The position numbers and the translations under genes are program-made. The notes under the pieces are model-generated. The model was given only the letters and a program-made list of their open reading frames with translations. It did not search any database and was not told the origin of the DNA. DNA of 64,000 bases from Demequina zhanjiangensis (GTDB lineage Bacteria; Actinomycetota; Actinomycetes; Actinomycetales; Demequinaceae), in assembly GCF_030418315.1 (NCBI RefSeq), contig NZ_JAUHPV010000002.1:434001-498000 (forward strand). Reading direction: 5' to 3'. Of the stretch, positions 1 to 64,000 are shown piece by piece; positions within the stretch are counted from its first letter, which is position 1; each line of letters begins with the position of its first letter.

Positions 1-1
1 C

Positions 2-1615
<1,614 letters not shown>

Positions 1616-1625
1616 CAGCCGCCGA

Positions 1626-1668
1626 TGCCGTCCCGGCTGGAGCTCTCAGGAGACTCGCAGGGACGGCA
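1626..1668 (+). terminator. Possible terminator hairpin after pgm
   Basis: TGCCGTCCC (1626-1634) pairs perfectly with GGGACGGCA (1660-1668) around a 25-nt loop, 10 nt after the pgm stop. No T-run follows; the next bases are the -10 of the downstream gene. It could be a weak terminator or chance. Confidence 0.35.
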
Positions 1669-1670
1669 CC

Positions 1671-1676
1671 TAGGCT
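1671..1676 (+). promoter_or_regulatory. -10 box TAGGCT, leaderless start of 1683 gene
   Basis: TAGGCT ends 6 nt before ATG 1683, placing transcription start at or beside the A of the start codon. No Shine-Dalgarno is present and no convincing -35 is seen. Confidence 0.55.
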
Positions 1677-1682
1677 GACCCC

Positions 1683-2426
1683 ATGCGCCACGCACCGCCC
1701 CTCGTCGCCGCCCTGACCGGCGCGCTCCTCGCGCTCGGTCCCGCAGCCTCCGCAGAGACGTCGGCGCAGCCCGACGAGGGTGCCCGCACCTACGACTTCC
1801 CTGACACGTGCGACGCCGACGCCATCGCCAATGGTGACGCCGAGTGCGTCGACGGCACGATCGACATCGACCTCCACGCCGACGGCTCCGCCACCTGGAC
1901 GCGCGAGACCGCGTACCCGCGGGATGCCTTCGAGGCGTACATCGCCACCTACGAGGACTGGTCCGGCACGCTCGAGGAGTACCTGGACGACCAGCTCGCC
2001 GACGCCTCCGCCGACGGCGCCGCCGTCTCGTCCGCGGTGACCGATGCCCTTCTGACCGTCACCTTCACGTCAGAGCTGACCGACGACGACGCCCTCCTGA
2101 TGGGCTTCGCGCTCGCGAGTGACGACGAGCTGTACGCCGCGATCGACATCTCCAGCGTCGTCGGCGTCTCCCTCGTGACGCTCACCGCCCCCGGCACCGT
2201 CCAGGAGACCAACGGCAGCCTTGACGGGCTCACGGTGACGTGGGGCGCGACGGCGCTCGCCGAGCTGGACGAGCTCGACGTCAACGCGCTCACGAGCGGC
2301 GGGCCCGCGGGCTCGTCCGAGTTCCCCGCGTGGCTGCTCCCCACCGGCATCGGACTCGTGGTGCTGCTCGGTGTCGCGGGCTTCCTGGGCTTCGCGCGCG
2401 GACCCGGCGGCCGCGGCGACGGCTGA
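1683..2426 (+). CDS. LppM-like secreted membrane-anchored protein A
   Basis: A 247-aa protein with an N-terminal signal peptide (about residues 1-24, ending ASA) and no lipobox cysteine, an acidic extracytoplasmic region, and one C-terminal membrane span (about 218-238) followed by a short basic/glycine tail. It is the first of four tandem genes sharing this plan and a conserved segment before the membrane span (here GTVQETNGSLDGLTVTWG; copies C and D have G-x-V then a short linker then GRTVT). This resembles the LppM family of actinobacterial (lipo)proteins; family assignment is by architecture and is moderate. Unlike copies B-D it has lost, or never had, lipidation. Two cysteines near residues 41 and 57 could form a disulfide. 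Role unknown. Confidence 0.6.
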   Translation: MRHAPPLVAALTGALLALGPAASAETSAQPDEGARTYDFPDTCDADAIANGDAECVDGTIDIDLHADGSATWTRETAYPRDAFEAYIATYEDWSGTLEEYLDDQLADASADGAAVSSAVTDALLTVTFTSELTDDDALLMGFALASDDELYAAIDISSVVGVSLVTLTAPGTVQETNGSLDGLTVTWGATALAELDELDVNALTSGGPAGSSEFPAWLLPTGIGLVVLLGVAGFLGFARGPGGRGDG

Positions 2427-2460
2427 GCACCCGTCAGACACGACGGGCGTCCGGGTCCGC

Positions 2461-2466
2461 TACGGT
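2461..2466 (+). promoter_or_regulatory. -10 box TACGGT for lipoprotein B
   Basis: TACGGT lies 45 nt before ATG 2512, predicting a roughly 39-nt leader that carries the Shine-Dalgarno GAGGGG at 2501-2506. This gene is therefore leadered, unlike its neighbours. Confidence 0.4.
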
Positions 2467-2511
2467 GGGGCCCGACCGGTCAGGGGTGGCCGGCCGTCAC
2501 GAGGGGAACTC

Positions 2512-3429
2512 ATGCTTCGCACCGTCACTCGTCGCCTGCGCGCGCTCGCGGTCGTCCTGATCGGCGCGGTCGCGCTGACCGGCTGCTACAAGATGTCGAC
2601 GACCACCGTCTACCACTCTGACGGCACCGTCGACGTCGAGATCCTCATCGCGATGGACGAGTCGCTGCTCGAGGAGTCGGGCCAGAGCACGGACGACCTG
2701 CTGACCGAGATGGACAGCGAGCTCACGGACAGCCCTGAGCTCGCAGACCTGGTCACCGTCGAGCCGTACCAGGAGGACGGCATGGCCGGCTTCACCATGA
2801 CGATGACCGGGGTGACGCCAGAGCAGCAGTCCGAGCTCAGCGGCCTCGACACCGGCGTCTACGCTCCCGAGTCGACCTTCACCCACGAGGACGGCAGGAT
2901 CATCATCACCAACGCCACCGACCCCGAGGCGCTCGCAGAGCAGGACGACGCGATCGCCGAGCTGGACTCGTTCGGCATGGAGATGGACGACCTCGCCGGA
3001 TTCCTCGACTTCGAGGTGCGCCACACGTTCCCCGGCCCCGTCGAGGAGACCACGATCGGGTACATCGACCCCGAGGATCCGAACACCGTGATCATCGACG
3101 ACCTCTCCGAGACCGTCGACGTGACCGAGTGGACGATCGTCGCGTCCGACGGCACCTCCGGCTCCCCGATCGCGACGTGGATGTGGATCGTCGGCGGCAG
3201 CGTGCTGCTGCTCCTGGTCGCAGGTGGCCTCGCTCTGGTGCTCAGGTCCCGCTCCGGCGAGACCGATGCGGTCCCGGTCGCGAGCTCGCCCTATGCCGCA
3301 CCCGACGCCGCCGGCCAGGCATTCACGCCTGCACCTCCCGCGCAGACCTTCTCGCCTGAACCCCCGACGTTCTCGCCCGAGCCGCAGCCCGGCGACGAGC
3401 GGCCGCAGCCTCCCGCTCCCCAGGGCTGA
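2512..3429 (+). CDS. LppM-like lipoprotein B
   Basis: A 305-aa lipoprotein. The start is ATG 2512 with GAGGGG upstream; this gives a normal signal peptide ending in the lipobox LTGC (Cys25). An acidic extracytoplasmic domain follows (VYHSDGTVDVEI near the N-terminus), then one membrane span near 228-250 and a proline-rich cytoplasmic or wall-proximal tail of about 55 residues (PPAQTFSPEPPTFSPEPQP). Being anchored both by lipid and by a C-terminal span is the LppM plan. Second of four tandem paralogues, 86 nt after copy A. Function is not known beyond envelope location; the M. tuberculosis namesake has been linked to host interaction, which need not apply here. Confidence 0.65.
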   Translation: MLRTVTRRLRALAVVLIGAVALTGCYKMSTTTVYHSDGTVDVEILIAMDESLLEESGQSTDDLLTEMDSELTDSPELADLVTVEPYQEDGMAGFTMTMTGVTPEQQSELSGLDTGVYAPESTFTHEDGRIIITNATDPEALAEQDDAIAELDSFGMEMDDLAGFLDFEVRHTFPGPVEETTIGYIDPEDPNTVIIDDLSETVDVTEWTIVASDGTSGSPIATWMWIVGGSVLLLLVAGGLALVLRSRSGETDAVPVASSPYAAPDAAGQAFTPAPPAQTFSPEPPTFSPEPQPGDERPQPPAPQG

Positions 3430-3476
3430 TCCCCAGCACCCCCACGCCTCAAGCGCGGTGTGAAAGGGTAGGCCGC

Positions 3477-4370
3477 ATGAACGCGCACCTCACCCGCACC
3501 GCGAAGGCCATCGTGGTGGCCCTCGTGACCACCGTGGCCCTCGCAGGCTGCCTCAAGGTCGATTTCGACCTCCAGCTCCAGCCCGACGACACGGTCGACG
3601 GAAGCATCACGTACGCCGTCGCGGAGGGCACCGGCGAGGCCATGTCCTCTGAGGACGAGGTCTACTCCGACGAGGACCTGCTCGAGATGCTGTTCGGCGA
3701 CATGGACGCCTCGGAGTACGCCAACGGCGCCCTGTCCGACTACCGCGAGGACGAGTGGATCGGCAAGACGATCTCGTTCGAGGGCGAGGAGCTCGCGGGC
3801 TTCGCGCTCGACGAGTCCTCCGACGGCCTCACGATCGTGCGGGAGGGCGACGAGTTCGTCGTCTCCGGCCCCTACGACTCCGGCGACGAGCTGACCGAAG
3901 GCACCGAGGGCGCGGAGATGACGCTCTCCATCACGTTCCCCGGCGAGGTCTCGTCACACAACGGCACGCTCAGCGACGACGGGCGCACCGTCACGTGGGA
4001 CCTGCTCAACGCCCCCGACAGCCTCGACGCGCGCGGCAGCGCCACCGAGGGCGGCGGAAGCTTCCCGTGGCTGATCGTCGTCCTCGTGCTCGTGGGCATC
4101 GCAGTCATCGGCGGCGTGGTCGGCGCTCTGCTGGTCACGAGGCGTCGTTCGTCGAGCGAGCCCGAGGGCTACGCGCCGCCGCTGCCCGAGCCCGCTGCCG
4201 AGGGAAGCCTCGACACCCTCTTCCCCTCGGCCGACGCCGCGCCCGAGACCGCGCCTGCCCGGCCCCAGGAGGAGGCTCCCGAGCCCGAGGCCCCCGCTGA
4301 GCCCGCCGCGCCCCAGGACACCGACGGAGACGCGGACACCTCCGACACGGGCGACGACAAGAAGGACTAG
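3477..4370 (+). CDS. LppM-like lipoprotein C
   Basis: A 297-aa lipoprotein with lipobox LAGC (Cys25), directly followed by LKVDFDLQLQPDDTVDGSI, the segment most typical of the LppM domain. The extracytoplasmic part is strongly acidic. The shared pre-membrane element is GEVSSHNGTLSDDGRTVTW, followed by one membrane span (about 197-220), an RRR stop-transfer and an acidic Glu/Pro/Ala tail of about 70 residues. The start ATG 3477 has the purine run GAAAGGG 7 nt upstream. 47 nt after copy B. Paralogue of A, B and D; likely one envelope module. Function unknown. Confidence 0.65.
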   Translation: MNAHLTRTAKAIVVALVTTVALAGCLKVDFDLQLQPDDTVDGSITYAVAEGTGEAMSSEDEVYSDEDLLEMLFGDMDASEYANGALSDYREDEWIGKTISFEGEELAGFALDESSDGLTIVREGDEFVVSGPYDSGDELTEGTEGAEMTLSITFPGEVSSHNGTLSDDGRTVTWDLLNAPDSLDARGSATEGGGSFPWLIVVLVLVGIAVIGGVVGALLVTRRRSSSEPEGYAPPLPEPAAEGSLDTLFPSADAAPETAPARPQEEAPEPEAPAEPAAPQDTDGDADTSDTGDDKKD

Positions 4371-4378
4371 GCACCACC

Positions 4379-4439
4379 CGATGAGGCCGGGACACAATGG
4401 AGGGGTGATCACTCACCGCTCCGTGTCCCGGCCTCATCG
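4379..4439. repeat. Perfect 17-bp inverted repeat bracketing the lipoprotein D promoter and start
   Basis: The 17-mer CGATGAGGCCGGGACAC (4379-4395) is repeated as its exact reverse complement at 4423-4439, with 27 bp between. The span holds the -10 hexamer and GTG 4405. In RNA from upstream it would make a 17-bp stem; in DNA it could be a two-site operator. No T-run follows. Confidence 0.6.
4393..4398 (+). promoter_or_regulatory. -10 box CACAAT, leaderless start of lipoprotein D
   Basis: CACAAT ends 6 nt before GTG 4405. The same hexamer and spacing precede the gcvP GTG on the other strand (37482-37487), which supports GTG 4405 over ATG 4381. Confidence 0.5.
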
Positions 4440-5364
4440 TCTGCCTCGGCTCGCCGCCGCAGCCGTCTCCGTCCTGGCGCTCGCCGGCTGCATCAGGCTC
4501 GACTCCTCCACCGAGATCAGCGGGGACGACACGTTCAGCCAGCAGTTGATCGTCGCCTTCGCACCCGACATCGCCGACCAGCTGGGAGGCGGGCTCGCGG
4601 CCGGACTCGGCGGCAGCGCCGGGCCGCTCCCCGATCAGGGCGGGTCCGACGACGGTCTGCCTGGCGGCATGATGCTCAACGAGTTCGACCCGTCCGATCT
4701 CTACGACCAGATCGCCGGGACCGAAGAGTTCCAGGCGCTCGAGGACGAGTACCCCGACCAGGTCGCTCTCGAGCCCTACGACGACGGCGAGCTGGTGGGT
4801 GTCGAGGTGACCCTCACCGACCTGCCTCTCGACCTGTATGCGGAGGCCGCCGAGACGGCCGGCGCGGCCTTCGGGCTCGGCGGCGGGATCACCCACGAGG
4901 ATGGCCGGTTCGTGGTGACCATCCCCGCGGATGAGGCCCGTGATCCGTCGGCGCTGGGGCTCAACGCAGGGAATCTCACCCTTCTGGCAAACGCCGTCGA
5001 CGTGTCCGTCGCCTTCACGTTCCCCGGGCTCGTGACCGAGGCGCCGCCGGGCACTGCGGAGGGGCGCACCGTCACCCTGGGAATCGCCGAGCTCATGACG
5101 CCGGACGAGATCCGCATCGTGGCCTCCGATGCCGACCAGATCTACTGGACGCCGATCCTCACGTGGGGCGGGATCATCCTCGCGGCCCTCGTGATCGTCG
5201 GCGGCGCGACCTTCCTCGTGATCCAGGACGTGCGCGCACGGCGCCGCTCGCACCTCCCCACACCGGACGCGACGCATGAGAGGCGGATCGGAACCCTCGG
5301 GCCGGAAGAGCCCGAGGTGGCACCTGAGTCGCCCCCTGACGAGGAGCAGCCTCCTCGCATCTGA
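4405..5364 (+). CDS. LppM-like lipoprotein D
   Basis: A 319-aa lipoprotein with lipobox LAGC (Cys29 from GTG 4405). Followed by IRLDSSTEISGDDTF, an extracytoplasmic domain with a Gly-rich insert (about 47-85), the shared element GLVTEAPPGTAEGRTVT, one membrane span near 250-275, and an Arg-rich then acidic/proline tail. GTG 4405 is chosen because CACAAT sits at leaderless spacing; an in-frame ATG at 4381 has no well-placed ribosome-binding site and lies inside the inverted repeat. Last of the four tandem paralogues; the MFS gene starts 12 nt after its stop. Function unknown. Confidence 0.62.
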   Translation: MITHRSVSRPHRLPRLAAAAVSVLALAGCIRLDSSTEISGDDTFSQQLIVAFAPDIADQLGGGLAAGLGGSAGPLPDQGGSDDGLPGGMMLNEFDPSDLYDQIAGTEEFQALEDEYPDQVALEPYDDGELVGVEVTLTDLPLDLYAEAAETAGAAFGLGGGITHEDGRFVVTIPADEARDPSALGLNAGNLTLLANAVDVSVAFTFPGLVTEAPPGTAEGRTVTLGIAELMTPDEIRIVASDADQIYWTPILTWGGIILAALVIVGGATFLVIQDVRARRRSHLPTPDATHERRIGTLGPEEPEVAPESPPDEEQPPRI

Positions 5365-5370
5365 GAAGAT
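5365..5370 (+). promoter_or_regulatory. -10-like GAAGAT, possible leaderless start of 5377 gene
   Basis: GAAGAT ends 6 nt before GTG 5377 and overlaps the end of lipoprotein D. It matches only xAnnnT, so it is weak; readthrough from the lipoprotein cluster is equally possible. Confidence 0.35.
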
Positions 5371-5376
5371 GCGCTG

Positions 5377-6642
5377 GTGCTCACCCCCTATCGTCGACTG
5401 CTCGCCCGTCCGGGCGCGCTCGCGTTCACCCTCGCGGGCCTCCTGTCGCGCTTCCCCACGTCGATGTTCAACCTCGCCGTCATCCTGCTCATCGAGGGCA
5501 CGTACGGCAGCTGGGAGATGTCAGGCCGCGTCGCCGCCATCGGCGTGCTCGCGTGGGCCGCGCAGTCGGTACCGACCGCGCGCTGGGTGGACAGGGTCGG
5601 CCAGCGCAAGGCGATGTGGCCGCTGACCGCGATCACCGTGCTGGGCGCGGCGATCGTGCTCGCCACCGCCCTGTCGCGCGGACCCGAGCCGATCCTGTGG
5701 CTCGGCGTGGTGCTCGGCTCGATGTCCGGCCCTCTCGGCTCCCTCACGCGCGCCCGCTGGTCCCACATGCTGCGCTCGAACGACGACGACGTGCACACCG
5801 CCTTCTCGCTTGAGGGCGCGATGGACGAGATCCTCTTCATCCTGGGACCCACCATGGTCACGGTCCTCGCCACGACCGTGCATCCGGCGGCCGGGCTCAT
5901 CGTCGCCGTCGCGGGCATGGTCATCGGCATGACCTTCCTGCTCGCGCAGACGTCCACCGAGCCGCCCGCGCGCGGCACCGCAGGCACGAGCGGGCTCGGG
6001 CTCAAGGTGCCGGCCGCGGTCGCCGCTGTCGCAGTCCTGACCATCGGCGTCGGCGTGACGTTCGGCGCCGTCGACATCACCACCGTCGCCTTCGCGGAGG
6101 AGGCGGGGCATCCGGCGCTCGGAGGGCTCGTGCTCGGAGTCCTGTCCGGTGGGTCATTCATGGGCGGCCTGATCTACGGAGCCAGGCGCTGGCGCACCCC
6201 GCTGTGGGCACGCGTCGTCGCCGTCGCCGTGCTCTTCGCCACCGGCTTCGCGCTGCTCGGCCAGATGCCGTCCCTCGGCGCGTACGCCGCGATCGGCTTC
6301 TTCGCCGGCGCGACCGTCGCGCCGCTGCTCGCCTCCGCCGACACTGTCGTGCAGCGCGTCGTGTCCCAGGAGCAGCTCACCGAGGGCATGGCATGGGTGC
6401 GCATCGGCATGGGCGCAGGCGTGGCCCTCGGCGCGTGGGTCGCCGGCCGCGGCATCGACGCCTCGGGCCACACCGCTGGCATGACGGTCACCGCGTGGGC
6501 CGCCGCCAGCGTCGCCGTGCTCGCGCTCGCGACCGCCTGGTGGATCCGCCGCGACACCCTCCCCGCGCGTCCAGTACCGATCGAGGAGGAGACCCCGCCC
6601 GAGGAGTACGTCGACGGCCCGCCCGTGCCCCCAGGCGTCTAG
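5377..6642 (+). CDS. MFS transporter (paralogue of 23533-24849)
   Basis: A 421-aa inner-membrane protein with the hydrophobic pattern of a 12-span major facilitator. Motifs shared with the second MFS gene at 23.5 kb include LTRARW, AFSLE, EILFILGP versus EVLFIAGP, TEPPAR, TEGMAW and FTVTAWA, so the two are paralogues of the actinobacterial MFS group often annotated as drug or sugar efflux. Substrate cannot be told from sequence. Starts with GTG 12 nt after lipoprotein D. Its stop is 1 nt from the stop of the convergent minus-strand gene, with no terminator visible between them. Confidence 0.8.
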   Translation: MLTPYRRLLARPGALAFTLAGLLSRFPTSMFNLAVILLIEGTYGSWEMSGRVAAIGVLAWAAQSVPTARWVDRVGQRKAMWPLTAITVLGAAIVLATALSRGPEPILWLGVVLGSMSGPLGSLTRARWSHMLRSNDDDVHTAFSLEGAMDEILFILGPTMVTVLATTVHPAAGLIVAVAGMVIGMTFLLAQTSTEPPARGTAGTSGLGLKVPAAVAAVAVLTIGVGVTFGAVDITTVAFAEEAGHPALGGLVLGVLSGGSFMGGLIYGARRWRTPLWARVVAVAVLFATGFALLGQMPSLGAYAAIGFFAGATVAPLLASADTVVQRVVSQEQLTEGMAWVRIGMGAGVALGAWVAGRGIDASGHTAGMTVTAWAAASVAVLALATAWWIRRDTLPARPVPIEEETPPEEYVDGPPVPPGV

Positions 6643-6643
6643 G

Positions 6644-7807
6644 TCAGCAGCCGCAGGCGTAGTGCGTGGCACCTCGGCTCGTGGCTTCCCCGTACGCGAC
6701 ACCGCCGCCGTACGCCGCGCCGTCGCCGTCCTGTGGTGCCTCGTCCATCTGCGAGACGGTTCCCGAGGCGATGTCATATCCGATCACCGTAGGCGTCTGG
6801 GAGTCCGTCCAGATCTCCATGACGACCACCCCGTCGACGACGTTCGTGCCGACGTTCTCCATCGGCAGCCCGGCAGCCTGGGGCACCTGGAACGGTGTCG
6901 ACGTGTCGGACGCGAGGTCGTAGAGCACGAAGTCACCGCTGAGGTCCGCGTGGTCGTACTCCAGCAGCACCACGGAGTCGCCGTCCTCGGACGTGACGGT
7001 GGTCGAGTAGACGCCCTCCCACCACGCGAGCGCGTCGGGGAAGTCGTCGACCGCTGATGCGGCCGCCCACTCGTGTGCCGCCGCATCCCAGCGGTACAGC
7101 TTGGTGCCGTTGCTGGAGGTCGCGCTCCACAACTCGTTGCCCTCCGCATCCGCGGAGACGAAGGAGTTCCTCCCTGCGTTCGCACCGTAGGAGGAGAAGA
7201 CGATGTCCTCCGACTCACCCGAGCGCAGGTCATAGCGGGCCGAGGCCCACCCGCCGGCCCAGGTGACGCGAATGACGTCCTCGTCCTCGAGCCACGACAC
7301 CACGCGCGCGTCGTCCCACATCCGCTCGGGTAGCTCGCCCACCTCGAAGTACACCTCTTCGGGGCTCACGAGGTAGAGGACGGCGGGCGGAAGCACCCAG
7401 TCGTCGGCGTAGAAGTTGAGGGGAATCGAGACGACCTCCACCGACCAGCCCATGCCGACGCGGTCCCAGACCCAGTCCTCGAGCACCAGTGCCGCCGGAT
7501 AGTCGACGTTGTAGGTGCCGTCTCCATGGACGGGGTTCGGGTCGGTGCGAGCGGGCGCCGCCTCCGGGTACTCGTCCGCGAGGATCCCGTCCAGGTCGCC
7601 CTCGAACGGGTCGACGCTGCTGCTCGGCCCCGGCGTCGGCGTCGGCGTCGGCGCACCAGCGTCGGCCGTCACCGTCACGCGAGGAGCGGGTTCGTTCTCC
7701 GTACCCCCGCTCGGCCCCGCAAGCAGCCAGCCCACCCCCACCGCAAGCCCTGCGGCGACGACCACGCCACCACCGATCCACACGTTCCGCGACACCCTCA
7801 ACGCCAC
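6644..7807 (-). CDS. Membrane-anchored beta-rich protein, paralogue of the anti-sigma-like gene next door
   Basis: A 387-aa protein: short basic N-terminus, membrane span (about 10-31), a Thr/Pro linker, then a large extracytoplasmic domain. It is clearly homologous to the 7817-9094 product (shared DGILADEYPEA, EDWVWDRVG, YLVSPEEVYFE, SYGAN, DAEGNELWSA, NGTKLYRWDA) but lacks that protein's ~45-residue cytoplasmic N-terminus, so it should not bind a sigma factor in the same way. It ends in Y-A-C-G-C; the neighbour ends in Y-R-E-C-M-C, so both finish with CxC. GTG start, with GAGG about 10 nt upstream, 9 bp after the upstream stop: same operon. Function unknown; the repeated Trp/Gly motifs suggest a beta-propeller-like fold. 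Confidence 0.6.
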   Translation of the reverse strand: MALRVSRNVWIGGGVVVAAGLAVGVGWLLAGPSGGTENEPAPRVTVTADAGAPTPTPTPGPSSSVDPFEGDLDGILADEYPEAAPARTDPNPVHGDGTYNVDYPAALVLEDWVWDRVGMGWSVEVVSIPLNFYADDWVLPPAVLYLVSPEEVYFEVGELPERMWDDARVVSWLEDEDVIRVTWAGGWASARYDLRSGESEDIVFSSYGANAGRNSFVSADAEGNELWSATSSNGTKLYRWDAAAHEWAAASAVDDFPDALAWWEGVYSTTVTSEDGDSVVLLEYDHADLSGDFVLYDLASDTSTPFQVPQAAGLPMENVGTNVVDGVVVMEIWTDSQTPTVIGYDIASGTVSQMDEAPQDGDGAAYGGGVAYGEATSRGATHYACGC

Positions 7808-7816
7808 TTCGTCACC

Positions 7817-9094
7817 TCAGCACATGCATTCTCGGTAGGTGACAGCGCCGTCGGTGGGCTCGCCGTAGCCGACTGACCACATCGTCGAGCGGGCATGATT
7901 CTGCACGCCTGCCGGTCGTTCTCCTACAGCGGTCACCGCGCCTGACTCGAGATCGATCACATAGTCGTCGTCCCCCACGGCGGTGAACCACGCGGTCGAC
8001 CCGTCCAACCATTCCCCGCGCAGAAACCACGGGTCGCTGACAGGAGGGACGGACACCGTCCTGAGGGAGTCCTCGGTGAGCGAGTAGACGACGATCTCTG
8101 TCCAGGCGCCGTCCTGTGTTCCGGTGAGGATCACGCGGTCGCCCTCCTCGGAGACTGCGCACCACGACGCCGCGATCCCACCTTGTTCAGCCGACACATG
8201 GGGCGCCTGGTCAACCAGAGCGGAGGCGGACCACTCCCTGGAGCGCGCGTCCCACCGGTAAAGCTTGGTGCCGTTGTCGGAGCGTGCGCTCCACAGCTCG
8301 TTGCCCTCGGCATCGGCGGCGACGAACTGATTGGAGTCGGCGTTCGCGCCGTAAGAGGCGAAGACGATCTCCTCCCACTCGCCCGTGCGCAGGTCGTAGA
8401 CCGCACCCGAGGACCCGCCCCCGTCGAAGGACAGTCGCACCGTCTCGTCCTCCTCATCCCACGAGACGACCCTCACGCCGTTCCAGAGCGGTTCGGGCAA
8501 CAGCGCGATCTCGAAGTACACCTCTTCCGGACTTACCAGGTAGATCACCGACGGCGGCATCTCATAGACCCCCACCGAGCCTGCGTGGCGATAGTCGGGC
8601 AACCCCACGGTGGCGACAGACCATCCCTCGCCGACGCGGTCCCACACCCAGTCCTCCATCACGAGCGCTTCGGGGTAGACGATCGGTATGCCGAACTCGG
8701 TGTCGGACTCCGACACGGTCGGCCTGGTCTGCACCGCCTCCGGGTACTCATCCGCAAGGATCCCGTCCAGGTCGCCCTCGTACGGGTCGACGACCTCGGC
8801 GGGGCTGGCGGTCACCGATGCGTCCGGCGACGGCGTCACGGTCACGTGAATGGTCGGCTGACTCACCGGGTCGGCCCCACGATTCACGGTGGTGACCGCC
8901 CAGCTGGCACCGCCGATGGCGAGCACGCCCACGGTCGACGCGGCGACGGCCAGCATGGTGCGCCCCCGACGCCGGCGCCCAGCTCCGGCGAGCACGGCGG
9001 CGAGAACCTCGTCCGGCGCTCCGTCAGTGCGCGCGTCCTCCTGCGCGAACAGTGCGCGCAGCTCGTCTCCCAGCTCGTCAGACACGTCGCTCAC
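7817..9094 (-). CDS. Probable anti-sigma factor with large extracytoplasmic domain and CxC tail
   Basis: A 425-aa protein with a cytoplasmic N-terminus (MSDVSDELGDELRALFAQED, then an Arg-rich patch), one membrane span (about 47-68), a Thr/Ser/Pro linker and a ~330-residue outer domain shared with the following gene. It overlaps the 3' end of the ECF sigma gene by 17 nt, the usual arrangement for a sigma/anti-sigma pair. No ZAS motif (HxxxCxxC) is seen in the N-terminus, so it would be a non-zinc type. The very last residues are C-M-C. Inference: it holds the sigma factor at the membrane until an outside signal is sensed; the C-terminal CxC pair could be redox- or metal-sensitive. Confidence 0.6.
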   Translation of the reverse strand: MSDVSDELGDELRALFAQEDARTDGAPDEVLAAVLAGAGRRRRGRTMLAVAASTVGVLAIGGASWAVTTVNRGADPVSQPTIHVTVTPSPDASVTASPAEVVDPYEGDLDGILADEYPEAVQTRPTVSESDTEFGIPIVYPEALVMEDWVWDRVGEGWSVATVGLPDYRHAGSVGVYEMPPSVIYLVSPEEVYFEIALLPEPLWNGVRVVSWDEEDETVRLSFDGGGSSGAVYDLRTGEWEEIVFASYGANADSNQFVAADAEGNELWSARSDNGTKLYRWDARSREWSASALVDQAPHVSAEQGGIAASWCAVSEEGDRVILTGTQDGAWTEIVVYSLTEDSLRTVSVPPVSDPWFLRGEWLDGSTAWFTAVGDDDYVIDLESGAVTAVGERPAGVQNHARSTMWSVGYGEPTDGAVTYRECMC

Positions 9095-9617
9095 CCCCTC
9101 CCGCGGCCACGCCCGACCATTCAGGCGGGAGCGCCTCGACTCCGAGCGTCGCGGACAGCTTCTTCGACGCGTCGTGCACGTAGCGCTTCACGCTTCCCTC
9201 GCGGAGGCCGAGCGTGCGGGCGGTCTCCGAGGTGCTGAGCTGCTCGATGTAGCGCAGCACGATGCACGCGCGCTCGCGGGGGGACAGGTGCGCGAGCGCG
9301 GCGGCGACGGACAGCTTGTCGACGGCCCGCTGCTCTGGCCCTGGCGCCGTGTCGATCTCGCGGGTGAGCACCTCGGGCTCGGCGTCGCGCTTGCGAGCCC
9401 GCGCCCTATCGATGGTGCGCGTCACGATGGCGCGCTTCACGTATCCCTCGGCGGCCCGCAGGTTCGGGAACGTCCGCGCGCGGCTGAAGACCGAGATCAT
9501 CGCCTCCTGCACCATGTCCTCCGCATCCGCGGGATCCGAGCACACGAGCCGTGCGTAGCCGACCAGCGCGCCGTAGCGCTCGGTCAGCAACTGCGTGGCC
9601 TCGTCCTGCCAGCTCAA
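9078..9617 (-). CDS. ECF-family RNA polymerase sigma factor
   Basis: A 179-aa sigma-70 family member of extracytoplasmic-function size. Region 2: YGALVGYARLVCSDPADAED followed by MVQEAMISVFSRA, the usual helix that contacts core polymerase and the -10. Region 4: LSPRERACIVLRYIEQLSTS with a helix-turn-helix ending LREGSVKRYVHDASKKL. This resembles the actinobacterial SigE-like group (SAV_1012-type). Start is TTG 9617 with AGGGGGAT 5 nt upstream. First gene of a three-gene operon with two membrane partners. A minus-strand CATAGT at 9697-9702 could be its -10. Target genes cannot be told from this window. Confidence 0.88.
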   Translation of the reverse strand: MSWQDEATQLLTERYGALVGYARLVCSDPADAEDMVQEAMISVFSRARTFPNLRAAEGYVKRAIVTRTIDRARARKRDAEPEVLTREIDTAPGPEQRAVDKLSVAAALAHLSPRERACIVLRYIEQLSTSETARTLGLREGSVKRYVHDASKKLSATLGVEALPPEWSGVAAGGGERRV

Positions 9618-9826
9618 CGGATCCCCCTCAAAGGACGCGGTCCCTCCGTGCCCTCCACCCTGGAGAACGGCGGTTCGCGCGGACCGGTTGGGGGTGACTA
9701 TGCAGGAGTCTCACGGGGTGCGCAAGATCGCGTCGGAGCCTCCGCACAGAACTTTCTCAAAGCCAATAACGCACTTGGGGACCTTGGTCCCGCGAAAGCC
9801 GCGAGAACGGCTCGTAATGTCTACAT

Positions 9827-9967
9827 CAGACGTGAGGGCGACAGAGAAGTCGCCTGACATAAAGCGTGGCTCGGACGGTCATCCGGGGACTTGACCGTCC
9901 GAGCCGCATCTTCTTTCTGGCGCTGTGATCTCGCTCCCTCCCCTGAGATCCGGCGCCAGAATTTTGT
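9827..9967 (+). ncRNA. Candidate small RNA with three consecutive hairpins
   Basis: The 403-bp gap 9618-10020 has no convincing gene. Its right half holds three well-formed stems on the plus strand: GGCGAC/GTCGCC (9837-9842/9849-9854, 6-nt loop); a 14-bp perfect stem (9868-9881/9892-9905) with loop TCCGGGGACT; and a two-part stem (9917-9923/9953-9959 plus 9927-9932/9945-9950) with pyrimidine loop GCTCCCTCCCCT, followed by AATTTTGT, a proper intrinsic terminator. A -10-like TAATGT at 9815-9820 would start RNA near 9827. The G-rich loop of hairpin 2 is complementary to the C-rich loop of hairpin 3. The C-rich loop recalls the actinobacterial 6C RNA, but only one loop fits, so no family is claimed. 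Confidence 0.55.
9917..9967 (+). terminator. Intrinsic terminator of the candidate small RNA
   Basis: Outer stem CTGGCGC/GCGCCAG, inner stem GATCTC/GAGATC, 12-nt pyrimidine loop, then AATTTTGT. This is the best rho-independent terminator in the window, and it belongs to no plus-strand coding gene. Confidence 0.7.
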
Positions 9968-10007
9968 CTGCAGCCAGGTGATGTCGAGCAGCATGCGCCG
10001 CTCCCGG

Positions 10008-10013
10008 TACCTT
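10008..10013 (+). promoter_or_regulatory. -10 box TACCTT, leaderless start of 10021 gene
   Basis: TACCTT ends 7 nt before ATG 10021; no Shine-Dalgarno present. Confidence 0.5.
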
Positions 10014-10020
10014 TCCTCGC

Positions 10021-10878
10021 ATGACGCGCATCGCCCTCGCCACGACCCGCGACCTCACAGAGATCGACGCGGACGACCAGCTGCTGCTCGACGCGCTCCC
10101 CGAGTCCGAGCTCAAGGCCTGGGAGGACGACGTGGACTGGGCGGCCTACGACCTTGTCGTCATCCGCTCCACCTGGAACTACATCGACCGCCTCGACAGG
10201 TTCCTCGCGTGGGCGGAGCGGGTCTCGACCGTCACCCGCCTGGTCAATCCCGTTCCCGTCATCCGGTGGAACACGGACAAGCGCTACCTGGGCCAGCTCG
10301 CCGACGCAGGCGTGCCCGTGGTCCCCAGCGTGTTCGTCGCGCCAGGCGAGAGCGTGGACGACGCGTCGCTCACCGGCCGGGTCGTCGTGAAACCCACGAT
10401 CGCCAACGGCTCCAACGGCGCCAAGCTGATCGACGCCGACCCGCAGGCGGCCCGCGACCACCTCGGGGCCCTCCACGCCCAGGGTCGCACCGCGCTCATC
10501 CAGCCCTACCTGGACCAGGTGGACACGCTCGGCGAGAAGTCCCTCATCTTCCTCAGCGGCACCTACTCGCACGCCGCGTCCAAGGCGGCGATCCTGTCGC
10601 AGAGCATGTCCTTCTCCAGCGGGCTCTACGCCGATGAGGAGATGAGCCCCGCGACAGCCACCGAGGCCGAGCAGGAGGTGGCTCGTGCCGCCCTCGCAGC
10701 CGCCGCACGGGTGCTGCCCGAGGCCGCTGACCTCGCCTACGCCCGCGTCGACCTGCTGCCGAGCGAGGAGGGCCCGATGCTCCTCGAGCTCGAGCTCACG
10801 GAGCCGAGCCTCTTCATGCCCTTCGCCGATGGAGCCGCCGCACGGGTCGCGACCTCGCTGCGCGCGCTTCTCGGCTAG
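10021..10878 (+). CDS. ATP-grasp family ligase-like protein
   Basis: A 285-aa soluble protein resembling the ATP-grasp proteins of the RimK/DcsG-like group: an N-terminal preATP-grasp half (MTRIALATTRD; YDLVVIRSTWNYIDRLDRF; NPVPVIRWNTDKRYL), then the ATP-binding core with VVVKPTIANGSNGAK (lysine plus Gly-rich loop) and the acidic metal-binding end YARVDLLPSEEGPMLLELEL. Such enzymes couple ATP hydrolysis to joining a carboxylate to an amine or thiol; the substrates here cannot be predicted. Leaderless ATG. It stands alone between the small-RNA candidate and the terC riboswitch, so context gives no pathway. Confidence 0.75.
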   Translation: MTRIALATTRDLTEIDADDQLLLDALPESELKAWEDDVDWAAYDLVVIRSTWNYIDRLDRFLAWAERVSTVTRLVNPVPVIRWNTDKRYLGQLADAGVPVVPSVFVAPGESVDDASLTGRVVVKPTIANGSNGAKLIDADPQAARDHLGALHAQGRTALIQPYLDQVDTLGEKSLIFLSGTYSHAASKAAILSQSMSFSSGLYADEEMSPATATEAEQEVARAALAAAARVLPEAADLAYARVDLLPSEEGPMLLELELTEPSLFMPFADGAAARVATSLRALLG

Positions 10879-10949
10879 GAGGCCCGGGACCTGCGCGGCG
10901 CGCGAACGCGGGTCGACACCTGCCGTCGGCGTCGCCTACCATCTCCCCA

Positions 10950-11063
10950 CGAGGGGAGTACTTCCCAAGCTCCGACCCGGTCAGTACGAGGACGCCATCG
11001 TCCTCCCGGGCGGACGCCGCGCCAGCGGTGAAGGAGACCTCAGGAGCAGCAAGCCCTGAGGAG
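10950..11063 (+). ncRNA. yybP-ykoY (Mn2+) riboswitch controlling terC translation
   Basis: The conserved loop of this class, AGGGGAGTA, is at 10952-10960, and the matching 3' element GAAGGAGACCTC at 11030-11041. GAGG (10951-10954) can pair with CCTC (11038-11041) to close P1; the middle holds a GC-rich arm. The gene behind it is terC, a known target of this class. The same CCTC is also part of CCTCAGG (11038-11044), which pairs perfectly with CCTGAGG (11055-11061) and so covers the ribosome-binding site GAGGAG (11058-11063). The two folds exclude each other, which fits a translational ON switch with metal. Class assignment is by recognition of conserved bases; the switching model is inference. 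Confidence 0.8.
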
Positions 11064-11067
11064 AACT

Positions 11068-12090
11068 ATGCCCCCGCACGTCCTCGCCGCCGCCGACGCG
11101 GCCGCACAGATCGAGACGATCGGCACCCCGAGCCTGTGGCTCGGCACCATCGGAGCGGTCATCGCACTCATCGCCTTCGACTTCGTGCTCACCAGGCGCC
11201 CCCACGAGGTGCGGTTCAAGGAGGCGCTCGGCTGGAGCGCGTTCTACATCGCGCTTCCGCTCCTGTTCGGACTGTGGATCTGGGCGGAGCACGGGGGTGA
11301 GACCGCCACCCGCTACTACACGGGCTACGTGGTGGAGAAGAGCCTGTCGATCGACAACCTCTTCGTGTTCATCCTCATCCTCAGCGCGTTCGCAGTGCCC
11401 CGGATCCTGCAGCAGCGAGTGCTGCTCGTGGGAGTCGCCGGCGCGATCGTGCTCCGTGGCGCGTTCATCGCGGTCGGGGCCACCCTGATCGCCACGTTCG
11501 ACTGGACGTTCCTGCTCTTCGGCGCGATCCTGCTGGCCACCGCGATCAAGGTGTTCCGGGACGCACGGTCCGAGGAGGACGAGTCGATCGAGCCCGGCGA
11601 CATCGCCGTGGTCCGGGTGATGCGTCGCCTCATGCCGGTCACCGACGGCTATCGCGGCACGCGGGTGACGGTGAAGGAGGGAGCCCGCCGGGCCCTCACC
11701 CCGCTCGCGCTCGTCATGGCGGCGATCATCGTCACCGACGTGATCTTCGCGGTCGACTCGGTGCCGGCCGTGTTCGGCATCACCTCGGACCCCTATCTGG
11801 TGTTCGCCACCAACGCGTTCGCGCTGCTCGGCCTGCGCGCCCTGTACTTCGTGCTGGAGAACGCGCTGTCGAAGCTCGTGCACCTGGGCTACGGGCTCTC
11901 GGTCATCCTGGGCTTCATCGGCGTGAAGCTCGTGCTGCACTGGGCGCATGGCGTCTGGGACTGGGTGCCGACCGTCCCGACCACGGCGTCGCTCCTGGTG
12001 ATCGTGGGCGTGCTCGCCGTCACCGCCGCCACCTCGCTGGTCGCGGTGCGGAGGCAGCAGCGCGTCGGGGCCGACGCCGCAGCGCAGTAG
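11068..12090 (+). CDS. TerC family integral membrane protein (probable Mn2+ exporter)
   Basis: A 340-aa polytopic protein of the TerC/Alx family. Membrane-embedded acidic residues typical of the family are present: FDFVL (Asp38), SIDNLFVF (Asp96) and VTDVIFAVDSVPA in the second half. Seven to nine hydrophobic spans are visible; the soluble loop near 165-205 carries an Asp/Glu run. Bacterial TerC/Alx proteins export manganese or load metal onto exported enzymes. The yybP-ykoY riboswitch immediately upstream makes a manganese role the best guess. Start ATG 11068 with GAGGAG 4 nt upstream, the site masked by the riboswitch. Confidence 0.9.
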   Translation: MPPHVLAAADAAAQIETIGTPSLWLGTIGAVIALIAFDFVLTRRPHEVRFKEALGWSAFYIALPLLFGLWIWAEHGGETATRYYTGYVVEKSLSIDNLFVFILILSAFAVPRILQQRVLLVGVAGAIVLRGAFIAVGATLIATFDWTFLLFGAILLATAIKVFRDARSEEDESIEPGDIAVVRVMRRLMPVTDGYRGTRVTVKEGARRALTPLALVMAAIIVTDVIFAVDSVPAVFGITSDPYLVFATNAFALLGLRALYFVLENALSKLVHLGYGLSVILGFIGVKLVLHWAHGVWDWVPTVPTTASLLVIVGVLAVTAATSLVAVRRQQRVGADAAAQ

Positions 12091-12135
12091 AGTCGAGCCG
12101 ACACGGCAGGTCCCATCGCCGTCGAAGGAGCAGAC

Positions 12136-13104
12136 ATGGCCGACGAGCAGCGCCCGCAGTCCCAGGACCCGTGGGTCGCGCCCCCGCTCGGCAGCGACGG
12201 CGCCGGCTCCGGGACGTACCAGGACCCGTTCGCGCAGCAGTCGGCGGGGCAGGTGCCGCAGCCCGGCGTCGCGCCCTACGGCCAGCCGTACGCCGCGCCC
12301 GGGTACTCGCAGCCCTGGGGAACGTCAGGCCTGCAGTACGCGCCCCGCTCGGACAAGAACTGGCTCGGCATCACGAGTCTCATCCTGAGCATCGTCGGCG
12401 TCTCCCTGGGTGGGGTGATCTTCGGGCATCTGGGGCTCGGCGCCGTCAAGCGCGGCGAGGCGAGCAACCGCGGGATCGCGCTCGCGGGCACCATCATCGG
12501 GTGGGTCGGACTCGCCCTCGGCGTCATCGCCGTCGTGCTCGCGATCTCGTTCTCCCTCGTCGCGGCCTCGACCTACGAGGACGACTGGACCGTGGAGGCA
12601 TCGTCCGAGGCCACCACCGAGGGCTGGTGGGACGAGCCGACGCCTGAGAGCACCGACGACTGGGATGCCGACCTCGCGCAGCCTGGAGACGGCGTGTTCG
12701 GGCTCGAGGAGGCCAACACCTACTTCCTCGTGTACGTGAACGGCGCGCTCGAGTCGGAGCAGTGCCTCGCGCCCTCGTCGACCGCGGGCTTCGACCTGGA
12801 CGTGGTCGACTGCTCGGGGACGCACGTCGGCGAGGTGTTCCTGACGGCACCGCTCAGCGAGCTCATCGTCGGCGACGACGTGTACGGCGACGCGACCTGG
12901 ACCGAGATGTACGACGCGTGCACCGGCGCCTTCGATGCGTCCGCCGGGGGCACCGGAGTGGACGCGATGGTCGACTGGTGGGTGTTCGCGGCGTCCGACG
13001 ACGAGGAGCTCTCCGGCGAGGACACGTTCCTGTGCGTCGCCTCCGTGGACTTCAGCGACATGACGGGCTCCGTGTTCGACGGCACAGGCGGCCAGTCGCT
13101 CTGA
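12136..13104 (+). CDS. DUF4190 membrane protein with septum-formation-like extracellular domain
   Basis: A 322-aa protein in three parts: a Gln/Pro/Gly/Tyr-rich cytoplasmic N-terminus (about 1-72; repeated PYGQPYAAPGYSQP), a two-span DUF4190 unit (about 73-145: LGITSLILSIVG.., GIALAGTIIGWVG..) and an acidic extracytoplasmic C-terminus with four cysteines (SEQCLAP, DVVDCSGTH, YDACTGAF, TFLCVAS) arranged as in actinobacterial septum-formation-domain proteins. Probably envelope-located; role in division is unproven. Start ATG 12136 with GAAGGAG 7 nt upstream. Stands alone after terC. Confidence 0.7.
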   Translation: MADEQRPQSQDPWVAPPLGSDGAGSGTYQDPFAQQSAGQVPQPGVAPYGQPYAAPGYSQPWGTSGLQYAPRSDKNWLGITSLILSIVGVSLGGVIFGHLGLGAVKRGEASNRGIALAGTIIGWVGLALGVIAVVLAISFSLVAASTYEDDWTVEASSEATTEGWWDEPTPESTDDWDADLAQPGDGVFGLEEANTYFLVYVNGALESEQCLAPSSTAGFDLDVVDCSGTHVGEVFLTAPLSELIVGDDVYGDATWTEMYDACTGAFDASAGGTGVDAMVDWWVFAASDDEELSGEDTFLCVASVDFSDMTGSVFDGTGGQSL

Positions 13105-13167
13105 GGAGTCACGTCAGCGGTCGCCGCTGATCCACGGCCTGCCCTGGACACGCGCCTCAGTGCCACC

Positions 13168-13173
13168 TACGAT
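13168..13173 (+). promoter_or_regulatory. -10 box TACGAT upstream of the 48-aa ORF
   Basis: TACGAT would start RNA near 13180, giving an ~83-nt leader with GAGAGGA before GTG 13263. No clear -35. Confidence 0.35.
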
Positions 13174-13262
13174 TGTTCTCGCCTCCCACAAAACCCCCGT
13201 GGGGCGCTCGACCACCACCGATGGCCCGGCTTCACGACGCGTGACGCCGGAGAGGAACGACA

Positions 13263-13409
13263 GTGCCCGCCTCCGCAGCGCAGGAACCCGTCTCGACGCG
13301 CGTCGTCGAGTACGCGCGCGACCGCGCGGAGCTGCCGCAGCACTTCGGCTCGTGGCGCGACTACGCGTTCAGCGACATGCCTCCGGAGGAGCCGGTTCCC
13401 GGGGCCTGA
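13263..13409 (+). CDS. Small 48-aa protein of unknown function
   Basis: The 347-bp gap 13105-13451 contains a short frame that looks coding: GTG 13263 preceded by the Shine-Dalgarno GAGAGGA (7 nt spacing), third codon positions almost all G or C, and a sensible soluble sequence (STRVVEYARDRAELPQHFGS, then WRDYAFSDMPPEEP). The 5' part of the gap holds a -10-like box at 13168 and nothing else seen. I do not recognise the family. The stop is 42 nt before the malY-like start. Could be a genuine small protein; codon pattern and ribosome site are the only evidence. Confidence 0.5.
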   Translation: MPASAAQEPVSTRVVEYARDRAELPQHFGSWRDYAFSDMPPEEPVPGA

Positions 13410-13434
13410 GGCGTTGCACCGGCACCCGATGCTC

Positions 13435-13454
13435 CACGTAGGCTCGCCTACGTG
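13435..13454. promoter_or_regulatory. Perfect 9-bp palindrome over the -10 and start codon of the MalY-like gene
   Basis: CACGTAGGC (13435-13443) and GCCTACGTG (13446-13454) are exact reverse complements with 2 bp between. The palindrome contains the -10 hexamer TAGGCT (13439-13444, 7 nt before GTG 13452) and ends in the GTG itself. A repressor bound here would block a leaderless promoter completely; chance is the alternative. Confidence 0.5.
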
Positions 13455-14633
13455 AACCCCCTCGATCAGCTCACTCTCGACCAGCTCCGCGCCCGTCGCT
13501 CCATCAAGTGGAGCCTCTACGAGCCCGACGTCCTCCCCATGTGGGTGGCAGAGATGGACGTGCTGCTCGCAGACCCGATCCGTGAGGCCCTCGAGGGCGC
13601 GCTCGCGATCGGGGACACCGGCTACCCAGGCTCCTGGCCGCTCGTCGACGAGTTCGTCGCGTTCGCCGACCGCCGCTGGGGATGGGCGGTGGATCCGAAG
13701 CTCGTCGCGCCCGCAGCAGGAGTCATCCCCGCCTACGTCGACGCCTTCATCGAGGACACCGAGCCCGGCGATGAGATCGTCATCACCTCTCCCGTGTACC
13801 CGCCCTTCACCACCTACCTGCGCCAGGCGGGACGTGTGGTCCGGGAGGCACCGCTCACCGCCGACCTGCGTCTCGACGTCGCCGCGCTTGAGGAGGCGCT
13901 CGAGGCCGCCACCGCACCCGCCGAGGGCTCCACCACGCGCCGACGCGCCGGGCTGCTGCTGTGCAACCCGCACAACCCCGGCGGCGCGGTGCACACCCGG
14001 CAGGAGCTCGAGGCCGTCGCGGCGATCGCGAACCGCCTCGACGTGACCGTCGTCTCCGACGAGATCCATGCGCCGATCGTCTACTCGGGCGCCGAGTTCA
14101 CCCCCTACCTGTCCGTCGACGGCGGCGAGCGGGGGATCGCGATCCAGTCCGCCTCCAAGGCCTTCAACCTGGCGGCGATGCCCGCCGCGCAGATGATCGC
14201 CGGCACCGAGCGGCGAGCGTGGCTCGCGCAGTACCGCAAGGGCGCCCACGGGCATGCGACGCACCTGGGCACGATCGCCGGCACCGTGGCATACCGCGAC
14301 GGAGAGTCCTGGCTGGACGCCCTCCTCCAGGGGCTCGAGGCGAACCGGGACACGCTGCACGCGTTCGTGAGCGATCAGCTCCCCGGAGTGACGGTCTCCC
14401 GCAACGAGGGCACCTTCCTCGCATGGCTCGACTTCCGGGGCACGGCCGCCGCCGGTGCGCGGGATCTGGGCGAGGAGCCCTCGAAGCTCCTGCTCGAGGA
14501 GGGGCGCGTCGCGCTCAACCCCGGCACGCACTTCGGCCTCGGCGGGGCAGGGCACGCACGCCTGAACTTCGCGGCACCGCCCGCAGTGCTCGACGAGGGA
14601 CTGTCCCGCATCGCCTCGGTCGTCACAGGCTGA
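13452..14633 (+). CDS. MalY/PatB family PLP-dependent aminotransferase (cystathionine beta-lyase type)
   Basis: A 393-aa fold-type I PLP enzyme. N-terminal IKWSLYEPDVLPMWVAEMD is the signature of the MalY/PatB branch. CNPHNPGG (171-178) and SDEIHAP (202-208) contact the cofactor; the Schiff-base lysine is Lys236 in SASKAFN. Members cleave cystathionine or related C-S bonds to homocysteine or thiol, pyruvate and ammonia, and some moonlight as regulators. That would fit metE/metF elsewhere in the window, but the substrate is not determined. The GTG start has no ribosome-binding site and is predicted leaderless, inside a 20-bp palindrome. The RBBP9-like gene follows 34 nt downstream. Confidence 0.85.
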   Translation: MNPLDQLTLDQLRARRSIKWSLYEPDVLPMWVAEMDVLLADPIREALEGALAIGDTGYPGSWPLVDEFVAFADRRWGWAVDPKLVAPAAGVIPAYVDAFIEDTEPGDEIVITSPVYPPFTTYLRQAGRVVREAPLTADLRLDVAALEEALEAATAPAEGSTTRRRAGLLLCNPHNPGGAVHTRQELEAVAAIANRLDVTVVSDEIHAPIVYSGAEFTPYLSVDGGERGIAIQSASKAFNLAAMPAAQMIAGTERRAWLAQYRKGAHGHATHLGTIAGTVAYRDGESWLDALLQGLEANRDTLHAFVSDQLPGVTVSRNEGTFLAWLDFRGTAAAGARDLGEEPSKLLLEEGRVALNPGTHFGLGGAGHARLNFAAPPAVLDEGLSRIASVVTG

Positions 14634-14667
14634 GACGCCCGGCGACGCTTCCCGAGAGGACTCCAGG

Positions 14668-15249
14668 ATGACCGACATGCGCGTGCTGATGCTCCACGGG
14701 CTCGGCAACCACCGGCCGCACGAGCACTGGATGTGGTGGCTCGGCGAACGGCTGCGCCGTGACCGCGTGCCGGTCCAGCACCCGCAGCTGCCGAATCCCG
14801 ACGCCCCCACCTTCGAGGCGTGGCGTGAGATCGCGCTGGCCGAGCTCGAGATGCTCGCGGGCGGCGGGGAGCGTGTGCTCCTCACCCATTCGCTGTCCTG
14901 CGTCCTGTGGGCCCGGATCGCACCAGAGCTGCCCGAGAGCCTGAGGCCTCACCGCGTCGCCCTCATCGCCCCGCCATCAGCCGATCGGCTCGCCACGGTC
15001 CTGCCGGGCTTCCCCTACGCGGAGGACGTGGATCTGAGCGAGGTGGCCTCCGGGAGGGTCGTCGCGCGTGAACGCGACCCCTACCGTCACGTCCCGGTCG
15101 CGGACGTCGCATCCCGCTGGGGTCTGCCGTCGATCGAGCTGCCGGGCGAGGGCCATCTGAACCACGAGGACGGGCACGGCGCCTGGCCTGCCGCGCTCGC
15201 CTGGACCCTGACCGGCGATGACCAGGCATGGAGCGTCACCGCGGGATAG
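14668..15249 (+). CDS. RBBP9/YdeN family alpha/beta hydrolase
   Basis: A 193-aa serine hydrolase fold: strand-loop LMLHGLGN with an oxyanion loop (9-14), nucleophile Ser75 in T-H-S-L-S, and C-terminal His in GEGHLNHEDGHG (His163/His166). Size and the THSLS rather than GHSLG elbow match the RBBP9/YdeN group, small esterase-like proteins of unclear substrate. Start ATG 14668 with GAGAGGA at 14653-14659, 8 nt upstream. Likely cotranscribed with the MalY-like gene. Its TAG stop supplies the first bases of the -10 for the next gene. Confidence 0.75.
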   Translation: MTDMRVLMLHGLGNHRPHEHWMWWLGERLRRDRVPVQHPQLPNPDAPTFEAWREIALAELEMLAGGGERVLLTHSLSCVLWARIAPELPESLRPHRVALIAPPSADRLATVLPGFPYAEDVDLSEVASGRVVARERDPYRHVPVADVASRWGLPSIELPGEGHLNHEDGHGAWPAALAWTLTGDDQAWSVTAG

Positions 15250-15252
15250 GGT
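15247..15252 (+). promoter_or_regulatory. -10 box TAGGGT, leaderless start of 15259 gene
   Basis: TAGGGT ends 6 nt before ATG 15259; its TAG is the stop codon of the previous gene. Confidence 0.5.
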
Positions 15253-15258
15253 GGGCGC

Positions 15259-16212
15259 ATGCCGTCGGGCCTCGTCCCGGACGCCGAGGTCCGGATCAGC
15301 GACGACCTTGTGTCGCGCCTTCTCGCGGCACAGCACCCCGACCTCGCCTCGCTTCCGCTGGGCGAACGCCATGAGGGCTGGGACAACGTCACCGTCCGGA
15401 TCGGTCACGACCTCGCCGCACGGCTTCCGCGCCGGCGCGTCGGCGCCGACCTCGCATCCCGCGAGCATGCGTGGCTTCCCACGCTCGCCGCAGACTGGGA
15501 CTTCGCAGTGCCCACGCCGGTGCGGCTCGGCGAGCCTGGCGAGGGCTACCCGTGGTCATGGTCGATCGTGCCGTACCACCCGGGCGAGCGCGCGTTCGAT
15601 GCGCCGCTGACCGACGCAGGTGCGAAGGACCTGGGCAAGGCGCTCGCGCAGGTGCATAGGGAGGCACCGTCTGGCGCGCCGCGCAATCCGGTGCGGTCAG
15701 CACCCCTCGCCGCGCGCGCTGAGGTCTTCGACGCGCGCATCAACACGCTGCTCGACGCCGCCAAGGACGACCCTTCGCGACCGGTCCTGCTCGAGGACGC
15801 CGCTCGTGCCGCGTTCGAGGCGGGCGCGCGCGCTCCTCAAGGACAGGAGACGTGGGCGCACCTGGACCTGCATGGCGGGAACGTGCTCTCCGAACGCGGT
15901 CGGCTCGCTGCCGTGCTCGACTGGGGCGACCTGGGCGTGGGCGACCCGGCGACCGATCTGGGACAGGCCCTCACGCTCGTGGGCCGCAGGGGCTTCCGAG
16001 TGCTCGTGGACGCCTACGCGAAGGCGGGAGGCGCCGCCGCCCGGCGCGGCACGCTGCTCACGAGCGGCAGCCTGCGGGAGGACACCGCTCTCCGTGTCGA
16101 GGCCGAGGCGGTCGGCTACGCGGTCACGCTCGCGTGCTTCGAGCGCGCGATCCACCCCTACGCAGGCTGGTCGGCTCTCGTGGACCTGGGGTACGCGACA
16201 CCTCGCGACTGA
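15259..16212 (+). CDS. Aminoglycoside phosphotransferase (APH) family kinase, catalytic motifs intact
   Basis: A 317-aa protein of the APH/choline-kinase fold. Catalytic loop H-L-D-L-H-G-G-N at 201-208 (Asp203 catalytic, Asn208 metal) and metal-binding Asp221 in L-D-W-G-D, followed by GVGDPATDL. The N-terminus VRISDDLVSRLLAAQHPDLA is shared with the two degenerate paralogues at 19783 and 20671. These proteins phosphorylate small hydroxylated molecules; drug resistance is only one use, and no substrate is implied here. Leaderless ATG. Converges on the siderophore-interacting gene with 55 bp between stops. Confidence 0.8.
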   Translation: MPSGLVPDAEVRISDDLVSRLLAAQHPDLASLPLGERHEGWDNVTVRIGHDLAARLPRRRVGADLASREHAWLPTLAADWDFAVPTPVRLGEPGEGYPWSWSIVPYHPGERAFDAPLTDAGAKDLGKALAQVHREAPSGAPRNPVRSAPLAARAEVFDARINTLLDAAKDDPSRPVLLEDAARAAFEAGARAPQGQETWAHLDLHGGNVLSERGRLAAVLDWGDLGVGDPATDLGQALTLVGRRGFRVLVDAYAKAGGAAARRGTLLTSGSLREDTALRVEAEAVGYAVTLACFERAIHPYAGWSALVDLGYATPRD

Positions 16213-16267
16213 CCGGCCGAGAGGCGCACCCATGGGCGGGTGAGTCTCGCGCGGGCGAGCGTTTCCG

Positions 16268-17101
16268 TCAGACCCCGAGCGAGCGCAGGAACGGCTCGTA
16301 CTCGACCCAGTTCTCCTCGTCGGTGCGGTCCTCACGCCAGATCTGAGCCGCGGTCTCCCGCTGCTCCTCGGTGAGGTTCTCCCACACGGTCATGATGCGG
16401 TCCTTGTCGCCGTGCCAGTAGCCGACGATGCGGATCAGCTTCACGGGGAAGCCTGCATCGTGACGCAGGTACTGACGCATGCGGCGGGACTCGGCGGCCT
16501 CGCAGGCGACCCAGATGTACGGGTCCTCCGTCTCGGCGCGGAGCTCGGGGAGCATCGTGCGCAGCTCGTGCTCAAGGATCGACGGCGCGACGCCGTTCCC
16601 GCCGAGCCTCCACTGCACGTCGACCTGGGCGGCGCTGGGGAGGTCCCTGGCGTCGGCCAGGGTGGGGAGCTCGATGACGACGCTGAAGCGCTCGTCGGCG
16701 CCGGCCTCGGCGAGGATGCGCGCGATCGCGGGCAGCGCCGTGCCGTCGCCCAGGAGGACTCGGCGGTGGACGGCGCTCGGGGGACGGTAGTAGGCCTTGG
16801 GCTCGGAGACGGCGACGGCGTCGCCGGGCTTCACCCTCTCGCCCCACGCCGCGCCGGGGCCGTCGCCGTGAAGCGCGATCTCCATCTCGAAGCCGTCGGA
16901 GAGGACCTTGCTGACCGTGTAGTGCCGGGACGCATGGCCGTCGGAGGCGTCGACGTCGTCGGCACCCACCTCGACGTGGATGAACTCGTCGCCGGATCCC
17001 GTGGTCTGCCAGGCGTCGCCCGGCGTGGTGACCCGTACCCTCACGAACCCCGGGGTGACCGGCTCGACGCCGGTGACGACGGTCGTGATGGTGGTCTCCA
17101 T
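16268..17101 (-). CDS. Siderophore-interacting protein (FAD-dependent ferric-siderophore reductase family)
   Basis: A 277-aa flavoprotein of the SIP/ViuB family, which reduces ferric siderophores in the cytosol to free iron. Seen: an N-terminal FAD-binding barrel with SRHYTVSK (family RxYTxR), the FAD phosphate region, and the C-terminal NAD(P)H-like domain with WVACEAAESRRMRQYLR and RIVGYWHGD. A tail of about 45 residues after GYWHGD extends beyond many homologues. Start ATG 17101 with GGAGGA upstream; the leader carries an 8-bp hairpin (17122-17139). Transcription is expected to be iron-repressed through the iron box at 17139-17157. No siderophore transport genes lie nearby. Confidence 0.88.
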   Translation of the reverse strand: METTITTVVTGVEPVTPGFVRVRVTTPGDAWQTTGSGDEFIHVEVGADDVDASDGHASRHYTVSKVLSDGFEMEIALHGDGPGAAWGERVKPGDAVAVSEPKAYYRPPSAVHRRVLLGDGTALPAIARILAEAGADERFSVVIELPTLADARDLPSAAQVDVQWRLGGNGVAPSILEHELRTMLPELRAETEDPYIWVACEAAESRRMRQYLRHDAGFPVKLIRIVGYWHGDKDRIMTVWENLTEEQRETAAQIWREDRTDEENWVEYEPFLRSLGV

Positions 17102-17138
17102 GAATCCTCCGGGGGGACGCGGGAGCCCGGTCGGGCTC

Positions 17139-17157
17139 CGAGGTAAGGCTCACCTCA
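17139..17157. promoter_or_regulatory. Iron box (DtxR/IdeR-type operator) before the SIP gene
   Basis: The 19-mer CGAGGTAAGGCTCACCTCA matches 14 of 19 positions of the IdeR consensus TTAGGTTAGGCTAACCTAA, including the core AGG..AGGCT..ACCT. It lies 38 nt before the SIP start and just downstream of a minus-strand TTGACT (17175-17180) that could be the -35, so bound repressor would cover the promoter. Confidence 0.75.
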
Positions 17158-17210
17158 CCACATATTTCGAAACGAGTCAATGTCGTAATTCACTCGCGGA
17201 GCATCGGTGC

Positions 17211-17216
17211 GATAAT
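17211..17216 (+). promoter_or_regulatory. -10 box GATAAT, leaderless start of 17223 gene
   Basis: GATAAT ends 6 nt before ATG 17223, the closest match to consensus TATAAT in the window. Confidence 0.55.
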
Positions 17217-17222
17217 CCACGC

Positions 17223-17837
17223 ATGCGCGTGTCCCCCCAGCGCCGAGTGGCGCGCTCGCTCGCGGGCTCAGCGCTGTCCACGTTCGCCGCGCTCGGATCG
17301 CACGTGCTCGCAGGCGCGCACCTGCCAGGCCTCGTAGGGATCGCAGTCCCGCTCGGGCTCGCCTTCGTGATCTGCTTCCACCTTGCCGGACGCACCCTCA
17401 GCCTCACGCGCCTCAGCGCCGCAGTGCTCGCGAGCCAGGGAGTGTTCCACCTGCTCTTCTCCTGGGGCACCGTCGACGCCACCGTCACTGGGGACGCCGC
17501 CGCGCACCACCTCGAACCCGGCGCGCTCACCGTCACCGCCGCCCACGCCGGTCACGGCGGCCCAGGCATGGCGGTGGCCCACCTTGCCGCCGCCATCGCC
17601 ACGATCGCCGCGATCCATCGCGCCGACGCCCTGTGGCGCACGCTCAGTCGCGCCACCGACCGCCTTCTGAGCACCCACCTCCGGGTGCCCCCGCCGAGCG
17701 CTCACGCGCCTTCCGCGCCCCCGCGTCGCGTCGCTCCGACCCGTGCGCCGCTCGCGGCGCCTCGCCTCGCACTCTCCGAGCCGGCGATCCTCCGAGGCCC
17801 ACCCGCACTCTCGCTTCAGCACTCGCGCCCGGCCTGA
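17223..17837 (+). CDS. Small integral membrane protein, His-rich, beside copper genes
   Basis: A 204-aa protein with four to five hydrophobic segments in the first ~120 residues, including a histidine cluster (DAAAHHLEP, TAAHAGHGGPGMAVAH) and then a basic/proline-rich tail (about 135-204) that looks cytoplasmic and disordered. Such proteins often precede PCu(A)C or YcnI-type copper genes in actinobacteria, and the His/Met residues around the last span suit metal handling, but no family function is established. ATG 17223 is chosen because GATAAT sits at leaderless spacing. A 9-bp hairpin (17897-17905/17912-17920) lies between it and the chaperone gene. Confidence 0.6.
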   Translation: MRVSPQRRVARSLAGSALSTFAALGSHVLAGAHLPGLVGIAVPLGLAFVICFHLAGRTLSLTRLSAAVLASQGVFHLLFSWGTVDATVTGDAAAHHLEPGALTVTAAHAGHGGPGMAVAHLAAAIATIAAIHRADALWRTLSRATDRLLSTHLRVPPPSAHAPSAPPRRVAPTRAPLAAPRLALSEPAILRGPPALSLQHSRPA

Positions 17838-17950
17838 CGCCCTGCGCGGGGCCGCGAGCGCGCCGATGCGCGCCGCCTCCATAGGAACCTGCCCGCACCG
17901 GCGCGCCTGCGCGCGCCGGTCATCGCGGGCACCCCGCTGAAGAGAGAACC

Positions 17951-18493
17951 ATGAAGAAGTCCCTGATCGCACTCGCCGCCACCGCGGCGCTCGCACTGAC
18001 CGCCTGCTCCACCGACACCGAGACCGGCTCCGACGGCACCGACGCCGCCGCGAGCCTCACCGTTGCCGACGCCTGGGTGAAGGCCGTCGACGACGGCATG
18101 ACGGGCGCCTTCGCCCTGATCACCAACGGCACCGGCGACGACCTCACCATCACCGGCGCCACCACGGACGCTGCCTCGATGGTCGAGCTCCACGAGACCG
18201 TCATGGACGACGCTGGCGCGACCGTCATGCAGGAGGTCGACGGCGGCTTCACCGTCGGCGCCGGCGAGACGTTCACGCTCGAGCCAGGCGGCAACCACCT
18301 CATGCTGATGGGAGTGACGGCACCGCTCGAGCCCGGCGCCGAGGTCTCCATGACGCTCGAGCTCGCCGACGGCAGCACCGTCCCCTTCACCGCGGTGGTG
18401 AAGGAGTTCACCGGTGCGCAGGAGTCCTACGCACCGGAGTCGGAGGACATGGACATGAGCCCGTCGGCCTCCGCCGACTTGGACGGCTCGTGA
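17951..18493 (+). CDS. PCu(A)C family periplasmic copper chaperone lipoprotein
   Basis: A 180-aa lipoprotein (lipobox LTAC, Cys19) with the PCu(A)C/DUF461 domain (about 36-140). The copper-binding signature H-x(n)-M-x(n)-H-x-M is present as His81, Met93, His116 and Met118. The protein binds Cu(I) outside the membrane and delivers it, classically to the CuA site of cytochrome oxidase. An acidic C-terminal tail with extra Met (MDMS) follows. Start ATG 17951 with AGAGAGA upstream. The peroxidase gene overlaps its stop by 4 nt (GTGA), so the two are translationally coupled. Confidence 0.9.
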   Translation: MKKSLIALAATAALALTACSTDTETGSDGTDAAASLTVADAWVKAVDDGMTGAFALITNGTGDDLTITGATTDAASMVELHETVMDDAGATVMQEVDGGFTVGAGETFTLEPGGNHLMLMGVTAPLEPGAEVSMTLELADGSTVPFTAVVKEFTGAQESYAPESEDMDMSPSASADLDGS

Positions 18494-19716
18494 GCCGCGG
18501 CGACACCGCAGCGACGCACGCGCCCAGCCGTCGCGGATTCCTCACGGGGTCCGCGGCGGCGGCCGGCGTGGCCGTCGGCGCGGCAGGAGGCGCCTACGCC
18601 GCGCACGCGGCACAGCCCGGTCCGGCGACGGACACCGCCGGGCTGAACGGTGCGCGCACCCACGACTTCCATGGCACCCACCAGGCGGGGGTCACCTCGA
18701 GTCCCGGTGCGCACGGCGCCTTCCTCGCGTTCGACCTTCCCGCCGGGTCCGTCAAGGACGACCTGCGAAGGCTCATGCGCCTGTGGACCGACGACGCACG
18801 TCGCCTCATGTCGGGAGCGGGCGCGCTCGCCGACACCGAGCCCGAGCTCGCGACCGCGCCCGCGGGGCTGACCGTCACGGTCGGATGGGGCCCGAAGGCG
18901 GTCGCGCTCGCAGGCGGCTCTGAGGCTGTGCCATCCTGGCTGCGGCCACTGCCCGACTTCTCGATCGACGCGCTCGAGGACCGCTGGTCCGATGGCGACC
19001 TGCTCGTCATGATCCACTCCGACGACCCCGTGACCGTCTCCCACGCGCTCAGGATGGTGTCCAAGGATGCGACGAACCTCGCCACCGAGCGCTGGCGCCA
19101 GACCGGGTTCCGTCAGGCCTACGGCTCACACCCCTCCGGCACCACCATGCGGAACCTCTTCGGACAGGTCGACGGCACGGCCAACCCGCCTCTCGCCTCC
19201 GACGACTTCGCCGCACGCGTGTGGATCCAGGACGGCTGGCTCGCCGGAGGCACGTCGTTCGTGCTGCGCCGCATCAGGATGGAGCTGGACACATGGGATC
19301 AGGTGGACCGCATCGGCCGGGAGAACGCCGTCGGCCGGACCGTGGACACCGGCGCCCCGCTCACCGGCGAGGCCGAGCATGACGAGCCCGACTTCGACGC
19401 CGTCGACGCCCGCGGCTTCCCGATCATCTCCGACGTCTCGCACATCCGACGCGCCCGGCCCGACGACCCCTCACAGCGCATCGTCCGGCTCGCCTACAAC
19501 TACGACGACGCTCCACGCGGCAACGAGCCTGCGGAGGCTGGGCTGCTCTTCGGGAGCCTCCAGGCCGACGTGGACGCGCAGTTCGTGCCGATCCAGCGCC
19601 GACTCGCAGAGGCGGACCTCCTCAACGTGTGGACCACGCCCGTCGGCTCGGCTGTCTTCGCGATCCTGCCCGGGTGCACCGAGGACGGATACCTGGGGGA
19701 CACGCTTCTCGACTGA
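18490..19716 (+). CDS. Tat-exported DyP-type heme peroxidase (EfeB-like)
   Basis: A 408-aa dye-decolourising peroxidase. Twin-arginine signal S-R-R-G-F-L (Arg14-Arg15) and an Ala/Gly-rich hydrophobic stretch predict folded export. Heme-pocket motifs: GQVDGTANP (the family GxxDG with the distal Asp), ISDVSHIRRARP with the proximal His, and a conserved Arg in the RRIRMELDTW strand. It resembles class A/EfeB enzymes, but no efeU or efeO is present; instead it is coupled to a copper chaperone. Likely role: peroxide-driven oxidation in the envelope. GTG start within the upstream gene's last codons. Confidence 0.9.
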   Translation: MSRGDTAATHAPSRRGFLTGSAAAAGVAVGAAGGAYAAHAAQPGPATDTAGLNGARTHDFHGTHQAGVTSSPGAHGAFLAFDLPAGSVKDDLRRLMRLWTDDARRLMSGAGALADTEPELATAPAGLTVTVGWGPKAVALAGGSEAVPSWLRPLPDFSIDALEDRWSDGDLLVMIHSDDPVTVSHALRMVSKDATNLATERWRQTGFRQAYGSHPSGTTMRNLFGQVDGTANPPLASDDFAARVWIQDGWLAGGTSFVLRRIRMELDTWDQVDRIGRENAVGRTVDTGAPLTGEAEHDEPDFDAVDARGFPIISDVSHIRRARPDDPSQRIVRLAYNYDDAPRGNEPAEAGLLFGSLQADVDAQFVPIQRRLAEADLLNVWTTPVGSAVFAILPGCTEDGYLGDTLLD

Positions 19717-19770
19717 AGGACACGACCGACCATGCGGCCTCGGTCCCACGACGTCGGCACCGGATGCCAG

Positions 19771-19776
19771 TAGCCT
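19771..19776 (+). promoter_or_regulatory. -10 box TAGCCT, leaderless start of 19783 gene
   Basis: TAGCCT ends 6 nt before GTG 19783; no ribosome-binding site. Confidence 0.5.
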
Positions 19777-19782
19777 TCTGCC

Positions 19783-20667
19783 GTGGCGGTGACGACGGGC
19801 AGGATCACCATCAGCGATGAGCTGGTGGCGGCTCTCCTGCGCGAGCAGTTCCCCGATCTCGCGGGTGAGGAGATCGGGCGCCACTACGCGCTTCCCGACA
19901 GGACCGTGGTGCGCATCGGCGATCACCACGGGTTCCACATGCCCACGGTGCCGGGGCTCGACGCCGCGTACGAGAGATCCGCGCGCCTCGTCGCACCCTT
20001 CCTGAGCACGTGGACGTTCCCGCTGGGCGCACCGATCGCCACGGGTCGCCCAGGGCACGGATACCCGTACCACTTCGAGGTCACGCGCTGGATCGACGGT
20101 TCGACAGCGGGGATGGTGCCGCTGCATGACTCGGAGGCCGCGGTCCTCGGGGACGCGCTGCGCCAGATTCACGCGCCCACCGACTCGCCCCTGCGGAACT
20201 CGACCACGTCGGTGCCGTTGACCACCTTCGCCACCCCGTTCGCCCGACACCTCGAACGCGCGGGCCAGGTCCGCACCCGAGACGGCCGACGCCTCGACAG
20301 CGACAGCGTGCGCGCCCTCTGGGATGCCGGCGTCGATGAACGGGCACCCGCCTTCACCTGGACCCATGGGAGCATCGACCCGCGTTCGCTGATCTCGGAC
20401 CAGGGCCGCTTCGTGGGTCTCGTCGACTGGCGGCACTTCGCACCTGGCGACCCCGCGCTGGACCTGGGCCCCATGCTCATGCATGTCCCGAAGGACTCCC
20501 ACGCCGCACTGCTCGAGGCGTACGGAGATGTCCCGCCTGAGATGCTGCGGCGCGCCACCGCTGCGCTGATGATCGCCAGCGTGATGCACGCGGGCGGCGA
20601 CGAGCCGTTCGCCGCCGCGCTCGCGTGGCGACGCCTGGACGAGCTCGGGCTGCTTCGGGAGGCATGA
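19783..20667 (+). CDS. APH-fold protein with degraded catalytic loop (pseudo-phosphotransferase 1)
   Basis: A 294-aa paralogue of the intact kinase at 15259 (shared ISDELVAALLREQFPDLA N-terminus, GYPYHFEVTRW, GDPALDLGPML). At the catalytic loop it reads H-G-S-I-D-P-R-S (195-202) where an active member has H-x-D-x-H-x-x-N: the catalytic Asp is Ser197 and the metal-binding Asn is Ser202. The second metal Asp is kept (Asp215 in V-D-W). Phosphotransfer by the standard mechanism is therefore unlikely; it may bind nucleotide or substrate without turnover, or act through its partner. The next gene starts 3 nt after the stop, so both are made together. Confidence 0.72.
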   Translation: MAVTTGRITISDELVAALLREQFPDLAGEEIGRHYALPDRTVVRIGDHHGFHMPTVPGLDAAYERSARLVAPFLSTWTFPLGAPIATGRPGHGYPYHFEVTRWIDGSTAGMVPLHDSEAAVLGDALRQIHAPTDSPLRNSTTSVPLTTFATPFARHLERAGQVRTRDGRRLDSDSVRALWDAGVDERAPAFTWTHGSIDPRSLISDQGRFVGLVDWRHFAPGDPALDLGPMLMHVPKDSHAALLEAYGDVPPEMLRRATAALMIASVMHAGGDEPFAAALAWRRLDELGLLREA

Positions 20668-20670
20668 CGC

Positions 20671-21597
20671 ATGGCCGACGACCTGAGCCGCCCCCGCGAG
20701 GTGCTGTCGAGCGAGATCCTCCCGGACGACTTCATCCGCGCGCTGCTCCAGGAGCAGGCGCCGGAGCTCGCCAACATGCCCTTCGGTCGCCGGTACACCG
20801 ACATGGAGGAGCACTTCTCCGTGCGCGTGGGGGACGAGCTGATCGTCGAGTTCCCGCGCCAGCACCGCACCCCGTCGTGGGACCCGGTCGCGATGGAGCA
20901 TCTTGCCTCGGCGTCGCAGGACTGGGACTTCGATGTCCGACTCCCCGAGCGGATCTGCCAGCCCGCGCTCGGATACCCGCACCGCTTCGAGGTCGCGAGG
21001 TGGTTCGATGCCTCCACCGCGATCAGGTCACCGTTGCGCACCGAGGCGGCACGGGATCTCGGCAGGGCGCTCGCCCAGATCCACACCGAGCCGACGCGCG
21101 ACGACGCACCCCTCCACGAGGCGACCGGCGCCTCCATGGTGACCCGCTCCGGGCTGCTCTACGAACGTCTCGCGCAGACGCGAGACCTGCGCTCCCCCGA
21201 GGGCTCGGGCGTCGACCCCGACGCTGTGCGACTGGCATGGGAGGCGGCGATCGCGCTCGAACCGACGCTCCCTCGCACGTGGGTCACCGGCTCGCTGGAT
21301 CCCCGCACCGTCATGGCCCTCGACGGAGAGTTCACAGGCCTCGTGTACTGGCGGGAGATGTCGGTCGGCGACCCCATCAGCGAGCTCGGCATCGCCACCC
21401 TGCTGTTCGACCCGCCGGGCACCGACCTGCTCCTCGAGGGCTACGGCGTGGACACCGCGGACCTGCGCACCCAGATGCGCGCGATCGCGCTCAAGCGCGC
21501 GCTGCTGTACGTCCACGCGGACAACCCGGCGATCGCACGGCTCGGGTGGACCCGGCTGTCCCAGATGGGCGTGCTCGCCGACCCGACCGCCGCGTGA
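20671..21597 (+). CDS. APH-fold protein lacking all catalytic residues (pseudo-phosphotransferase 2)
   Basis: A 308-aa paralogue of the preceding gene. The catalytic loop reads T-G-S-L-D-P-R-T (206-213), so His, Asp and Asn are replaced by Thr206, Ser208 and Thr213; the second metal Asp is Tyr226 (V-Y-W). The rest of the fold is kept (GYPHRFEVARWFD, ARDLGRALAQIHTEP, GDPISELGIATLLF). This looks like selection for structure with loss of catalysis rather than decay: the frame is intact and codon use is normal. It is tightly coupled to pseudo-phosphotransferase 1 (3-nt gap). Role unknown; a regulatory or scaffolding pair is one reading. Confidence 0.68.
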   Translation: MADDLSRPREVLSSEILPDDFIRALLQEQAPELANMPFGRRYTDMEEHFSVRVGDELIVEFPRQHRTPSWDPVAMEHLASASQDWDFDVRLPERICQPALGYPHRFEVARWFDASTAIRSPLRTEAARDLGRALAQIHTEPTRDDAPLHEATGASMVTRSGLLYERLAQTRDLRSPEGSGVDPDAVRLAWEAAIALEPTLPRTWVTGSLDPRTVMALDGEFTGLVYWREMSVGDPISELGIATLLFDPPGTDLLLEGYGVDTADLRTQMRAIALKRALLYVHADNPAIARLGWTRLSQMGVLADPTAA

Positions 21598-21621
21598 TAC
21601 CCGTCGGGCCGTCCGCCATGC

Positions 21622-21627
21622 CAAGGT
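21622..21627 (+). promoter_or_regulatory. -10-like CAAGGT, possible leaderless start of 21634 gene
   Basis: CAAGGT ends 6 nt before ATG 21634. It matches only xAnnnT. Confidence 0.35.
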
Positions 21628-21633
21628 AGGCGT

Positions 21634-22113
21634 ATGGACATCTTCGAGACGCCGCTGCCCGGGGTGGGCGTTCGCTACGAGTTCGAGGCCGAGAGCGGTG
21701 ATCGCGTCGGCCTCGTGGTGCGCCGCGATGGCAAACGCGACCTGGGCCTGTACGACCGCACGGACCCCGACGCGTGCACCGGAACGCTCGAGCTCTCGGA
21801 GGGCGATGCCTCCGCGCTCGCCGAGCTGCTCGGCGGCACCAACATCACCGCGCGCCTCGAGTCGCTCCGCCACCAGGTCGAGGGACTCGCGATCGAGTGG
21901 ATCACGATGCCGTCCACGGGCGGCCTCGCGAACCACACCATCGGCGACGGTCATATCCGGACCAAGACGTCGGCCTCGATCGTCGCCGTCATCCGTGACG
22001 AGGTCGGGGTGCCAGGCCCGGGACCCGACTTCGAGCTCCGACCGGGAGACACCGTGCTCGTCATGGGCAGCGAGCACGCGGTGAGCCAGGCCCGTCAGAT
22101 CCTGATCGGATAG
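21634..22113 (+). CDS. Cation:proton antiporter regulatory subunit, KhtT-like (TrkA-C domain)
   Basis: A 159-aa soluble protein: N-terminal KhtT-type domain (DIFETPLPGVGVRYEFEAESGD, about 1-70) and a C-terminal RCK_C/TrkA-C domain (about 85-159; SIVAVIRDEVGVPGPGPDF, PGDTVLVMGSEHAV). In the B. subtilis KhtTU system this subunit senses pH and a cyclic dinucleotide and gates the membrane partner. That partner starts 4 nt downstream here, so they form a two-gene operon. Leaderless ATG. Confidence 0.85.
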   Translation: MDIFETPLPGVGVRYEFEAESGDRVGLVVRRDGKRDLGLYDRTDPDACTGTLELSEGDASALAELLGGTNITARLESLRHQVEGLAIEWITMPSTGGLANHTIGDGHIRTKTSASIVAVIRDEVGVPGPGPDFELRPGDTVLVMGSEHAVSQARQILIG

Positions 22114-22117
22114 AGCC

Positions 22118-23344
22118 ATGTTCCAGGACGGCGGCGTGCACGCGCTGAGGCTCGTCGCCGCCGGTCCGGAGGGCACAGGGGTCATCCTCGTCGAGCTGGG
22201 GATCGTCCTGCTCGTGCTCGCGTTCCTGGGGCGGGTCGCCGCCAAGCTGGGAGTCCCCTCCATCCCGCTCTACCTGGCCGCCGGCCTCCTCATGGGCGAG
22301 GGCGGCTTCATCCCGGTCGACGCAGGGGAGGACTTCCTCGCCGTCGGGGCCCAGATCGGCGTGGTGCTCCTCCTGCTTCTGCTCGGGCTCGAGTACTCGC
22401 CGCAGGATCTGCAGCACGGCCTGCGGACCACGTGGCAGGCCGGGATCGTCGACGGGCTCGCGAACGGCGCCCCGGGGTTCCTGCTGGGCATCATGATGGG
22501 TTGGACCGTCACCGCGTCGCTGCTGCTCGCAGGCGTCACCTACATCTCGTCGTCGGGCATCATCGCGCGCCTGCTGGACGACTTCGATCGGTACGCCAAC
22601 CGCGAGACACCCGTGATCCTCAGCATCCTCGTCATGGAGGACATCGTGATGGCGGTGTTCCTGCCGATCATGGCGGTCCTGCTCGTCGGCGCCTCGCTCG
22701 TCCAGGGTGCCGTGGCCGCGGGGATAGCGATCGCGATCGTCGCCGCCGCGTTCTTCATCTCTCTGAAGTTCTCCGCGCACGTGTCCAAGGTGGTCCACTC
22801 GCACTCCCGCGAGCTCCTCCTGCTGTCCGTGCTGGGCCTCGCCTTCCTGGTCGCAGGGCTCGCCGAGGCCGCCCAGGTGTCCGCGGCCGTCGGCGCGTTC
22901 CTCTTGGGCCTCACCCTCTCGGGCCAGGTGGCCGACGACGTGCGCACCCTCATGCCGCCGCTGAGGGACGTCTTCGGCGGGATCTTCTTCGTCTTCTTCG
23001 GACTCACGATCGACCCGCGCGACCTGTGGCCCGTGCTGCTGCCCGCGCTGCTGCTCGCGGTGGTCACCGCCATCACCAAGATCGGTACCGGGATGTGGGC
23101 CGCCAGACGCGTCGGCATCGGCCCCAAGGGTCAGTGGCGCACGGGCATCTCGCTGATCCCCCGCGGCGAGTTCTCGATCGTCATCGCCGGGCTCGGCATC
23201 ACGGCCGGCATCCAGCCGCAGCTCGGCCCGCTCGCGGCCGCCTATGTGCTCATCCTGGCCATCGGCGGAAGCCTCCTCATGCGCTTCGCCGCGCATATCG
23301 GAGGCCCCGCGCAATGGCGTGAGGAGCTCGCCTCCCGGCGCTGA
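22118..23344 (+). CDS. CPA2 family K+/H+ antiporter, KhtU/KefB-like membrane subunit
   Basis: A 408-aa polytopic protein with about 12-13 spans and no C-terminal TrkA domain, as expected when the regulator is a separate protein. Family features: GVPSIPLYLAAGLLMGEGG, the ion-site region (SSSGIIARLLDD) and LIPRGEFSIVIAG near the C-terminus. Exports K+ in exchange for protons across the inner membrane. The ATG at 22118 follows the KhtT-like stop by 4 nt. Confidence 0.88.
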   Translation: MFQDGGVHALRLVAAGPEGTGVILVELGIVLLVLAFLGRVAAKLGVPSIPLYLAAGLLMGEGGFIPVDAGEDFLAVGAQIGVVLLLLLLGLEYSPQDLQHGLRTTWQAGIVDGLANGAPGFLLGIMMGWTVTASLLLAGVTYISSSGIIARLLDDFDRYANRETPVILSILVMEDIVMAVFLPIMAVLLVGASLVQGAVAAGIAIAIVAAAFFISLKFSAHVSKVVHSHSRELLLLSVLGLAFLVAGLAEAAQVSAAVGAFLLGLTLSGQVADDVRTLMPPLRDVFGGIFFVFFGLTIDPRDLWPVLLPALLLAVVTAITKIGTGMWAARRVGIGPKGQWRTGISLIPRGEFSIVIAGLGITAGIQPQLGPLAAAYVLILAIGGSLLMRFAAHIGGPAQWREELASRR

Positions 23345-23400
23345 CCAGGCCCTCTGGCCATGGGCCACATCACGGTCCCTCAGAGTGGCGCAGGTCCCGT

Positions 23401-23415
23401 GTTGCGTCATGCAAC
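23401..23415. repeat. Short inverted repeat GTTGC-N5-GCAAC in the antiporter/MFS gap
   Basis: GTTGC (23401-23405) and GCAAC (23411-23415), followed at once by AATATG, a possible -10 for the MFS gene 110 nt downstream. A regulator site is possible but weakly supported. Confidence 0.3.
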
Positions 23416-23532
23416 AATATGCCGGTCGCCCGGTGAGGCTCCGCCCCGGGTGATGCGCCGGTCGCATCGCGCAGGTGGTGCGGCAGACGTGCAGGGTTGC
23501 GCGTCGCTTGATCCCTTCAGCGAGGTGTGACG

Positions 23533-24849
23533 ATGTTCTCGCGCTACAGCGACATCCTTGCGCTGCCCGGCGCCAGCAGCTTCATGTGGTGGGGGCTGTT
23601 CTCCCGGATCCAGATGGGCATGACCTCGCTGGCGACCTTCCTGCTCGTCCAGCTCGAGTACGGCTCGTACGCCACCGCGGGGCTCGTGGTCGGCGTGCTC
23701 GCCGTCGGTGCCGCGCTCATCAACCCGCAGGTGAGCAGGCTCGTGGACGAGCACGGCCAGTCGAGGGTGCTGCGGATCGGCTTCGCGATCGCCGTCACCG
23801 CTCGACTCGGCTTCGTGGCCGCCGCACTCGCGCACGCGCCCACCTGGGTGCTGCTGCTGATCGTGCCCTTCTTCGCGACCACCGGCGCGCAGTCCACGCT
23901 CACGCGCGCCCGCTGGACCCACATCGTGCCCGATCGGCACGCCCTGAACTCCGCGTTCTCCCTGGAGAGCTCCATGGAGGAGGTGCTGTTCATCGCCGGC
24001 CCGGCGACGGCCACCATCCTCGCGACGCAGATCGGATCGTGGGTGCCGTCCATCGTGGCCGCGACGACCCTGCTGATCGGCGGCTACGTGTTCCTCTCGC
24101 TCAAGGACACCGAGCCACCGGCACGTAGAGGCGACGCGGGCACCTCGCCGCTGACGTCGGCTCCCGTGATCGACGGCTCGCTCCCCCGCATCGGCTTGGA
24201 GCGCCCGCGCAAGGTGCGCCGCTACCGCCGTCCGCTCCGCGGCCACCTCCTCGTGACGACGCCCGCCCTGATCCTGACGTCCATCATCTTCGCCACCCAG
24301 GGCGCCCTCTTCGCCTCGGCCGACGCGTCCACGGTGGCCCTCGCCGAGGAGCTGGACCAGATGGCGTGGTCGGGTCCCGTGCTCGCGATCTTCGCGCTCG
24401 GCTCGCTCGTCGGCGGCCTGCTCTACGGCTCGCGCGTGTGGCAGCGCACCCTCGCCTCTCGTCTGCTCTGGGGCGTCACGGCGTCGGGAATCGGCGCGAT
24501 CACCTTCCACCTCGCCGGGTCGCTCGCATGGCTCGCGGTACTCATGTTCCTCACGGGCCTCGCGATCGCGCCGACCATGGCCGTCGGCGATGGCGTCGTC
24601 CACGCGTTGGTGCCCCGCAGCAGGCTCACCGAGGGCATGGCCTGGACGCGGGTCGGCCTGGACATGGGAGTCGCGCTCGGCGCCTGGCTCACCGGCCTGG
24701 CGATCGACACCTACGGCTCGGGGGGCGGCTTCACGGTGACCGCCTGGGCCGGCGCCCTCGGCATCGTGCTCATGCTGGGCGGCTGGCGGTACCTGCGCCG
24801 CAAGCGCGCCTACGAGGAGAAGGTCGACAGGGCGCCCGCCGTGGCCTGA
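23533..24849 (+). CDS. MFS transporter (paralogue of 5377-6642)
   Basis: A 438-aa protein with 12 predicted spans and a central basic loop (about 196-232; RPRKVRRYRRPLRGH). It shares many blocks with the MFS protein at 5.4 kb (LTRARW, AFSLE, TEPPAR, TEGMAWTRVG, GALGAW-like end, FTVTAWA). ATG 23533 is preferred over GTG 23527 because GAGG sits 7 nt upstream of the ATG. Substrate unknown; small-molecule efflux is typical of the group. Confidence 0.8.
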   Translation: MFSRYSDILALPGASSFMWWGLFSRIQMGMTSLATFLLVQLEYGSYATAGLVVGVLAVGAALINPQVSRLVDEHGQSRVLRIGFAIAVTARLGFVAAALAHAPTWVLLLIVPFFATTGAQSTLTRARWTHIVPDRHALNSAFSLESSMEEVLFIAGPATATILATQIGSWVPSIVAATTLLIGGYVFLSLKDTEPPARRGDAGTSPLTSAPVIDGSLPRIGLERPRKVRRYRRPLRGHLLVTTPALILTSIIFATQGALFASADASTVALAEELDQMAWSGPVLAIFALGSLVGGLLYGSRVWQRTLASRLLWGVTASGIGAITFHLAGSLAWLAVLMFLTGLAIAPTMAVGDGVVHALVPRSRLTEGMAWTRVGLDMGVALGAWLTGLAIDTYGSGGGFTVTAWAGALGIVLMLGGWRYLRRKRAYEEKVDRAPAVA

Positions 24850-24891
24850 GACGGTGCCGCGAGCAGCGTGACAGGCCCATCGCTCTGCTGA

Positions 24892-24897
24892 GACGAT
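24892..24897 (+). promoter_or_regulatory. -10-like GACGAT, possible leaderless start of 24904 gene
   Basis: GACGAT ends 6 nt before ATG 24904; there is no ribosome-binding site. Confidence 0.35.
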
Positions 24898-24903
24898 ACG
24901 GCC

Positions 24904-25437
24904 ATGCCCTTCCGCCCCACGCTGCGAGACGCCACGCCCGATGACGGCGCCGCCGCCGCCGCGATCTACAACCCGTACGTCAGGGACACCGTCATCTCCT
25001 TCGAGACCGAGGAGGTCCCGGTCGAGCAGATGGGTGCACGGATCGCGAAGGTCCAGTCCGCTGGCCTGCCGTGGCTGATCGCCGAGGACGCCGACGAGCG
25101 CACGATGCTCGGCTTCGCCTACGCCGGCCCCTTTCAGGAGCGCGACGCCTACCGGCACGCACTCGAGCTGACCGTGTATCTCGATCCCGACGCGCGCGGC
25201 GGAGGCATCGGCACGCTGCTCTACGGCGCGCTGATCGAGAGGGTGCGAGACCTGCCGGACAGCTCGCGGCACTCCCCTGCGCACGGGCTATACTCGCGCA
25301 TCGCGCTCCCCAACGACGCGTCAGCCGCGCTCCACGAGCGGTTCGGGTTCTCGCGGGTGGGTACCTTCACCGAGGTCGGGTTCAAGCACGGCCAGTGGGT
25401 CGACGTCGGGATCTGGCAGCTGCTGCTCGAGGACTGA
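24904..25437 (+). CDS. GNAT N-acetyltransferase, MnaT/phosphinothricin-acetyltransferase type
   Basis: A 177-aa GCN5-related acetyltransferase. LRDATPDDGAAAAAIYNPYV with SFETEEVP is the hallmark N-terminus of the YncA/MnaT/Pat group; VYLDPDARGGGIGTLLYGAL is the acetyl-CoA loop (family R/Q-x-x-G-x-G/A, here R-G-G-G-I-G); LHERFGFSRVGTFTEVGFK closes the domain. Members N-acetylate methionine sulfoximine, phosphinothricin or related amino acids. Single gene with its own start. Confidence 0.85.
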   Translation: MPFRPTLRDATPDDGAAAAAIYNPYVRDTVISFETEEVPVEQMGARIAKVQSAGLPWLIAEDADERTMLGFAYAGPFQERDAYRHALELTVYLDPDARGGGIGTLLYGALIERVRDLPDSSRHSPAHGLYSRIALPNDASAALHERFGFSRVGTFTEVGFKHGQWVDVGIWQLLLED

Positions 25438-25612
25438 CGAGCGCCACCCCTTTCCTCCCCGTTGGTCCCGTACGTACCGGCGACGCCCCGCGTACAGATG
25501 CGCGGACTGTTGCGCTGAGTTCCACTCTCGGTCACGATAGTGAGAACGCGTGCCACCCCGGGCATCGACGCGAGGGACGTCGGAGACGGGAGCATGCTCT
25601 GAGGGGGGCACC

Positions 25613-26044
25613 ATGCAGCACCGCACAGATCTACGCCGCGACGACGGCTTCAACCTTGTCGAGATCCTCGTCGTCGTGGTCATCATCGCCGTCCTGGCCG
25701 CGATCGCGGTGCCGATCTACCTCAACCACCAGGCCAGGGCCAAGGACGCAGTCGCGCAGGCCGACGCGATGAACCTGGGCATCCAGATCCGCGCCGCCTG
25801 GGACGACGAGGCGACGTCGTTGGCCGTGACCTCGGACGGCGACTACTACTTCATCAACTCGGAGAAGGTGCTCGGCGTCTCACCCGACGTGGAGTTCGTC
25901 GGCTTCACCGGAGGTGGCGCGATCGACGACTGGTGCGTGCAGCTCCGCATCCCTGGCGGGAAGAACAGCGATACGCCCGGCGTCCGCTTCGACTCCGTCA
26001 ACGGGTACGTCGAGAACGCCGCCTGCACCGGGCTGACGCCCTAG
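25613..26044 (+). CDS. Type IV pilin-like prepilin (orphan)
   Basis: A 143-aa prepilin. Short basic leader ending D-D-G, cleavage before Phe13, with the conserved Glu at +5 (Glu17) inside the hydrophobic helix FNLVEILVVVVIIAVLAAIA. The C-terminal globular part has two cysteines near the end (DDWCVQ and NAACTG), as in disulfide-loop pilins. ATG 25613 is chosen over upstream starts because GAGGGGGG precedes it and it gives a normal leader. No prepilin peptidase, ATPase or assembly platform lies in the window, so it must use machinery encoded elsewhere. Confidence 0.85.
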   Translation: MQHRTDLRRDDGFNLVEILVVVVIIAVLAAIAVPIYLNHQARAKDAVAQADAMNLGIQIRAAWDDEATSLAVTSDGDYYFINSEKVLGVSPDVEFVGFTGGGAIDDWCVQLRIPGGKNSDTPGVRFDSVNGYVENAACTGLTP

Positions 26045-26077
26045 CTCACCGGTCACCGCGGCGTCGGGCCGAGTGCA

Positions 26078-26117
26078 CGAAGGGCTGGGCATCCGGATCC
26101 GGATGCCCAGCCCTTCG
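26078..26117. terminator. 40-bp perfect palindrome, bidirectional terminator between pilin and metE
   Basis: The sequence from 26078 to 26117 is identical to its own reverse complement (arms begin CGAAGGGCTGGGCATCC, centre GGATCC). It sits between two convergent genes, 33 nt after the pilin stop and 12 nt after the metE stop, and can terminate both transcripts. Confidence 0.75.
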
Positions 26118-26129
26118 ACGCGGTGGCGG

Positions 26130-28451
26130 CTAGCGAACCGCCTTGGTGGCCGCGATGAGGTTCTCGAGGCTCGCGACGGTCTCCTCGTAGCCACGCGTCT
26201 TGAGACCGCAGTCGGGGTTGACCCACAGCTGACGGCCGGGGATGGACTCCTTGGCCAGCGACAGCAGCTCGGTCATCTCCTGCGTGGACGGGACGCGCGG
26301 CGAGTGGATGTCCCACACGCCCGGACCGATCTGACGCTCGTAGCCGTGGGTGCGGATCGCGGGCAGCACCTCCATGCGCGAGCGCGCCGCCTCGATCGAG
26401 GTCACGTCGGCGTCGAGGCCGTCGATCGCGTCGATGATCTCGCCGAACTCCGAGTAGCAGAGGTGCGTGTGGACCTGCGTGTCGTCCTTGGCGCCCGCAG
26501 TCGAGAGCCGGAATGAGCCCACCGACCACTCGAGGTAGGCCGCCTGGTCTCGCTTGCGCAGCGGCAGCAGCTCACGGAGCGCGGGCTCGTCCACCTGGAT
26601 GATGCCGATGCCGGCGTCCTCGAGGTCGGTCACCTCGTCGCGCAGCGCGAGGCCCACCTGGTCGGCGGTCACGGACAGCGGCTGGTCATCGCGCACGAAG
26701 GACCACGCGAGGATCGTCACCGGACCGGTGAGCATGCCCTTGACGGGCTTGTCCGACAGTGACTGCGCGTACTGCGCCCAGCGCACCGTCATGGGCTCGG
26801 GACGTGCGACGTCACCCCACAGGATCGACGGGCGCGTGCAGCGCGAGCCGTAGGACTGGACCCAACCGTTCTTGGTGACGGAGAACCCGTCGAGCAGCTC
26901 GGCGAAGTACTGGACCATGTCGTTGCGCTCGGCCTCGCCGTGGACGAGAACGTCGAGGTCCAGGTCCTCCTGCAGCTTCACCACGGACTGGATCTCGGCC
27001 TTCATCGCGGCCTCGTACGCGGCGTCGTCGATCTCACCCTTGGCCCATGCGGCACGGGACTTGCGGATCTCCGGGGTCTGCGGGAACGAGCCGATGGTCG
27101 TCGTGGCGAGCTCGGGGAGCTGGAAGCGCTCGTGCTGTGCGGCCTCGCGGACCGGGTAGGCAGCACGGTCACGGTCCGCAGGCGTGATCGCCGCGAGGCG
27201 GTCGCGCACGTCGGCACGGTTGGTGCCCGGGTGCGCTGCCCGGGACGCCAGCGCGGCGCGGGTCTCCGCGAGCGCATCGGCCACGGCGTCCTCGCCTTCG
27301 CGCAGCGCGGTGGCCAGGGTGACGACCTCACCGATCTTCTCGTCGGCGAAGGACAGCCAGCTCAGAAGCTCCTCACCCAGGTGCTCCTCACCCTCGAGGG
27401 TGTGGGGCACGTGGAAGAGCGAGGTCGCGGTGCCGACTGCGACCGCGCCGCCGAGCGCGGCGACCGCCTCGAGCTTCGCGAGCGCCTTGTCGGCGTCCGT
27501 GCGCCAGATGTTGTGGCCGTCGACCACGCCGGCCACCACGGTCAGACCAGCCAGGTCCACGCCCTCGGGCACGGCGCCCTTGACGAGGTCGAGCGCGACG
27601 GCCTCGACGCCGGAGGCGGCGAGCACGGGAAGCGCATCCTCGAGAGAGCCCATGGGGGCGGCGACCAGGATCTGAGGACGCTCCGCGGCTGCAGCGAGGG
27701 CGGCGTAGACCTTCTCGGCGTTCGCCAGCACGTCGGCACGGTCGGCGTCGATGTCCGCGACGAGCACGGGCTCGTCGATCTGAACCCACTCGGCTCCCGC
27801 GGCCTTGAAGGCGGCCAGGAGCTCGACGTACACGGCCAGCAGGTCGTCGAGGCGCTCGATCGGCGCGAAGCCCGTGGGCGCGTCGTCCGAGGGCTTGGCG
27901 AGGTAGAGGTAGGTGAGCGGACCGGTGATGACCGGGCGGGTCAGGTAGCCGGCGCCCTTGGCCTCGGTGAACTCGTCCACCCAGCGCGTGGAGGAGAGCG
28001 CGAACGTGGTCTCCGGTCCGATCTCGGGCACCAGGTAGTGGTAGTTCGAGTCGAACCACTTGGTCATCTCGAGCGGGGCGTCGGCGCCCTCGCCACGAGC
28101 GATGGTCGAGTAGCCGGCCAGGTCCACCGAGCCGTCGTCCTTGCGCAGGCGAGCGAAGCGGGTGGGGATCGCGCCGAACGTCACGGAAGCGTCGAGCACG
28201 TGGTCGTAGAACGAGAAGTTCGACGGGATCGACGAGTCATCCTTCGCGAGGCCGAGCCCAGCCATTCGCTCACGGGTGACGGAGCGGAGCTCCTTCGCGG
28301 TCGCCTCGAGGTCGGCCTCGGTGGTCGTTCCCTTCCAGAACGACTCGAGCGCCTTCTTGAGCTCGCGCATGCGTCCGATGCGCGGGTATCCGAGGACGGT
28401 CCCGCCGGGGAAGGCAGGGGTGGGCACGGCAACAGGGGTGTTGTCAGACAT
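26130..28451 (-). CDS. metE: Cobalamin-independent methionine synthase
   Basis: 773 aa. Transfers the methyl group of 5-methyltetrahydrofolate (polyglutamate) to homocysteine in the cytosol. N-terminal barrel begins LGYPRIGRMRELKKALE; the C-terminal catalytic barrel carries the zinc ligands in HTHLCYSEF and PDCGLKTRGYEE. Length is normal. ATG start with GAGGAA upstream in a leader of roughly 75-100 nt (TAGGTA is a possible -10). I looked for a cobalamin riboswitch in the leader and saw none. metF lies 1.6 kb upstream on the same strand, with osmC between. Confidence 0.97.
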   Translation of the reverse strand: MSDNTPVAVPTPAFPGGTVLGYPRIGRMRELKKALESFWKGTTTEADLEATAKELRSVTRERMAGLGLAKDDSSIPSNFSFYDHVLDASVTFGAIPTRFARLRKDDGSVDLAGYSTIARGEGADAPLEMTKWFDSNYHYLVPEIGPETTFALSSTRWVDEFTEAKGAGYLTRPVITGPLTYLYLAKPSDDAPTGFAPIERLDDLLAVYVELLAAFKAAGAEWVQIDEPVLVADIDADRADVLANAEKVYAALAAAAERPQILVAAPMGSLEDALPVLAASGVEAVALDLVKGAVPEGVDLAGLTVVAGVVDGHNIWRTDADKALAKLEAVAALGGAVAVGTATSLFHVPHTLEGEEHLGEELLSWLSFADEKIGEVVTLATALREGEDAVADALAETRAALASRAAHPGTNRADVRDRLAAITPADRDRAAYPVREAAQHERFQLPELATTTIGSFPQTPEIRKSRAAWAKGEIDDAAYEAAMKAEIQSVVKLQEDLDLDVLVHGEAERNDMVQYFAELLDGFSVTKNGWVQSYGSRCTRPSILWGDVARPEPMTVRWAQYAQSLSDKPVKGMLTGPVTILAWSFVRDDQPLSVTADQVGLALRDEVTDLEDAGIGIIQVDEPALRELLPLRKRDQAAYLEWSVGSFRLSTAGAKDDTQVHTHLCYSEFGEIIDAIDGLDADVTSIEAARSRMEVLPAIRTHGYERQIGPGVWDIHSPRVPSTQEMTELLSLAKESIPGRQLWVNPDCGLKTRGYEETVASLENLIAATKAVR

Positions 28452-28642
28452 GAGTTCCTCATGGGTGGCATGCGCGGCGGGCTCGCCATTGCGCTTTGTC
28501 GACGCGCGACTTCGTGCGCCGAGTGGGTGCGCGCGAGTTTACCTACGCGAAACACGCCTGTGAAGGGTTCTGCCTGCGGTCATGCTCCTGCCAGGCGACT
28601 TGGACAGGTGTCATCTGGATGCTTCGCGCGTCCGAGGGGTGG

Positions 28643-29068
28643 TCAGTCCTTCTCAACCAGTGAGACGGGGACGCCTGCTTCGACAGTGCGAGAGACGGTG
28701 CAGTACTTGTCGTGGCTCGCCTTCAGGGCGGTTGCGATGCGGGCGCGCGCCTTGTCGCCGTCCTCGCCCTCGGGGAAGGCGAGATCGAACACCGCCGCGA
28801 TGTCGCGCAGGATGTTCCCGGACTCGCCCTTCACCTGCTCCGCGGTCACGGTGACGTCGAAGCGATCGGGCTCCGCGCGACGGGTCGTCATCATGTCCAC
28901 ATCGATGCTCGAGCAGCCGGCGATCGCGGCCAGCAGGAGCTCGACCGGGGAGACGAGCCCCTCACCGCGACCGAACGTCAGCGTCGCGCCGGACTGGGTC
29001 GTCACGGTGTAGACACCCTCGGACTCACGGGTCATCGAGATCGACTTGGGCAGGGTCTCGTCGGACAT
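28643..29068 (-). CDS. OsmC/Ohr family peroxiredoxin-like protein
   Basis: A 141-aa protein of the OsmC superfamily, cytosolic thiol peroxidases acting on organic hydroperoxides. The two conserved cysteines are present: AGCSSIDV (mid) and KYCTVSRT (C-terminal third), together with the N-terminal Arg/Glu region. It is closer to the YhfA/OsmC-like branch than to classical Ohr, judging from VSPVELLLAAIAGCSSID. ATG with AAAGGA upstream. Lies between metE and metF. Confidence 0.85.
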   Translation of the reverse strand: MSDETLPKSISMTRESEGVYTVTTQSGATLTFGRGEGLVSPVELLLAAIAGCSSIDVDMMTTRRAEPDRFDVTVTAEQVKGESGNILRDIAAVFDLAFPEGEDGDKARARIATALKASHDKYCTVSRTVEAGVPVSLVEKD

Positions 29069-29153
29069 GGCTTCCTTTCGGACGGGGTACGAGCAGGCTA
29101 ACGCGGCTCAGGCGACGCGGATTCCGCCACGGGACCGCACACGCGGCGGGACC

Positions 29154-30041
29154 TCAGCTGGCGCGCAGACCCATCGCCTCGACCAGCTCGAGCGCGGCCG
29201 CCGACTGGTTGAAGGTGATGATGTGGATTCCTGGGGCACCGGCGTCGAGCAGCTCTCGCGACAGTCGTGCCGCATGGGCGACTCCTGCCGCGCGCGCCGC
29301 ATCGTCGGACTCCGCCGCCTCCAGCGCCGCGACGAGCTCGACGGGGGTCGGGACGCCCGTCAGCTCGGACGCGCGGACGGCACGCCTGGTCGACACGATC
29401 GGCATCACCTCGGGGATGATCGGCATCGTCACGCCATGCGCGAGCGCATCCTCGACCAGCGCCGTGTACTGCTCCACCTCGTAGAACACCTGGGTGATCG
29501 CGAACTGCGCCCCCGCGCGCTCCTTGAAGCGCATCACGTCGATCGCCGACTGTCGCCATCGCTCCATCGCGTGCGTGGCAGGGAACGCGGCCACGCCCAC
29601 GCAGATGTCGCTGACGCCGTGCGCTCGCGCCACCTCATGGACGAGCGAGACGAGCTGGCTCGCGTAGAGCAGCCCATCGGGGTGCGGCCGCCAGTCCGGG
29701 GTGCCCTGGGGCGGGTCCCCACGCAGCGCCAGGAAGTCGAGGACGCCCTCCTCGAGGTACTCCTCGATCACGGTGATCAGCTCGTCGCGGGACTGGTCGA
29801 CGCATGTGAGGTGCGCGAGCGGCGGGATGGTGTGCGCCTCGGCGAGCATCTGGACGACGCCGCGGGAGGTGGACCGCGTGGTGCCTGAGGCCCCGTACGT
29901 GATCGACATGAAGTCCGGGTGCGTGTCCGCGAGCACCTTCATCGTGGCACGCAGCGTCTCCTCCGCCGCAGGGGTGCGGGGAGGGAACAGCTCGTAGCTG
30001 AGAGTCGGACGCTCATGGCGCAGGAGACCCGCGATGGTCAT
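29154..30041 (-). CDS. metF: 5,10-methylenetetrahydrofolate reductase
   Basis: A 295-aa flavoprotein that makes 5-methyl-THF, the methyl donor for MetE. N-terminal PTLSYELFPPRTPAAEE contains the conserved Glu and FPPR; SITYGASG, HLTCVDQSRDEL and ALRGDPPQG are family motifs. The start ATG 30041 is chosen over an upstream ATG at 30095 because TATCCT lies 7 nt before it. Reading from 30095 would add 18 residues not typical of MetF. Confidence 0.93.
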   Translation of the reverse strand: MTIAGLLRHERPTLSYELFPPRTPAAEETLRATMKVLADTHPDFMSITYGASGTTRSTSRGVVQMLAEAHTIPPLAHLTCVDQSRDELITVIEEYLEEGVLDFLALRGDPPQGTPDWRPHPDGLLYASQLVSLVHEVARAHGVSDICVGVAAFPATHAMERWRQSAIDVMRFKERAGAQFAITQVFYEVEQYTALVEDALAHGVTMPIIPEVMPIVSTRRAVRASELTGVPTPVELVAALEAAESDDAARAAGVAHAARLSRELLDAGAPGIHIITFNQSAAALELVEAMGLRAS

Positions 30042-30048
30042 GGCGCAG

Positions 30049-30054
30049 AGGATA
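30049..30054 (-). promoter_or_regulatory. -10 box TATCCT, leaderless metF start
   Basis: TATCCT (minus strand) ends 7 nt before ATG 30041; no ribosome-binding site. Confidence 0.55.
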
Positions 30055-30246
30055 CGCACACTTGGCCCGCGGTGCCGTGGACAGGTGTCGGTCATGCCGG
30101 TTCCGTGAAGCGATGCGACGGCGCCGGACGTCTCCGGTCACGAAGGGCTCTCCCGAGCGCAGACCCACCGGCGTCCCCAGGCCGCGCCTCGTTGTCTCGT
30201 GTCCGCAGGCAGCCGCGAGACCGTCCAGCGCGTCACAGGCGCTTGG

Positions 30247-30252
30247 CAGACT
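30247..30252 (+). promoter_or_regulatory. -10-like CAGACT, possible leaderless tag start
   Basis: CAGACT ends 6 nt before ATG 30259; the divergent gap to metF (30042-30258) holds nothing else recognisable. Confidence 0.35.
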
Positions 30253-30258
30253 GGGCGC

Positions 30259-30831
30259 ATGACGAACCCCACCGAGCTCGCGATCCGCTGCTTCGGCAAC
30301 GACGATCCCCTCTACGCCGCCTATCACGACGAGGAGTGGGGCGTCCCCGTGCACGGAGACACGGCACTGTACGAACGGCTCGTGCTCGAGGCCATGCAGT
30401 CAGGACTCGCGTGGATCACCGTGCTGCGCAAGCGCGAGGGCTTCCGCGCGGCGTTCGACGGGTTCGATCCACACGTGGTCGCCACCTACGGGGCCGACGA
30501 CGTGGAGCGATTGATGGCAGACGCGGGCGTCATCAGGAACCGTCGGAAGATCGAGGCCGCGATCACGAATGCACAGGCGCTCGTGGCGCTCCAGGCTGAG
30601 GGCGGCTCGCTCGACGAGATCGTCTGGGCTCACGCCCCGGAGCCTCGGTCGACGCCTCCGGCCACCTGGGCCGATGTACCCGCACAGATCCCCGAGTCCG
30701 TCGCCCTCGCGAAGGCCCTCAAGAAGGTCGGCTTCGTGTTCGTCGGACCGACCACGATGTACGCGGCGATGCAGGCCTGCGGACTGGTCGACGACCACAT
30801 CGCGGGCTGCGTGTCGCGGACAGCGTCCTAG
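30259..30831 (+). CDS. tag: DNA-3-methyladenine glycosylase I
   Basis: A 190-aa base-excision enzyme removing 3-methyladenine from DNA. Strong match to E. coli Tag: RCFGNDDPLYAAYHDEEWG, SGLAWITVLRKREGFRAAF, KALKKVGFVFVGPTTMY, MQACGLVDDHIAGC. The zinc ligands are Cys11, His23, His180 and Cys184. ATG 30259 begins the conserved region; a longer in-frame start at 30199 would add unconserved sequence. Its 3' end overlaps the convergent Nudix gene by 4 nt. Confidence 0.95.
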   Translation: MTNPTELAIRCFGNDDPLYAAYHDEEWGVPVHGDTALYERLVLEAMQSGLAWITVLRKREGFRAAFDGFDPHVVATYGADDVERLMADAGVIRNRRKIEAAITNAQALVALQAEGGSLDEIVWAHAPEPRSTPPATWADVPAQIPESVALAKALKKVGFVFVGPTTMYAAMQACGLVDDHIAGCVSRTAS

Positions 30832-31394
30832 CAGAACCCCTTGCGCAGGCGCGCGATCGCGTCGTCCAGGAGCGCCTCGACGATGCGGGTGTCGGCCGGC
30901 AGCCACGGCACATCGCGCCAGGCACCGGGCTCGAGCCAGCGCAGCTCGTCGTGGTCCTCGAGCGGCTTCGGCTCGGGCAGCGAGCCGTCCTCGCCGGGCT
31001 TGAGGGTCGCCCACCACACGCGCAGCACCAGCCGCGGTCCGTCGGCGTCAGCGGCGCGGAGCTCCCATGCGGGGCCGGTGTCGGTGCCATCGGGCAGAAG
31101 GATGCCCTGATCAGGACCCGGGATCTCATCGCCGAGCTCGACCTCGACGCCCAGCTCCTCGTCGAGCTCGCGGTGCAGGGCCTCCTCGGGAGTCTCCCCC
31201 TCGTCGACCTTGCCGCCAGGGAACTCCCACAGGCCCGCGAACACGGGAGGCGCCGAGCGTCGTGCAGCGAACAGCAGGCGCGGCTGCTCGAGGTCGTCGG
31301 TGATGGCCGCCGCGACCACGAGGCGCGGCGCGCCATGGACGGGGACCTGGCCGTGCGGCTCGTGGTCTCCCGCGGGGACGGGATCCGAGGTCAC
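30828..31394 (-). CDS. Nudix hydrolase, MutT-like
   Basis: A 188-aa Nudix enzyme with a full box at about 60-82 (GGKVDEGETPEEALHRELDE, then ELGV). The lead-in GLWEFPGGK and N-terminal VVAAAI plus LLFAARR match MutT-type 8-oxo-dGTP diphosphatases, which sanitise oxidised nucleotides. Overlaps the gcvH stop by 4 nt (ATGA), so it is translated with the glycine cleavage genes although functionally unrelated. C-terminal ~60 residues are more acidic than in E. coli MutT. Confidence 0.85.
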   Translation of the reverse strand: MTSDPVPAGDHEPHGQVPVHGAPRLVVAAAITDDLEQPRLLFAARRSAPPVFAGLWEFPGGKVDEGETPEEALHRELDEELGVEVELGDEIPGPDQGILLPDGTDTGPAWELRAADADGPRLVLRVWWATLKPGEDGSLPEPKPLEDHDELRWLEPGAWRDVPWLPADTRIVEALLDDAIARLRKGFC

Positions 31395-31774
31395 TCGGTG
31401 ATCTTCGCGTACGCCTCGGAGTCGAGCAGCCCCGACGGCTCCTCAGCCAGGCGGACCCTGAAGATCCAGCCCTCTCCATAGGCGTCCTCGCCGATCGTCT
31501 CGGGAGCGTCGGACAGCTCCTCGTTGACCGCGACGACCTCTCCGGTCACGGGCGAGTACATCTCGCTGACGGCCTTGGTGGACTCCAGCTCGCCGCAGAC
31601 CTCGCCCGAGCTGACCGAGTCGCCCACCGCGGGCAGCTCGACGTAGACGATGTCGCCGAGCGCTTCAGCGGCGTGCTCGGTGATGCCGACGGTGACGACC
31701 GAGTCCTCGGCGAGCTCGCCGGACACCCACTCGTGCTCCTCGCTGTACAGGAGCTCCTCGGGAACGTGTGCCAT
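31391..31774 (-). CDS. gcvH: Glycine cleavage system H protein
   Basis: 127 aa, the lipoyl carrier of the glycine cleavage complex. The lipoylated residue is Lys67 in GELESTKAVSE; YSEEHEWV and VGITEHAAEALGDIVYVELP are the flanking family motifs. ATG with AAGGA upstream, 34 nt after gcvT and overlapping the Nudix gene, so gcvT-gcvH-nudix form one operon. Confidence 0.97.
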   Translation of the reverse strand: MAHVPEELLYSEEHEWVSGELAEDSVVTVGITEHAAEALGDIVYVELPAVGDSVSSGEVCGELESTKAVSEMYSPVTGEVVAVNEELSDAPETIGEDAYGEGWIFRVRLAEEPSGLLDSEAYAKITE

Positions 31775-31808
31775 CAGTGGTCCTTCCTTACAGGCTGGCC
31801 ATGGGGAC

Positions 31809-32972
31809 TCAGGCGGTCCTCTTGTAGAACGGTAGCGCGGTCACGGTCATCGACTCCCGCCTTCCACGCACATCGACATGGACAGCGGTGCCCTCGGACG
31901 CGAGCGCAAGCGGCACGTAGGCCATCGCGATCGGCTTGCCGAGCGTGGGCGACGGGGCGCCGGAGGTGACGGTTCCCACGGAGGCGCCGGACTCGTCGAC
32001 GATGCTGTAGCCGGCTCGCGCGGCCCGTCGGCCGTCACCGACGAGGCCCACAAGAGTCTTCTCGCCGCCCGCCGCGGCGGGGTCTGCGAGCGCGGCGTTC
32101 CACGCGTCGCGTGCCGACTCGAGAGCGGCCCGGCCCACGAAGTCCCCGCGGGGATTCTTCTCCGTCCCGAACACGACCACGCGGCCGAGCCCCGCCTCGA
32201 AGGGGGTGGTCTCACGGGTGAGCTCATGCCCGTAGAGCGGCATCCCGGCCTCGAGCCGCAGCGTGTCGCGTGAGGACAGGCCACAGGGCACGATCCCGTC
32301 CGCGGCACCCTCGGCGAGCGCCAGCTGCCATACCGCGGCGGCCTCATCTGCGCCGACGAACAGCTCGAACCCGTCCTCGCCCGTGTAGCCGGTGCGCGCG
32401 ACGAACGCGTGGATGCCCCCGGCCAGGAGGATCGGCGCGGACGCGTAGTACTTCATGGCCTCGACGTCGTCGGCTCCGCGCTCGGTCATGCGCTGCACGA
32501 TCGCCTCGGCGGCGGGACCCTGGACCGCGATGAGGGCGATGTCGTCGGAGATGTCCTCCACGTCGGCGTCGAAGCCCTCGACCCGCTCGGCGAGCTCGGC
32601 GGCGACCGCGTCCCGGTTGGCCGCGTTCGCGACGATCACGTAGTGGTCCCAGTCGCGTCGGTAGACGATCAGGTCGTCGATCACGCCTCCGTCGGCGGCG
32701 CACAGCATCGTGTACTTCGCGCCGCCGAGCGCGACCGCGCTCATGCGCCCGACGAGCGCATCGTCGAGGAAGGCCTCCGCCTCGGCGCCGCGCACCGACA
32801 GCTCGCCCATGTGGCTCAGGTCGAACAGGCCCGCCGCGGTGCGGACCGCGGTGTGCTCGGCGATGTCTCCCGAGTAGCGGACCGGCATCTCCCAGCCGGC
32901 GAAGTCCACGAGCGTCGCGCCGAGGGCGACATGCTCATCGTGCAGGGGCGAGCGGAGCGGTGCGGAGTTCAC
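31809..32972 (-). CDS. gcvT: Glycine cleavage system T protein (aminomethyltransferase)
   Basis: 387 aa. Releases ammonia from the aminomethyl-lipoyl arm of GcvH and forms 5,10-methylene-THF. LRSPLHDEHVALGATLVDFAGWEMPV is split here by the family's conserved spacing; also AGLFDLSHMGEL, YTMLCAADGGVIDDL, ARTGYTGEDGFELF and LRLEAGMPLYGHEL. GTG start predicted leaderless (TACGCT). First gene of the gcvT-gcvH-nudix operon. Confidence 0.97.
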   Translation of the reverse strand: MNSAPLRSPLHDEHVALGATLVDFAGWEMPVRYSGDIAEHTAVRTAAGLFDLSHMGELSVRGAEAEAFLDDALVGRMSAVALGGAKYTMLCAADGGVIDDLIVYRRDWDHYVIVANAANRDAVAAELAERVEGFDADVEDISDDIALIAVQGPAAEAIVQRMTERGADDVEAMKYYASAPILLAGGIHAFVARTGYTGEDGFELFVGADEAAAVWQLALAEGAADGIVPCGLSSRDTLRLEAGMPLYGHELTRETTPFEAGLGRVVVFGTEKNPRGDFVGRAALESARDAWNAALADPAAAGGEKTLVGLVGDGRRAARAGYSIVDESGASVGTVTSGAPSPTLGKPIAMAYVPLALASEGTAVHVDVRGRRESMTVTALPFYKRTA

Positions 32973-32978
32973 GGGTTC

Positions 32979-32984
32979 AGCGTA
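32979..32984 (-). promoter_or_regulatory. -10 box TACGCT, leaderless gcvT start
   Basis: TACGCT (minus strand) ends 6 nt before GTG 32972. With no leader there is no room for a glycine riboswitch. Confidence 0.55.
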
Positions 32985-33017
32985 GTCGCGTCGGAACTTG
33001 CGCCCCGTGCGGCGCCG

Positions 33018-34466
33018 TCAGTCGCCGACCCGTCGCAGGACCATCTCGAAGTCGCCGAACATGACGCGGCCCACGAGCGGAGTGGGCGCGTGGGGCGGGA
33101 CGACGGTCTCGCGGCCGTGGGAGTCGACGAGGAGGGTGCCGTTCGTGGAGCCAAGGTCCTCGACCATCCACAGTCCGTCGATCCAGACGAGCCGGGCGTG
33201 CGTCTTCGACATCGTGCGCGTGGGGTCCGCGATGTCGATGCGAGCGGCGCCGTCCGCGCCGGGCCTGCCGCCGATGCGTCCCACGATCGTGACGGCGCTG
33301 GTGAGCGCGTAGGTCACGCCGTCGCGGGTGACGAGCTCCCATGGCTCACGTCGACGCGGGCTGACGCGCGTCTGGTCCAGGTCGTCGTCCTCGTCCTCGT
33401 CGCCGAAGCCCGAGTTGAGGAGCGCGGCGATCGTCGCGTCGTCGAACACGCCCTTCCACGCCGGGGTCTCCTCCTGCGAGGCGGGCGGGGGTCCGGGCAG
33501 CGGGTCGGGCATGCGCTTGCCCGTGTCGCGGCCGGACTGATCGTCATCACCGAGGGTCGGCATGCCGGCAGTCGCGAGCTCGTCGGCCCCCGTGACCTCG
33601 GCCGGACGCTCGTACGGAGACACGGGCTGCGTGGGCGCCACGTGAGGCTGCTCAGCCGCGGGCGTCGGCGAGGACGGCGGCGGCGACCACGGCATCGGTC
33701 GATCGGGATCTGAGGGTGTGGTCACTGGAGTCTCCTCGAAGAGCTGCCGCGACGGGATCGCGGCCGGTACGGCAGCCGGCGGCGCGAGCCTCGGCGACGG
33801 CGCGACGGCGGTGGCGGGGGACTGCTGTCGGACGAAAGCCTCAGAGCGGGACTTTTCGTCCCCAGCAGTCTTGCGCACTGGCAGGGGTGTGGACAAGGGG
33901 GCCATGACTGGCTGCGTGATCGTGGGGGCCTCGGCGTCGAGGTCGTCGGAGTCGTCTGCGGACGACGCCTCGGACACGATCGGGATCGCACCGGTGATCG
34001 GTCGCACGTCGCGTGCGGCCATGGATGCCGCGACGAAGCCCCAGACGGGAGGGGCGATCGCGGCGACGACGACGAGTCCGCGGGGGACCCTGAGGCGGGC
34101 GCTGAGCCAGCCGGCGTGGAGGATCCAGAGGATCCATCCGGCGACGGCGAAGGGCGCGGCGACGAGCAGCGGGAGCACCCAGGCGGCGCGAGGCAGGTCA
34201 GCACCCACCGCGAGCGCACCGATCACGCCGGCTGCGGCGAGCACACCGGCCGCCTCGAGCGACCGGACCGTTCCGGTGGCGACGGCCGAGCCATCGGCGG
34301 CGCGCGCCGCGGCGACCCACCTGGCGACAGGGATCCACGCCGGTCCGACGGGGCGACCGAGCTGGCGCAGAGCCGCGCCGAGGCCGAAGCCCATGAGGAC
34401 GTATCCGGCCAGGAAGAGGCCCAGTCCCGTCAGGAAGGCGACCGCGTAGGCGGCATCGTCACCCAT
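33018..34466 (-). CDS. Membrane protein with C-terminal FHA domain
   Basis: A 482-aa protein: about five membrane spans in the first ~165 residues (the plan of DUF5684-like small membrane proteins), a long disordered Pro/Ser/Thr/Glu linker (about 175-385, a likely Ser/Thr kinase target) and a C-terminal FHA domain (about 395-482) with GRIGGRPGADGA, the phosphothreonine-binding core TMSKTHARLVW and DLGSTNGTLL. FHA domains bind phosphothreonine peptides, so it probably acts in Ser/Thr-kinase signalling at the membrane. It lies between gcvT and gcvP on the same strand with no known link. ATG 34466; the leader has a hairpin and a 8-codon overlapping frame. Confidence 0.82.
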   Translation of the reverse strand: MGDDAAYAVAFLTGLGLFLAGYVLMGFGLGAALRQLGRPVGPAWIPVARWVAAARAADGSAVATGTVRSLEAAGVLAAAGVIGALAVGADLPRAAWVLPLLVAAPFAVAGWILWILHAGWLSARLRVPRGLVVVAAIAPPVWGFVAASMAARDVRPITGAIPIVSEASSADDSDDLDAEAPTITQPVMAPLSTPLPVRKTAGDEKSRSEAFVRQQSPATAVAPSPRLAPPAAVPAAIPSRQLFEETPVTTPSDPDRPMPWSPPPSSPTPAAEQPHVAPTQPVSPYERPAEVTGADELATAGMPTLGDDDQSGRDTGKRMPDPLPGPPPASQEETPAWKGVFDDATIAALLNSGFGDEDEDDDLDQTRVSPRRREPWELVTRDGVTYALTSAVTIVGRIGGRPGADGAARIDIADPTRTMSKTHARLVWIDGLWMVEDLGSTNGTLLVDSHGRETVVPPHAPTPLVGRVMFGDFEMVLRRVGD

Positions 34467-34491
34467 CGGCGTCTCCCTTCCTCATGGCGTG

Positions 34492-34509
34492 CTCGATCAA
34501 GGGATCGAG
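34492..34509 (-). repeat. Leader hairpin before the FHA gene
   Basis: CTCGATC (34492-34498) and GATCGAG (34503-34509) pair around a 4-nt loop, 26 nt before the start. Confidence 0.35.
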
Positions 34510-34619
34510 GCTAGTCTCCGGGCACGCCGGAACCAAGGCTTTGTCGCGTACTCCACATCGGCGCGATCGGCCTCGGACATGAGGGGTTGCCCGCCCGCGG
34601 CGGGCGGCGGAGGCGGACG

Positions 34620-37475
34620 TTACTCCGCGGGGTCCTCGAAGAGTTCGAGCGGCGGGCATGCGCACACCAGGTTGCGGTCGCCGAACACGTTGTCGATCCG
34701 GCGCACGGGCGGCCAGTACTTGTCGGACTTGAGCGCGGGGACGGGGAAGGCAGCCTGGGTGCGGGGGTACGCCTGCTCCCAGGTGTCGCCCGCGACGGAC
34801 GCGGCGGTGTGGGGCGCGTGCCGCAGCGCGGAGTCGGCGGCTGCGATCTCTCCCCGCTCGATCGCGCGGATCTCCTCGCGGATGGCCTTCATCGCCTCGA
34901 TGAAGCGCTCGATCTCGGCGAGGTCCTCCGACTCGGTGGGCTCGACCATGAGCGTCCCGGCGACTGGGAAGGACATGGTGGGCGCGTGGATGCCGTAGTC
35001 GATCAGTCGCTTCGCGATGTCCTCGGCGGTGACGCCTGTCGCCTTCGTGATCGGGCGCACGTCGAGGATGCACTCGTGGGCGACGAGACCGTTCGGACCC
35101 TTGTAGAGCACCGGGTAGTCCTCGTCGAGCCGCGTGGCCACGTAGTTGGCGGACAGCACCGCGACCTGGGTGGCGCGCAGCAGGCCCGGGCCGCCCATGA
35201 GGGCGATGTAGGCCCACGAGATGGGGAGGATGCCGGCCGAACCGTACGGCGCGGCGGAGACGGGGGCCCCGCGGCGCAGCAGCTCCTGGGGCCGACGCAC
35301 GGTCTGCTGGAGCTCGGGAAGGAACGGAACGAGGTGCTCCGCGACGGCGACGGGGCCCACCCCGGGGCCGCCACCGCCGTGCGGGATGCAGAACGTCTTG
35401 TGCAGGTTCAGGTGGGAGACGTCGCCGCCGAAGTGTCCCGGCTTGGCGAGGCCGACCAGCGCGTTGAGGTTCGCGCCGTCGATGTACACCTGGGCTCCGG
35501 CCTCGTGCACGGCGGCGCACACCTCGCCCACGTGCGCCTCGTAGACGCCGTGCGTGGACGGATAGGTGAGCATGATGCAGCTGACCGCGTCGCCGTGGGT
35601 GGCGAGCTTCGCATTGAGGTCGTCCAGATCGATCTCGCCGTCGGACGCCGTCCCGACCACCACGACCCGCATGCCGGCGAGAACCGCCGAGGCCGCGTTC
35701 GTCCCGTGCGCCGACGCGGGGATCAGGCAGATGTCGCGCTGCTCCTCGCCGATGGAGCGGTGGTAGGCGCGGATCGCGAGCAGGCCCGCGTACTCGCCGC
35801 GGCTGCCCGCGTTCGGCTGGACGGACACGGCGGCATACCCGGTGATCTCGGCCAGCCAGTCCTCGAGCTGGCCGATCATCTCGCGGTAGCCGCGAGTCTG
35901 CTCGGCGGGCGCGAACGGGTGGATGTTCGCGAAGCCGGGCCAGCTGATCGTGGCCATCTCGATCGCCGAGTTGAGCTTCATGGTGCACGAGCCGAGCGGG
36001 ATCATCGTGCGGTCGAGGCTGAGGTCGCGGTCGGCGAGGCGTCGCATGTAACGCATGAGCGACGTCTCGGACCTGTGCGCGTGGAAGATCGGGTGCGTGA
36101 GGTAGTCGCTGGTGCGGCGCAGCTCGCGCGGGATCGCCACGCGCGGCGGCGTGTAGATCGGGTGGCGCTTGGTGGCGGTGAACGCCTCCACGACCTTGTC
36201 GAGGATGTCGAGTCGGGTGACCTCGTCGCACGCGATCGCGACGGCGTCGGCGTCCACGCGACGCAGGTTGATGCCCTCGACGGCGGCACGCGCGACCACG
36301 GAGTCGGCTCCCCCAGGCACCTCGCAGATCACGGTGTCGAAGAAGTGCTCGTGGCGCACATGGATGCCCGCGGCGGTGAGGGCGTCCGCGGCGGCGACGG
36401 CGGTCGAGTGGACCTTCATCGCGATCTCGCGGAGCCCGTCGGGCCCGTGGTAGACGGCGTACATGCTGGCGACGACGGCGAGCAGCGCCTGCGCGGTGCA
36501 GATGTTGGAGGTGGCCTTGTCGCGGCGGATGTGCTGCTCGCGCGTCTGGAGGGTGAGCCTGTAGGCGGTGTTGCCGTCGGCATCGACGGACACTCCGACG
36601 AGGCGGCCGGGGAGCTGGCGCTCGAGGCCGTAGCGGACCGACATGAAGGCGGCGTGCGGACCACCGAAGAACAGCGGCACGCCGAAGCGCTGCGCGGAGC
36701 CGACGGCCACGTCGGCCCCGAGCTCGCCGGGCGCCTTGACGATCGCGAGCGAGAGGAGGTCGGCGGCGACGGTGACCAGCGCGTCGACCTGGTGGGCCTT
36801 GTCGATCACGTGGGCGACGTCACGCAGCAGTCCGGACGCGCCAGGCTGCTGGACCACGAGGCCGACGAGGTCCTCCGGGGCCTCCCAGTCCTCGTAGAGG
36901 TCCTCGACGCGCACGGGCAGGCCGATCGCCTCGCACTGCGCCTGCACCACCGCGACGGTCTGCGGGAGCGTCTCCGAGTCGAGGACGATGACGCCGCCCT
37001 CCTTGCCCTTCACCGCGCGGCGCATCAGCAGCACGGCCTCAGCGACGGCGGTCGCCTCGTCGAGGAGCGAGGCGCCGGCGATCGGGAGCGCGGTGAGGTC
37101 CGCGATCATCGTCTGGAAGTTCAGCATCGCCTCGAGGCGACCCTGGGAGATCTCCGACTGGTACGGCGTGTAGGACGTGTACCAGGCGGGGTTCTCGAGG
37201 ATGCCGCGCTGGATCACCTTGGGGGTGATCGTGTCGTGATAGCCCTGACCGATCATCTGCACCGCGGTGCGGTTCTTGGTCGCGATGCCGCGCAGCGCGT
37301 CGAGCACCACGTGCTCGTCCCGCGCCTCTGGCAGCTGGAGCACGTCGTCGAGCCGGATCGACTCCGGCACGGCGGCCTCGACCAGCGAGGCGAGCGAGGA
37401 GTAGCCGACGGTGTCGAGCATGGTCTCGACAGCGTCGTCGGCAGGACCGATGTGGCGATCAACGAACGAGGTCAC
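34620..37475 (-). CDS. gcvP: Glycine dehydrogenase (decarboxylating), P protein
   Basis: 951 aa, the full-length fused form. PLP enzyme that decarboxylates glycine and loads the aminomethyl group on GcvH-lipoate. Starts [11 protein letters not shown]; the PLP lysine is in [23 protein letters not shown] and [18 protein letters not shown] are typical C-terminal blocks. GTG 37475 is chosen over upstream frame because it begins the conserved region and CACAAT lies 6 nt before it. Separate from gcvTH by the FHA gene, with its own promoter. A weak GC-rich hairpin (34589-34605) follows the stop. Confidence 0.97.
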
Positions 37476-37481
37476 CCGCCC

Positions 37482-37487
37482 ATTGTG
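37482..37487 (-). promoter_or_regulatory. -10 box CACAAT, leaderless gcvP start
   Basis: CACAAT (minus strand) ends 6 nt before GTG 37475, the same element and spacing as at 4393-4398. Confidence 0.5.
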
Positions 37488-37608
37488 TCGCAAAGCCTCG
37501 TTCGCGGACAGGGCGCGCGCCGAGACCGGCGAGACCCGTGCTCGTCGACGCACCGTGGACGCGGCTCGCGGGCGTGTCAGGACCGCCTCCCTTGCTGTGC
37601 AGCGGCAC

Positions 37609-37614
37609 TACGCT
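37609..37614 (+). promoter_or_regulatory. -10 box TACGCT for the GT2 gene
   Basis: TACGCT ends 8 nt before ATG 37623, so the transcript would start at or 1-2 nt before the codon. Confidence 0.5.
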
Positions 37615-37622
37615 GGGGATTC

Positions 37623-38618
37623 ATGAAGGTCGTCATCCAGGTGCCCTGCCTCAACGAGGAGGAGACCCTGCCCGCGGTGCTCGACTCGATCCCGCGCGAG
37701 ATCCCGGGCGTGGACGAGCTGGAGATCGTCGTGATCGACGACGGCTCCACCGACCGCACGGGCGAGGTGGCCCTCGCGCACGGCGCGCATCACGTGCTGC
37801 GGCACACGACGACGATGGGCCTCGCCCGGTCGTTCAGGGACGGCGTGGAGCATGCGCTGGCGCACGGCGCCGACATCGTGGTCAACACCGACGGCGACAA
37901 CCAGTACCCGCAGGAGCGGATCCCGGATCTGGTGGCGCCGATCCTCGCCGGGAAGGCGGAGATCGTGATCGGCGATCGTCAGACGCGCACGATCGCTCAC
38001 TTCTCGCCGTTCAAGAAGCAGATGCAGCGCCTCGGGTCGTGGGTCGTGAACCGCGCGGCCCGCACCGAGCTCCCCGACGCCGCCTCGGGGTTCCGCGCCT
38101 ACTCGCGATACTCGCTCTACCGGCTCAACATCGTCACGCGCTTCAGCTACACGATGGAGACCATCATCCAGGCGGGCAACAAGCGCCTCGCGATCGACTC
38201 GGTGCCGATCCACACCAACCCCAAGACGCGCGAGTCGCGCCTGTTCTCCAACATGTGGGTGCACATGGCGCAGTCCGCGAAGGCGATCCTGCGCTCCTAC
38301 CTGATGTATCGGCCGTGGACGGTGTTCGCGCTGCTGGCCGTCGTGTTCGGCGTGGTGGGGCTCTCGCCGTTCGTCCGCTACGCGATCCTGCTCCTGCAGG
38401 GGGATCAGGGGAACCACTTCCAGTCGCTGATCCTGGGCACCCTGCTGCTCGTGGGATCCCTGCTGTCGCTTGCGCTCGGGGTGCTGTCCGACCTGCAGCG
38501 GACCAACCGCACGCTGCAGGAGGATCTGCTCGAGCGGATGAAGGAGCAGCAGTTCGGCCCCGCGCGTCCGGCGACGGGCCTGGGAGCGGGGCCGCAGCCC
38601 TCCACAGAGGCGCCCTGA
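37623..38618 (+). CDS. Family 2 glycosyltransferase with two C-terminal membrane spans
   Basis: A 331-aa membrane-bound GT2 enzyme. GT-A fold: IQVPCLNEEETLPAVLDSIP, VIDDGSTDRTGEVA, and NTDGDNQYPQERIPDL with the metal-binding DxD-like motif. Then PFKKQMQRLGSWVVNR, and two spans near 237-262 and 272-295. It resembles the dolichol-phosphate mannosyltransferase-like group that uses a polyprenyl phosphate acceptor; sugar and acceptor are not known. Starts essentially leaderless. Divergent from gcvP, and 63 nt before glgP, which has its own promoter. Confidence 0.85.
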   Translation: MKVVIQVPCLNEEETLPAVLDSIPREIPGVDELEIVVIDDGSTDRTGEVALAHGAHHVLRHTTTMGLARSFRDGVEHALAHGADIVVNTDGDNQYPQERIPDLVAPILAGKAEIVIGDRQTRTIAHFSPFKKQMQRLGSWVVNRAARTELPDAASGFRAYSRYSLYRLNIVTRFSYTMETIIQAGNKRLAIDSVPIHTNPKTRESRLFSNMWVHMAQSAKAILRSYLMYRPWTVFALLAVVFGVVGLSPFVRYAILLLQGDQGNHFQSLILGTLLLVGSLLSLALGVLSDLQRTNRTLQEDLLERMKEQQFGPARPATGLGAGPQPSTEAP

Positions 38619-38668
38619 CCGCCCTCGACCGGGCCCTGAGACCTGCTGACAGGGGCGCGGACTGCGCG

Positions 38669-38674
38669 TAGATT
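38669..38674 (+). promoter_or_regulatory. -10 box TAGATT, leaderless glgP start
   Basis: TAGATT ends 7 nt before GTG 38682. This argues against the TTG at 38673, which overlaps the box. Confidence 0.55.
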
Positions 38675-38681
38675 GCCCCAT

Positions 38682-41156
38682 GTGAGCGAGAACACTCCGC
38701 CGCTGGCGGTCCCCGAGCATTCAGTCGAGAGCTTCACGCGGTCCTTCCTGCGTGAGCTCAACTACGGTCGCGGAGTCGACCTCGATCGCGCGAGCGCGAA
38801 CGACAAGTACTTCGCGCTGTCCCGCGCGGTCCGTCACTATCTGACGACCCGCTGGCTCGAGACCCTCCGCAACCAGCACCGCGACCAGGCGAAGACCGTC
38901 GCGTACCTGTCCGCCGAGTTCCTCCTAGGCCCGCAGCTGGAGAACGCGCTGCTGGCGGCCGACCTCGAGGACATCGCGCGCGACGCGCTCGCCAACCTGG
39001 GTGAGGACATCGAGGAGCTGCGCGCCGTCGAGGTGGAGCCCGGGCTGGGCAACGGCGGCCTCGGTCGCCTGGCGGCCTGCTTCATCGACTCGCTGGCCAC
39101 GCTGAACGTCCCGTCGGTCGGCTACGGCATCCGCTACGAGTACGGCATCTTCAAGCAGACGTTCGTGGACGGCAAGCAGGTGGAGAAGCCGGACCACTGG
39201 CTGCACCTCGGCTCCCCGTGGGAGCTGCCGCACCCCGAGTACTCGGTGCCGGTGTGGTTCGGGGGGCACACCGAGGAGGCGACCAACAGCGCCGAGGGCG
39301 CCCGCACCTGGGTCCCGTCGTGGCACGTCACCGCCAAGCCGTACAACTACATGGTCCCGGGCTACCGCAACGGTCGCGTGAACACGCTGCGCCTGTGGAG
39401 CGCCCGCGCCCGCCACGACTTCGACCTGCGCGAGTTCAATGCGGGCGAGTACACGGAGGCGGTCCGCGCCCGCACCTTCGCGGAGAACATCTCCAAGGTC
39501 CTGTACCCCGAGGACTCGACGCCGCAGGGCAAGGAGCTGCGCCTGCAGCAGCAGTACTTCTTCGTCGCCGCGTCGCTGCGGGACTTCCTGGATCACGTGC
39601 TGCCCGAGGACTACGACCTCCACAACCTGCCGAACCGCATCACGTGGCAGCTGAACGACACCCACCCGGTGATCGCTGTGCCCGAGCTCATGCGCATCCT
39701 GGTCGACGAGAAGGGCTGGGACTGGGCGGACGCGTGGGCGGTCACGCAGAAGGTCTTCGCCTACACGTGCCACACGCTGCTGCCGGAGGCGCTCGAGGTG
39801 TGGCCGGTCGAGCTGCTGGGCCGCCTGCTGCCCCGCCACCTGGAGATCATCTACCGCATCAATGAGGAGTTCCTCGAGGAGGTCCGCGAGGCCTTCCCGG
39901 GAGACGAGCTGCGCGTGCGCCGCATGTCCATCATCGCCGAGGAGCCCGGCCGCGCGGTCCGCATGGCCCACCTCGCCACGGTCGCGGGCTTCAAGGTCAA
40001 CGGCGTCGCCGAGCTGCACTCCGAGCTCCTCAAGGACAAGGTGCTCAACGACTTCGCCGAGATGTGGCCCGACAAGTTCACGAATGTCACGAACGGCGTC
40101 ACGCCGCGACGCTTCGTCCGCCTCGCCAACCCCGGCCTCTCGGAGCTGATCACCGCGGGGATCGGCGACGGCTGGATCACCGACCTGGAGCAGCTGCGCA
40201 ACCTCGAGCCGCTCGCGGACGACCCCGAGTTCCGTCGCGCCTTCCGCGACATCAAGGGCGCCAACAAGCACCGTCTCGCACAGGTCCTCAAGGACCGTGA
40301 CGGCATCGAGCTCGCGGGCGACGGCATGGTCGACGCGATGGTCAAGCGCCTCCACGAGTACAAGCGTCAGAGCCTCAAGCTGCTGCACATCGTGTCGCTG
40401 TACGAGGGCATCAAGTCGGGCCGCATCCCGCTCGAGTCGGTGACGCCGCGCACATTCGTGTTCGGTGCCAAGGCGGCCCCGGGCTATGTGCGCGCCAAGG
40501 AGACCATCGAGCTCATCAACGCGATCGGCCGCACCATCAACGCCGACGCGTCGCTCGAGGGCCGCCTGAAGGTCGCCTTCCCGCCCAACTACAACGTGAC
40601 GCTCGCGGAGATGCTGATCCCTGCGGCCGACCTTTCCGAGCAGATCTCGCTCGCCGGCAAGGAGGCCTCGGGCACGGGCAACATGAAGTTCGCGCTCAAC
40701 GGCGCCCTCACGATCGGCACGGACGACGGCGCGAACGTCGAGATCCGCAAGCTCGTGGGCGACGACCACTTCTTCCTGTTCGGCATGTCGGAGCCGGAGG
40801 CGTCGGACCTGCAGGCCGAGGGCTACGACCCGGGCGCCTACTACGAGTCCGACCCGCAGCTGAAGGCGGCCCTGAACCTCATCGGCTCCGGCCATTTCAC
40901 GGGCGGCGACAGGGACGGGGCCGCGGGATCGATCTTCGCGTCGCTCACGCAGCGCGACCGCTTCATGGCGCTCGCCGACTTCCGGTCCTACATGGACGCG
41001 CAGGAACGCGTCGAGTCGGCGTACGCGGACTACGAGTCGTGGAGCCGCTCGGCGATCCTCAACATCGCCCGCAGCGGGTTCTTCAGCTCGGACCGGTCGA
41101 TCCAGGACTACCTGGACCGCATCTGGGGCGCGAAGCCGATCGACCAGAACCACTGA
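38682..41156 (+). CDS. glgP: Glycogen/maltodextrin phosphorylase
   Basis: 824 aa, GT35 family of the E. coli/mammalian length class. Releases glucose 1-phosphate from alpha-1,4-glucan; the product goes to Pgm. The PLP lysine is in EASGTGNMKFALNG; also GNGGLGRLAACFIDSLAT, RVNTLRLWSA, TNGVTPRRF and VKRLHEYKRQSLK. GTG 38682 is taken as start because TAGATT lies at leaderless spacing. A strong hairpin terminator follows the stop. Confidence 0.96.
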   Translation: MSENTPPLAVPEHSVESFTRSFLRELNYGRGVDLDRASANDKYFALSRAVRHYLTTRWLETLRNQHRDQAKTVAYLSAEFLLGPQLENALLAADLEDIARDALANLGEDIEELRAVEVEPGLGNGGLGRLAACFIDSLATLNVPSVGYGIRYEYGIFKQTFVDGKQVEKPDHWLHLGSPWELPHPEYSVPVWFGGHTEEATNSAEGARTWVPSWHVTAKPYNYMVPGYRNGRVNTLRLWSARARHDFDLREFNAGEYTEAVRARTFAENISKVLYPEDSTPQGKELRLQQQYFFVAASLRDFLDHVLPEDYDLHNLPNRITWQLNDTHPVIAVPELMRILVDEKGWDWADAWAVTQKVFAYTCHTLLPEALEVWPVELLGRLLPRHLEIIYRINEEFLEEVREAFPGDELRVRRMSIIAEEPGRAVRMAHLATVAGFKVNGVAELHSELLKDKVLNDFAEMWPDKFTNVTNGVTPRRFVRLANPGLSELITAGIGDGWITDLEQLRNLEPLADDPEFRRAFRDIKGANKHRLAQVLKDRDGIELAGDGMVDAMVKRLHEYKRQSLKLLHIVSLYEGIKSGRIPLESVTPRTFVFGAKAAPGYVRAKETIELINAIGRTINADASLEGRLKVAFPPNYNVTLAEMLIPAADLSEQISLAGKEASGTGNMKFALNGALTIGTDDGANVEIRKLVGDDHFFLFGMSEPEASDLQAEGYDPGAYYESDPQLKAALNLIGSGHFTGGDRDGAAGSIFASLTQRDRFMALADFRSYMDAQERVESAYADYESWSRSAILNIARSGFFSSDRSIQDYLDRIWGAKPIDQNH

Positions 41157-41164
41157 CCATCGGG

Positions 41165-41192
41165 GTACCTGGTGGTCGCCCACCGGGTGCCT
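41165..41192 (+). repeat. Imperfect hairpin after glgP
   Basis: GGTACCTGGTGG and CCACCGGGTGCC pair with two G-U wobbles around a 4-nt loop, 8 nt after the glgP stop. Possibly part of a two-hairpin terminator with the next one. Confidence 0.35.
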
Positions 41193-41212
41193 GACAGTCG
41201 CTGAGCCGCGCA

Positions 41213-41248
41213 CGAGGGGCCCCGGGGATCGCTCCCCGGGGCCCCTCG
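41213..41248. terminator. 16-bp perfect hairpin between convergent glgP and mcp
   Basis: CGAGGGGCCCCGGGGA (41213-41228) and its exact complement (41233-41248) around loop TCGC. Placed between two convergent stops; no long T-run, so termination is inferred from strength and position. Confidence 0.65.
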
Positions 41249-41257
41249 TCGCGTGCC

Positions 41258-42850
41258 TCAGTAGGTGAAGTACTCGACCTTGGCCCGCAGGTGCGAGCTG
41301 AGCTCCGCGAGCTCGTTCACCGAGGCGCCGATCTGGTCGAGCACCTGGGCCGAGTCGGCCGACGCCTGGGCGACGGTCGAGATGTTGCCGGCGATGTCCG
41401 CCGATCCGGTCGCCGCCTCGGCGACACCCCTCGACATCTCGGTGGTCGTGGCGGTCTGCTCCTCCACGGCCGAAGCGATGGTCATCTGGAAGTCGTTGAT
41501 CTGCTTCACGATCTCGGAGATCTCGGTGATCGCCTCGACGGCGCCGCCGGTGTCCTCCTGGATGGCCTGGACCCGCCGCGCCACCTCCTCGGTCGCCTTC
41601 TGCGTCTCCTGAGCGAGGTCCTTGACCTCTCCGGCGACGACGGCGAAGCCCTTGCCCGCCTCGCCGGCACGCGCAGCCTCGATGGTCGCGTTCAGCGCGA
41701 GCAGGTTGGTCTGCTCGGCGATGCCGGTGATGACCTTGATGACGTTGCCGATCTCCTGGCTGGAGACGCCAAGCTTCGCCACCTGCGCGTTGGTGGACTC
41801 GGCGACGCTCGTCGCGTTGGCGGCGACGCGGGCGGCCTCGTTCGCGTTGTGAGAGATCTCCTTGATGGAGGCACCCATCTGCTCGGCACCCGACGCGACG
41901 GCCTGAACCGACCGGTTCACCTCATCGGCCGATGCGGCGACGACGCCCGCCTGCGTCGAGGTCTCCTGGGAGCCTGCGGCCACCTGCGCGTTGGACGCGG
42001 ACAGCTCCTCGGCGGCCGCAGCGACCGTCTGCGCGGAGCTGATGACCTCGGCCATCGTCTCGCGAAGCGCGCCCTGTGCCGTGCCGAGGGACGACGCCAT
42101 GTCTCCCATCTCGTCGTTCGAGGTGACGCGGGCGGTCGAGGTCAGGTCGCCGTCGGCCATGGCCTCGAGAGACGTCTTCACGGCGGCCGCCGAGCGGGAG
42201 ATCCGGCGGGAGGTCCACCAGCCGACCACGACGCCGACCGCGATGCCTGCGACGAGCAGGACCGTGGTGATCATGATGACGGCGTTCGAGTGCGCGACCA
42301 TCTCCGCCTGCCGAGCCTCGATGCGCACGTCGATCGCGTACGCGAACTCCTCAACGAGCGAGGTGATGGTCCAGTCGTAGCCGGTGATGGTCGACTCGGT
42401 CGCGGGCTCGACGCCCTCGGTCGGCACCCACACGGAGTTGACCGCAGCCTTGTAGCCATCCCACGTGGAATCGATCAGGTCGAGACCGTAGACCTCCTCC
42501 CCGAAGGTCCGCGAGAAGTCGGCGACGTAGGCGTCGAGCTCCTCTTCGAACTCCGTCTGGTGGAACTGCATGTCCTCGACGATGTCGGCCACCTTGGCCT
42601 CCGAGACGCCGCCCAGGCGATAGGTCGCGGAGCGTGCCTCCCACAGCGCGTCCTCGAGCGAGTTCACCGAGTCCTCCATGCGCCCCTGCGCGGCGAGCAG
42701 CTCGGCGCTCTCGTCCTCGATGCTGTGCAGCGTCGAGATGGAGATGGTGCCCACGACCGCGAGCGCGGCGACGACGGAGCCGACGGCGGTGAAGATCTGG
42801 GCGGCAAGCGTGAAGCGTGGCCTGCGGCGGCCAGGTGCGGACGTGGTCAT
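41258..42850 (-). CDS. Methyl-accepting chemotaxis protein 1
   Basis: A 530-aa transmembrane chemoreceptor: TM1 (about 14-40), four-helix-bundle type sensor domain outside (about 41-190), TM2 (about 190-213), HAMP ([20 protein letters not shown]..), then the cytoplasmic coiled coil with the CheA/CheW-binding hairpin tip [20 protein letters not shown]. Ends in K-V-E-Y-F-T-Y, a tail shared with the other receptors. ATG 42850 is chosen because GGGGGAAA precedes it and a longer frame would add 43 non-receptor residues. Upstream (42925-42936) is the palindrome GGACTTCAGTCC. Ligand unknown. Confidence 0.93.
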
Positions 42851-43005
42851 GGTTTCCCCCGGGTTCGTCAGTGAGTGAGGTGCTCGTGCTGACGCACCCA
42901 TCGTCCGCAACGAGGGGCCTAGTAGGGACTTCAGTCCTAGGGGGCGCGTGAAGCGGTTCGACGCCGGGCCCAGGTGCACCCTGGAGCCAGCGTCGCCGCG
43001 TCATG

Positions 43006-44604
43006 TCAGTAGTGGAAGTGGGAGACCTGGTCGCGCAGGTCACCGGCGAGCTGCGCCAGCTCCGCCACGGAGTCACCGACTCCGGTCAGCACCTCACTCG
43101 CCTCACTCGAGTCCCGCGCCATGCCGGACACGCTCTCCGCGATGCCGGAGGTGCCGGTCGCCGCGAGCGCGGCGGAGCGCGAGATCTCCGCCGCGGTCGC
43201 GGTCTGCTCCACCACGGCGGCCGCGATCTGATTCTGCAGGCCGTCGATCCGGTCGATGATGTCGCCGATCTCCCCGATGGCCCGACTGGAGTCGGCCGCG
43301 TCGGATTGGATCGCCGCGACCCTCTGCGCTACCTGCTCCGTGGCGCGCGCCGTCTCCTGCGCCAGCTCCTTGACCTCGCTCGCGACCACCGCGAACCCAC
43401 GTCCCGCGTCCCCTGCACGGGCTGCCTCGATCGTGGCGTTGAGCGCGAGCAGGTTCGTCTGCTCCGCGATCGTGGTGATCACCTTGATGACCTCGCCGAT
43501 CTCCTGGCTCGAGACGCCGAGACGGGCCACATGCTCGGTGGTCGTGTGCGCCATCTGCGTGGCTGAGGCGGCGACGGTCGCAGCGTCGTTCGCGTGGCCG
43601 GAGATCTCCGCGATGGACGACCCCATCTGCTCGGAACCGACCGCGACGGCCTCCACGGAGTCATTGACCTCGCCGGCGGTGCGTGCCACCTCGGTGGCCT
43701 GCAGCGACGACTGCGCAGTCCCTGCAGCGATCTGCGCGTTCGCGGCCGCAAGCTGATCAGCCGCCGAAGCGACGGTGCGCGCGGACGCGACGACCTGCTC
43801 CATCGTGCTCCGCAGCGACGCCTGTGTGATCGTCAGAGCAGCGGCCATGTCACCCATCTCGTCGGGGCTGTCCACCGATGCGGCCACGGTCAGGTCGCCC
43901 TCGGCCATCGCCTCGAGCGCCTGCCGAACCCGTCGCACCGAGCGGCCGAGCGCCGCGCCGAGCACGAGCGCAGCGATCCCGGAGAGGAGCACCCCTCCCG
44001 CGACCAGGCCGATCACCAGCACCACCGCGTCTCGGCCATCCGCCTGGCTCTGGAGCGCGAGCTCCTCGACCCGCGCCGAGGTCTGCGTCGCAAGGTCGGC
44101 GGCCGCCGCGTCGAGCGACTCCCCCACGGTGTCACGGGAGGACTCGGCGAGAAGGGTGTTGCCGACTGCCTCGCCGGTCACGACCGCTTCGTTGTCCCGG
44201 TAGCGCGCCCACGCCTCCTCGAGAGCGACGGTGTCGAGCGGGCTCCCGAACGCGTCGTCCGTCACGTCGCGCAGCGCGGCGAGCGCCTCGTCCACGTCGC
44301 CGTACAGCGCCTGCTGCTCCACCCACGCGGCCTCGGCCTCCCCGCCAGACAGCGACGCCATGGCAGCGCTGTGGATGCGCACGCTGTCGAGCGCCTCATC
44401 GAGAGTGATGATCCGCGCAAACACGCCACCGACGTCGCTCACCGCGTGATAGCTGTCCGCACCCTGGTCGCGCAGCTCGAGCGAGGCGACGATCGAGGCG
44501 CCTCCGAGCATGACCATCACGACGCCGACGACGCCCGCGAGCTGCCAGCGGAGCGAGACGCGGATCCCGCGTCGACGCAGCGTCCCCACCAGTGGACCGT
44601 TCAT
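43006..44604 (-). CDS. Methyl-accepting chemotaxis protein 2 (divergent)
   Basis: A 532-aa chemoreceptor with the same layout as receptor 1 (TM1 about 18-40, sensor domain, TM2 about 196-220, HAMP, coiled coil with [20 protein letters not shown]). It is the most divergent of the four: tip-flanking sequence differs ([28 protein letters not shown]), and it ends in Q-V-S-H-F-H-Y. ATG 44604 with GAGGAG 6 nt upstream; the leader can fold to hide this site. Transcribed in the same direction as receptor 1, 155 nt apart. Confidence 0.92.
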
Positions 44605-44680
44605 TTCATTCTCCTCACAACACCTTGGTTACCAGGCAATACAAATGGTTCATCGGTGACGAACCATCGTCTGTGAGGAG
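44605..44680 (-). promoter_or_regulatory. Structured leader masking the ribosome-binding site of chemoreceptor 2
   Basis: On the minus-strand RNA, CUCCUCACAG (44671-44680) pairs over 10 bp (one G-U) with UUGUGAGGAG (44611-44620), which contains the Shine-Dalgarno GAGGAG. Inside are a perfect 7-bp hairpin AUGGUUC/GAACCAU (44645-44651/44661-44667, 9-nt loop) and a smaller bulged one (44623-44636). Together they make a three-way junction with the ribosome site in the closing stem. No known riboswitch class is recognised. Confidence 0.6.
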
Positions 44681-44798
44681 CGGGGAGGTGAGATAGGTCA
44701 CATACCGTCACCGTCGGGCGGCGGTGAACGATGCACCCGGACCTTGGGCCCGGTTCGACGCTGACGCTCCGTCTCCCTGGAGCCCGTCCCGGGCGCCG

Positions 44799-45167
44799 CT
44801 AGCGTCGACCGCGGAGCTTGTCGAGCTGACGACGCTCGCGCTTGGTCGGCTTGCCTGCGCCACGGTCGCGGACGGCGAAGGCCGCGCTGTGCTCGCGCTT
44901 GGGCGGCGGTGGGCTGTGGTCCTCGTACGCCTCCTGCGCGGGCTCGGCGCCCACGCGCTTGAGCAGGAGCTTGCGGACCACGACGATCCGCTCGCGAGCG
45001 CCGCCCTTGACGATCACCCGATCCCCGACACGCACGGGCGTGGACGGCTTCGCCCGCTCCCCGCGCACCCGCACGTGGCCGGCCTTGCACGCCTCGGTCG
45101 CCTGCGTGCGGCTCTTCGCGAGGCGCACCGCCCACACCCAGACGTCGGCGCGCACGGAGTCGGTCAT
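44799..45167 (-). CDS. S4-domain RNA-binding protein, Hsp15 (HslR)/RqcP-like
   Basis: A 122-aa basic protein. N-terminal S4 domain (about 6-70): VRADVWVWAVRLAKSRTQAT, then ACKAGHVRVRGERAKPSTPVR and GDRVIV. C-terminal basic tail (PTKRERRQLDKLRGRR). Hsp15-type proteins bind stalled 50S subunits carrying peptidyl-tRNA. ATG 45167 is chosen because TACCCT lies 6 nt upstream; the earlier ATG 45206 would include the promoter. Divergent from the YgjV-like gene. Confidence 0.85.
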   Translation of the reverse strand: MTDSVRADVWVWAVRLAKSRTQATEACKAGHVRVRGERAKPSTPVRVGDRVIVKGGARERIVVVRKLLLKRVGAEPAQEAYEDHSPPPPKREHSAAFAVRDRGAGKPTKRERRQLDKLRGRR

Positions 45168-45173
45168 GGATCG

Positions 45174-45179
45174 AGGGTA
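45174..45179 (-). promoter_or_regulatory. -10 box TACCCT, leaderless start of the S4 gene
   Basis: TACCCT (minus strand) ends 6 nt before ATG 45167. Confidence 0.5.
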
Positions 45180-45267
45180 CGCGGCGCCTGCGGTGCGCAC
45201 CGTCACCGCGGGCGCGCGGCCACCTCACGGGGTCCCCACGGCAACAGGTGGCACCCCGTGGCGGCCC

Positions 45268-45273
45268 TACGCT
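45268..45273 (+). promoter_or_regulatory. -10 box TACGCT, leaderless start of the YgjV-like gene
   Basis: TACGCT ends 6 nt before ATG 45280; the same hexamer and spacing as gcvT. Confidence 0.55.
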
Positions 45274-45279
45274 GGTCCC

Positions 45280-45915
45280 ATGAGCGATGTGGTGTTCGAG
45301 ATCTTCGGGTGGATTGGATCCATCCTCATCGTCGTCTCGCTGATGCAGGCGCGGATGCTGACCTTCCGGTGGATGAACCTGATCGGCTCGACGATCGCGA
45401 CCGCCTACAACCTGATCTACGGCATCTGGCCGTATGTGGCGATGAACGTGGCGATCGTGGTGATCAACGCGTACTGGCTGAACCGCCTCTACAAGGAGGC
45501 GAAGGACCCTGAGGTCTACAAGGTGATCCCCGTGCCCTCCGACGGCCCCTACCTGCGTCACGTGCTGACGCTCTACAAGGACGACATCGCCCAGTTCGCC
45601 CCCGAGTTCAGCGCCGAGCCCGCGGATGGCGTCGTCCGGCACTCGTTCCTGGTGGTGCGCGGCGATGAGGCCGTCGGCGTGGTCGCCGTGCGCGAGGCGG
45701 GCGACGGCGTCGGCGAGGTCGAGCTCGACTGGGTCAAGCCGCGCTTCCGCAACTTCACGCCGGGCCAGTTCGTGTACCGCGACTCGCACGCGCTTCCCGA
45801 GGCGGGCTTCCGCCAGGTGCGGCTGACCCCGCACGAGATGACTGACCGTGAGTATCTGCGCAAGGCGGGCTTCCGCACCGAGCGCACCGAATGGGTGAGG
45901 GACCTGACCGCATGA
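45280..45915 (+). CDS. YgjV-like membrane protein with C-terminal GNAT-like domain
   Basis: A 211-aa two-part protein. N-terminal ~75 residues hold three short spans (FGWIGSILIVVSLMQARMLTF, WMNLIGSTIATAYNLIYGIW, VAMNVAIVVINAYWL) like the YgjV/inner-membrane family. The C-terminal half (about 90-211) is soluble, with features of a small acetyltransferase fold (SFLVVRGDEAVGVVAV, LRKAGFRTE). The fusion is seen in other actinobacteria; function unknown. Leaderless ATG. Its stop overlaps the threonine aldolase start (ATGA). Confidence 0.65.
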   Translation: MSDVVFEIFGWIGSILIVVSLMQARMLTFRWMNLIGSTIATAYNLIYGIWPYVAMNVAIVVINAYWLNRLYKEAKDPEVYKVIPVPSDGPYLRHVLTLYKDDIAQFAPEFSAEPADGVVRHSFLVVRGDEAVGVVAVREAGDGVGEVELDWVKPRFRNFTPGQFVYRDSHALPEAGFRQVRLTPHEMTDREYLRKAGFRTERTEWVRDLTA

Positions 45916-47003
45916 CCATGACCGTCCACTTCGCGTCCGACAACTACGCCTCCGTGCATCCGGAGGTGCTGGACGCGATCGCGTCGGCCGACGGCGGCCA
46001 CGAGCCCGCGTACGGATCGGACTCGGTCACCGGCGCCTTCGACGAGGCGATCCGTGCGACCTTCGGCGAGCACGCCGTCGGCTTCCCCGTGTTCAACGGC
46101 ACAGGCGCGAACGTCACGTCACTGCTCGCGCTCAGCCCCCGCTGGGGCGGCGGCGTCATCGCGTCGGAGCACGCGCACATCCACAACGACGAGGGCGGCG
46201 CGCCGGAGAAGGTGGGCGGCCTGAAGGTCCTCGAGCTTCCCGCGCCCGACGGCAAGATCCTGCCCGCGCAGCTGGACCGCTACACGCCCGACCTGGGCGA
46301 CGAGCATCGTGCACAGCCCGCGGTCCTCTCGCTCACGCAGAGCACGGAGGTGGGCACCGTCTACTCGGTGGAGGAGATCACGGCGCTGGTGGACGCGGCG
46401 CACGCACGCGGCATCAAGGTGCACGTGGACGGAGCCCGCATCGCGAACGCGGCGGCGGCGCTCGGCGTGAGCCTGCTCGACGCCTGCGGAGGGGCCGACG
46501 TGCTGTCCTTCGGAGGCACCAAGAACGGCGCGATGCTGGGCGAGGCCGTCGTGGTGCTCAACCCGGAGCTCGCCTCGGGCCTCGCACACGATCTGCCGTT
46601 CGTACGCAAGCAGACCATGCAGCTCGGCTCCAAGATGCGGTACATCTCCGCGCAGCTGACCGCGCTCATGACCTCCGCTGACGGGTCGGGCGACCCGCTG
46701 TGGCTCCGGAACGCGCGGCACGCGAACGCGATGGCGGCATCGCTGCGGGAGTCGTTGCAGCCCTTGGCCAACGCCGGGACGCTTCGCTTCGCCCAGGAGA
46801 CCGCCGCGAACGCGGTCTTCGTGGAGATGCCGCGCGCCATCGCCGACGAGGTGCGACGCGACTACCGCTTCTACGACTGGCGGCCCGGACGCAGCGCTGA
46901 GACCGTGGAGGTGCGGCTCATGTGCGCCTGGGACACCCCGGCGGCGGACTGCGATGCCTTCGCTGCCCGCGTGCACGAGGTCGCGGGGTCTGAGGAGGGC
47001 TGA
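45912..47003 (+). CDS. Low-specificity threonine aldolase family (beta-eliminating lyase)
   Basis: A 363-aa PLP enzyme cleaving threonine/allo-threonine to glycine and acetaldehyde. HFASDNYASVHPEVLDAI, NGTGANVTSLLAL, EHAHIHNDEGGAPEKV, HVDGARIANAAAALG and SFGGTKNGAM with the PLP lysine. ATG 45912 overlaps the upstream stop by 4 nt; a start at 45891 would add seven residues. Its glycine could feed the glycine cleavage system, but the genes are not linked. The YchJ-like gene starts on its last base (TGATG). Confidence 0.9.
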   Translation: MTMTVHFASDNYASVHPEVLDAIASADGGHEPAYGSDSVTGAFDEAIRATFGEHAVGFPVFNGTGANVTSLLALSPRWGGGVIASEHAHIHNDEGGAPEKVGGLKVLELPAPDGKILPAQLDRYTPDLGDEHRAQPAVLSLTQSTEVGTVYSVEEITALVDAAHARGIKVHVDGARIANAAAALGVSLLDACGGADVLSFGGTKNGAMLGEAVVVLNPELASGLAHDLPFVRKQTMQLGSKMRYISAQLTALMTSADGSGDPLWLRNARHANAMAASLRESLQPLANAGTLRFAQETAANAVFVEMPRAIADEVRRDYRFYDWRPGRSAETVEVRLMCAWDTPAADCDAFAARVHEVAGSEEG

Positions 47004-47380
47004 TGGTCGCGTGTCCGTGCGGGTCAGGGCAGTCGTACGGTGACTGCTGCCGCCCGTTCGTGAAAGGCGAGCTCGAGCCGCCGACGGCCGAGTCGCTCAT
47101 GCGTTCCCGCTACACCGCGTACGTGCGGCGGGACGCGGGCTACCTGCACCGGACCTGGCACCCGACCACCGTGCCGACGACGCTCGATGTGGAAGCGGTC
47201 GAGTGGCGCGGACTTGAGGTGCTCGGCTCCACACGCGGTGGCGCTGACGACGACGAGGGCACCGTCACCTTCGTGGCGCATCACAGCACGGGGGTGATCT
47301 CGACGGGACAGATGCGGGAGACGAGCAGGTTCGTGAAGCAGGACGGCCGCTGGCTGTACGTGGACGGCGACGTCGACTGA
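47003..47380 (+). CDS. YchJ/UPF0225 family protein with SEC-C zinc motif
   Basis: A 125-aa protein: N-terminal SEC-C motif C-P-C-G-S-G..C-C (Cys4, Cys6, Cys15, Cys16) binds zinc, followed by ESLMRSRYTAYVRRDAGYLH and a NTF2-like YchJ middle (VEWRGLEVLGS, GTVTFVAHH, SRFVKQDGRWLYVDGD). Function of the family is not settled. Translationally coupled to the aldolase, so gene order is YgjV-like, aldolase, YchJ in one operon. Confidence 0.88.
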   Translation: MVACPCGSGQSYGDCCRPFVKGELEPPTAESLMRSRYTAYVRRDAGYLHRTWHPTTVPTTLDVEAVEWRGLEVLGSTRGGADDDEGTVTFVAHHSTGVISTGQMRETSRFVKQDGRWLYVDGDVD

Positions 47381-47425
47381 CTCGTCGTCCCTCGGTGGTT
47401 CCTCGATGGTTCGTCCGGACGAAGG

Positions 47426-47460
47426 TTGACACCGACGAGAAGCCTCAACCATCATTGAGG
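47426..47460 (+). promoter_or_regulatory. arsR promoter with overlapping ArsR-type operator
   Basis: -35 TTGACA (47426-47431), -10-like CATCAT (47450-47455, 18-bp spacer), 7 nt before ATG 47463. The inverted repeat CCTCAA-N6-TTGAGG (47443-47460) covers the -10 and runs to the start region, where an ArsR-family dimer would block polymerase. Confidence 0.65.
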
Positions 47461-47462
47461 CA

Positions 47463-48149
47463 ATGAACGCCTCGTCCTCACTGACCGACCGCGCCGCGCG
47501 CCATGCAGCGCTCGCCGACCCGATCCGCCTGCGGATCGTCGACCTGTTGACGCTCGGCGATGCCACCCCGGGAGAGCTGCGGGAGCAGCTCGGCATCAGC
47601 TCCAACCTCATGGCGCATCACCTGCGCCAGCTCGAGGCGGTCGGCATGGTGACCAAGCGCCGCTCTGACGCCGACCGACGCCGCTCATACGTCGCACTCG
47701 CCCCCCGCGCGCTCGAAGACCTGGCGCCCACGCCTCAGCTCGCGGCACGCCGCGTCGTCTTCGTCTGCACGGGAAACACCGCCCGGTCGCAGATGGCCGC
47801 CGCCGCCTGGAACGCCGCGAGCGCGGTGCCTGCGGAGTCCGCGGGCACGCACCCAGGCAACCGCATCTCATCGTCGGCCATCGCCGCCGCCGACCGCGGG
47901 GGCGTCACCATCCCGTCGGCCTCCCCCCGCCACGTGGACGACGTGCTCGCACCGGACGACCTCGTCGTCACCGTGTGCGACGCCGCCCACGAGGAGCTCG
48001 CCGACCCCAGCGCGCTCCACTGGTCGTTCGCCAACCCGTCCGACGACGGATCAGACGCCGCCTTCGACGCCGCGTTCGCGCTCATCACCGACCGCATCGC
48101 CCGGCTCGCCCCCACCATGACCCCGCATACGGAAGAGGCCACCTCATGA
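47463..48149 (+). CDS. ArsR-type repressor fused to a low-molecular-weight phosphatase/arsenate-reductase domain
   Basis: A 228-aa two-domain protein. Residues 1-90: winged helix of the ArsR/SmtB family (ADPIRLRIVDLLTLGDATPG, then LGISSNLMAHHLRQLEAVGM and a beta-wing). No cysteine lies in this domain, so it lacks the classical ArsR As(III) trap. Residues 98-228: LMW-PTP fold with the P-loop C-T-G-N-T-A-R-S (Cys102, Arg108). An arsenate-reductase domain attached to the repressor suggests self-contained sensing. Predicted leaderless, under its own operator. The next gene overlaps by 4 nt (ATGA). Confidence 0.85.
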   Translation: MNASSSLTDRAARHAALADPIRLRIVDLLTLGDATPGELREQLGISSNLMAHHLRQLEAVGMVTKRRSDADRRRSYVALAPRALEDLAPTPQLAARRVVFVCTGNTARSQMAAAAWNAASAVPAESAGTHPGNRISSSAIAAADRGGVTIPSASPRHVDDVLAPDDLVVTVCDAAHEELADPSALHWSFANPSDDGSDAAFDAAFALITDRIARLAPTMTPHTEEATS

Positions 48150-48571
48150 CCGACCCGACCGCCAAGCCTTCAGCCCTGTTCCTCTGCGTGCACAACGCAG
48201 GCCGCTCCCAGATGGCGCTCGGCTTCTTCAAGCACTACGCGGGCGAGGACGCGATCGCCTACTCGGGCGGCTCCGGCCCCGCCGAGGCCCTCAACCCCGT
48301 CGCCGTCGAGGCCATGGCGGAGAAGGGCATCGACATCTCGAGCGAGCGCCCCAAGCGCTGGACCGACGAGATGGTGCGCGAGGTCGACTCCGTCATCTCC
48401 ATGGGCTGCGGTGACACCTGCCCGTACTACCCCGGCAAGAAGTACGAGGACTGGATCCTCGAGGACCCGGCAGGCCAGGGCATCGAGGCCGTGCGGCCCA
48501 TCCGCGACGAGATCGAGCAGCGCGTGCTCGCACTGCTGCGGGAGTTCGGGGTGGAGCCGGCGGGGGTCTGA
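48146..48571 (+). CDS. arsC: Arsenate reductase, mycothiol-type LMW-phosphatase family
   Basis: A 141-aa arsenate reductase. P-loop C-V-H-N-A-G-R-S (Cys14, Arg20, Ser21), RWTDEMVREVDSVISMGCGD and the second cysteine in T-C-P-Y-Y-P-G-K (Cys88, Cys92), then YEDWILEDPAGQG. This is the actinobacterial ArsC1/ArsC2-like type, which forms a mycothiol adduct of arsenate. Coupled by ATGA overlap to the ArsR fusion. No arsenite pump (ArsB/Acr3) gene is in the window; the next gene is a phosphate transporter of the PiT type, which also admits arsenate. Confidence 0.9.
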   Translation: MTDPTAKPSALFLCVHNAGRSQMALGFFKHYAGEDAIAYSGGSGPAEALNPVAVEAMAEKGIDISSERPKRWTDEMVREVDSVISMGCGDTCPYYPGKKYEDWILEDPAGQGIEAVRPIRDEIEQRVLALLREFGVEPAGV

Positions 48572-48726
48572 CCCGCGGCGCTCACATCTCGCGCCGCCGG
48601 TCTCGCGGCGCACGCCTCGCGCCCCCACACCCGCGCACGTGCGCGCTGGCATCGCATGAGTGCCGAGATCGACCCCCGTGTCAGCACTGGTGCGATGCCA
48701 GGGCGCGCCGCCGTCGGGCGTCAACG

Positions 48727-48742
48727 CGGGACCTAGGTCCCG
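48727..48742. repeat. 16-bp palindrome CGGGACCTAGGTCCCG between arsC and PiT
   Basis: Perfect palindrome 155 nt after arsC and 97 nt before the PiT start, followed by TTTG. A short hairpin with CTAG loop is possible (terminator) or a regulator site. The rest of this 267-bp gap shows only GC-rich filler and the PiT -10. Confidence 0.35.
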
Positions 48743-48825
48743 TTTGACCCGAGGCTCCCCGGAGGCTCGGTGCCGTCGCGGCCGGATACCGCCCGCTCGT
48801 GGCCTCGCGCGCTCGTGGGACGGAC

Positions 48826-48831
48826 GACAAT
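48826..48831 (+). promoter_or_regulatory. -10 box GACAAT, leaderless PiT start
   Basis: GACAAT ends 7 nt before GTG 48839. Confidence 0.45.
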
Positions 48832-48838
48832 TGTTCCC

Positions 48839-50056
48839 GTGAACGAACCGGTGCTGCTCGTCATCGTCGTAGCCACCGCGCTCGCCTTCGACTTCACCAA
48901 CGGCTTCCACGACACAGGGAACGCGATGGCGACCTCGATCGCCACGCGCGCGCTCAAGCCCAAGCAGGCGGTGCTGCTCTCCGCCTCCCTGAACATGGTC
49001 GGCGCGTTCCTGTCGCTGACCGTGGCCGCGACGATCGCCACGGGCATCGTCGACTCCGGCGTCGTGACGCTCGAGGTGGTGCTCGCAGGCCTCGCCGGTG
49101 GCATCGTCTGGAACCTCCTCACCTGGCTGCTGGGCATACCCTCCAGCTCCTCGCATGCGCTCGTGGGCGGCGTCGTCGGCGCTGCCCTCGCCGCCGCGGG
49201 CTCCGCGGGAGTGCTGTGGGACGGCCTCATCTCCAAGGTGCTGCTGCCCGCGCTCATCGCCCCGATCGTCGCGATCCTCGTGGCGAGCGTCGGCACGGCG
49301 CTCGTGACGCGCCTCACGAAGGACGTCCCGCAGGAGTCCAACGACAAGATGTTCCGCTGGGGCCAGATCGGCTCCGCCTCGCTCGTCTCACTCGCGCACG
49401 GCACCAACGACGCGCAGAAGTCGATGGGCATCATCCTGCTCGCGCTCATCGCCGCCGGCGCGGTGCCGTCGGACTCGTCCGTGCCGTTCTGGGTGATCGT
49501 GTCCTGTGCGCTCGCCATGGCGCTCGGCACGTACACGGGAGGCTGGCGCGTGATCCGCACGCTCGGCAAGGGCCTCGTCGAGCTCGAGTCGCGTCAGGGC
49601 ATGGCCGCCGAGACGTCGTCGGCCGCCGTGATCCTGCTGTCGAGCCACTTCGGCTACTCGCTGTCCACCACGCACGTGGCGACCGGCTCGATCCTCGGGT
49701 CGGGGGTCGGCATGCGCGGCGCGAAGGTCCGCTGGGGCGTGGCCGGACGCATGTTCTCGGCGTGGCTCATCACCGTACCCGCGGCGGGCGCCGTCGGCGC
49801 ACTGTTCTATGGGATCGACACGTTCGTCGGCGGCGACGTCGGCTCGTACGTGGTGTTCGGCCTTCTGCTCATCTCCGCCGCGGTGTTCTACGTGCTGTCT
49901 CGCCGCGAGCCCGTCGGCCACCACAACGTCAACCACGAGTGGGAGCCGGGCGAGCAGGCCGACGAGATCGTCGCCGAGGCCGTCGAGGCCCACGATGTGG
50001 AGCTCATCGCCGAGGGCACCGGCGCGGGCGCAGGCGGGAAGCGTGATCAGGCATGA
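48839..50056 (+). CDS. PiT family inorganic phosphate transporter
   Basis: A 405-aa membrane protein importing phosphate with protons. The duplicated PiT signature is present: FTNGFHDTGNAMATSIATRA in the first half and SLAHGTNDAQKSMGIILLAL in the second, with GIPSSSSHALVGG-like and STTHVATGSI sites between. About 10-11 spans. GTG 48839 is chosen because GACAAT lies at leaderless spacing. Overlaps the next small gene by 4 nt (ATGA). Confidence 0.93.
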   Translation: MNEPVLLVIVVATALAFDFTNGFHDTGNAMATSIATRALKPKQAVLLSASLNMVGAFLSLTVAATIATGIVDSGVVTLEVVLAGLAGGIVWNLLTWLLGIPSSSSHALVGGVVGAALAAAGSAGVLWDGLISKVLLPALIAPIVAILVASVGTALVTRLTKDVPQESNDKMFRWGQIGSASLVSLAHGTNDAQKSMGIILLALIAAGAVPSDSSVPFWVIVSCALAMALGTYTGGWRVIRTLGKGLVELESRQGMAAETSSAAVILLSSHFGYSLSTTHVATGSILGSGVGMRGAKVRWGVAGRMFSAWLITVPAAGAVGALFYGIDTFVGGDVGSYVVFGLLLISAAVFYVLSRREPVGHHNVNHEWEPGEQADEIVAEAVEAHDVELIAEGTGAGAGGKRDQA

Positions 50057-50289
50057 GCGAGTACATCGAGTGGAGCGCGCTCGGACAGGTGGTCCTGTTC
50101 GGGCTGATCGTCGGCGCAGGGCTTCCGGCACTGTTCGCCGTGGGTGTGCGTGCCCTCGCCGGCACCGGCGCGCGTGACGAGGACGGGCATGTCCGCGGGA
50201 GTCGGGCCGCCGTCGCGATCGCGTGCTTCGCCGTGATCATCGCGGCGATCGTCGGCGCGATCGTCTACATCGCAGCGGGCGGCCACTAG
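50053..50289 (+). CDS. Small two-span membrane protein coupled to PiT
   Basis: A 78-aa protein with two hydrophobic segments (about 11-33 and 53-75) joined by a charged loop (GTGARDEDGHVRGSR). Start overlaps the PiT stop (ATGA), so it is made with the transporter. Small proteins of this kind often accompany PiT genes in actinobacteria; a stabilising or regulatory subunit role is inference. Confidence 0.75.
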   Translation: MSEYIEWSALGQVVLFGLIVGAGLPALFAVGVRALAGTGARDEDGHVRGSRAAVAIACFAVIIAAIVGAIVYIAAGGH

Positions 50290-50327
50290 GCCCAGGCGGC
50301 TCCTCGCCCGGGCCTCGCTCCTCTCGG

Positions 50328-51374
50328 CTAGTCGCGCAGCGAGTCGATGTCGATGACGTAGCGGTAGCGCACGTCGCCGCGCACCACGCGCTCCCAGGCC
50401 TCGTTGATCTGGTCGGCGGAGATGACCTCGATCTCGGGCACCACGTCGTTCTCGGCGCAGAACTCGAGCATCTCGGCGGTCTCGGCGATGCCGCCGATGC
50501 TTGAGCCCGCGAAACGACGCCGGTTGGTGAAGAGCGTGAACAGCGTGACCTGGGCGGGCTCGGGCGGCGCTCCCACGCTGACGAAGGTGCCGTTGAGGTC
50601 CAGCAGGCCCAGGTAGTCGTCGATCGCCAAGGGCGCGCTCACGGTGTTGAGGATGACGTCGAAGCTGCGGGCGAGCGTCGTGAAGGTCTCGGGGTCGCTC
50701 GTGGCATAGAAGTGGTCCGCGCCGAACGCGAGCCCATCGTCCTTCTTGCGCAGCGACTGCGAGAGGACGGTCACCTCGGCACCCATGGCGTGCGCGAGCT
50801 TGACGGCCAGGTGGCCCAGTCCGCCCATGCCGACCACCGCGACGCGGACGCCGGGGCCCACCTTCCAGTGGGAGAGCGGCGAGTAGGTGGTGATGCCGGC
50901 GCACAGCAGCGGTGCGGCCTTGTCGAGCGGAAGGGCGTCGGGGATGGCGAGCACGAAGTCCTCGGCGACCACCACGTCGGTCGCATAGCCGCCCTGGGTG
51001 ATGGTGCCATCCTCGTCCACGGCGCCGTAAGTGGCGACGAAGCCCTTCTCGCAGTACTGCTCGTGCCCCGCCTTGCAGTTGGCGCATTCGCGGCACGAGC
51101 CGACCATGCAGCCCACGCCGACGCGGTCGCCGACGCTGTGTCGCGTGACCTCGGAGCCGACCGCCGTGACGACCCCGGTGATCTCGTGGCCGACGGCGAG
51201 GGGGTACTCCATCTGTCCCCACTCGTCACGGGCGGTGTGGATGTCGGAGTGGCACACGCCCGCCCATGCGATCTCGATCGCGACGTCGCGCGGTCCCGGG
51301 TCTCGTCGGGTGACGGTGCCGCGCTCAAGAGGGGCAGTCGGGGAGGTGGCGACGATCGCGTTCACGACGGACAT
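50328..51374 (-). CDS. Zinc-dependent NAD(P) alcohol dehydrogenase, YahK/cinnamyl-alcohol type
   Basis: A 348-aa medium-chain dehydrogenase. Catalytic zinc ligands Cys41 (CHSD), His63-Glu64 (GHE) and a Cys near 157 (APLLCAG); structural zinc cysteines Cys94, Cys97, Cys100 and Cys108; Rossmann motif [15 protein letters not shown]. The pattern fits broad-specificity aldehyde reductases (YahK, AdhC). ATG with AAGGA upstream. Its promoter (TTGCCA / TATTGT) contains an inverted repeat. Confidence 0.9.
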
Positions 51375-51426
51375 GAGGTTCCTTCAGATCGGTGTCGACG
51401 ATGCGCACGGCATCGGGCTCGCACCC

Positions 51427-51457
51427 ACAATACCGGTCGGCGATTGGTATTTGGCAA
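51427..51457 (-). promoter_or_regulatory. adh promoter with internal inverted repeat
   Basis: Minus-strand TTGCCA (51452-51457) and TATTGT (51427-51432), 19 bp apart, precede the dehydrogenase. AATACC (51429-51434) and GGTATT (51446-51451) form an inverted repeat with 11 bp between, overlapping both elements; a repressor operator is plausible. Confidence 0.4.
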
Positions 51458-51567
51458 CCCGAGAGGCCCCCTCCCCCTCCGCACTCCCGATAGAGCGCTC
51501 CCGCTGCGCGGAAACTGCACCGAAACACCCCTGTGGTGGACTTCTCGCCGACACCGAGGAGGTCCCC

Positions 51568-52941
51568 ATGGCCGTGCAGATCCTGACAGCCGACATCTTC
51601 GTCCCAATGGACGCCGATCGCAGCGTGCTCACGGACTCGGGTTTCGCGCACGACGACGGCACGATCGTCGCCGTCGGCACCTCCGACGAGCTGACCGCCG
51701 CCTACCCCGACGCCCCCGCGCGGCACCTCGCGGATCACGTCCTCATGCCCGGCCTCGTCAACGCGCACCACCACTCCGGCATGCTGCGCGGCACCGCCGA
51801 GCACCTCCCCGTGTGGGAATGGCTGCGCCTGCACATCGACCCCATGCACCGCGTCCTCACCCCGGAGGACGCCGAGGCCGCGTCGTGGCTCTGTTACGCG
51901 GAGGGCCTGCTCTCGGGCTCCACCACCGTCGTCGACATGTGGCGCTACATGGACGGCGCGGCCCGCGCGGCGTCGGCCCTGGGCAACCGCGTCGTCACCG
52001 TCAACTACGTGGGCGAGCACCCCGACTACGACTACTTCGACACGCTCGACGACAACGAGCGGATGCTCAAGGAGTGGTCAGGCGCGGCAGACGGGCGGAT
52101 CATGCCGTGGGTGGGGCTCGAGCACCCCTTCTACGCGGACGACGCGGGCCAGCGCCGGGCGATCGCGCTCGCGCAGCAGTACGGCACCGGCCTGTACACG
52201 CACTGCTCCGAGTCCGAGCTCGACGTGCAGCTGTTCCTGGAGCGCACGGGCAAGCGGCCCATGCCCGCGCTCGAGTCCCTGAGCTTCTTCGACACCCCGC
52301 AGACGATGATCGCCCACGCCGTCTGGCTCGACGAGTCCGAGGTGGAGCTGATCGCGTCGCACGGCGTCAGCGCCTCGCACAACCCCGTCAGCAACATGAA
52401 GCTCGCGAGCGGCTTCGCGCCCGTCGCGGAGATGCTGGCCGCAGGGGTCGCCGTCGGCATCGGCACCGACGGCGAGAAGGAGAACAACAACCTGGACATG
52501 TTCGAGGAGATGAAGGTCGCCTCCCTCATGGGGAAGCTCCGAGCGATGGACGCCGCCGCGATGGACTCGTGGCAGGTGCTCGAGATGGCCACCACCGGCG
52601 GCGCGCGGGCGATCGGCCAGGGGGACCGGCTCGGCTCGCTCGAGGTCGGCAAGCAGGCCGACGCAGTCGCCGTCCGCACGGACACTCCGCGCATGACGCC
52701 GCTGCTCCCGTCGGGCCCCTACGCGAACATCCACCACAACCTGGTGCACGCCGTCCGGGGCTCGGACGTCACCCTCACCATGGTCGCCGGGAAGGTCGTC
52801 GTGGACGACGGCGAGCTCACCACCGCGGACATGCCCGAGCTCATCCAGCGGGTACGCGACCGCGTCCCCGACCTGTTCGCGCGCCGTACCGCCTACCTCG
52901 AGGAATCCGGCGAGCAGACGGGGCTGATGAGCCCTCACTAG
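51568..52941 (+). CDS. Amidohydrolase of the SAH/MTA deaminase-TRZ family
   Basis: A 457-aa metal-dependent hydrolase. Metal ligands: H-x-H at His67/His69 (PGLVNAHHHSGM), His in YTHCSESE, His in IAHAVWLD and Asp in GIGTDGEKENN. N-terminal beta domain with ILTADIFVPMD and a C-terminal return strand (VTLTMVAGKVVVDDGE). These match deaminases/chlorohydrolases acting on purine- or triazine-like rings (SAH or methylthioadenosine deaminase); exact substrate unknown. ATG 51568 with GAGGAGG upstream. Divergent from the dehydrogenase. Confidence 0.87.
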   Translation: MAVQILTADIFVPMDADRSVLTDSGFAHDDGTIVAVGTSDELTAAYPDAPARHLADHVLMPGLVNAHHHSGMLRGTAEHLPVWEWLRLHIDPMHRVLTPEDAEAASWLCYAEGLLSGSTTVVDMWRYMDGAARAASALGNRVVTVNYVGEHPDYDYFDTLDDNERMLKEWSGAADGRIMPWVGLEHPFYADDAGQRRAIALAQQYGTGLYTHCSESELDVQLFLERTGKRPMPALESLSFFDTPQTMIAHAVWLDESEVELIASHGVSASHNPVSNMKLASGFAPVAEMLAAGVAVGIGTDGEKENNNLDMFEEMKVASLMGKLRAMDAAAMDSWQVLEMATTGGARAIGQGDRLGSLEVGKQADAVAVRTDTPRMTPLLPSGPYANIHHNLVHAVRGSDVTLTMVAGKVVVDDGELTTADMPELIQRVRDRVPDLFARRTAYLEESGEQTGLMSPH

Positions 52942-53037
52942 GGCGCGACGGAGCGTCGCTGTACCTGGGCGTCGAAGTCCGGTAGACATCCAGTAGGCAG
53001 CGGCCGCAACGACGCGACGCCGCGCGAAGGGAGAGTC

Positions 53038-53529
53038 ATGCCGCACACCCACCAGGACCTCGCCGCCCAGGTGGCCGCGCTTCGCGAGCAGGAGAGCAGC
53101 CTCGCGCTCACGCGCTTCACCCACGACGACGCGTGGGCGCTGGGCTCCTGGATCGTCGAGCGCGGGCGGGCCGAGTCGCTCGGCATCACCGTCGACATCC
53201 GCAAGGGCGACCAGCAGGTGTTCCACGTGGCGCTCGCCGGCACCACGCCTGACAACGACGACTGGATCGCGCGGAAGATTCGCACGGTGCGCCGCTTCGA
53301 GACCTCGAGCCTCATCGTCGGCCGCTCGCACGCCGCCAAGGGGCGCGACTTCAACGACACCACGAAGCTCCCCTTCACCGAGTACGTGGCGCACGGAGGT
53401 TGCGTGCCCGTGCTGATCGACGGCGTCGGAATGGTCGGCACGCTCACCGTGTCCGGGCTCGCGCAGCAGGACGACCACGCGCTCGCCGTCGAGGCGCTGC
53501 AGTGGCTGAAGGCGCGCCCCGCGCAGTAG
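53038..53529 (+). CDS. UPF0303 family protein (GlcG/HbpS-like heme-binding fold)
   Basis: A 163-aa soluble protein of the UPF0303 family (YBR137W-like, related in fold to GlcG/HbpS). Recognised by FTHDDAWALGSWIVERG, VDIRKGDQQVFHVALAGTTPD, NDDWIARKIRTVRRF and the C-terminal GGCVPVLIDGVGMVGTLTVS. Annotations as heme-degrading exist for relatives but are not shown for this branch. ATG with GGGAGAG upstream. 96 nt after the amidohydrolase. Confidence 0.82.
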   Translation: MPHTHQDLAAQVAALREQESSLALTRFTHDDAWALGSWIVERGRAESLGITVDIRKGDQQVFHVALAGTTPDNDDWIARKIRTVRRFETSSLIVGRSHAAKGRDFNDTTKLPFTEYVAHGGCVPVLIDGVGMVGTLTVSGLAQQDDHALAVEALQWLKARPAQ

Positions 53530-53606
53530 TCGTCCGGGAACGAAGGCGCGTCCCCGCTGGTTATGTGGGGTGACACCAGTCGACCGCGGGGAGGCGTGCG
53601 ACCACG

Positions 53607-54593
53607 ATGACCGATGTGACGCGAACAGGAGCGGGGCCGGCGACGACGGCGCTGCCGCCCGACTTCCAGGAGCGTGTGTTCAAGGCGATCGCCGTGCAAC
53701 GGCCCGCGGTGACCGCCTACATCAAGGAGGTCCGCCGCAGGGACCCCTCGGCGACGCCCGCGCAGGTGATGAAGAAGATCGAGTCGCAGTACGTCGCGAC
53801 CACGACCGCGACGTCAGCCGCGATCGGCGCTTCCGCGACCATCCCCGCCGTCGGCATCCCCGTCGCGATCGGGCTCGGCGTCACCGACCTGCTGTTCTTC
53901 TACGAGACGACCGCGCTGTTCGCACTGTGCATGGCCGAGCTGCGCGGCGTCGAGATCGACGACCCGGAGCGGGCGAAGGCGCTCGTGCTCGCCGCGTTGC
54001 TGGGTGAGAAGCGCAAGAGCAAGATCACCGAGATCGTCATGTCGGCGCTGCCCGCGAGCGCGACGGTCCGCGGCTCCCGCAAGGCGGTCGGTGTCGCAGC
54101 GTCGGCGGTGTCCCCCAAGTGGGGCGACCTGCTCTCGCAGCAGCTCCCCGACTCCGCTCTGGTGCCGGTGACGATGGTGCTCGCCAAGAACGCGATCGCT
54201 CAGGGCGCCGTCATGGGCGGCGTGAAGGTGAGCTCCAAGGCGGTGCCGGTGATCGGAGCCGTCGCCGGCGGGGCGACCAGCTACTACTTCGGCAAGAGCG
54301 TCGTGAAGTCGTGCCGCGAGGGCTTCTCCGCGCCCATGGAGCAATGGCCCGAATGGCTCGAGCTCAACGACAGCGACGGAGACGGAGTCCCTGACCCGTC
54401 GAGGGCCGTGGTCGCGATGCGGGCGGCACGCTCGTCGGCCAGGAGCGTGGCCTCGAAGACGGGCGCGGTGGTGGGATCTGCGGCCACCACTGCCGGCTCG
54501 GCTGCGATCAGCGCGTCGAAGGCCACAGGCAAGAAGGTGAGCCAAGCGGCCTCGAGCGCGAAGTCCGCGGTCGCACGGAGGCCGCGCGCCTAG
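53607..54593 (+). CDS. EcsC-like protein with calcium-loop motif and Ala/Ser/Lys-rich tail
   Basis: A 328-aa protein. Residues 20-235 resemble EcsC-family proteins: a helical N-terminus, a hydrophobic Ala/Ile/Gly segment (ATTTATSAAIGASATIPAVG), TDLLFFYETTALFALCMAEL and a second hydrophobic region ending YYFGKSVVKSCREGF. Then a short Asp-rich loop N-D-S-D-G-D-G-V-P-D-P, the DxDxDGxxD pattern of calcium-binding dockerin/thrombospondin-type loops. The last ~80 residues are a low-complexity Ala/Ser/Lys/Arg stretch resembling DNA- or wall-binding tails. ATG 53607 with GGGGAGG 12-13 nt upstream. Overlaps convergent dinB by 4 nt. Function unknown. Confidence 0.55.
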   Translation: MTDVTRTGAGPATTALPPDFQERVFKAIAVQRPAVTAYIKEVRRRDPSATPAQVMKKIESQYVATTTATSAAIGASATIPAVGIPVAIGLGVTDLLFFYETTALFALCMAELRGVEIDDPERAKALVLAALLGEKRKSKITEIVMSALPASATVRGSRKAVGVAASAVSPKWGDLLSQQLPDSALVPVTMVLAKNAIAQGAVMGGVKVSSKAVPVIGAVAGGATSYYFGKSVVKSCREGFSAPMEQWPEWLELNDSDGDGVPDPSRAVVAMRAARSSARSVASKTGAVVGSAATTAGSAAISASKATGKKVSQAASSAKSAVARRPRA

Positions 54594-55786
54594 TCGTGCT
54601 CGGGCAGCCGCGGCGCCGACACTCCGGGATCGCGGCCCAGAAGCGTCGCACGGGTGACGGCGGCGGAGCCGAACCGATCGCGCACCGCGTCGAGCGCGGT
54701 GTCGATGCGTGCCCCGTCGTTCCAATCGAGGGGAAGTTCGGGCTGCACTTCGCCACCGCGAGTCAGCTGCGCAAACGACACGCCGATGAGGGTGATGCCC
54801 CGTGCGGAGATGTCGGGATCCACGGCGGCGAGCAGTCGCTGGGCGACGGCGAGCAGCACCTCGGTGCGATCGGTGGGTGTGGCGAGAGTGCGCGATCGGG
54901 TCGCCTTGGTGAAGTCGCCGAACCGGAGCCTCAGGACCACGGTGCTGCACGAGGATCCGCGATCACGTAGACGCTTCGCGAGCCCGTCGATGATCTGGGT
55001 GAGGATGGCCGAGAGCTCAGCGCCCGAGTACGCGCGGTTGCCCAGTGCTCGCTGCGAGCCGATGGACTCGTGGCGTGTGGTGGCCTCCACGGGCCGCGGA
55101 TCCCGGAGCCGGGCCAGCGCGTGAAGGTGCGCACCGGCCGCCTTGCCGAGCCATCGCTCGGCCGTCTCAGCCTCAAGCGCGGCCAACTGTCCGACGGTCC
55201 GAATCCCGTTCCTATGCAGCTTCTCCGCGGTCACCGCGCCGACGCCCCAGAGTCGTTCGACCGGGAGTGGATGAAGGAACTCCTCCTCGCGGTCCGGCTC
55301 CACCACGAGGAGCCCGTCAGGCTTGCTGGCCGCGCTCGCCACCTTCGCAAGGAACTTGGTTCTCGCCACGCCCACAGAGATCGGGAGCCCGACCTCGGCC
55401 CGCACGCGTTCCCGGAGTCGCACGGCGATCTGCTCGGGAGTTCCGGCCAGGCGGCGCAGCCCCCCGACCTCGAGGAACGCCTCGTCGATCGAGATGCCCT
55501 CCACGTAGGGCGTGGTGTCGTGGAAGATCGCGAACACGCTACGGCTGGCGGCGGAGTAGGCCTCCATCCGGGGCGGGACGACGATGACCTCGGGGCACAG
55601 TGCGCGCGCCCGCTGTGTGCTCATCGCGGTGCGAACCCCCCGAGCCTTCGCCTCATAGCTCGCGGCGGCCACGACACCGCCGCCCACGATCACGGGCCGT
55701 CCCCGCAGTGCGGGATCATCCCGCTGCTCGACCGAGGCGTAGAACGCGTCGAGATCGGCATGGAGCACCGTCGCCTCGCCGCGCAT
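54590..55786 (-). CDS. dinB: DNA polymerase IV (Y-family, translesion)
   Basis: A 398-aa Y-family polymerase. Catalytic Asp11 in VLHADLDAFYASVEQ and Asp101-Glu102 in EGISIDEAFLEVGG; the little finger and C-terminal QPELPL, a likely sliding-clamp motif. ATG 55786 with AGGGGG upstream starts the conserved region; an upstream frame to 55864 is unconserved. Length is slightly above E. coli DinB (351 aa). No LexA box was recognised upstream. Confidence 0.95.
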   Translation of the reverse strand: MRGEATVLHADLDAFYASVEQRDDPALRGRPVIVGGGVVAAASYEAKARGVRTAMSTQRARALCPEVIVVPPRMEAYSAASRSVFAIFHDTTPYVEGISIDEAFLEVGGLRRLAGTPEQIAVRLRERVRAEVGLPISVGVARTKFLAKVASAASKPDGLLVVEPDREEEFLHPLPVERLWGVGAVTAEKLHRNGIRTVGQLAALEAETAERWLGKAAGAHLHALARLRDPRPVEATTRHESIGSQRALGNRAYSGAELSAILTQIIDGLAKRLRDRGSSCSTVVLRLRFGDFTKATRSRTLATPTDRTEVLLAVAQRLLAAVDPDISARGITLIGVSFAQLTRGGEVQPELPLDWNDGARIDTALDAVRDRFGSAAVTRATLLGRDPGVSAPRLPEHD

Positions 55787-55882
55787 CTGCACCCCCTGCC
55801 GCCACACGCTCTTCCCGACGATGTTCTCACCCGGGCCCGACACTGAAGCGGCGGCGGGGCGCACGCTCGCCCAGGCAAAGCG

Positions 55883-55910
55883 AAAGGCCCCCGATCTCTC
55901 GGGGGCCTTT
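55883..55910. terminator. 12-bp perfect hairpin downstream of tRNA-Leu
   Basis: AAAGGCCCCCGA (55883-55894) and TCGGGGGCCTTT (55899-55910) around loop TCTC, 7 nt after the tRNA 3' end on the minus strand. It separates the tRNA from dinB. Confidence 0.8.
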
Positions 55911-55917
55911 CTTCACG

Positions 55918-56001
55918 TGCGCGAGGGGGGAGTTGAACCCCCACGCCCTTTCGGGCACACGGACCTGAACCGTGCGCGTCTGCCTATTCCGCCACTCGCG
56001 C
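55918..56001 (-). tRNA. tRNA-Leu (anticodon CAG)
   Basis: 84-nt class II tRNA on the minus strand. Acceptor arms GCGCGAG (5', 55995-56001) and CTCGCGC (3') with discriminator A (55918). D arm contains GGCGGAATAGGCAGAC; anticodon stem CACGG/CCGTG with loop TTCAGGT (CAG); long variable arm TGCCCGAAAGGGCG; T arm GGGGGTTCAACTCCCCC. CCA is not encoded. It decodes CUG, the main Leu codon of a high-GC genome. Confidence 0.97.
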
Positions 56002-56011
56002 GTGCCGGGAA

Positions 56012-56017
56012 ATGTTA
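56012..56017 (-). promoter_or_regulatory. -10 box TAACAT of the tRNA-Leu gene
   Basis: TAACAT (minus strand) ends 10 nt before the mature tRNA 5' end, overlapping the 3' side of the terminator region of the chemoreceptor upstream. Confidence 0.45.
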
Positions 56018-56020
56018 GCA

Positions 56021-56057
56021 CGGTCGGGGCCCCGTGAACGAACCAGGACCCCGACCG
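56021..56057 (-). terminator. Terminator-like hairpin after chemoreceptor 3
   Basis: CGGTCGGGG (56021-56029) pairs with CCCCGACCG (56049-56057), 19-nt loop, 22 nt after the receptor stop. The following bases TGCTAACATTT are T-rich. Confidence 0.45.
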
Positions 56058-56078
56058 CCAACCACGTACCCCGAGGGG

Positions 56079-57680
56079 TCAGAAGGTGAAGTGCTCCACT
56101 CGGCCGCGCAGGCTCGTCGAGAGCTCGGCCAGCTCGTTGACGCTCGCCTGGATCTGGTCGAGCACCTCTGCCGAGTCTGCGGACGTCTGCGCGACGGTCG
56201 CGATGTTGCCGGCGATGTCACCCGAGCCGGTCGCCGCCTCGGCCACGCCCCTCGACATCTCGGTGGTCGTGGCGGTCTGCTCCTCCACGGCCGACGCGAT
56301 GGTCATCTGGAAGTCGGAGATCTGCTTGACGATCTCCGAGATCTCGGCGATCGCCTCGACGGCGCCCTCGGTGTCGTCCTGGATGGCCTGGACGCGACGC
56401 GCCACCTCCTCGGTGGCCTTCGCCGTCTCCTGAGCCAGGTCCTTCACCTCGTTCGCGACGACGGCGAAGCCCTTGCCCGCCTCGCCAGCCCTGGCCGCCT
56501 CGATGGTCGCGTTCAGCGCGAGCAGGTTGGTCTGCTCGGCGATGCCCGTGATGACCTTGATGACGTTGCCGATCTCCTGCGAGGAGACGCCGAGCTTGCC
56601 GACGCGCTCGTTCGTGGTGTCGGCGACCGCCGTTGCATTGGAGGCCACACGCGCAGCCTCGTTGGCGTTGTGGGAGATCTCGCGGATCGACGCACCCATC
56701 TGCTCGGCGCCCGACGCGACGGTCTGGACGGAACGGTTGACCTCCTCAGCGGCGGTCGCGACCACGCCAGCCTGCGTGGAGGCCTCCTGGGAGCCTGCGG
56801 CCACCTGGGCATTGGCGGCAGAGAGCTCCTCAGCGGCCGCGGCGACCATCTGTGCGGAGGTGATGACCTCGGCCATCGTCTCCCGCAGCGACGCCTGCGC
56901 CTTGGCGAGCGAGCGCGACATGTCGCCGATCTCGTCGCCGCTGTCCACGTGCGCCTCGACAGTGATGTCGCCGTCGGCGAGCGCCTCAAGGGAATGCTTG
57001 ACCTTCGCGGCGGCTGCCGTGATGCGGCGCGACAGAGTCACACCGGCGAGCACTGCGGCGACGACTCCGAGCAGCACCACACCGATCATGACAAGGCGCA
57101 CGGTCTCTGCGCTGCTCTCCGCTGCGGTGATCTGGGCCTCGACGGTTCCGTGCACCTCTTCGACGAGCTCGTCGATGTTCTGCGCGACGAGCGCCGTCTG
57201 CGCGTCCATCTGGGCCTCGGTGGGGCGTGAGGCGACGTCGGCGGAGGTGTAGTGGTCCTGAGCCATGGCCTGGAAGGTCTCCCAGTCGCCGACCTTCCGC
57301 TCAAGGTCCGAGACGGGCACCCCGAAGCTCTCCTGATAGTCGGTGACGAAGGCGCCGATGGCGGCGTCCATCTCGTCGAAGCGCGCGGAGAGCTCCTCGA
57401 AGCCAGCGCCGAGCTCCTGCTCGGTCATGCCCTCGAGGCGGATGATCTGCTTCTCGACCTCGGCGAAGCCCTTCTCCATCGCCAGGACGTTCGCGTCCGA
57501 GCTCTCGAGCTGAGCGATGAGCTCGTGGTCGCGGGCGGATGAGCTGCTGAGCTGCAGCACGCCGACGAGGCCCACGGCGAGCAAAGCCACGAGGACGAGG
57601 CCGAAGGCGGCGGTGAACTGCGCGGACAGGGGGAAACGCGCAAGGCGCCGTGCGCGCACGGGGGCGGTCAGGGTCTTCAT
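56079..57680 (-). CDS. Methyl-accepting chemotaxis protein 3
   Basis: A 533-aa chemoreceptor (exactly the length of receptor 4): TM1 (about 22-44), helical sensor domain, TM2 (about 195-217), HAMP ([20 protein letters not shown]) and signalling domain with [20 protein letters not shown]. It ends in R-V-E-H-F-T-F. The start is ATG 57680, with GGAG 4 nt upstream as in receptor 4; ATG 57716 has no ribosome site. Signalling half is nearly identical to receptors 1 and 4, while sensor domains differ. Confidence 0.92.
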
Positions 57681-57854
57681 GATGCTCCAGACGATGAATG
57701 GTTTCAGACCGCTCATCGACAGGAGGAGTCACTCGGTGAGCCTTCGAGAGAAAAGCCCCGCGGGGTATCCGTGTCGTTCGCGCTGTGCTGGTGGCCGCCG
57801 CCCGCCGCGTCGGCGGAGCGACGACCACCTCACACGGTCACGAGGTGCTGCGCG

Positions 57855-59456
57855 TCAGTAGGTGAACTGCTCGACCTTCGAGCGCAGGTTCGCGCTGAGC
57901 TCGGCGAGCTCGTTGACGCTCGCGCCGATCTGGTCGAGCACCTGGGCCGAGTCTGCGGAGGCCTGCGCCACCGTCGAGATGTTGCCCGCGATGTCCGCAG
58001 AACCCGAGGCAGCCTCGGCGACCCCACGCGACATCTCGGTGGTCGTGGCGGTCTGCTCCTCGACTGCCGACGCGATGGTCATCTGGAAGTCGTTGATCTG
58101 CTGGACGATCTCGGAGATCTGGCCGATCGCCTCGACGGCGCCGCCGGTGTCCTCCTGGATCGCGGCCACGCGACGCGCGACCTCCTCGGTGGCCTTCGCG
58201 GTCTCCTGGGCGAGGTCCTTGACCTCACCCGCGACGACGGCGAAGCCCTTGCCCGCCTCACCGGCGCGCGCGGCTTCGATGGTCGCGTTGAGGGCCAGCA
58301 GGTTGGTCTGCTCGGCGATGCCGGTGATGACCTTGATGACGTTGCCGATCTCCTGGCTCGAGAGTCCGAGCTTCGCGACCTGGTCGTTCGTCGCGTCGGC
58401 GACCGACGTGGCGGACGCGGCGATGCGGGCGGCCTCGTTCGCGTTGTGAGAGATCTCCTTGATGGAGGCGCCCATCTGCTCCGTGCCGGAGGCGACGGCC
58501 TGGACCGAGCGGTTCACCTCGTCGGCCGCGTTGGCGACGACGCCGGCCTGGGTGGAGGTCTCCTGGGACCCGGCAGCGACCTGAGCATTGGCGGCCGAGA
58601 GCTCCTCGGCGGCGGCGGCCACAGTCTGGGCGGAGCTGATGACCTCGGCCATCGTCTCGCGCAGCGAGGCCTGAGCGGAGCCCAAGGAGGTGGCCATGTC
58701 GCCGATCTCGTCCCGGCTGGTGACCTTCGCCTCGACCGTCAGATCGCCCGCCGCAAGAGCGTCGAGCGAGGTCTTGACCTGGGACACGCCACCGCGGATG
58801 CGTCGGGAGAACCAGACGCCCATGGCGATCGCGGTCGCCACGGCGATGCCCGCGACACCGATCAGGATGAGGCGGATCTGAGAGGCGAGCGCCTCACCCT
58901 CCGCGATCTCCGCGAGGATCTGCTCCGCGACCTGATCAGTGAGCGACGCTACGGAGGCGCTCACCTGGGCGCCGATCGCGTCCTGCTGGTCGGTCGTGAT
59001 CGGCTCAGCGGTGGAACCGGGGCTGTACAGCGCGTCGAGACCGGCCGTGTAGGAGCCCCACGCGGCGACGTCCTCCTCGACATACGCGATCTCCTCGTCG
59101 AAGTAGTCGAGGTAGAGCGCTCCGAACTCGTCGATCCTGGTCTGGAAGAGCGCGATGTTCTCCTGCTGCGTGGCCCACGCGGCGGGGATCTCCGCCTCGT
59201 CCATGGACCTCATGCGGAGGGTCTGCATGCGGACGATGTCCACCGCGTCCTTGACCTCGGCGATCTTCGCGTCGGCCAGGTAGATCTTCTGCATGATCAG
59301 CTGATCGTCGGCGCCCTGCCGCGTCAGCTGCGTCACCGCCGTCGTGGCGACGATCGCCAGCAGCACCACGACGGTGCCGAAGGCGAGGCTGATCTGCGCG
59401 GACAACGGGAAGCGCCTGGCGGACCTGCCACGGTTCCGGGTAACGGTGTTCTTCAT
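57855..59456 (-). CDS. Methyl-accepting chemotaxis protein 4
   Basis: A 533-aa chemoreceptor: TM1 (about 17-38), helical sensor domain (about 40-190), TM2, HAMP ([20 protein letters not shown]), signalling domain with [20 protein letters not shown], and terminal K-V-E-Q-F-T-Y. ATG 59456 with TTGGAGAG upstream is chosen over ATG 59504. A sigma-28-like promoter lies about 120 nt upstream. Followed on the same strand by receptor 3 after 174 nt. Confidence 0.93.
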
Positions 59457-59578
59457 GACTCTCCAAGACGAAGGATTCCGACGCCCGGAGAATCGGCTCC
59501 GCATTCCCTGGGGTGAGAATCAGTGACGAATTCCTCATGCGAACCCGAACTATTGGCATATCACCTACAGATGGCGCC

Positions 59579-59605
59579 CAATCGGCTGCGAGCGCAAGAA
59601 CTCGG
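59579..59605 (-). promoter_or_regulatory. Sigma-28 (FliA/WhiG-type) promoter of chemoreceptor 4
   Basis: Minus strand: CCGAGTTC (59598-59605), 11-nt spacer, GCCGATTG (59579-59586). Against TAAAGTTT-N11-GCCGATAA, the -10 matches 6 of 8, the -35 keeps the AGTT core, and the spacer is exact. Predicted leader about 115 nt. Confidence 0.5.
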
Positions 59606-59639
59606 GCCCGTTCGGACCTCTGCCCGGACAGCAGAAAGC

Positions 59640-59678
59640 CCGCGGCCGCCGCGACCCCGAACGAATCGGAGGCCGCGG
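59640..59678 (-). terminator. Terminator-like hairpin after the che operon
   Basis: CCGCGGCC (59640-59647) and GGCCGCGG (59671-59678), 23-nt loop, followed on the minus strand by GCTTTCTG. Located 61 nt after the last cheX-like stop. Confidence 0.4.
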
Positions 59679-59739
59679 CAGACGCGGGCATGCCTGAACC
59701 CTCGAAGCGCGAACGGCGCACGCGCCTCGACGGTCCCCC

Positions 59740-60234
59740 CTAGAAGGCGACGACGACCGAGATCCGGCCCTCGCCATAACCCTGGATCGACAGCGTGCCG
59801 TCGATCCGGCCGCCCTGTTGAAGGGCAAGCTCGTTGACGTCCGCAGGCAGGGTCTCCCGCGGCGCGTAGGTCTCCTGCAGCTTCAGGTGAACGGTGTCCT
59901 TCTTGTTGAAGAGCGACGCCGCCACGTTGAGGATCTCCGACATGTTGTCGAACTGCGGAGGCGACACGAGGCCGCTCGACACGGCCTGCTCGGCCCCGTT
60001 CTGCGGCATCAGCGCGATCGCCGAGCCGCCACGTGCGATCAGCGGGATGTCCACGAGCGCGATCGCCTTCACGTTGCCGAAGTCGTCCACATAGGTGGCG
60101 CACGCGGCACCGTCGAGCGGGTCGACGCGATCTCCGTCGCCCCACTCGACGCCACGGCCCAGCATGCCCTCGAACAGCTCCCGGACCTCGAACGCCGTGG
60201 GCACCGGCGTCGGCTTCAGGTCGACGGCGCTCAT
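59740..60234 (-). CDS. CheX/CheC-like protein B
   Basis: A 164-aa cytosolic protein, same length as the CheX-like protein A in this operon. The helix FDNMSEILNVAASLFN corresponds to the E-x-x-N active helix of CheC/CheX/FliY phosphatases, which remove phosphate from CheY~P; here Glu and Asn are kept, but flanking residues diverge. Start overlaps the cheY B stop by 4 nt (ATGA). Last gene of the operon. Phosphatase activity is inferred. Confidence 0.6.
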   Translation of the reverse strand: MSAVDLKPTPVPTAFEVRELFEGMLGRGVEWGDGDRVDPLDGAACATYVDDFGNVKAIALVDIPLIARGGSAIALMPQNGAEQAVSSGLVSPPQFDNMSEILNVAASLFNKKDTVHLKLQETYAPRETLPADVNELALQQGGRIDGTLSIQGYGEGRISVVVAF

Positions 60235-60602
60235 GCGAGGAGCGGATCGATCGTGTCGCGGAACGTGTCCGCGGTGAACGGCTTGGCGATAAGGAACAGC
60301 GCGCCGGCCTGCTCGGCCGTCTCACGCATCTGATCCGAGCCCTCGGAGGTCACGAACGCGAACGGCGTCTCGTTGCCCTCACCGCGCAGGTTGCGCAGCA
60401 GCTCGATGCCGGTCATCTCCGGCATGTTCCAATCGGACAGCACGAAGTCGGGCGCGTTGGCTCGGATCTTCGTGAGGGCATCGGCGCCGTTCTCGGCCTC
60501 CTCGATGTCCCACCAGTCGTAACCCGCTTGGCGGAGCGTGCGGATCACGATCTGCCGCATGACGCGGCTGTCATCGGCGACGACAACCTTCATGTCGGCC
60601 AC
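60231..60602 (-). CDS. cheY: CheY-like response regulator B
   Basis: A 123-aa single receiver domain. Acid pocket Asp10-Asp11, phosphorylation site Asp57 (LSDWNMPEMTG), Thr85 (FVTSEG) and Lys107 (AKPFT). No output domain. Takes phosphate from CheA and binds the flagellar switch or acts as a phosphate sink. Coupled to the cheX-like gene B; 21 nt after cheX A. Confidence 0.9.
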   Translation of the reverse strand: MADMKVVVADDSRVMRQIVIRTLRQAGYDWWDIEEAENGADALTKIRANAPDFVLSDWNMPEMTGIELLRNLRGEGNETPFAFVTSEGSDQMRETAEQAGALFLIAKPFTADTFRDTIDPLLA

Positions 60603-60623
60603 CTCTCTTCCTTGTTAGTCGGG

Positions 60624-61118
60624 TTATGACCTGGACGAAGGGTCCTCGTTCAGGACCCACAGGCTGACGCACAGGAGTGCGCCTCGCCACGTGACGCAGG
60701 CGTCCACCACGGGTGAGGCGTCGGCCAGCGTGGGCATCTCGTCGGACACCTCGGGCATCGTGAGGGCGCCCGGGTGTGTGACGAGGGACTTGACGTTCCC
60801 GCCGACCACGTTGACCAGCTCGCCGACGGCGTCGGCGAAGTCGGTCTCGGCCACGGGGGCGTCGTCCTCGAGATCGAACAGGATGCGGGCGAGGTCCTCG
60901 CCGGTGTCCCGTCCCATCGAGATGAGCACGCGGGCCTCGTCGCCGGCTCCGACGACGTCGACCCACGTGTAGGTCGGGTGGAGGATCGCAGGGCGCTCGC
61001 CGTACCACCGCATGAGGTGGCCGGGCTCGCCGTCGATCATCGTGGTGAACAGGTCCTCGGCGACTGCGAAGACCGGGTCCGGGTCCGCGAGGACCTCCCA
61101 GTTCGTGGTGACGGTCAC
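60624..61118 (-). CDS. cheX: CheX-like chemotaxis protein A
   Basis: A 164-aa protein with the CheX/CheC signature helix DFADAVGELVNVVGGNVKSL (E-x-x-N then GN), followed by a strand region (GALTMPEVSDE). Likely CheY~P phosphatase. GTG start at 61118 overlaps the cheY A stop by 4 nt (GTGA); the longer frame upstream is the shadow of cheY. Its sequence matches CheX better than copy B. Confidence 0.75.
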   Translation of the reverse strand: MTVTTNWEVLADPDPVFAVAEDLFTTMIDGEPGHLMRWYGERPAILHPTYTWVDVVGAGDEARVLISMGRDTGEDLARILFDLEDDAPVAETDFADAVGELVNVVGGNVKSLVTHPGALTMPEVSDEMPTLADASPVVDACVTWRGALLCVSLWVLNEDPSSRS

Positions 61119-61498
61119 AGCGTCTCCTTCGCCTCGACCAGCCCCAGGAACTGCAGCTTGTCGATGATGATGTCCGGGGTGAACGGCTTGATGACGTACT
61201 CGTGAGCGCCGGCGGCGAGCGCGCGGACGATCTGGTTCTGCTCGCCCTCGGTGGTGACCATCATCAGCGTGATGTCGCGCCACTCGTCGCGCTTGCGCGC
61301 CTCGACCACGAACTCGAAGCCGGTCATCACCGGCATGTTCCAGTCGATGCAGCAGAGCTGAACGTCGTCGTGCTCCTCGAGGCGGTCGAGCGCCTCCTTG
61401 CCGTCTCCGGCCTCCACCACGTCGAATCCGACGTCGGTGAGGATCCCTCCGACGATGCGTCTCATGACGCGCGAGTCGTCGATGACCAGTGCCTTCAT
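61115..61498 (-). CDS. cheY: CheY response regulator A
   Basis: A 127-aa receiver domain: Asp7-Asp8, phosphorylation site Asp52 (CCIDWNMPVMTG), Thr in VTTEGE and Lys104 (VIKPFTP). Closer to classical CheY than copy B. ATG 61498 lies 5 nt after cheR; coupled by GTGA to cheX A. Confidence 0.92.
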   Translation of the reverse strand: MKALVIDDSRVMRRIVGGILTDVGFDVVEAGDGKEALDRLEEHDDVQLCCIDWNMPVMTGFEFVVEARKRDEWRDITLMMVTTEGEQNQIVRALAAGAHEYVIKPFTPDIIIDKLQFLGLVEAKETL

Positions 61499-61503
61499 GT
61501 CGT

Positions 61504-62310
61504 CTACTTCCCTTCGCGAGGCCTGTACACGGAGCTGCCACCTTCGTGGACCCGCTCCCAGGTGTCGTCGATTCCGATGGTTGTTTCGGCGGCGCCGAGG
61601 AACAGGTACCCGCCCGGGGCCAGCGAGCGCCGGACCCTGGCGAGAACGTCGCGCTTCGTCGCCACGTCGAAGTAGATGAGGACGTTGCGAAGGAACACGA
61701 TGTCGAATGGTCCGCCCATGGGCGGCTGGTCCAGCAGGTTGTGCTTGCGGAAGGTCACCTGCTGGCGCAGGGGCGGAGCGATCTCGAAGGTCGCTCCCTT
61801 GCGCACGAAGTGCTTGACGAGGACCGGTGCGGGAAGGCCCCGGTTCACCTCGAGCTGGCTGTACGCGCCGAGGCGGCCCTTGGCGAGCACCTCCTCGGAC
61901 AGGTCCGTGGCCACGATGCTGAGGTCGAGGTCCGGGTGGTGGTCCTTGACGGTCATGGCGATCGAGTACGCCTCCTGGCCGGTCGAGCATGCCGCCGACC
62001 ACACCTTGATCCGGCGAGAGCCGCGGTTGCGCAGGTCCGGCAGGACGGTGTTGCGCAGCATGTTGAACGGCGTGATGTCGCGGAACCAGGAGGTCTCGTT
62101 GGTGGTGAGCGCCTCGACGACCTGCTCGTGCAGGCCCGTGTTGGCGCGCAGCGTGCGGACGTAGGCGTCCACGTTGGCTGCACCGGCGGAGCGGGCGAGG
62201 GGAGCGAGCCGGCTCTCGACCAGGTACTCCTTGCCCTTCTCCAGCTGGATCGCGCTGCGCTGGCGCACCAGCGTCGCGACGAAGTCGAATGTGTCAGGTG
62301 CGAGGCTCAT
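61504..62310 (-). CDS. cheR: Chemoreceptor methyltransferase CheR
   Basis: A 268-aa SAM-dependent methyltransferase that methylates glutamates on chemoreceptors for adaptation. N-terminal helical domain, TTNETSWFRDITPF, SAM-binding VWSAACSTGQEAYSIAM, ATDLSEEVL, FDIVFLRNVLIYFD and GGYLFLGAAETT. ATG 62310 overlaps the cheB stop by 4 nt. Confidence 0.95.
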   Translation of the reverse strand: MSLAPDTFDFVATLVRQRSAIQLEKGKEYLVESRLAPLARSAGAANVDAYVRTLRANTGLHEQVVEALTTNETSWFRDITPFNMLRNTVLPDLRNRGSRRIKVWSAACSTGQEAYSIAMTVKDHHPDLDLSIVATDLSEEVLAKGRLGAYSQLEVNRGLPAPVLVKHFVRKGATFEIAPPLRQQVTFRKHNLLDQPPMGGPFDIVFLRNVLIYFDVATKRDVLARVRRSLAPGGYLFLGAAETTIGIDDTWERVHEGGSSVYRPREGK

Positions 62311-63368
62311 CGTGCCACCTCCACGCGTCGTGCGGTCCGGCCGGTGAAGGCGCCCGCGATGGCGGGGGCGATCTCCGTGATCGGAAGGATCTGATGTGCG
62401 AGTCCGGCCGTGGCGACCGCGCCTGGCATGCCCCAGACGACCGACGTCGGCTCGTCCTGGACGACCACGCGGCCACCGGCGTCCTTGATGTCGCGGCAGG
62501 CGTCGCGGCCATCCGAGCCCATGCCGGTGAGGACGACGGCGAGCAGGTCGCCGCCCCACACCTTCACGGCCGACTTGAACATGACGTCCACGGCGGGCCG
62601 GCAGAAGTTGACCTGCGGGCCCTGGTGCGTGACGGCCTTCACGAGGGTTCCCTGGCTCTGGACCTCGAGGTGGTAGTCACCGGGCGCGATGTAGATGGTG
62701 CCGGGCTCCAGGCGGTCGCCGGCCTTCGCCTCCACGACGCGGCTCGGGCCGATGCGGTCCAGGCGTGCGGCGAGCTGGGCGGTGAACACGGGCGGCATGT
62801 GCTGAGTGACGAGCACCGGGACCGGGAGCGGGCCGGGAAGCGCGCTGACGACCTTCGAGAGAGCCTCGGGGCCACCGGTCGACGAGCCGATGACGACGGC
62901 ACGTGGCCGACGGACGGGGCCGTCGTGCTGGGCGACGCGTGCGGGCGCACCCATGCGGGGACGGCCGACGAGGGCCTTGATCTTGGGGAGAAGCTGCTCC
63001 TTGATGACGCCGACGGCCTCCGTCGGGTCGGCGACGCGCGTCGGCTTGGTGACGTAGTCGGTGGCACCTGCCGCGAGCGCGTCCAGGGTGGAGGACGCAC
63101 CGTGCGAGGTGAGCGTCGAGAACATGATGATCGGGGTGCGCACACCGCGGCGACGCAGCTCCGTGACGGTCTCGATGCCGTTCATCACGGGCATCTCGAT
63201 GTCCATCGTGATGAGGTCGGGCTTGAGCGCCGCGGCCTTGGAGAGCGCGATCGACCCGTTCTGGGCGACACCCACGACCTCGATCGCGTTGTCAGCCGAG
63301 AGAGCGTCGGTCACGATGCGGCGCACGACGACGGAGTCGTCGACGACCAGGACCTTGATAGTTGCCAT
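62307..63368 (-). CDS. cheB: Chemoreceptor methylesterase/deamidase CheB
   Basis: A 353-aa two-domain protein. Receiver domain (1-120) with Asp10-Asp11 and Asp56 (TMDIEMPVMNG); linker (about 125-150); esterase domain with Ser in GSSTGGPEAL, His in TQHMPPVFT and Asp in TGMGSDGRDA. Removes methyl groups when phosphorylated by CheA. Coupled to cheR by ATGA. Confidence 0.96.
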   Translation of the reverse strand: MATIKVLVVDDSVVVRRIVTDALSADNAIEVVGVAQNGSIALSKAAALKPDLITMDIEMPVMNGIETVTELRRRGVRTPIIMFSTLTSHGASSTLDALAAGATDYVTKPTRVADPTEAVGVIKEQLLPKIKALVGRPRMGAPARVAQHDGPVRRPRAVVIGSSTGGPEALSKVVSALPGPLPVPVLVTQHMPPVFTAQLAARLDRIGPSRVVEAKAGDRLEPGTIYIAPGDYHLEVQSQGTLVKAVTHQGPQVNFCRPAVDVMFKSAVKVWGGDLLAVVLTGMGSDGRDACRDIKDAGGRVVVQDEPTSVVWGMPGAVATAGLAHQILPITEIAPAIAGAFTGRTARRVEVAR

Positions 63369-63377
63369 CGTCGGCCC

Positions 63378-63428
63378 CTATCCGGCGGATCCGGCGCCCA
63401 TGGGGGACGCCCCGCTCTGCTTTGACAT
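63378..63428 (-). CDS. Possible 16-aa ORF between cheW and cheB
   Basis: ATG 63428 with GAGGAG 5 nt upstream opens a 16-residue frame (MSKQSGASPMGAGSAG) ending TAG, 9 nt before cheB. The strong ribosome site in a 145-bp gap is the main evidence; it may be a leader peptide coupling translation to cheB, or simply a chance frame. Confidence 0.3.
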   Translation of the reverse strand: MSKQSGASPMGAGSAG

Positions 63429-63513
63429 CATGTCTCCTCGTCCGGCGCTTCCTACGCCGAGGTGGTGCCGACCTGCCCTGAGGCGGCCGGCGGGGACTGG
63501 GTGAAACCTTGGA

Positions 63514-63933
63514 TCAGACCTGTGCTGCAAGATCCACGTCGAGCGACAGCAGCAGGTCCTCCTCGAGCGAGTAGACGCCGGTGACGACCTCCTGGAGGGA
63601 CTCCTCCAGGGTGGGCGGCGGCGGGCCGAAGCTGTCGCCGTCGAGCTCGAGCACATCGCCCACCTGGTCCACCAGGAGCGAGACGGGCTCGCCGTCGATG
63701 TTGACGACCATCATCATCGGCTCGTCCTCGGGGCCGTACGGGGCACGGCCGAGGCGGGCGCGCAGGTCCACCATGAGGACCACCTGGCCGCGCAGGTTCA
63801 CCAGGCCGGCGACGGCCTCGGGAGCGTGCGGGACCGGGGTGTGGGCCTGCATCTTCAGGGCCTCCTGGACCCGGGCGACGTCGACCCCGTACAGGCGGTC
63901 GTCGAGCTTGAACGTGGCGAGCTGGTGACGCAT
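63514..63933 (-). CDS. cheW: Chemotaxis adaptor CheW
   Basis: A 139-aa coupling protein that links receptors to CheA. QLATFKLDDRLYGVDVARVQ, VAGLVNLRGQVVLMVDLR and SLLVDQVGDVLEL are the three CheW landmarks; the middle has GPEDEPMMMVVN. C-terminal extension of about 20 acidic residues. ATG 63933, 1 nt before the stop of the preceding gene. Confidence 0.95.
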   Translation of the reverse strand: MRHQLATFKLDDRLYGVDVARVQEALKMQAHTPVPHAPEAVAGLVNLRGQVVLMVDLRARLGRAPYGPEDEPMMMVVNIDGEPVSLLVDQVGDVLELDGDSFGPPPPTLEESLQEVVTGVYSLEEDLLLSLDVDLAAQV

Positions 63934-63934
63934 G

Positions 63935-64000
63935 TCAGGCTCCCTTCCCTGCGCCGATGAGCTCGGCGACCTCGGACTGGTTGAAGACGTGCTCCTCGAC
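63935..64000 (-). CDS. 3' end of an upstream che-operon gene (cheA?)
   Basis: Only 21 codons and a TGA are in the window (ending SEVAELIGAGKGA). The frame is open from the right edge, and the cheW start follows at once, so it is the preceding gene of the operon. CheA is the expected neighbour and the one core component not seen, but these residues are not diagnostic. Confidence 0.5.
   Translation of the reverse strand, partial: VEEHVFNQSEVAELIGAGKGA

Follow-up and report, generated by a model that had tools for sequence, protein, structure and literature searches.

A small RNA family of Demequina with a DosR/DevR-type promoter box and candidate target sites at cydA and pflA

6C RNA is a bacterial RNA known from actinobacteria and is defined by two hairpins with C-rich loops. 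B11 is described as bearing two C-rich loops (PMC10470900). DrrS (MTS1338) of Mycobacterium tuberculosis is a structured small RNA with a 5' stem-loop and a single DosR site 34 bp 5' of its main start, in a class II-like promoter, and the source for this also states that the proximal DosR site overlaps the -35 region and gives the SigA -10 element as TANNNT (PMC5360333). DrrS has been reported (PMC11446857) to bind the cydC mRNA at a site in the coding region, which was read as stabilising. The consensus for DosR is given as TTSGGGACTWWAGTCCCSAA (PMC2275270) and the OsdR site as AGGGCCGATCGGCCCT (PMC5069765), and for M. smegmatis PMC7739888 states that induction of cydA is independent of DevR.

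The locus described here lies in a 64,000-nt stretch of DNA from Demequina zhanjiangensis (the window) and, as far as can be read from the DNA alone, resembles DrrS in being a structured small RNA with a DosR-type site by its promoter. Unlike DrrS, which comes from another genus and has its cydC site in the coding region, the Demequina RNA has its candidate sites in the start regions of cydA and pflA. With the DosR/DevR and OsdR regulons it shares a palindromic box, a DevS/DevR-like pair and low-oxygen genes; in contrast to both, the central WW of the Demequina box is flanked by C and G, and the box precedes cydA, whereas M. smegmatis cydA is no DevR target according to PMC7739888. A hairpin with a C-rich loop is common to 6C/B11 and the Demequina RNA, but the latter lacks a covariance-model match and has a G-rich loop 2 and three stems. 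Our literature search found no paper on a small RNA in Demequina and none whose title or start of abstract shows such an RNA. The locus belongs to a new family of RNAs, conserved across most of Demequina, whose general type is familiar.

Table 1. Features of the small RNA locus, in positions of the window.
Feature	Position	Strand	Evidence or remark
DosR/DevR-type box, palindrome GGGACCTTGGTCCC, centre at -42.5 from inferred start	9778-9791		spacing kept in 33/33
-10 element (TAnnnT), TAATGT	9815-9820	+	spacing kept in 33/33
Small RNA gene, three hairpins	9827-9967	+	fold, covariance model, covariation
Stem-loop 1	9836-9855	+	both-side changes in 5/6 modelled pairs
Stem 1 pairing	9836-9842/9849-9855	+	predicted fold
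Stem-loop 2	9866-9907	+	both-side changes in 9/13 modelled pairs
Stem 2 pairing	9866-9881/9892-9907	+	predicted fold
Loop 2, UCCGGGGACU	9882-9891	+	putative seed, complementary to GUCCCC at cydA and pflA
Stem-loop 3 with bulge	9915-9961	+	both-side changes in 8/17 modelled pairs (helices 3 and 4)
Stem 3 pairing, bulge at 9926	9915-9933/9944-9961	+	predicted fold
Loop 3, CUCCCUCCCC	9934-9943	+	candidate partner of loop 2 or of G-rich ribosome-binding sites
U-tract, TTTT	9962-9965	+	kept in the genus in 8/35 only

A sequence-only reading of this DNA had proposed three stems between 9827 and 9967, and all three are present in the predicted plus-strand fold of that interval, for which a minimum free energy of -77.3 kcal/mol and a z-score of -7.5 were obtained (equally stable shuffles, 0/200). 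Mechanically called open reading frames overlap the interval; on reading, none was taken as a gene. A strong intrinsic terminator had been proposed as well, and this applies only to the present species and a small number of others, since TTTT follows stem 3 in only 8 of 35 distinct homologues. The same reading had taken it for the sole textbook U-tract terminator of the window, in which runs of at least 4 nt comprise two TTTT and two AAAA. The output of a terminator prediction over 9000-11000 did not contain a site after stem 3, and a terminator scan lacking a model for bulged stems gave no sites.

The covariance model was built from 33 sequences. Over 35 distinct sequences, 95.5% of cells were paired and both sides had changed in 22 of 36 pairs, a count taken from an alignment that was fitted to the model and is therefore biased toward structure; none of 500 shuffles reached any of the five measures used, and slid controls paired 30-44% of cells. 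With an unfitted alignment, RNAalifold gave compensatory changes in 16 of 24 pairs, and by either count the structured small RNA passed the check for covariation across relatives. Since G-U cells outnumber A-C cells in the alignment (76 vs 18), the plus strand is probably the RNA; the model also matches the minus strand of the same loci, weakly. In all 35 distinct sequences CAUCCGGGGAC of loop 2 and UCCCC of the loop 3 region are invariant, and GGGGA of loop 2 is complementary to UCCCC of loop 3 over 5 bp, so that a kiss between the two loops is possible in 35/35. Because of this invariance, covariation is silent on the kiss, for or against, and as the loops also match start regions of mRNAs, their conservation could be explained without it. 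We regard the existence of this small RNA gene in Demequina as extremely likely.

With E<1e-15 as the threshold, the model detects the RNA in 36 of the 44 Demequina genomes, although the match in G029 is partial and lies at a contig end. It gave a weak match or none in the other eight (G003, G007, G013, G018, G019, G032, G035 and G064). In a rough tree made from two gene fragments, these eight form about three lineages. One of them, G019, is a draft assembly in about 230 contigs and retains the cydA box and site, so its small RNA may be absent through assembly. When the DNA of 59 relatives was searched, homologues turned up within the same genus. Scanning genome contigs with a pattern yielded 36 records, 29 of which were Demequina, Demequinaceae or one actinobacterial MAG that is identical to the relative G021 across the small RNA; the seven non-Demequina records reached model scores of at most 12.7 bits (E 0.047) and were left out of the alignment. 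An order-wide search covered 396 genomes, 34 of them counted in the genus (30 with a strong match), and among the roughly 362 genomes of other genera it returned a single marginal match (G206, E 0.009), with few candidates scored per genome and strict filters, under which distant relatives could be lost. In G192, from another genus of the family, this search did not find the small RNA.

At the Rfam gathering score no match was obtained at the small RNA and no 6C match in the window. Lowering the threshold to E<=10 for 9600-10060 gave nine sub-threshold matches, mostly to microRNA models, and 6C (RF01066) was not among them. Membership in 6C was rejected on this ground and because loop 2 is G-rich and loop 3 alone is C-rich in 35/35 sequences, in keeping with the initial remark that the RNA does not fit 6C fully. 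The RF01066 cut-off of 47 bits was passed by none of 41 Demequina genomes, and 15 of the 41 contain sub-threshold 6C matches elsewhere in the genome; one such match, of 42.9 bits (L081, G029:C15:11906-11966), lies away from the small RNA. The RNA constitutes a real family without Rfam match, with plausible candidate targets.

The main clue to the function of the small RNA is its promoter box, of which the sequence-only reading made no mention. A GGGACCWWGGTCCC-like palindrome is located exactly 23 nt 5' of TAnnnT in 33/33 distinct Demequina rows (35 rows, two of them set aside as unrelated records), and it is exact in 19 of the 33 and has 1-3 departures in the others. From the position of TAnnnT we infer a start site near 9827, at which expression would begin, and hence the distance of the box centre. 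As in DrrS-like small RNAs, the DosR-type box overlaps the -35 region, judged by sequence only. In this genome GGGACNWWNGTCCC occurs at seven places, compared with one for the reversed pattern: at the small RNA, before an NDH-2-like oxidoreductase, twice before cydA, and close to three loci named by reading only (a phosphate permease, an OsmC-like gene, an ArsR/permease region). A second exact box, GGGACCTAGGTCCC, is found at 48728-48741, about 30 nt 5' of a predicted ORF (48770-50056, plus strand) that reads as a phosphate permease. With a strict box pattern, ten genomes gave 26 sites versus 4 for the reversed control, and no site was found in G008, G010 and G014. In other species, boxes stand beside NrdD (anaerobic ribonucleotide reductase) and beside sucC with ldh, names which are backed by Pfam, and some boxes adjoin genes that make no obvious sense. 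The best box of cydA shows at most two departures in 35 of the 36 genomes bearing the small RNA, and TAnnnT follows this box by 24-25 nt in 32 of the 36.

The cyd operon encodes, with Pfam support, CydA and CydB followed in a row by two ABC transporters, the latter read as CydD and CydC. On its 3' side lies a kinase gene; its product combines two GAF domains with HisKA_3 and HATPase, and it is a protein whose nearest relatives are DevS GAF domains and which retains an HPPM stretch, the histidine of which we take to bind haem. The convergent regulator at the same place has DevR (3c3w) as its best solved relative, with 147 bits versus 108 for NarL. The gene of the DevR-like protein is at G000:C4:15866-16483. 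Both proteins thereby carry the sequence features of a DevSR pair, namely a kinase with DevS-type GAF, HisKA_3 and HATPase and a DevR-type regulator. The region 3' of cydA was compared in eight further genomes: all eight have the kinase and six the regulator, which was not found next to the kinase in G010 and G035. Given the DosR/DevR-type box at -42.5, the DevS/DevR-like pair is the most likely activator of the small RNA, and DevR-type control as such appears probable to us. That the box belongs to a regulator other than the DevR-like protein is unlikely; this alternative, which does not conflict with the reading of the RNA that we favour, draws on 11 other GerE matches over cut-off in this genome and on the vacancy at the cyd-kinase place in G010 and G035, and has against it the resemblance of the box to the DosR consensus TTSGGGACTWWAGTCCCSAA (PMC2275270) and the adjacency of the DevR-like gene to the box-bearing cyd operon.

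We lean towards a DevR-box-controlled small RNA that would act via base pairing of loop 2. Under falling oxygen, or rising NO, the DevS/DevR-like pair would bind the box and switch on a free-standing, trans-acting RNA of about 140 nt. Its G-rich loop 2 (CCGGGGAC) would then pair in the cell with GUCCCC at the translation starts of cydA (cytochrome bd oxidase) and pflA (pyruvate formate-lyase activase), and loop 3 may bind the GGAGG next to it or further ribosome-binding sites rich in G. Such pairing would block ribosomes and lower the translation of cydA and pflA, and the RNA, with cydA bearing the same box, would restrain low-oxygen genes as an incoherent feed-forward brake. Until a target arrives, the kiss of loops 2 and 3 may hold the seed. 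The sign of the effect is tentative, and we would put repression rather than activation at somewhat below an even chance.

The start of cydA in this genome reads AAAGGAGGUCCCCGGCAUG, and its GUCCCCGG is complementary to loop 2. Searching 12 genomes for GGAGGTCCCCN{1,10}RTG gave 48 matches (some overlapping) versus 15 for the reversed pattern, with cydA, pflA, mnmA and an amidohydrolase as likely real starts among them, and GGAGGTCCCC occurred in one of 167 predicted start regions, that of cydA. When GUCCCC was counted within 30 nt of the start, it was present at cydA in 22 of 36 genomes with the small RNA vs 1 of 8 without, and at pflA in 24 of 33 vs 1 of 7, against a background of 10/166 predicted starts; Fisher p values were 0.019 (cydA) and 0.007 (pflA), with relatedness ignored and the cydA site first noticed in the same data. 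The pflA counts omit G063 (gene split in two frames) and G007 (contig fragment), and no pflA match was obtained in G028 and G031. The exceptions lacking the small RNA are G013, with GUCCCCGG before pflA, and G019, with GGAGGUCCCC before cydA.

Genomes were also divided by loop into group I (ACUUG) and clade II (ACUAG or ACGAG), group I being a loop type and not a clade, as G005 and G021 stand apart from the rest in the rough tree. At cydA, GUCCCC is present in 19 of 22 group I genomes and in 3 of 14 of clade II, though the clade II loop is unchanged; at pflA the counts are 15/21 and 9/12. All nine clade II pflA sites lie inside the first codons, as a Val-Pro codon pair, whereas in most other genomes the site precedes AUG. 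Five group I genomes (G000, G001, G004, G012 and G060) have upstream of pflA the shorter match AUCCCC. Judging from this complementarity, we consider the question whether cydA and pflA are targets of the small RNA to be evenly balanced.

Other candidates were discarded. For mnmA, GUCCCC was equally common with the small RNA (20/36) and without it (5/8), which means that such sites can persist for other reasons. By eye, mnmA leaders (L256-L285, L297-L310) contain GGGUCC-like and UCCCC stretches near the start, with or without the small RNA, and these perhaps form a hairpin over the ribosome-binding site. In the case of sucC (two genomes) and of the NDH-2-like gene (one genome), a box is present and pairing is poor. 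Several of nine genomes inspected, the window's own not among them, have pflB starts with GGGAGAGGGAG or similar, fitting loop 3. Upstream of pflB (L327-L330), degenerate boxes such as GGGCACTTGGTCCC were seen by eye.

A more elaborate form of loop 2 pairing would be a self-latched, two-fingered regulator, in which the resting kiss is displaced by a GGAGG-UCCCC target, with loop 2 on GUCCCC and loop 3 on the ribosome-binding site, which would serve as a feed-forward brake inside the DevSR regulon, and whose pflA site would have moved between lineages from a place ahead of the start codon into the first codons, with the RNA loop fixed; we find this doubtful. Little credence is likewise given to the proposal that the DevR-box small RNA is real but works in a 6C-like manner, with loop 3 binding many G-rich ribosome-binding sites, loop 2 shielding it by kissing and the cydA and pflA sites being incidental. 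The presence of UCCCC in the loop 3 region together with GGGGA in loop 2 throughout the 35 sequences and the GGGAGAGGGAG-type pflB starts would suit such a mode of action, as would the report (PMC10470900) that B11/6C represses a gene whose six-G 5' UTR is open to either C-rich loop and that single-loop mutants still repress; a shield alone, however, leaves unexplained why the whole of CAUCCGGGGAC is invariant and why GUCCCC is in excess at cydA and pflA. It is improbable that the RNA binds a protein or acts as a sponge, with GGA of loop 2 as a decoy and no base-pairing regulation: the invariant loop 2 does present GGA in a hairpin loop, but target-like sites were found for this loop.

Among 30 named loci, the small RNA mostly follows a member of a single family of transporter-like proteins or neighbours an ECF-type sigma gene (sigma named from Pfam, in the window only, and transporter from reading), and the families and orientations of the downstream genes differ among species. 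In the window, two adjacent related minus-strand ORFs (6644-7807 and 7817-9094) share a EGDLDGILADEYPEA stretch and lie beside the ECF-type sigma gene at 9078-9617. Although in many species a predicted same-strand gene starts about 100 nt or less downstream, a role in cis, as leader or terminator for the gene next to it, is very improbable and was rejected, because downstream families vary, some next genes are on the opposite strand or more than 1 kb away, and the small RNA has a promoter of its own in which the spacing is constant.

The RNA family is directly testable, since it comes with a promoter box, a putative regulator and two possible target genes. If the reading given here is right, small RNAs under DevR-type control would be more widespread in actinobacteria than DrrS of M. 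tuberculosis alone suggests, and would be open to study outside pathogens.
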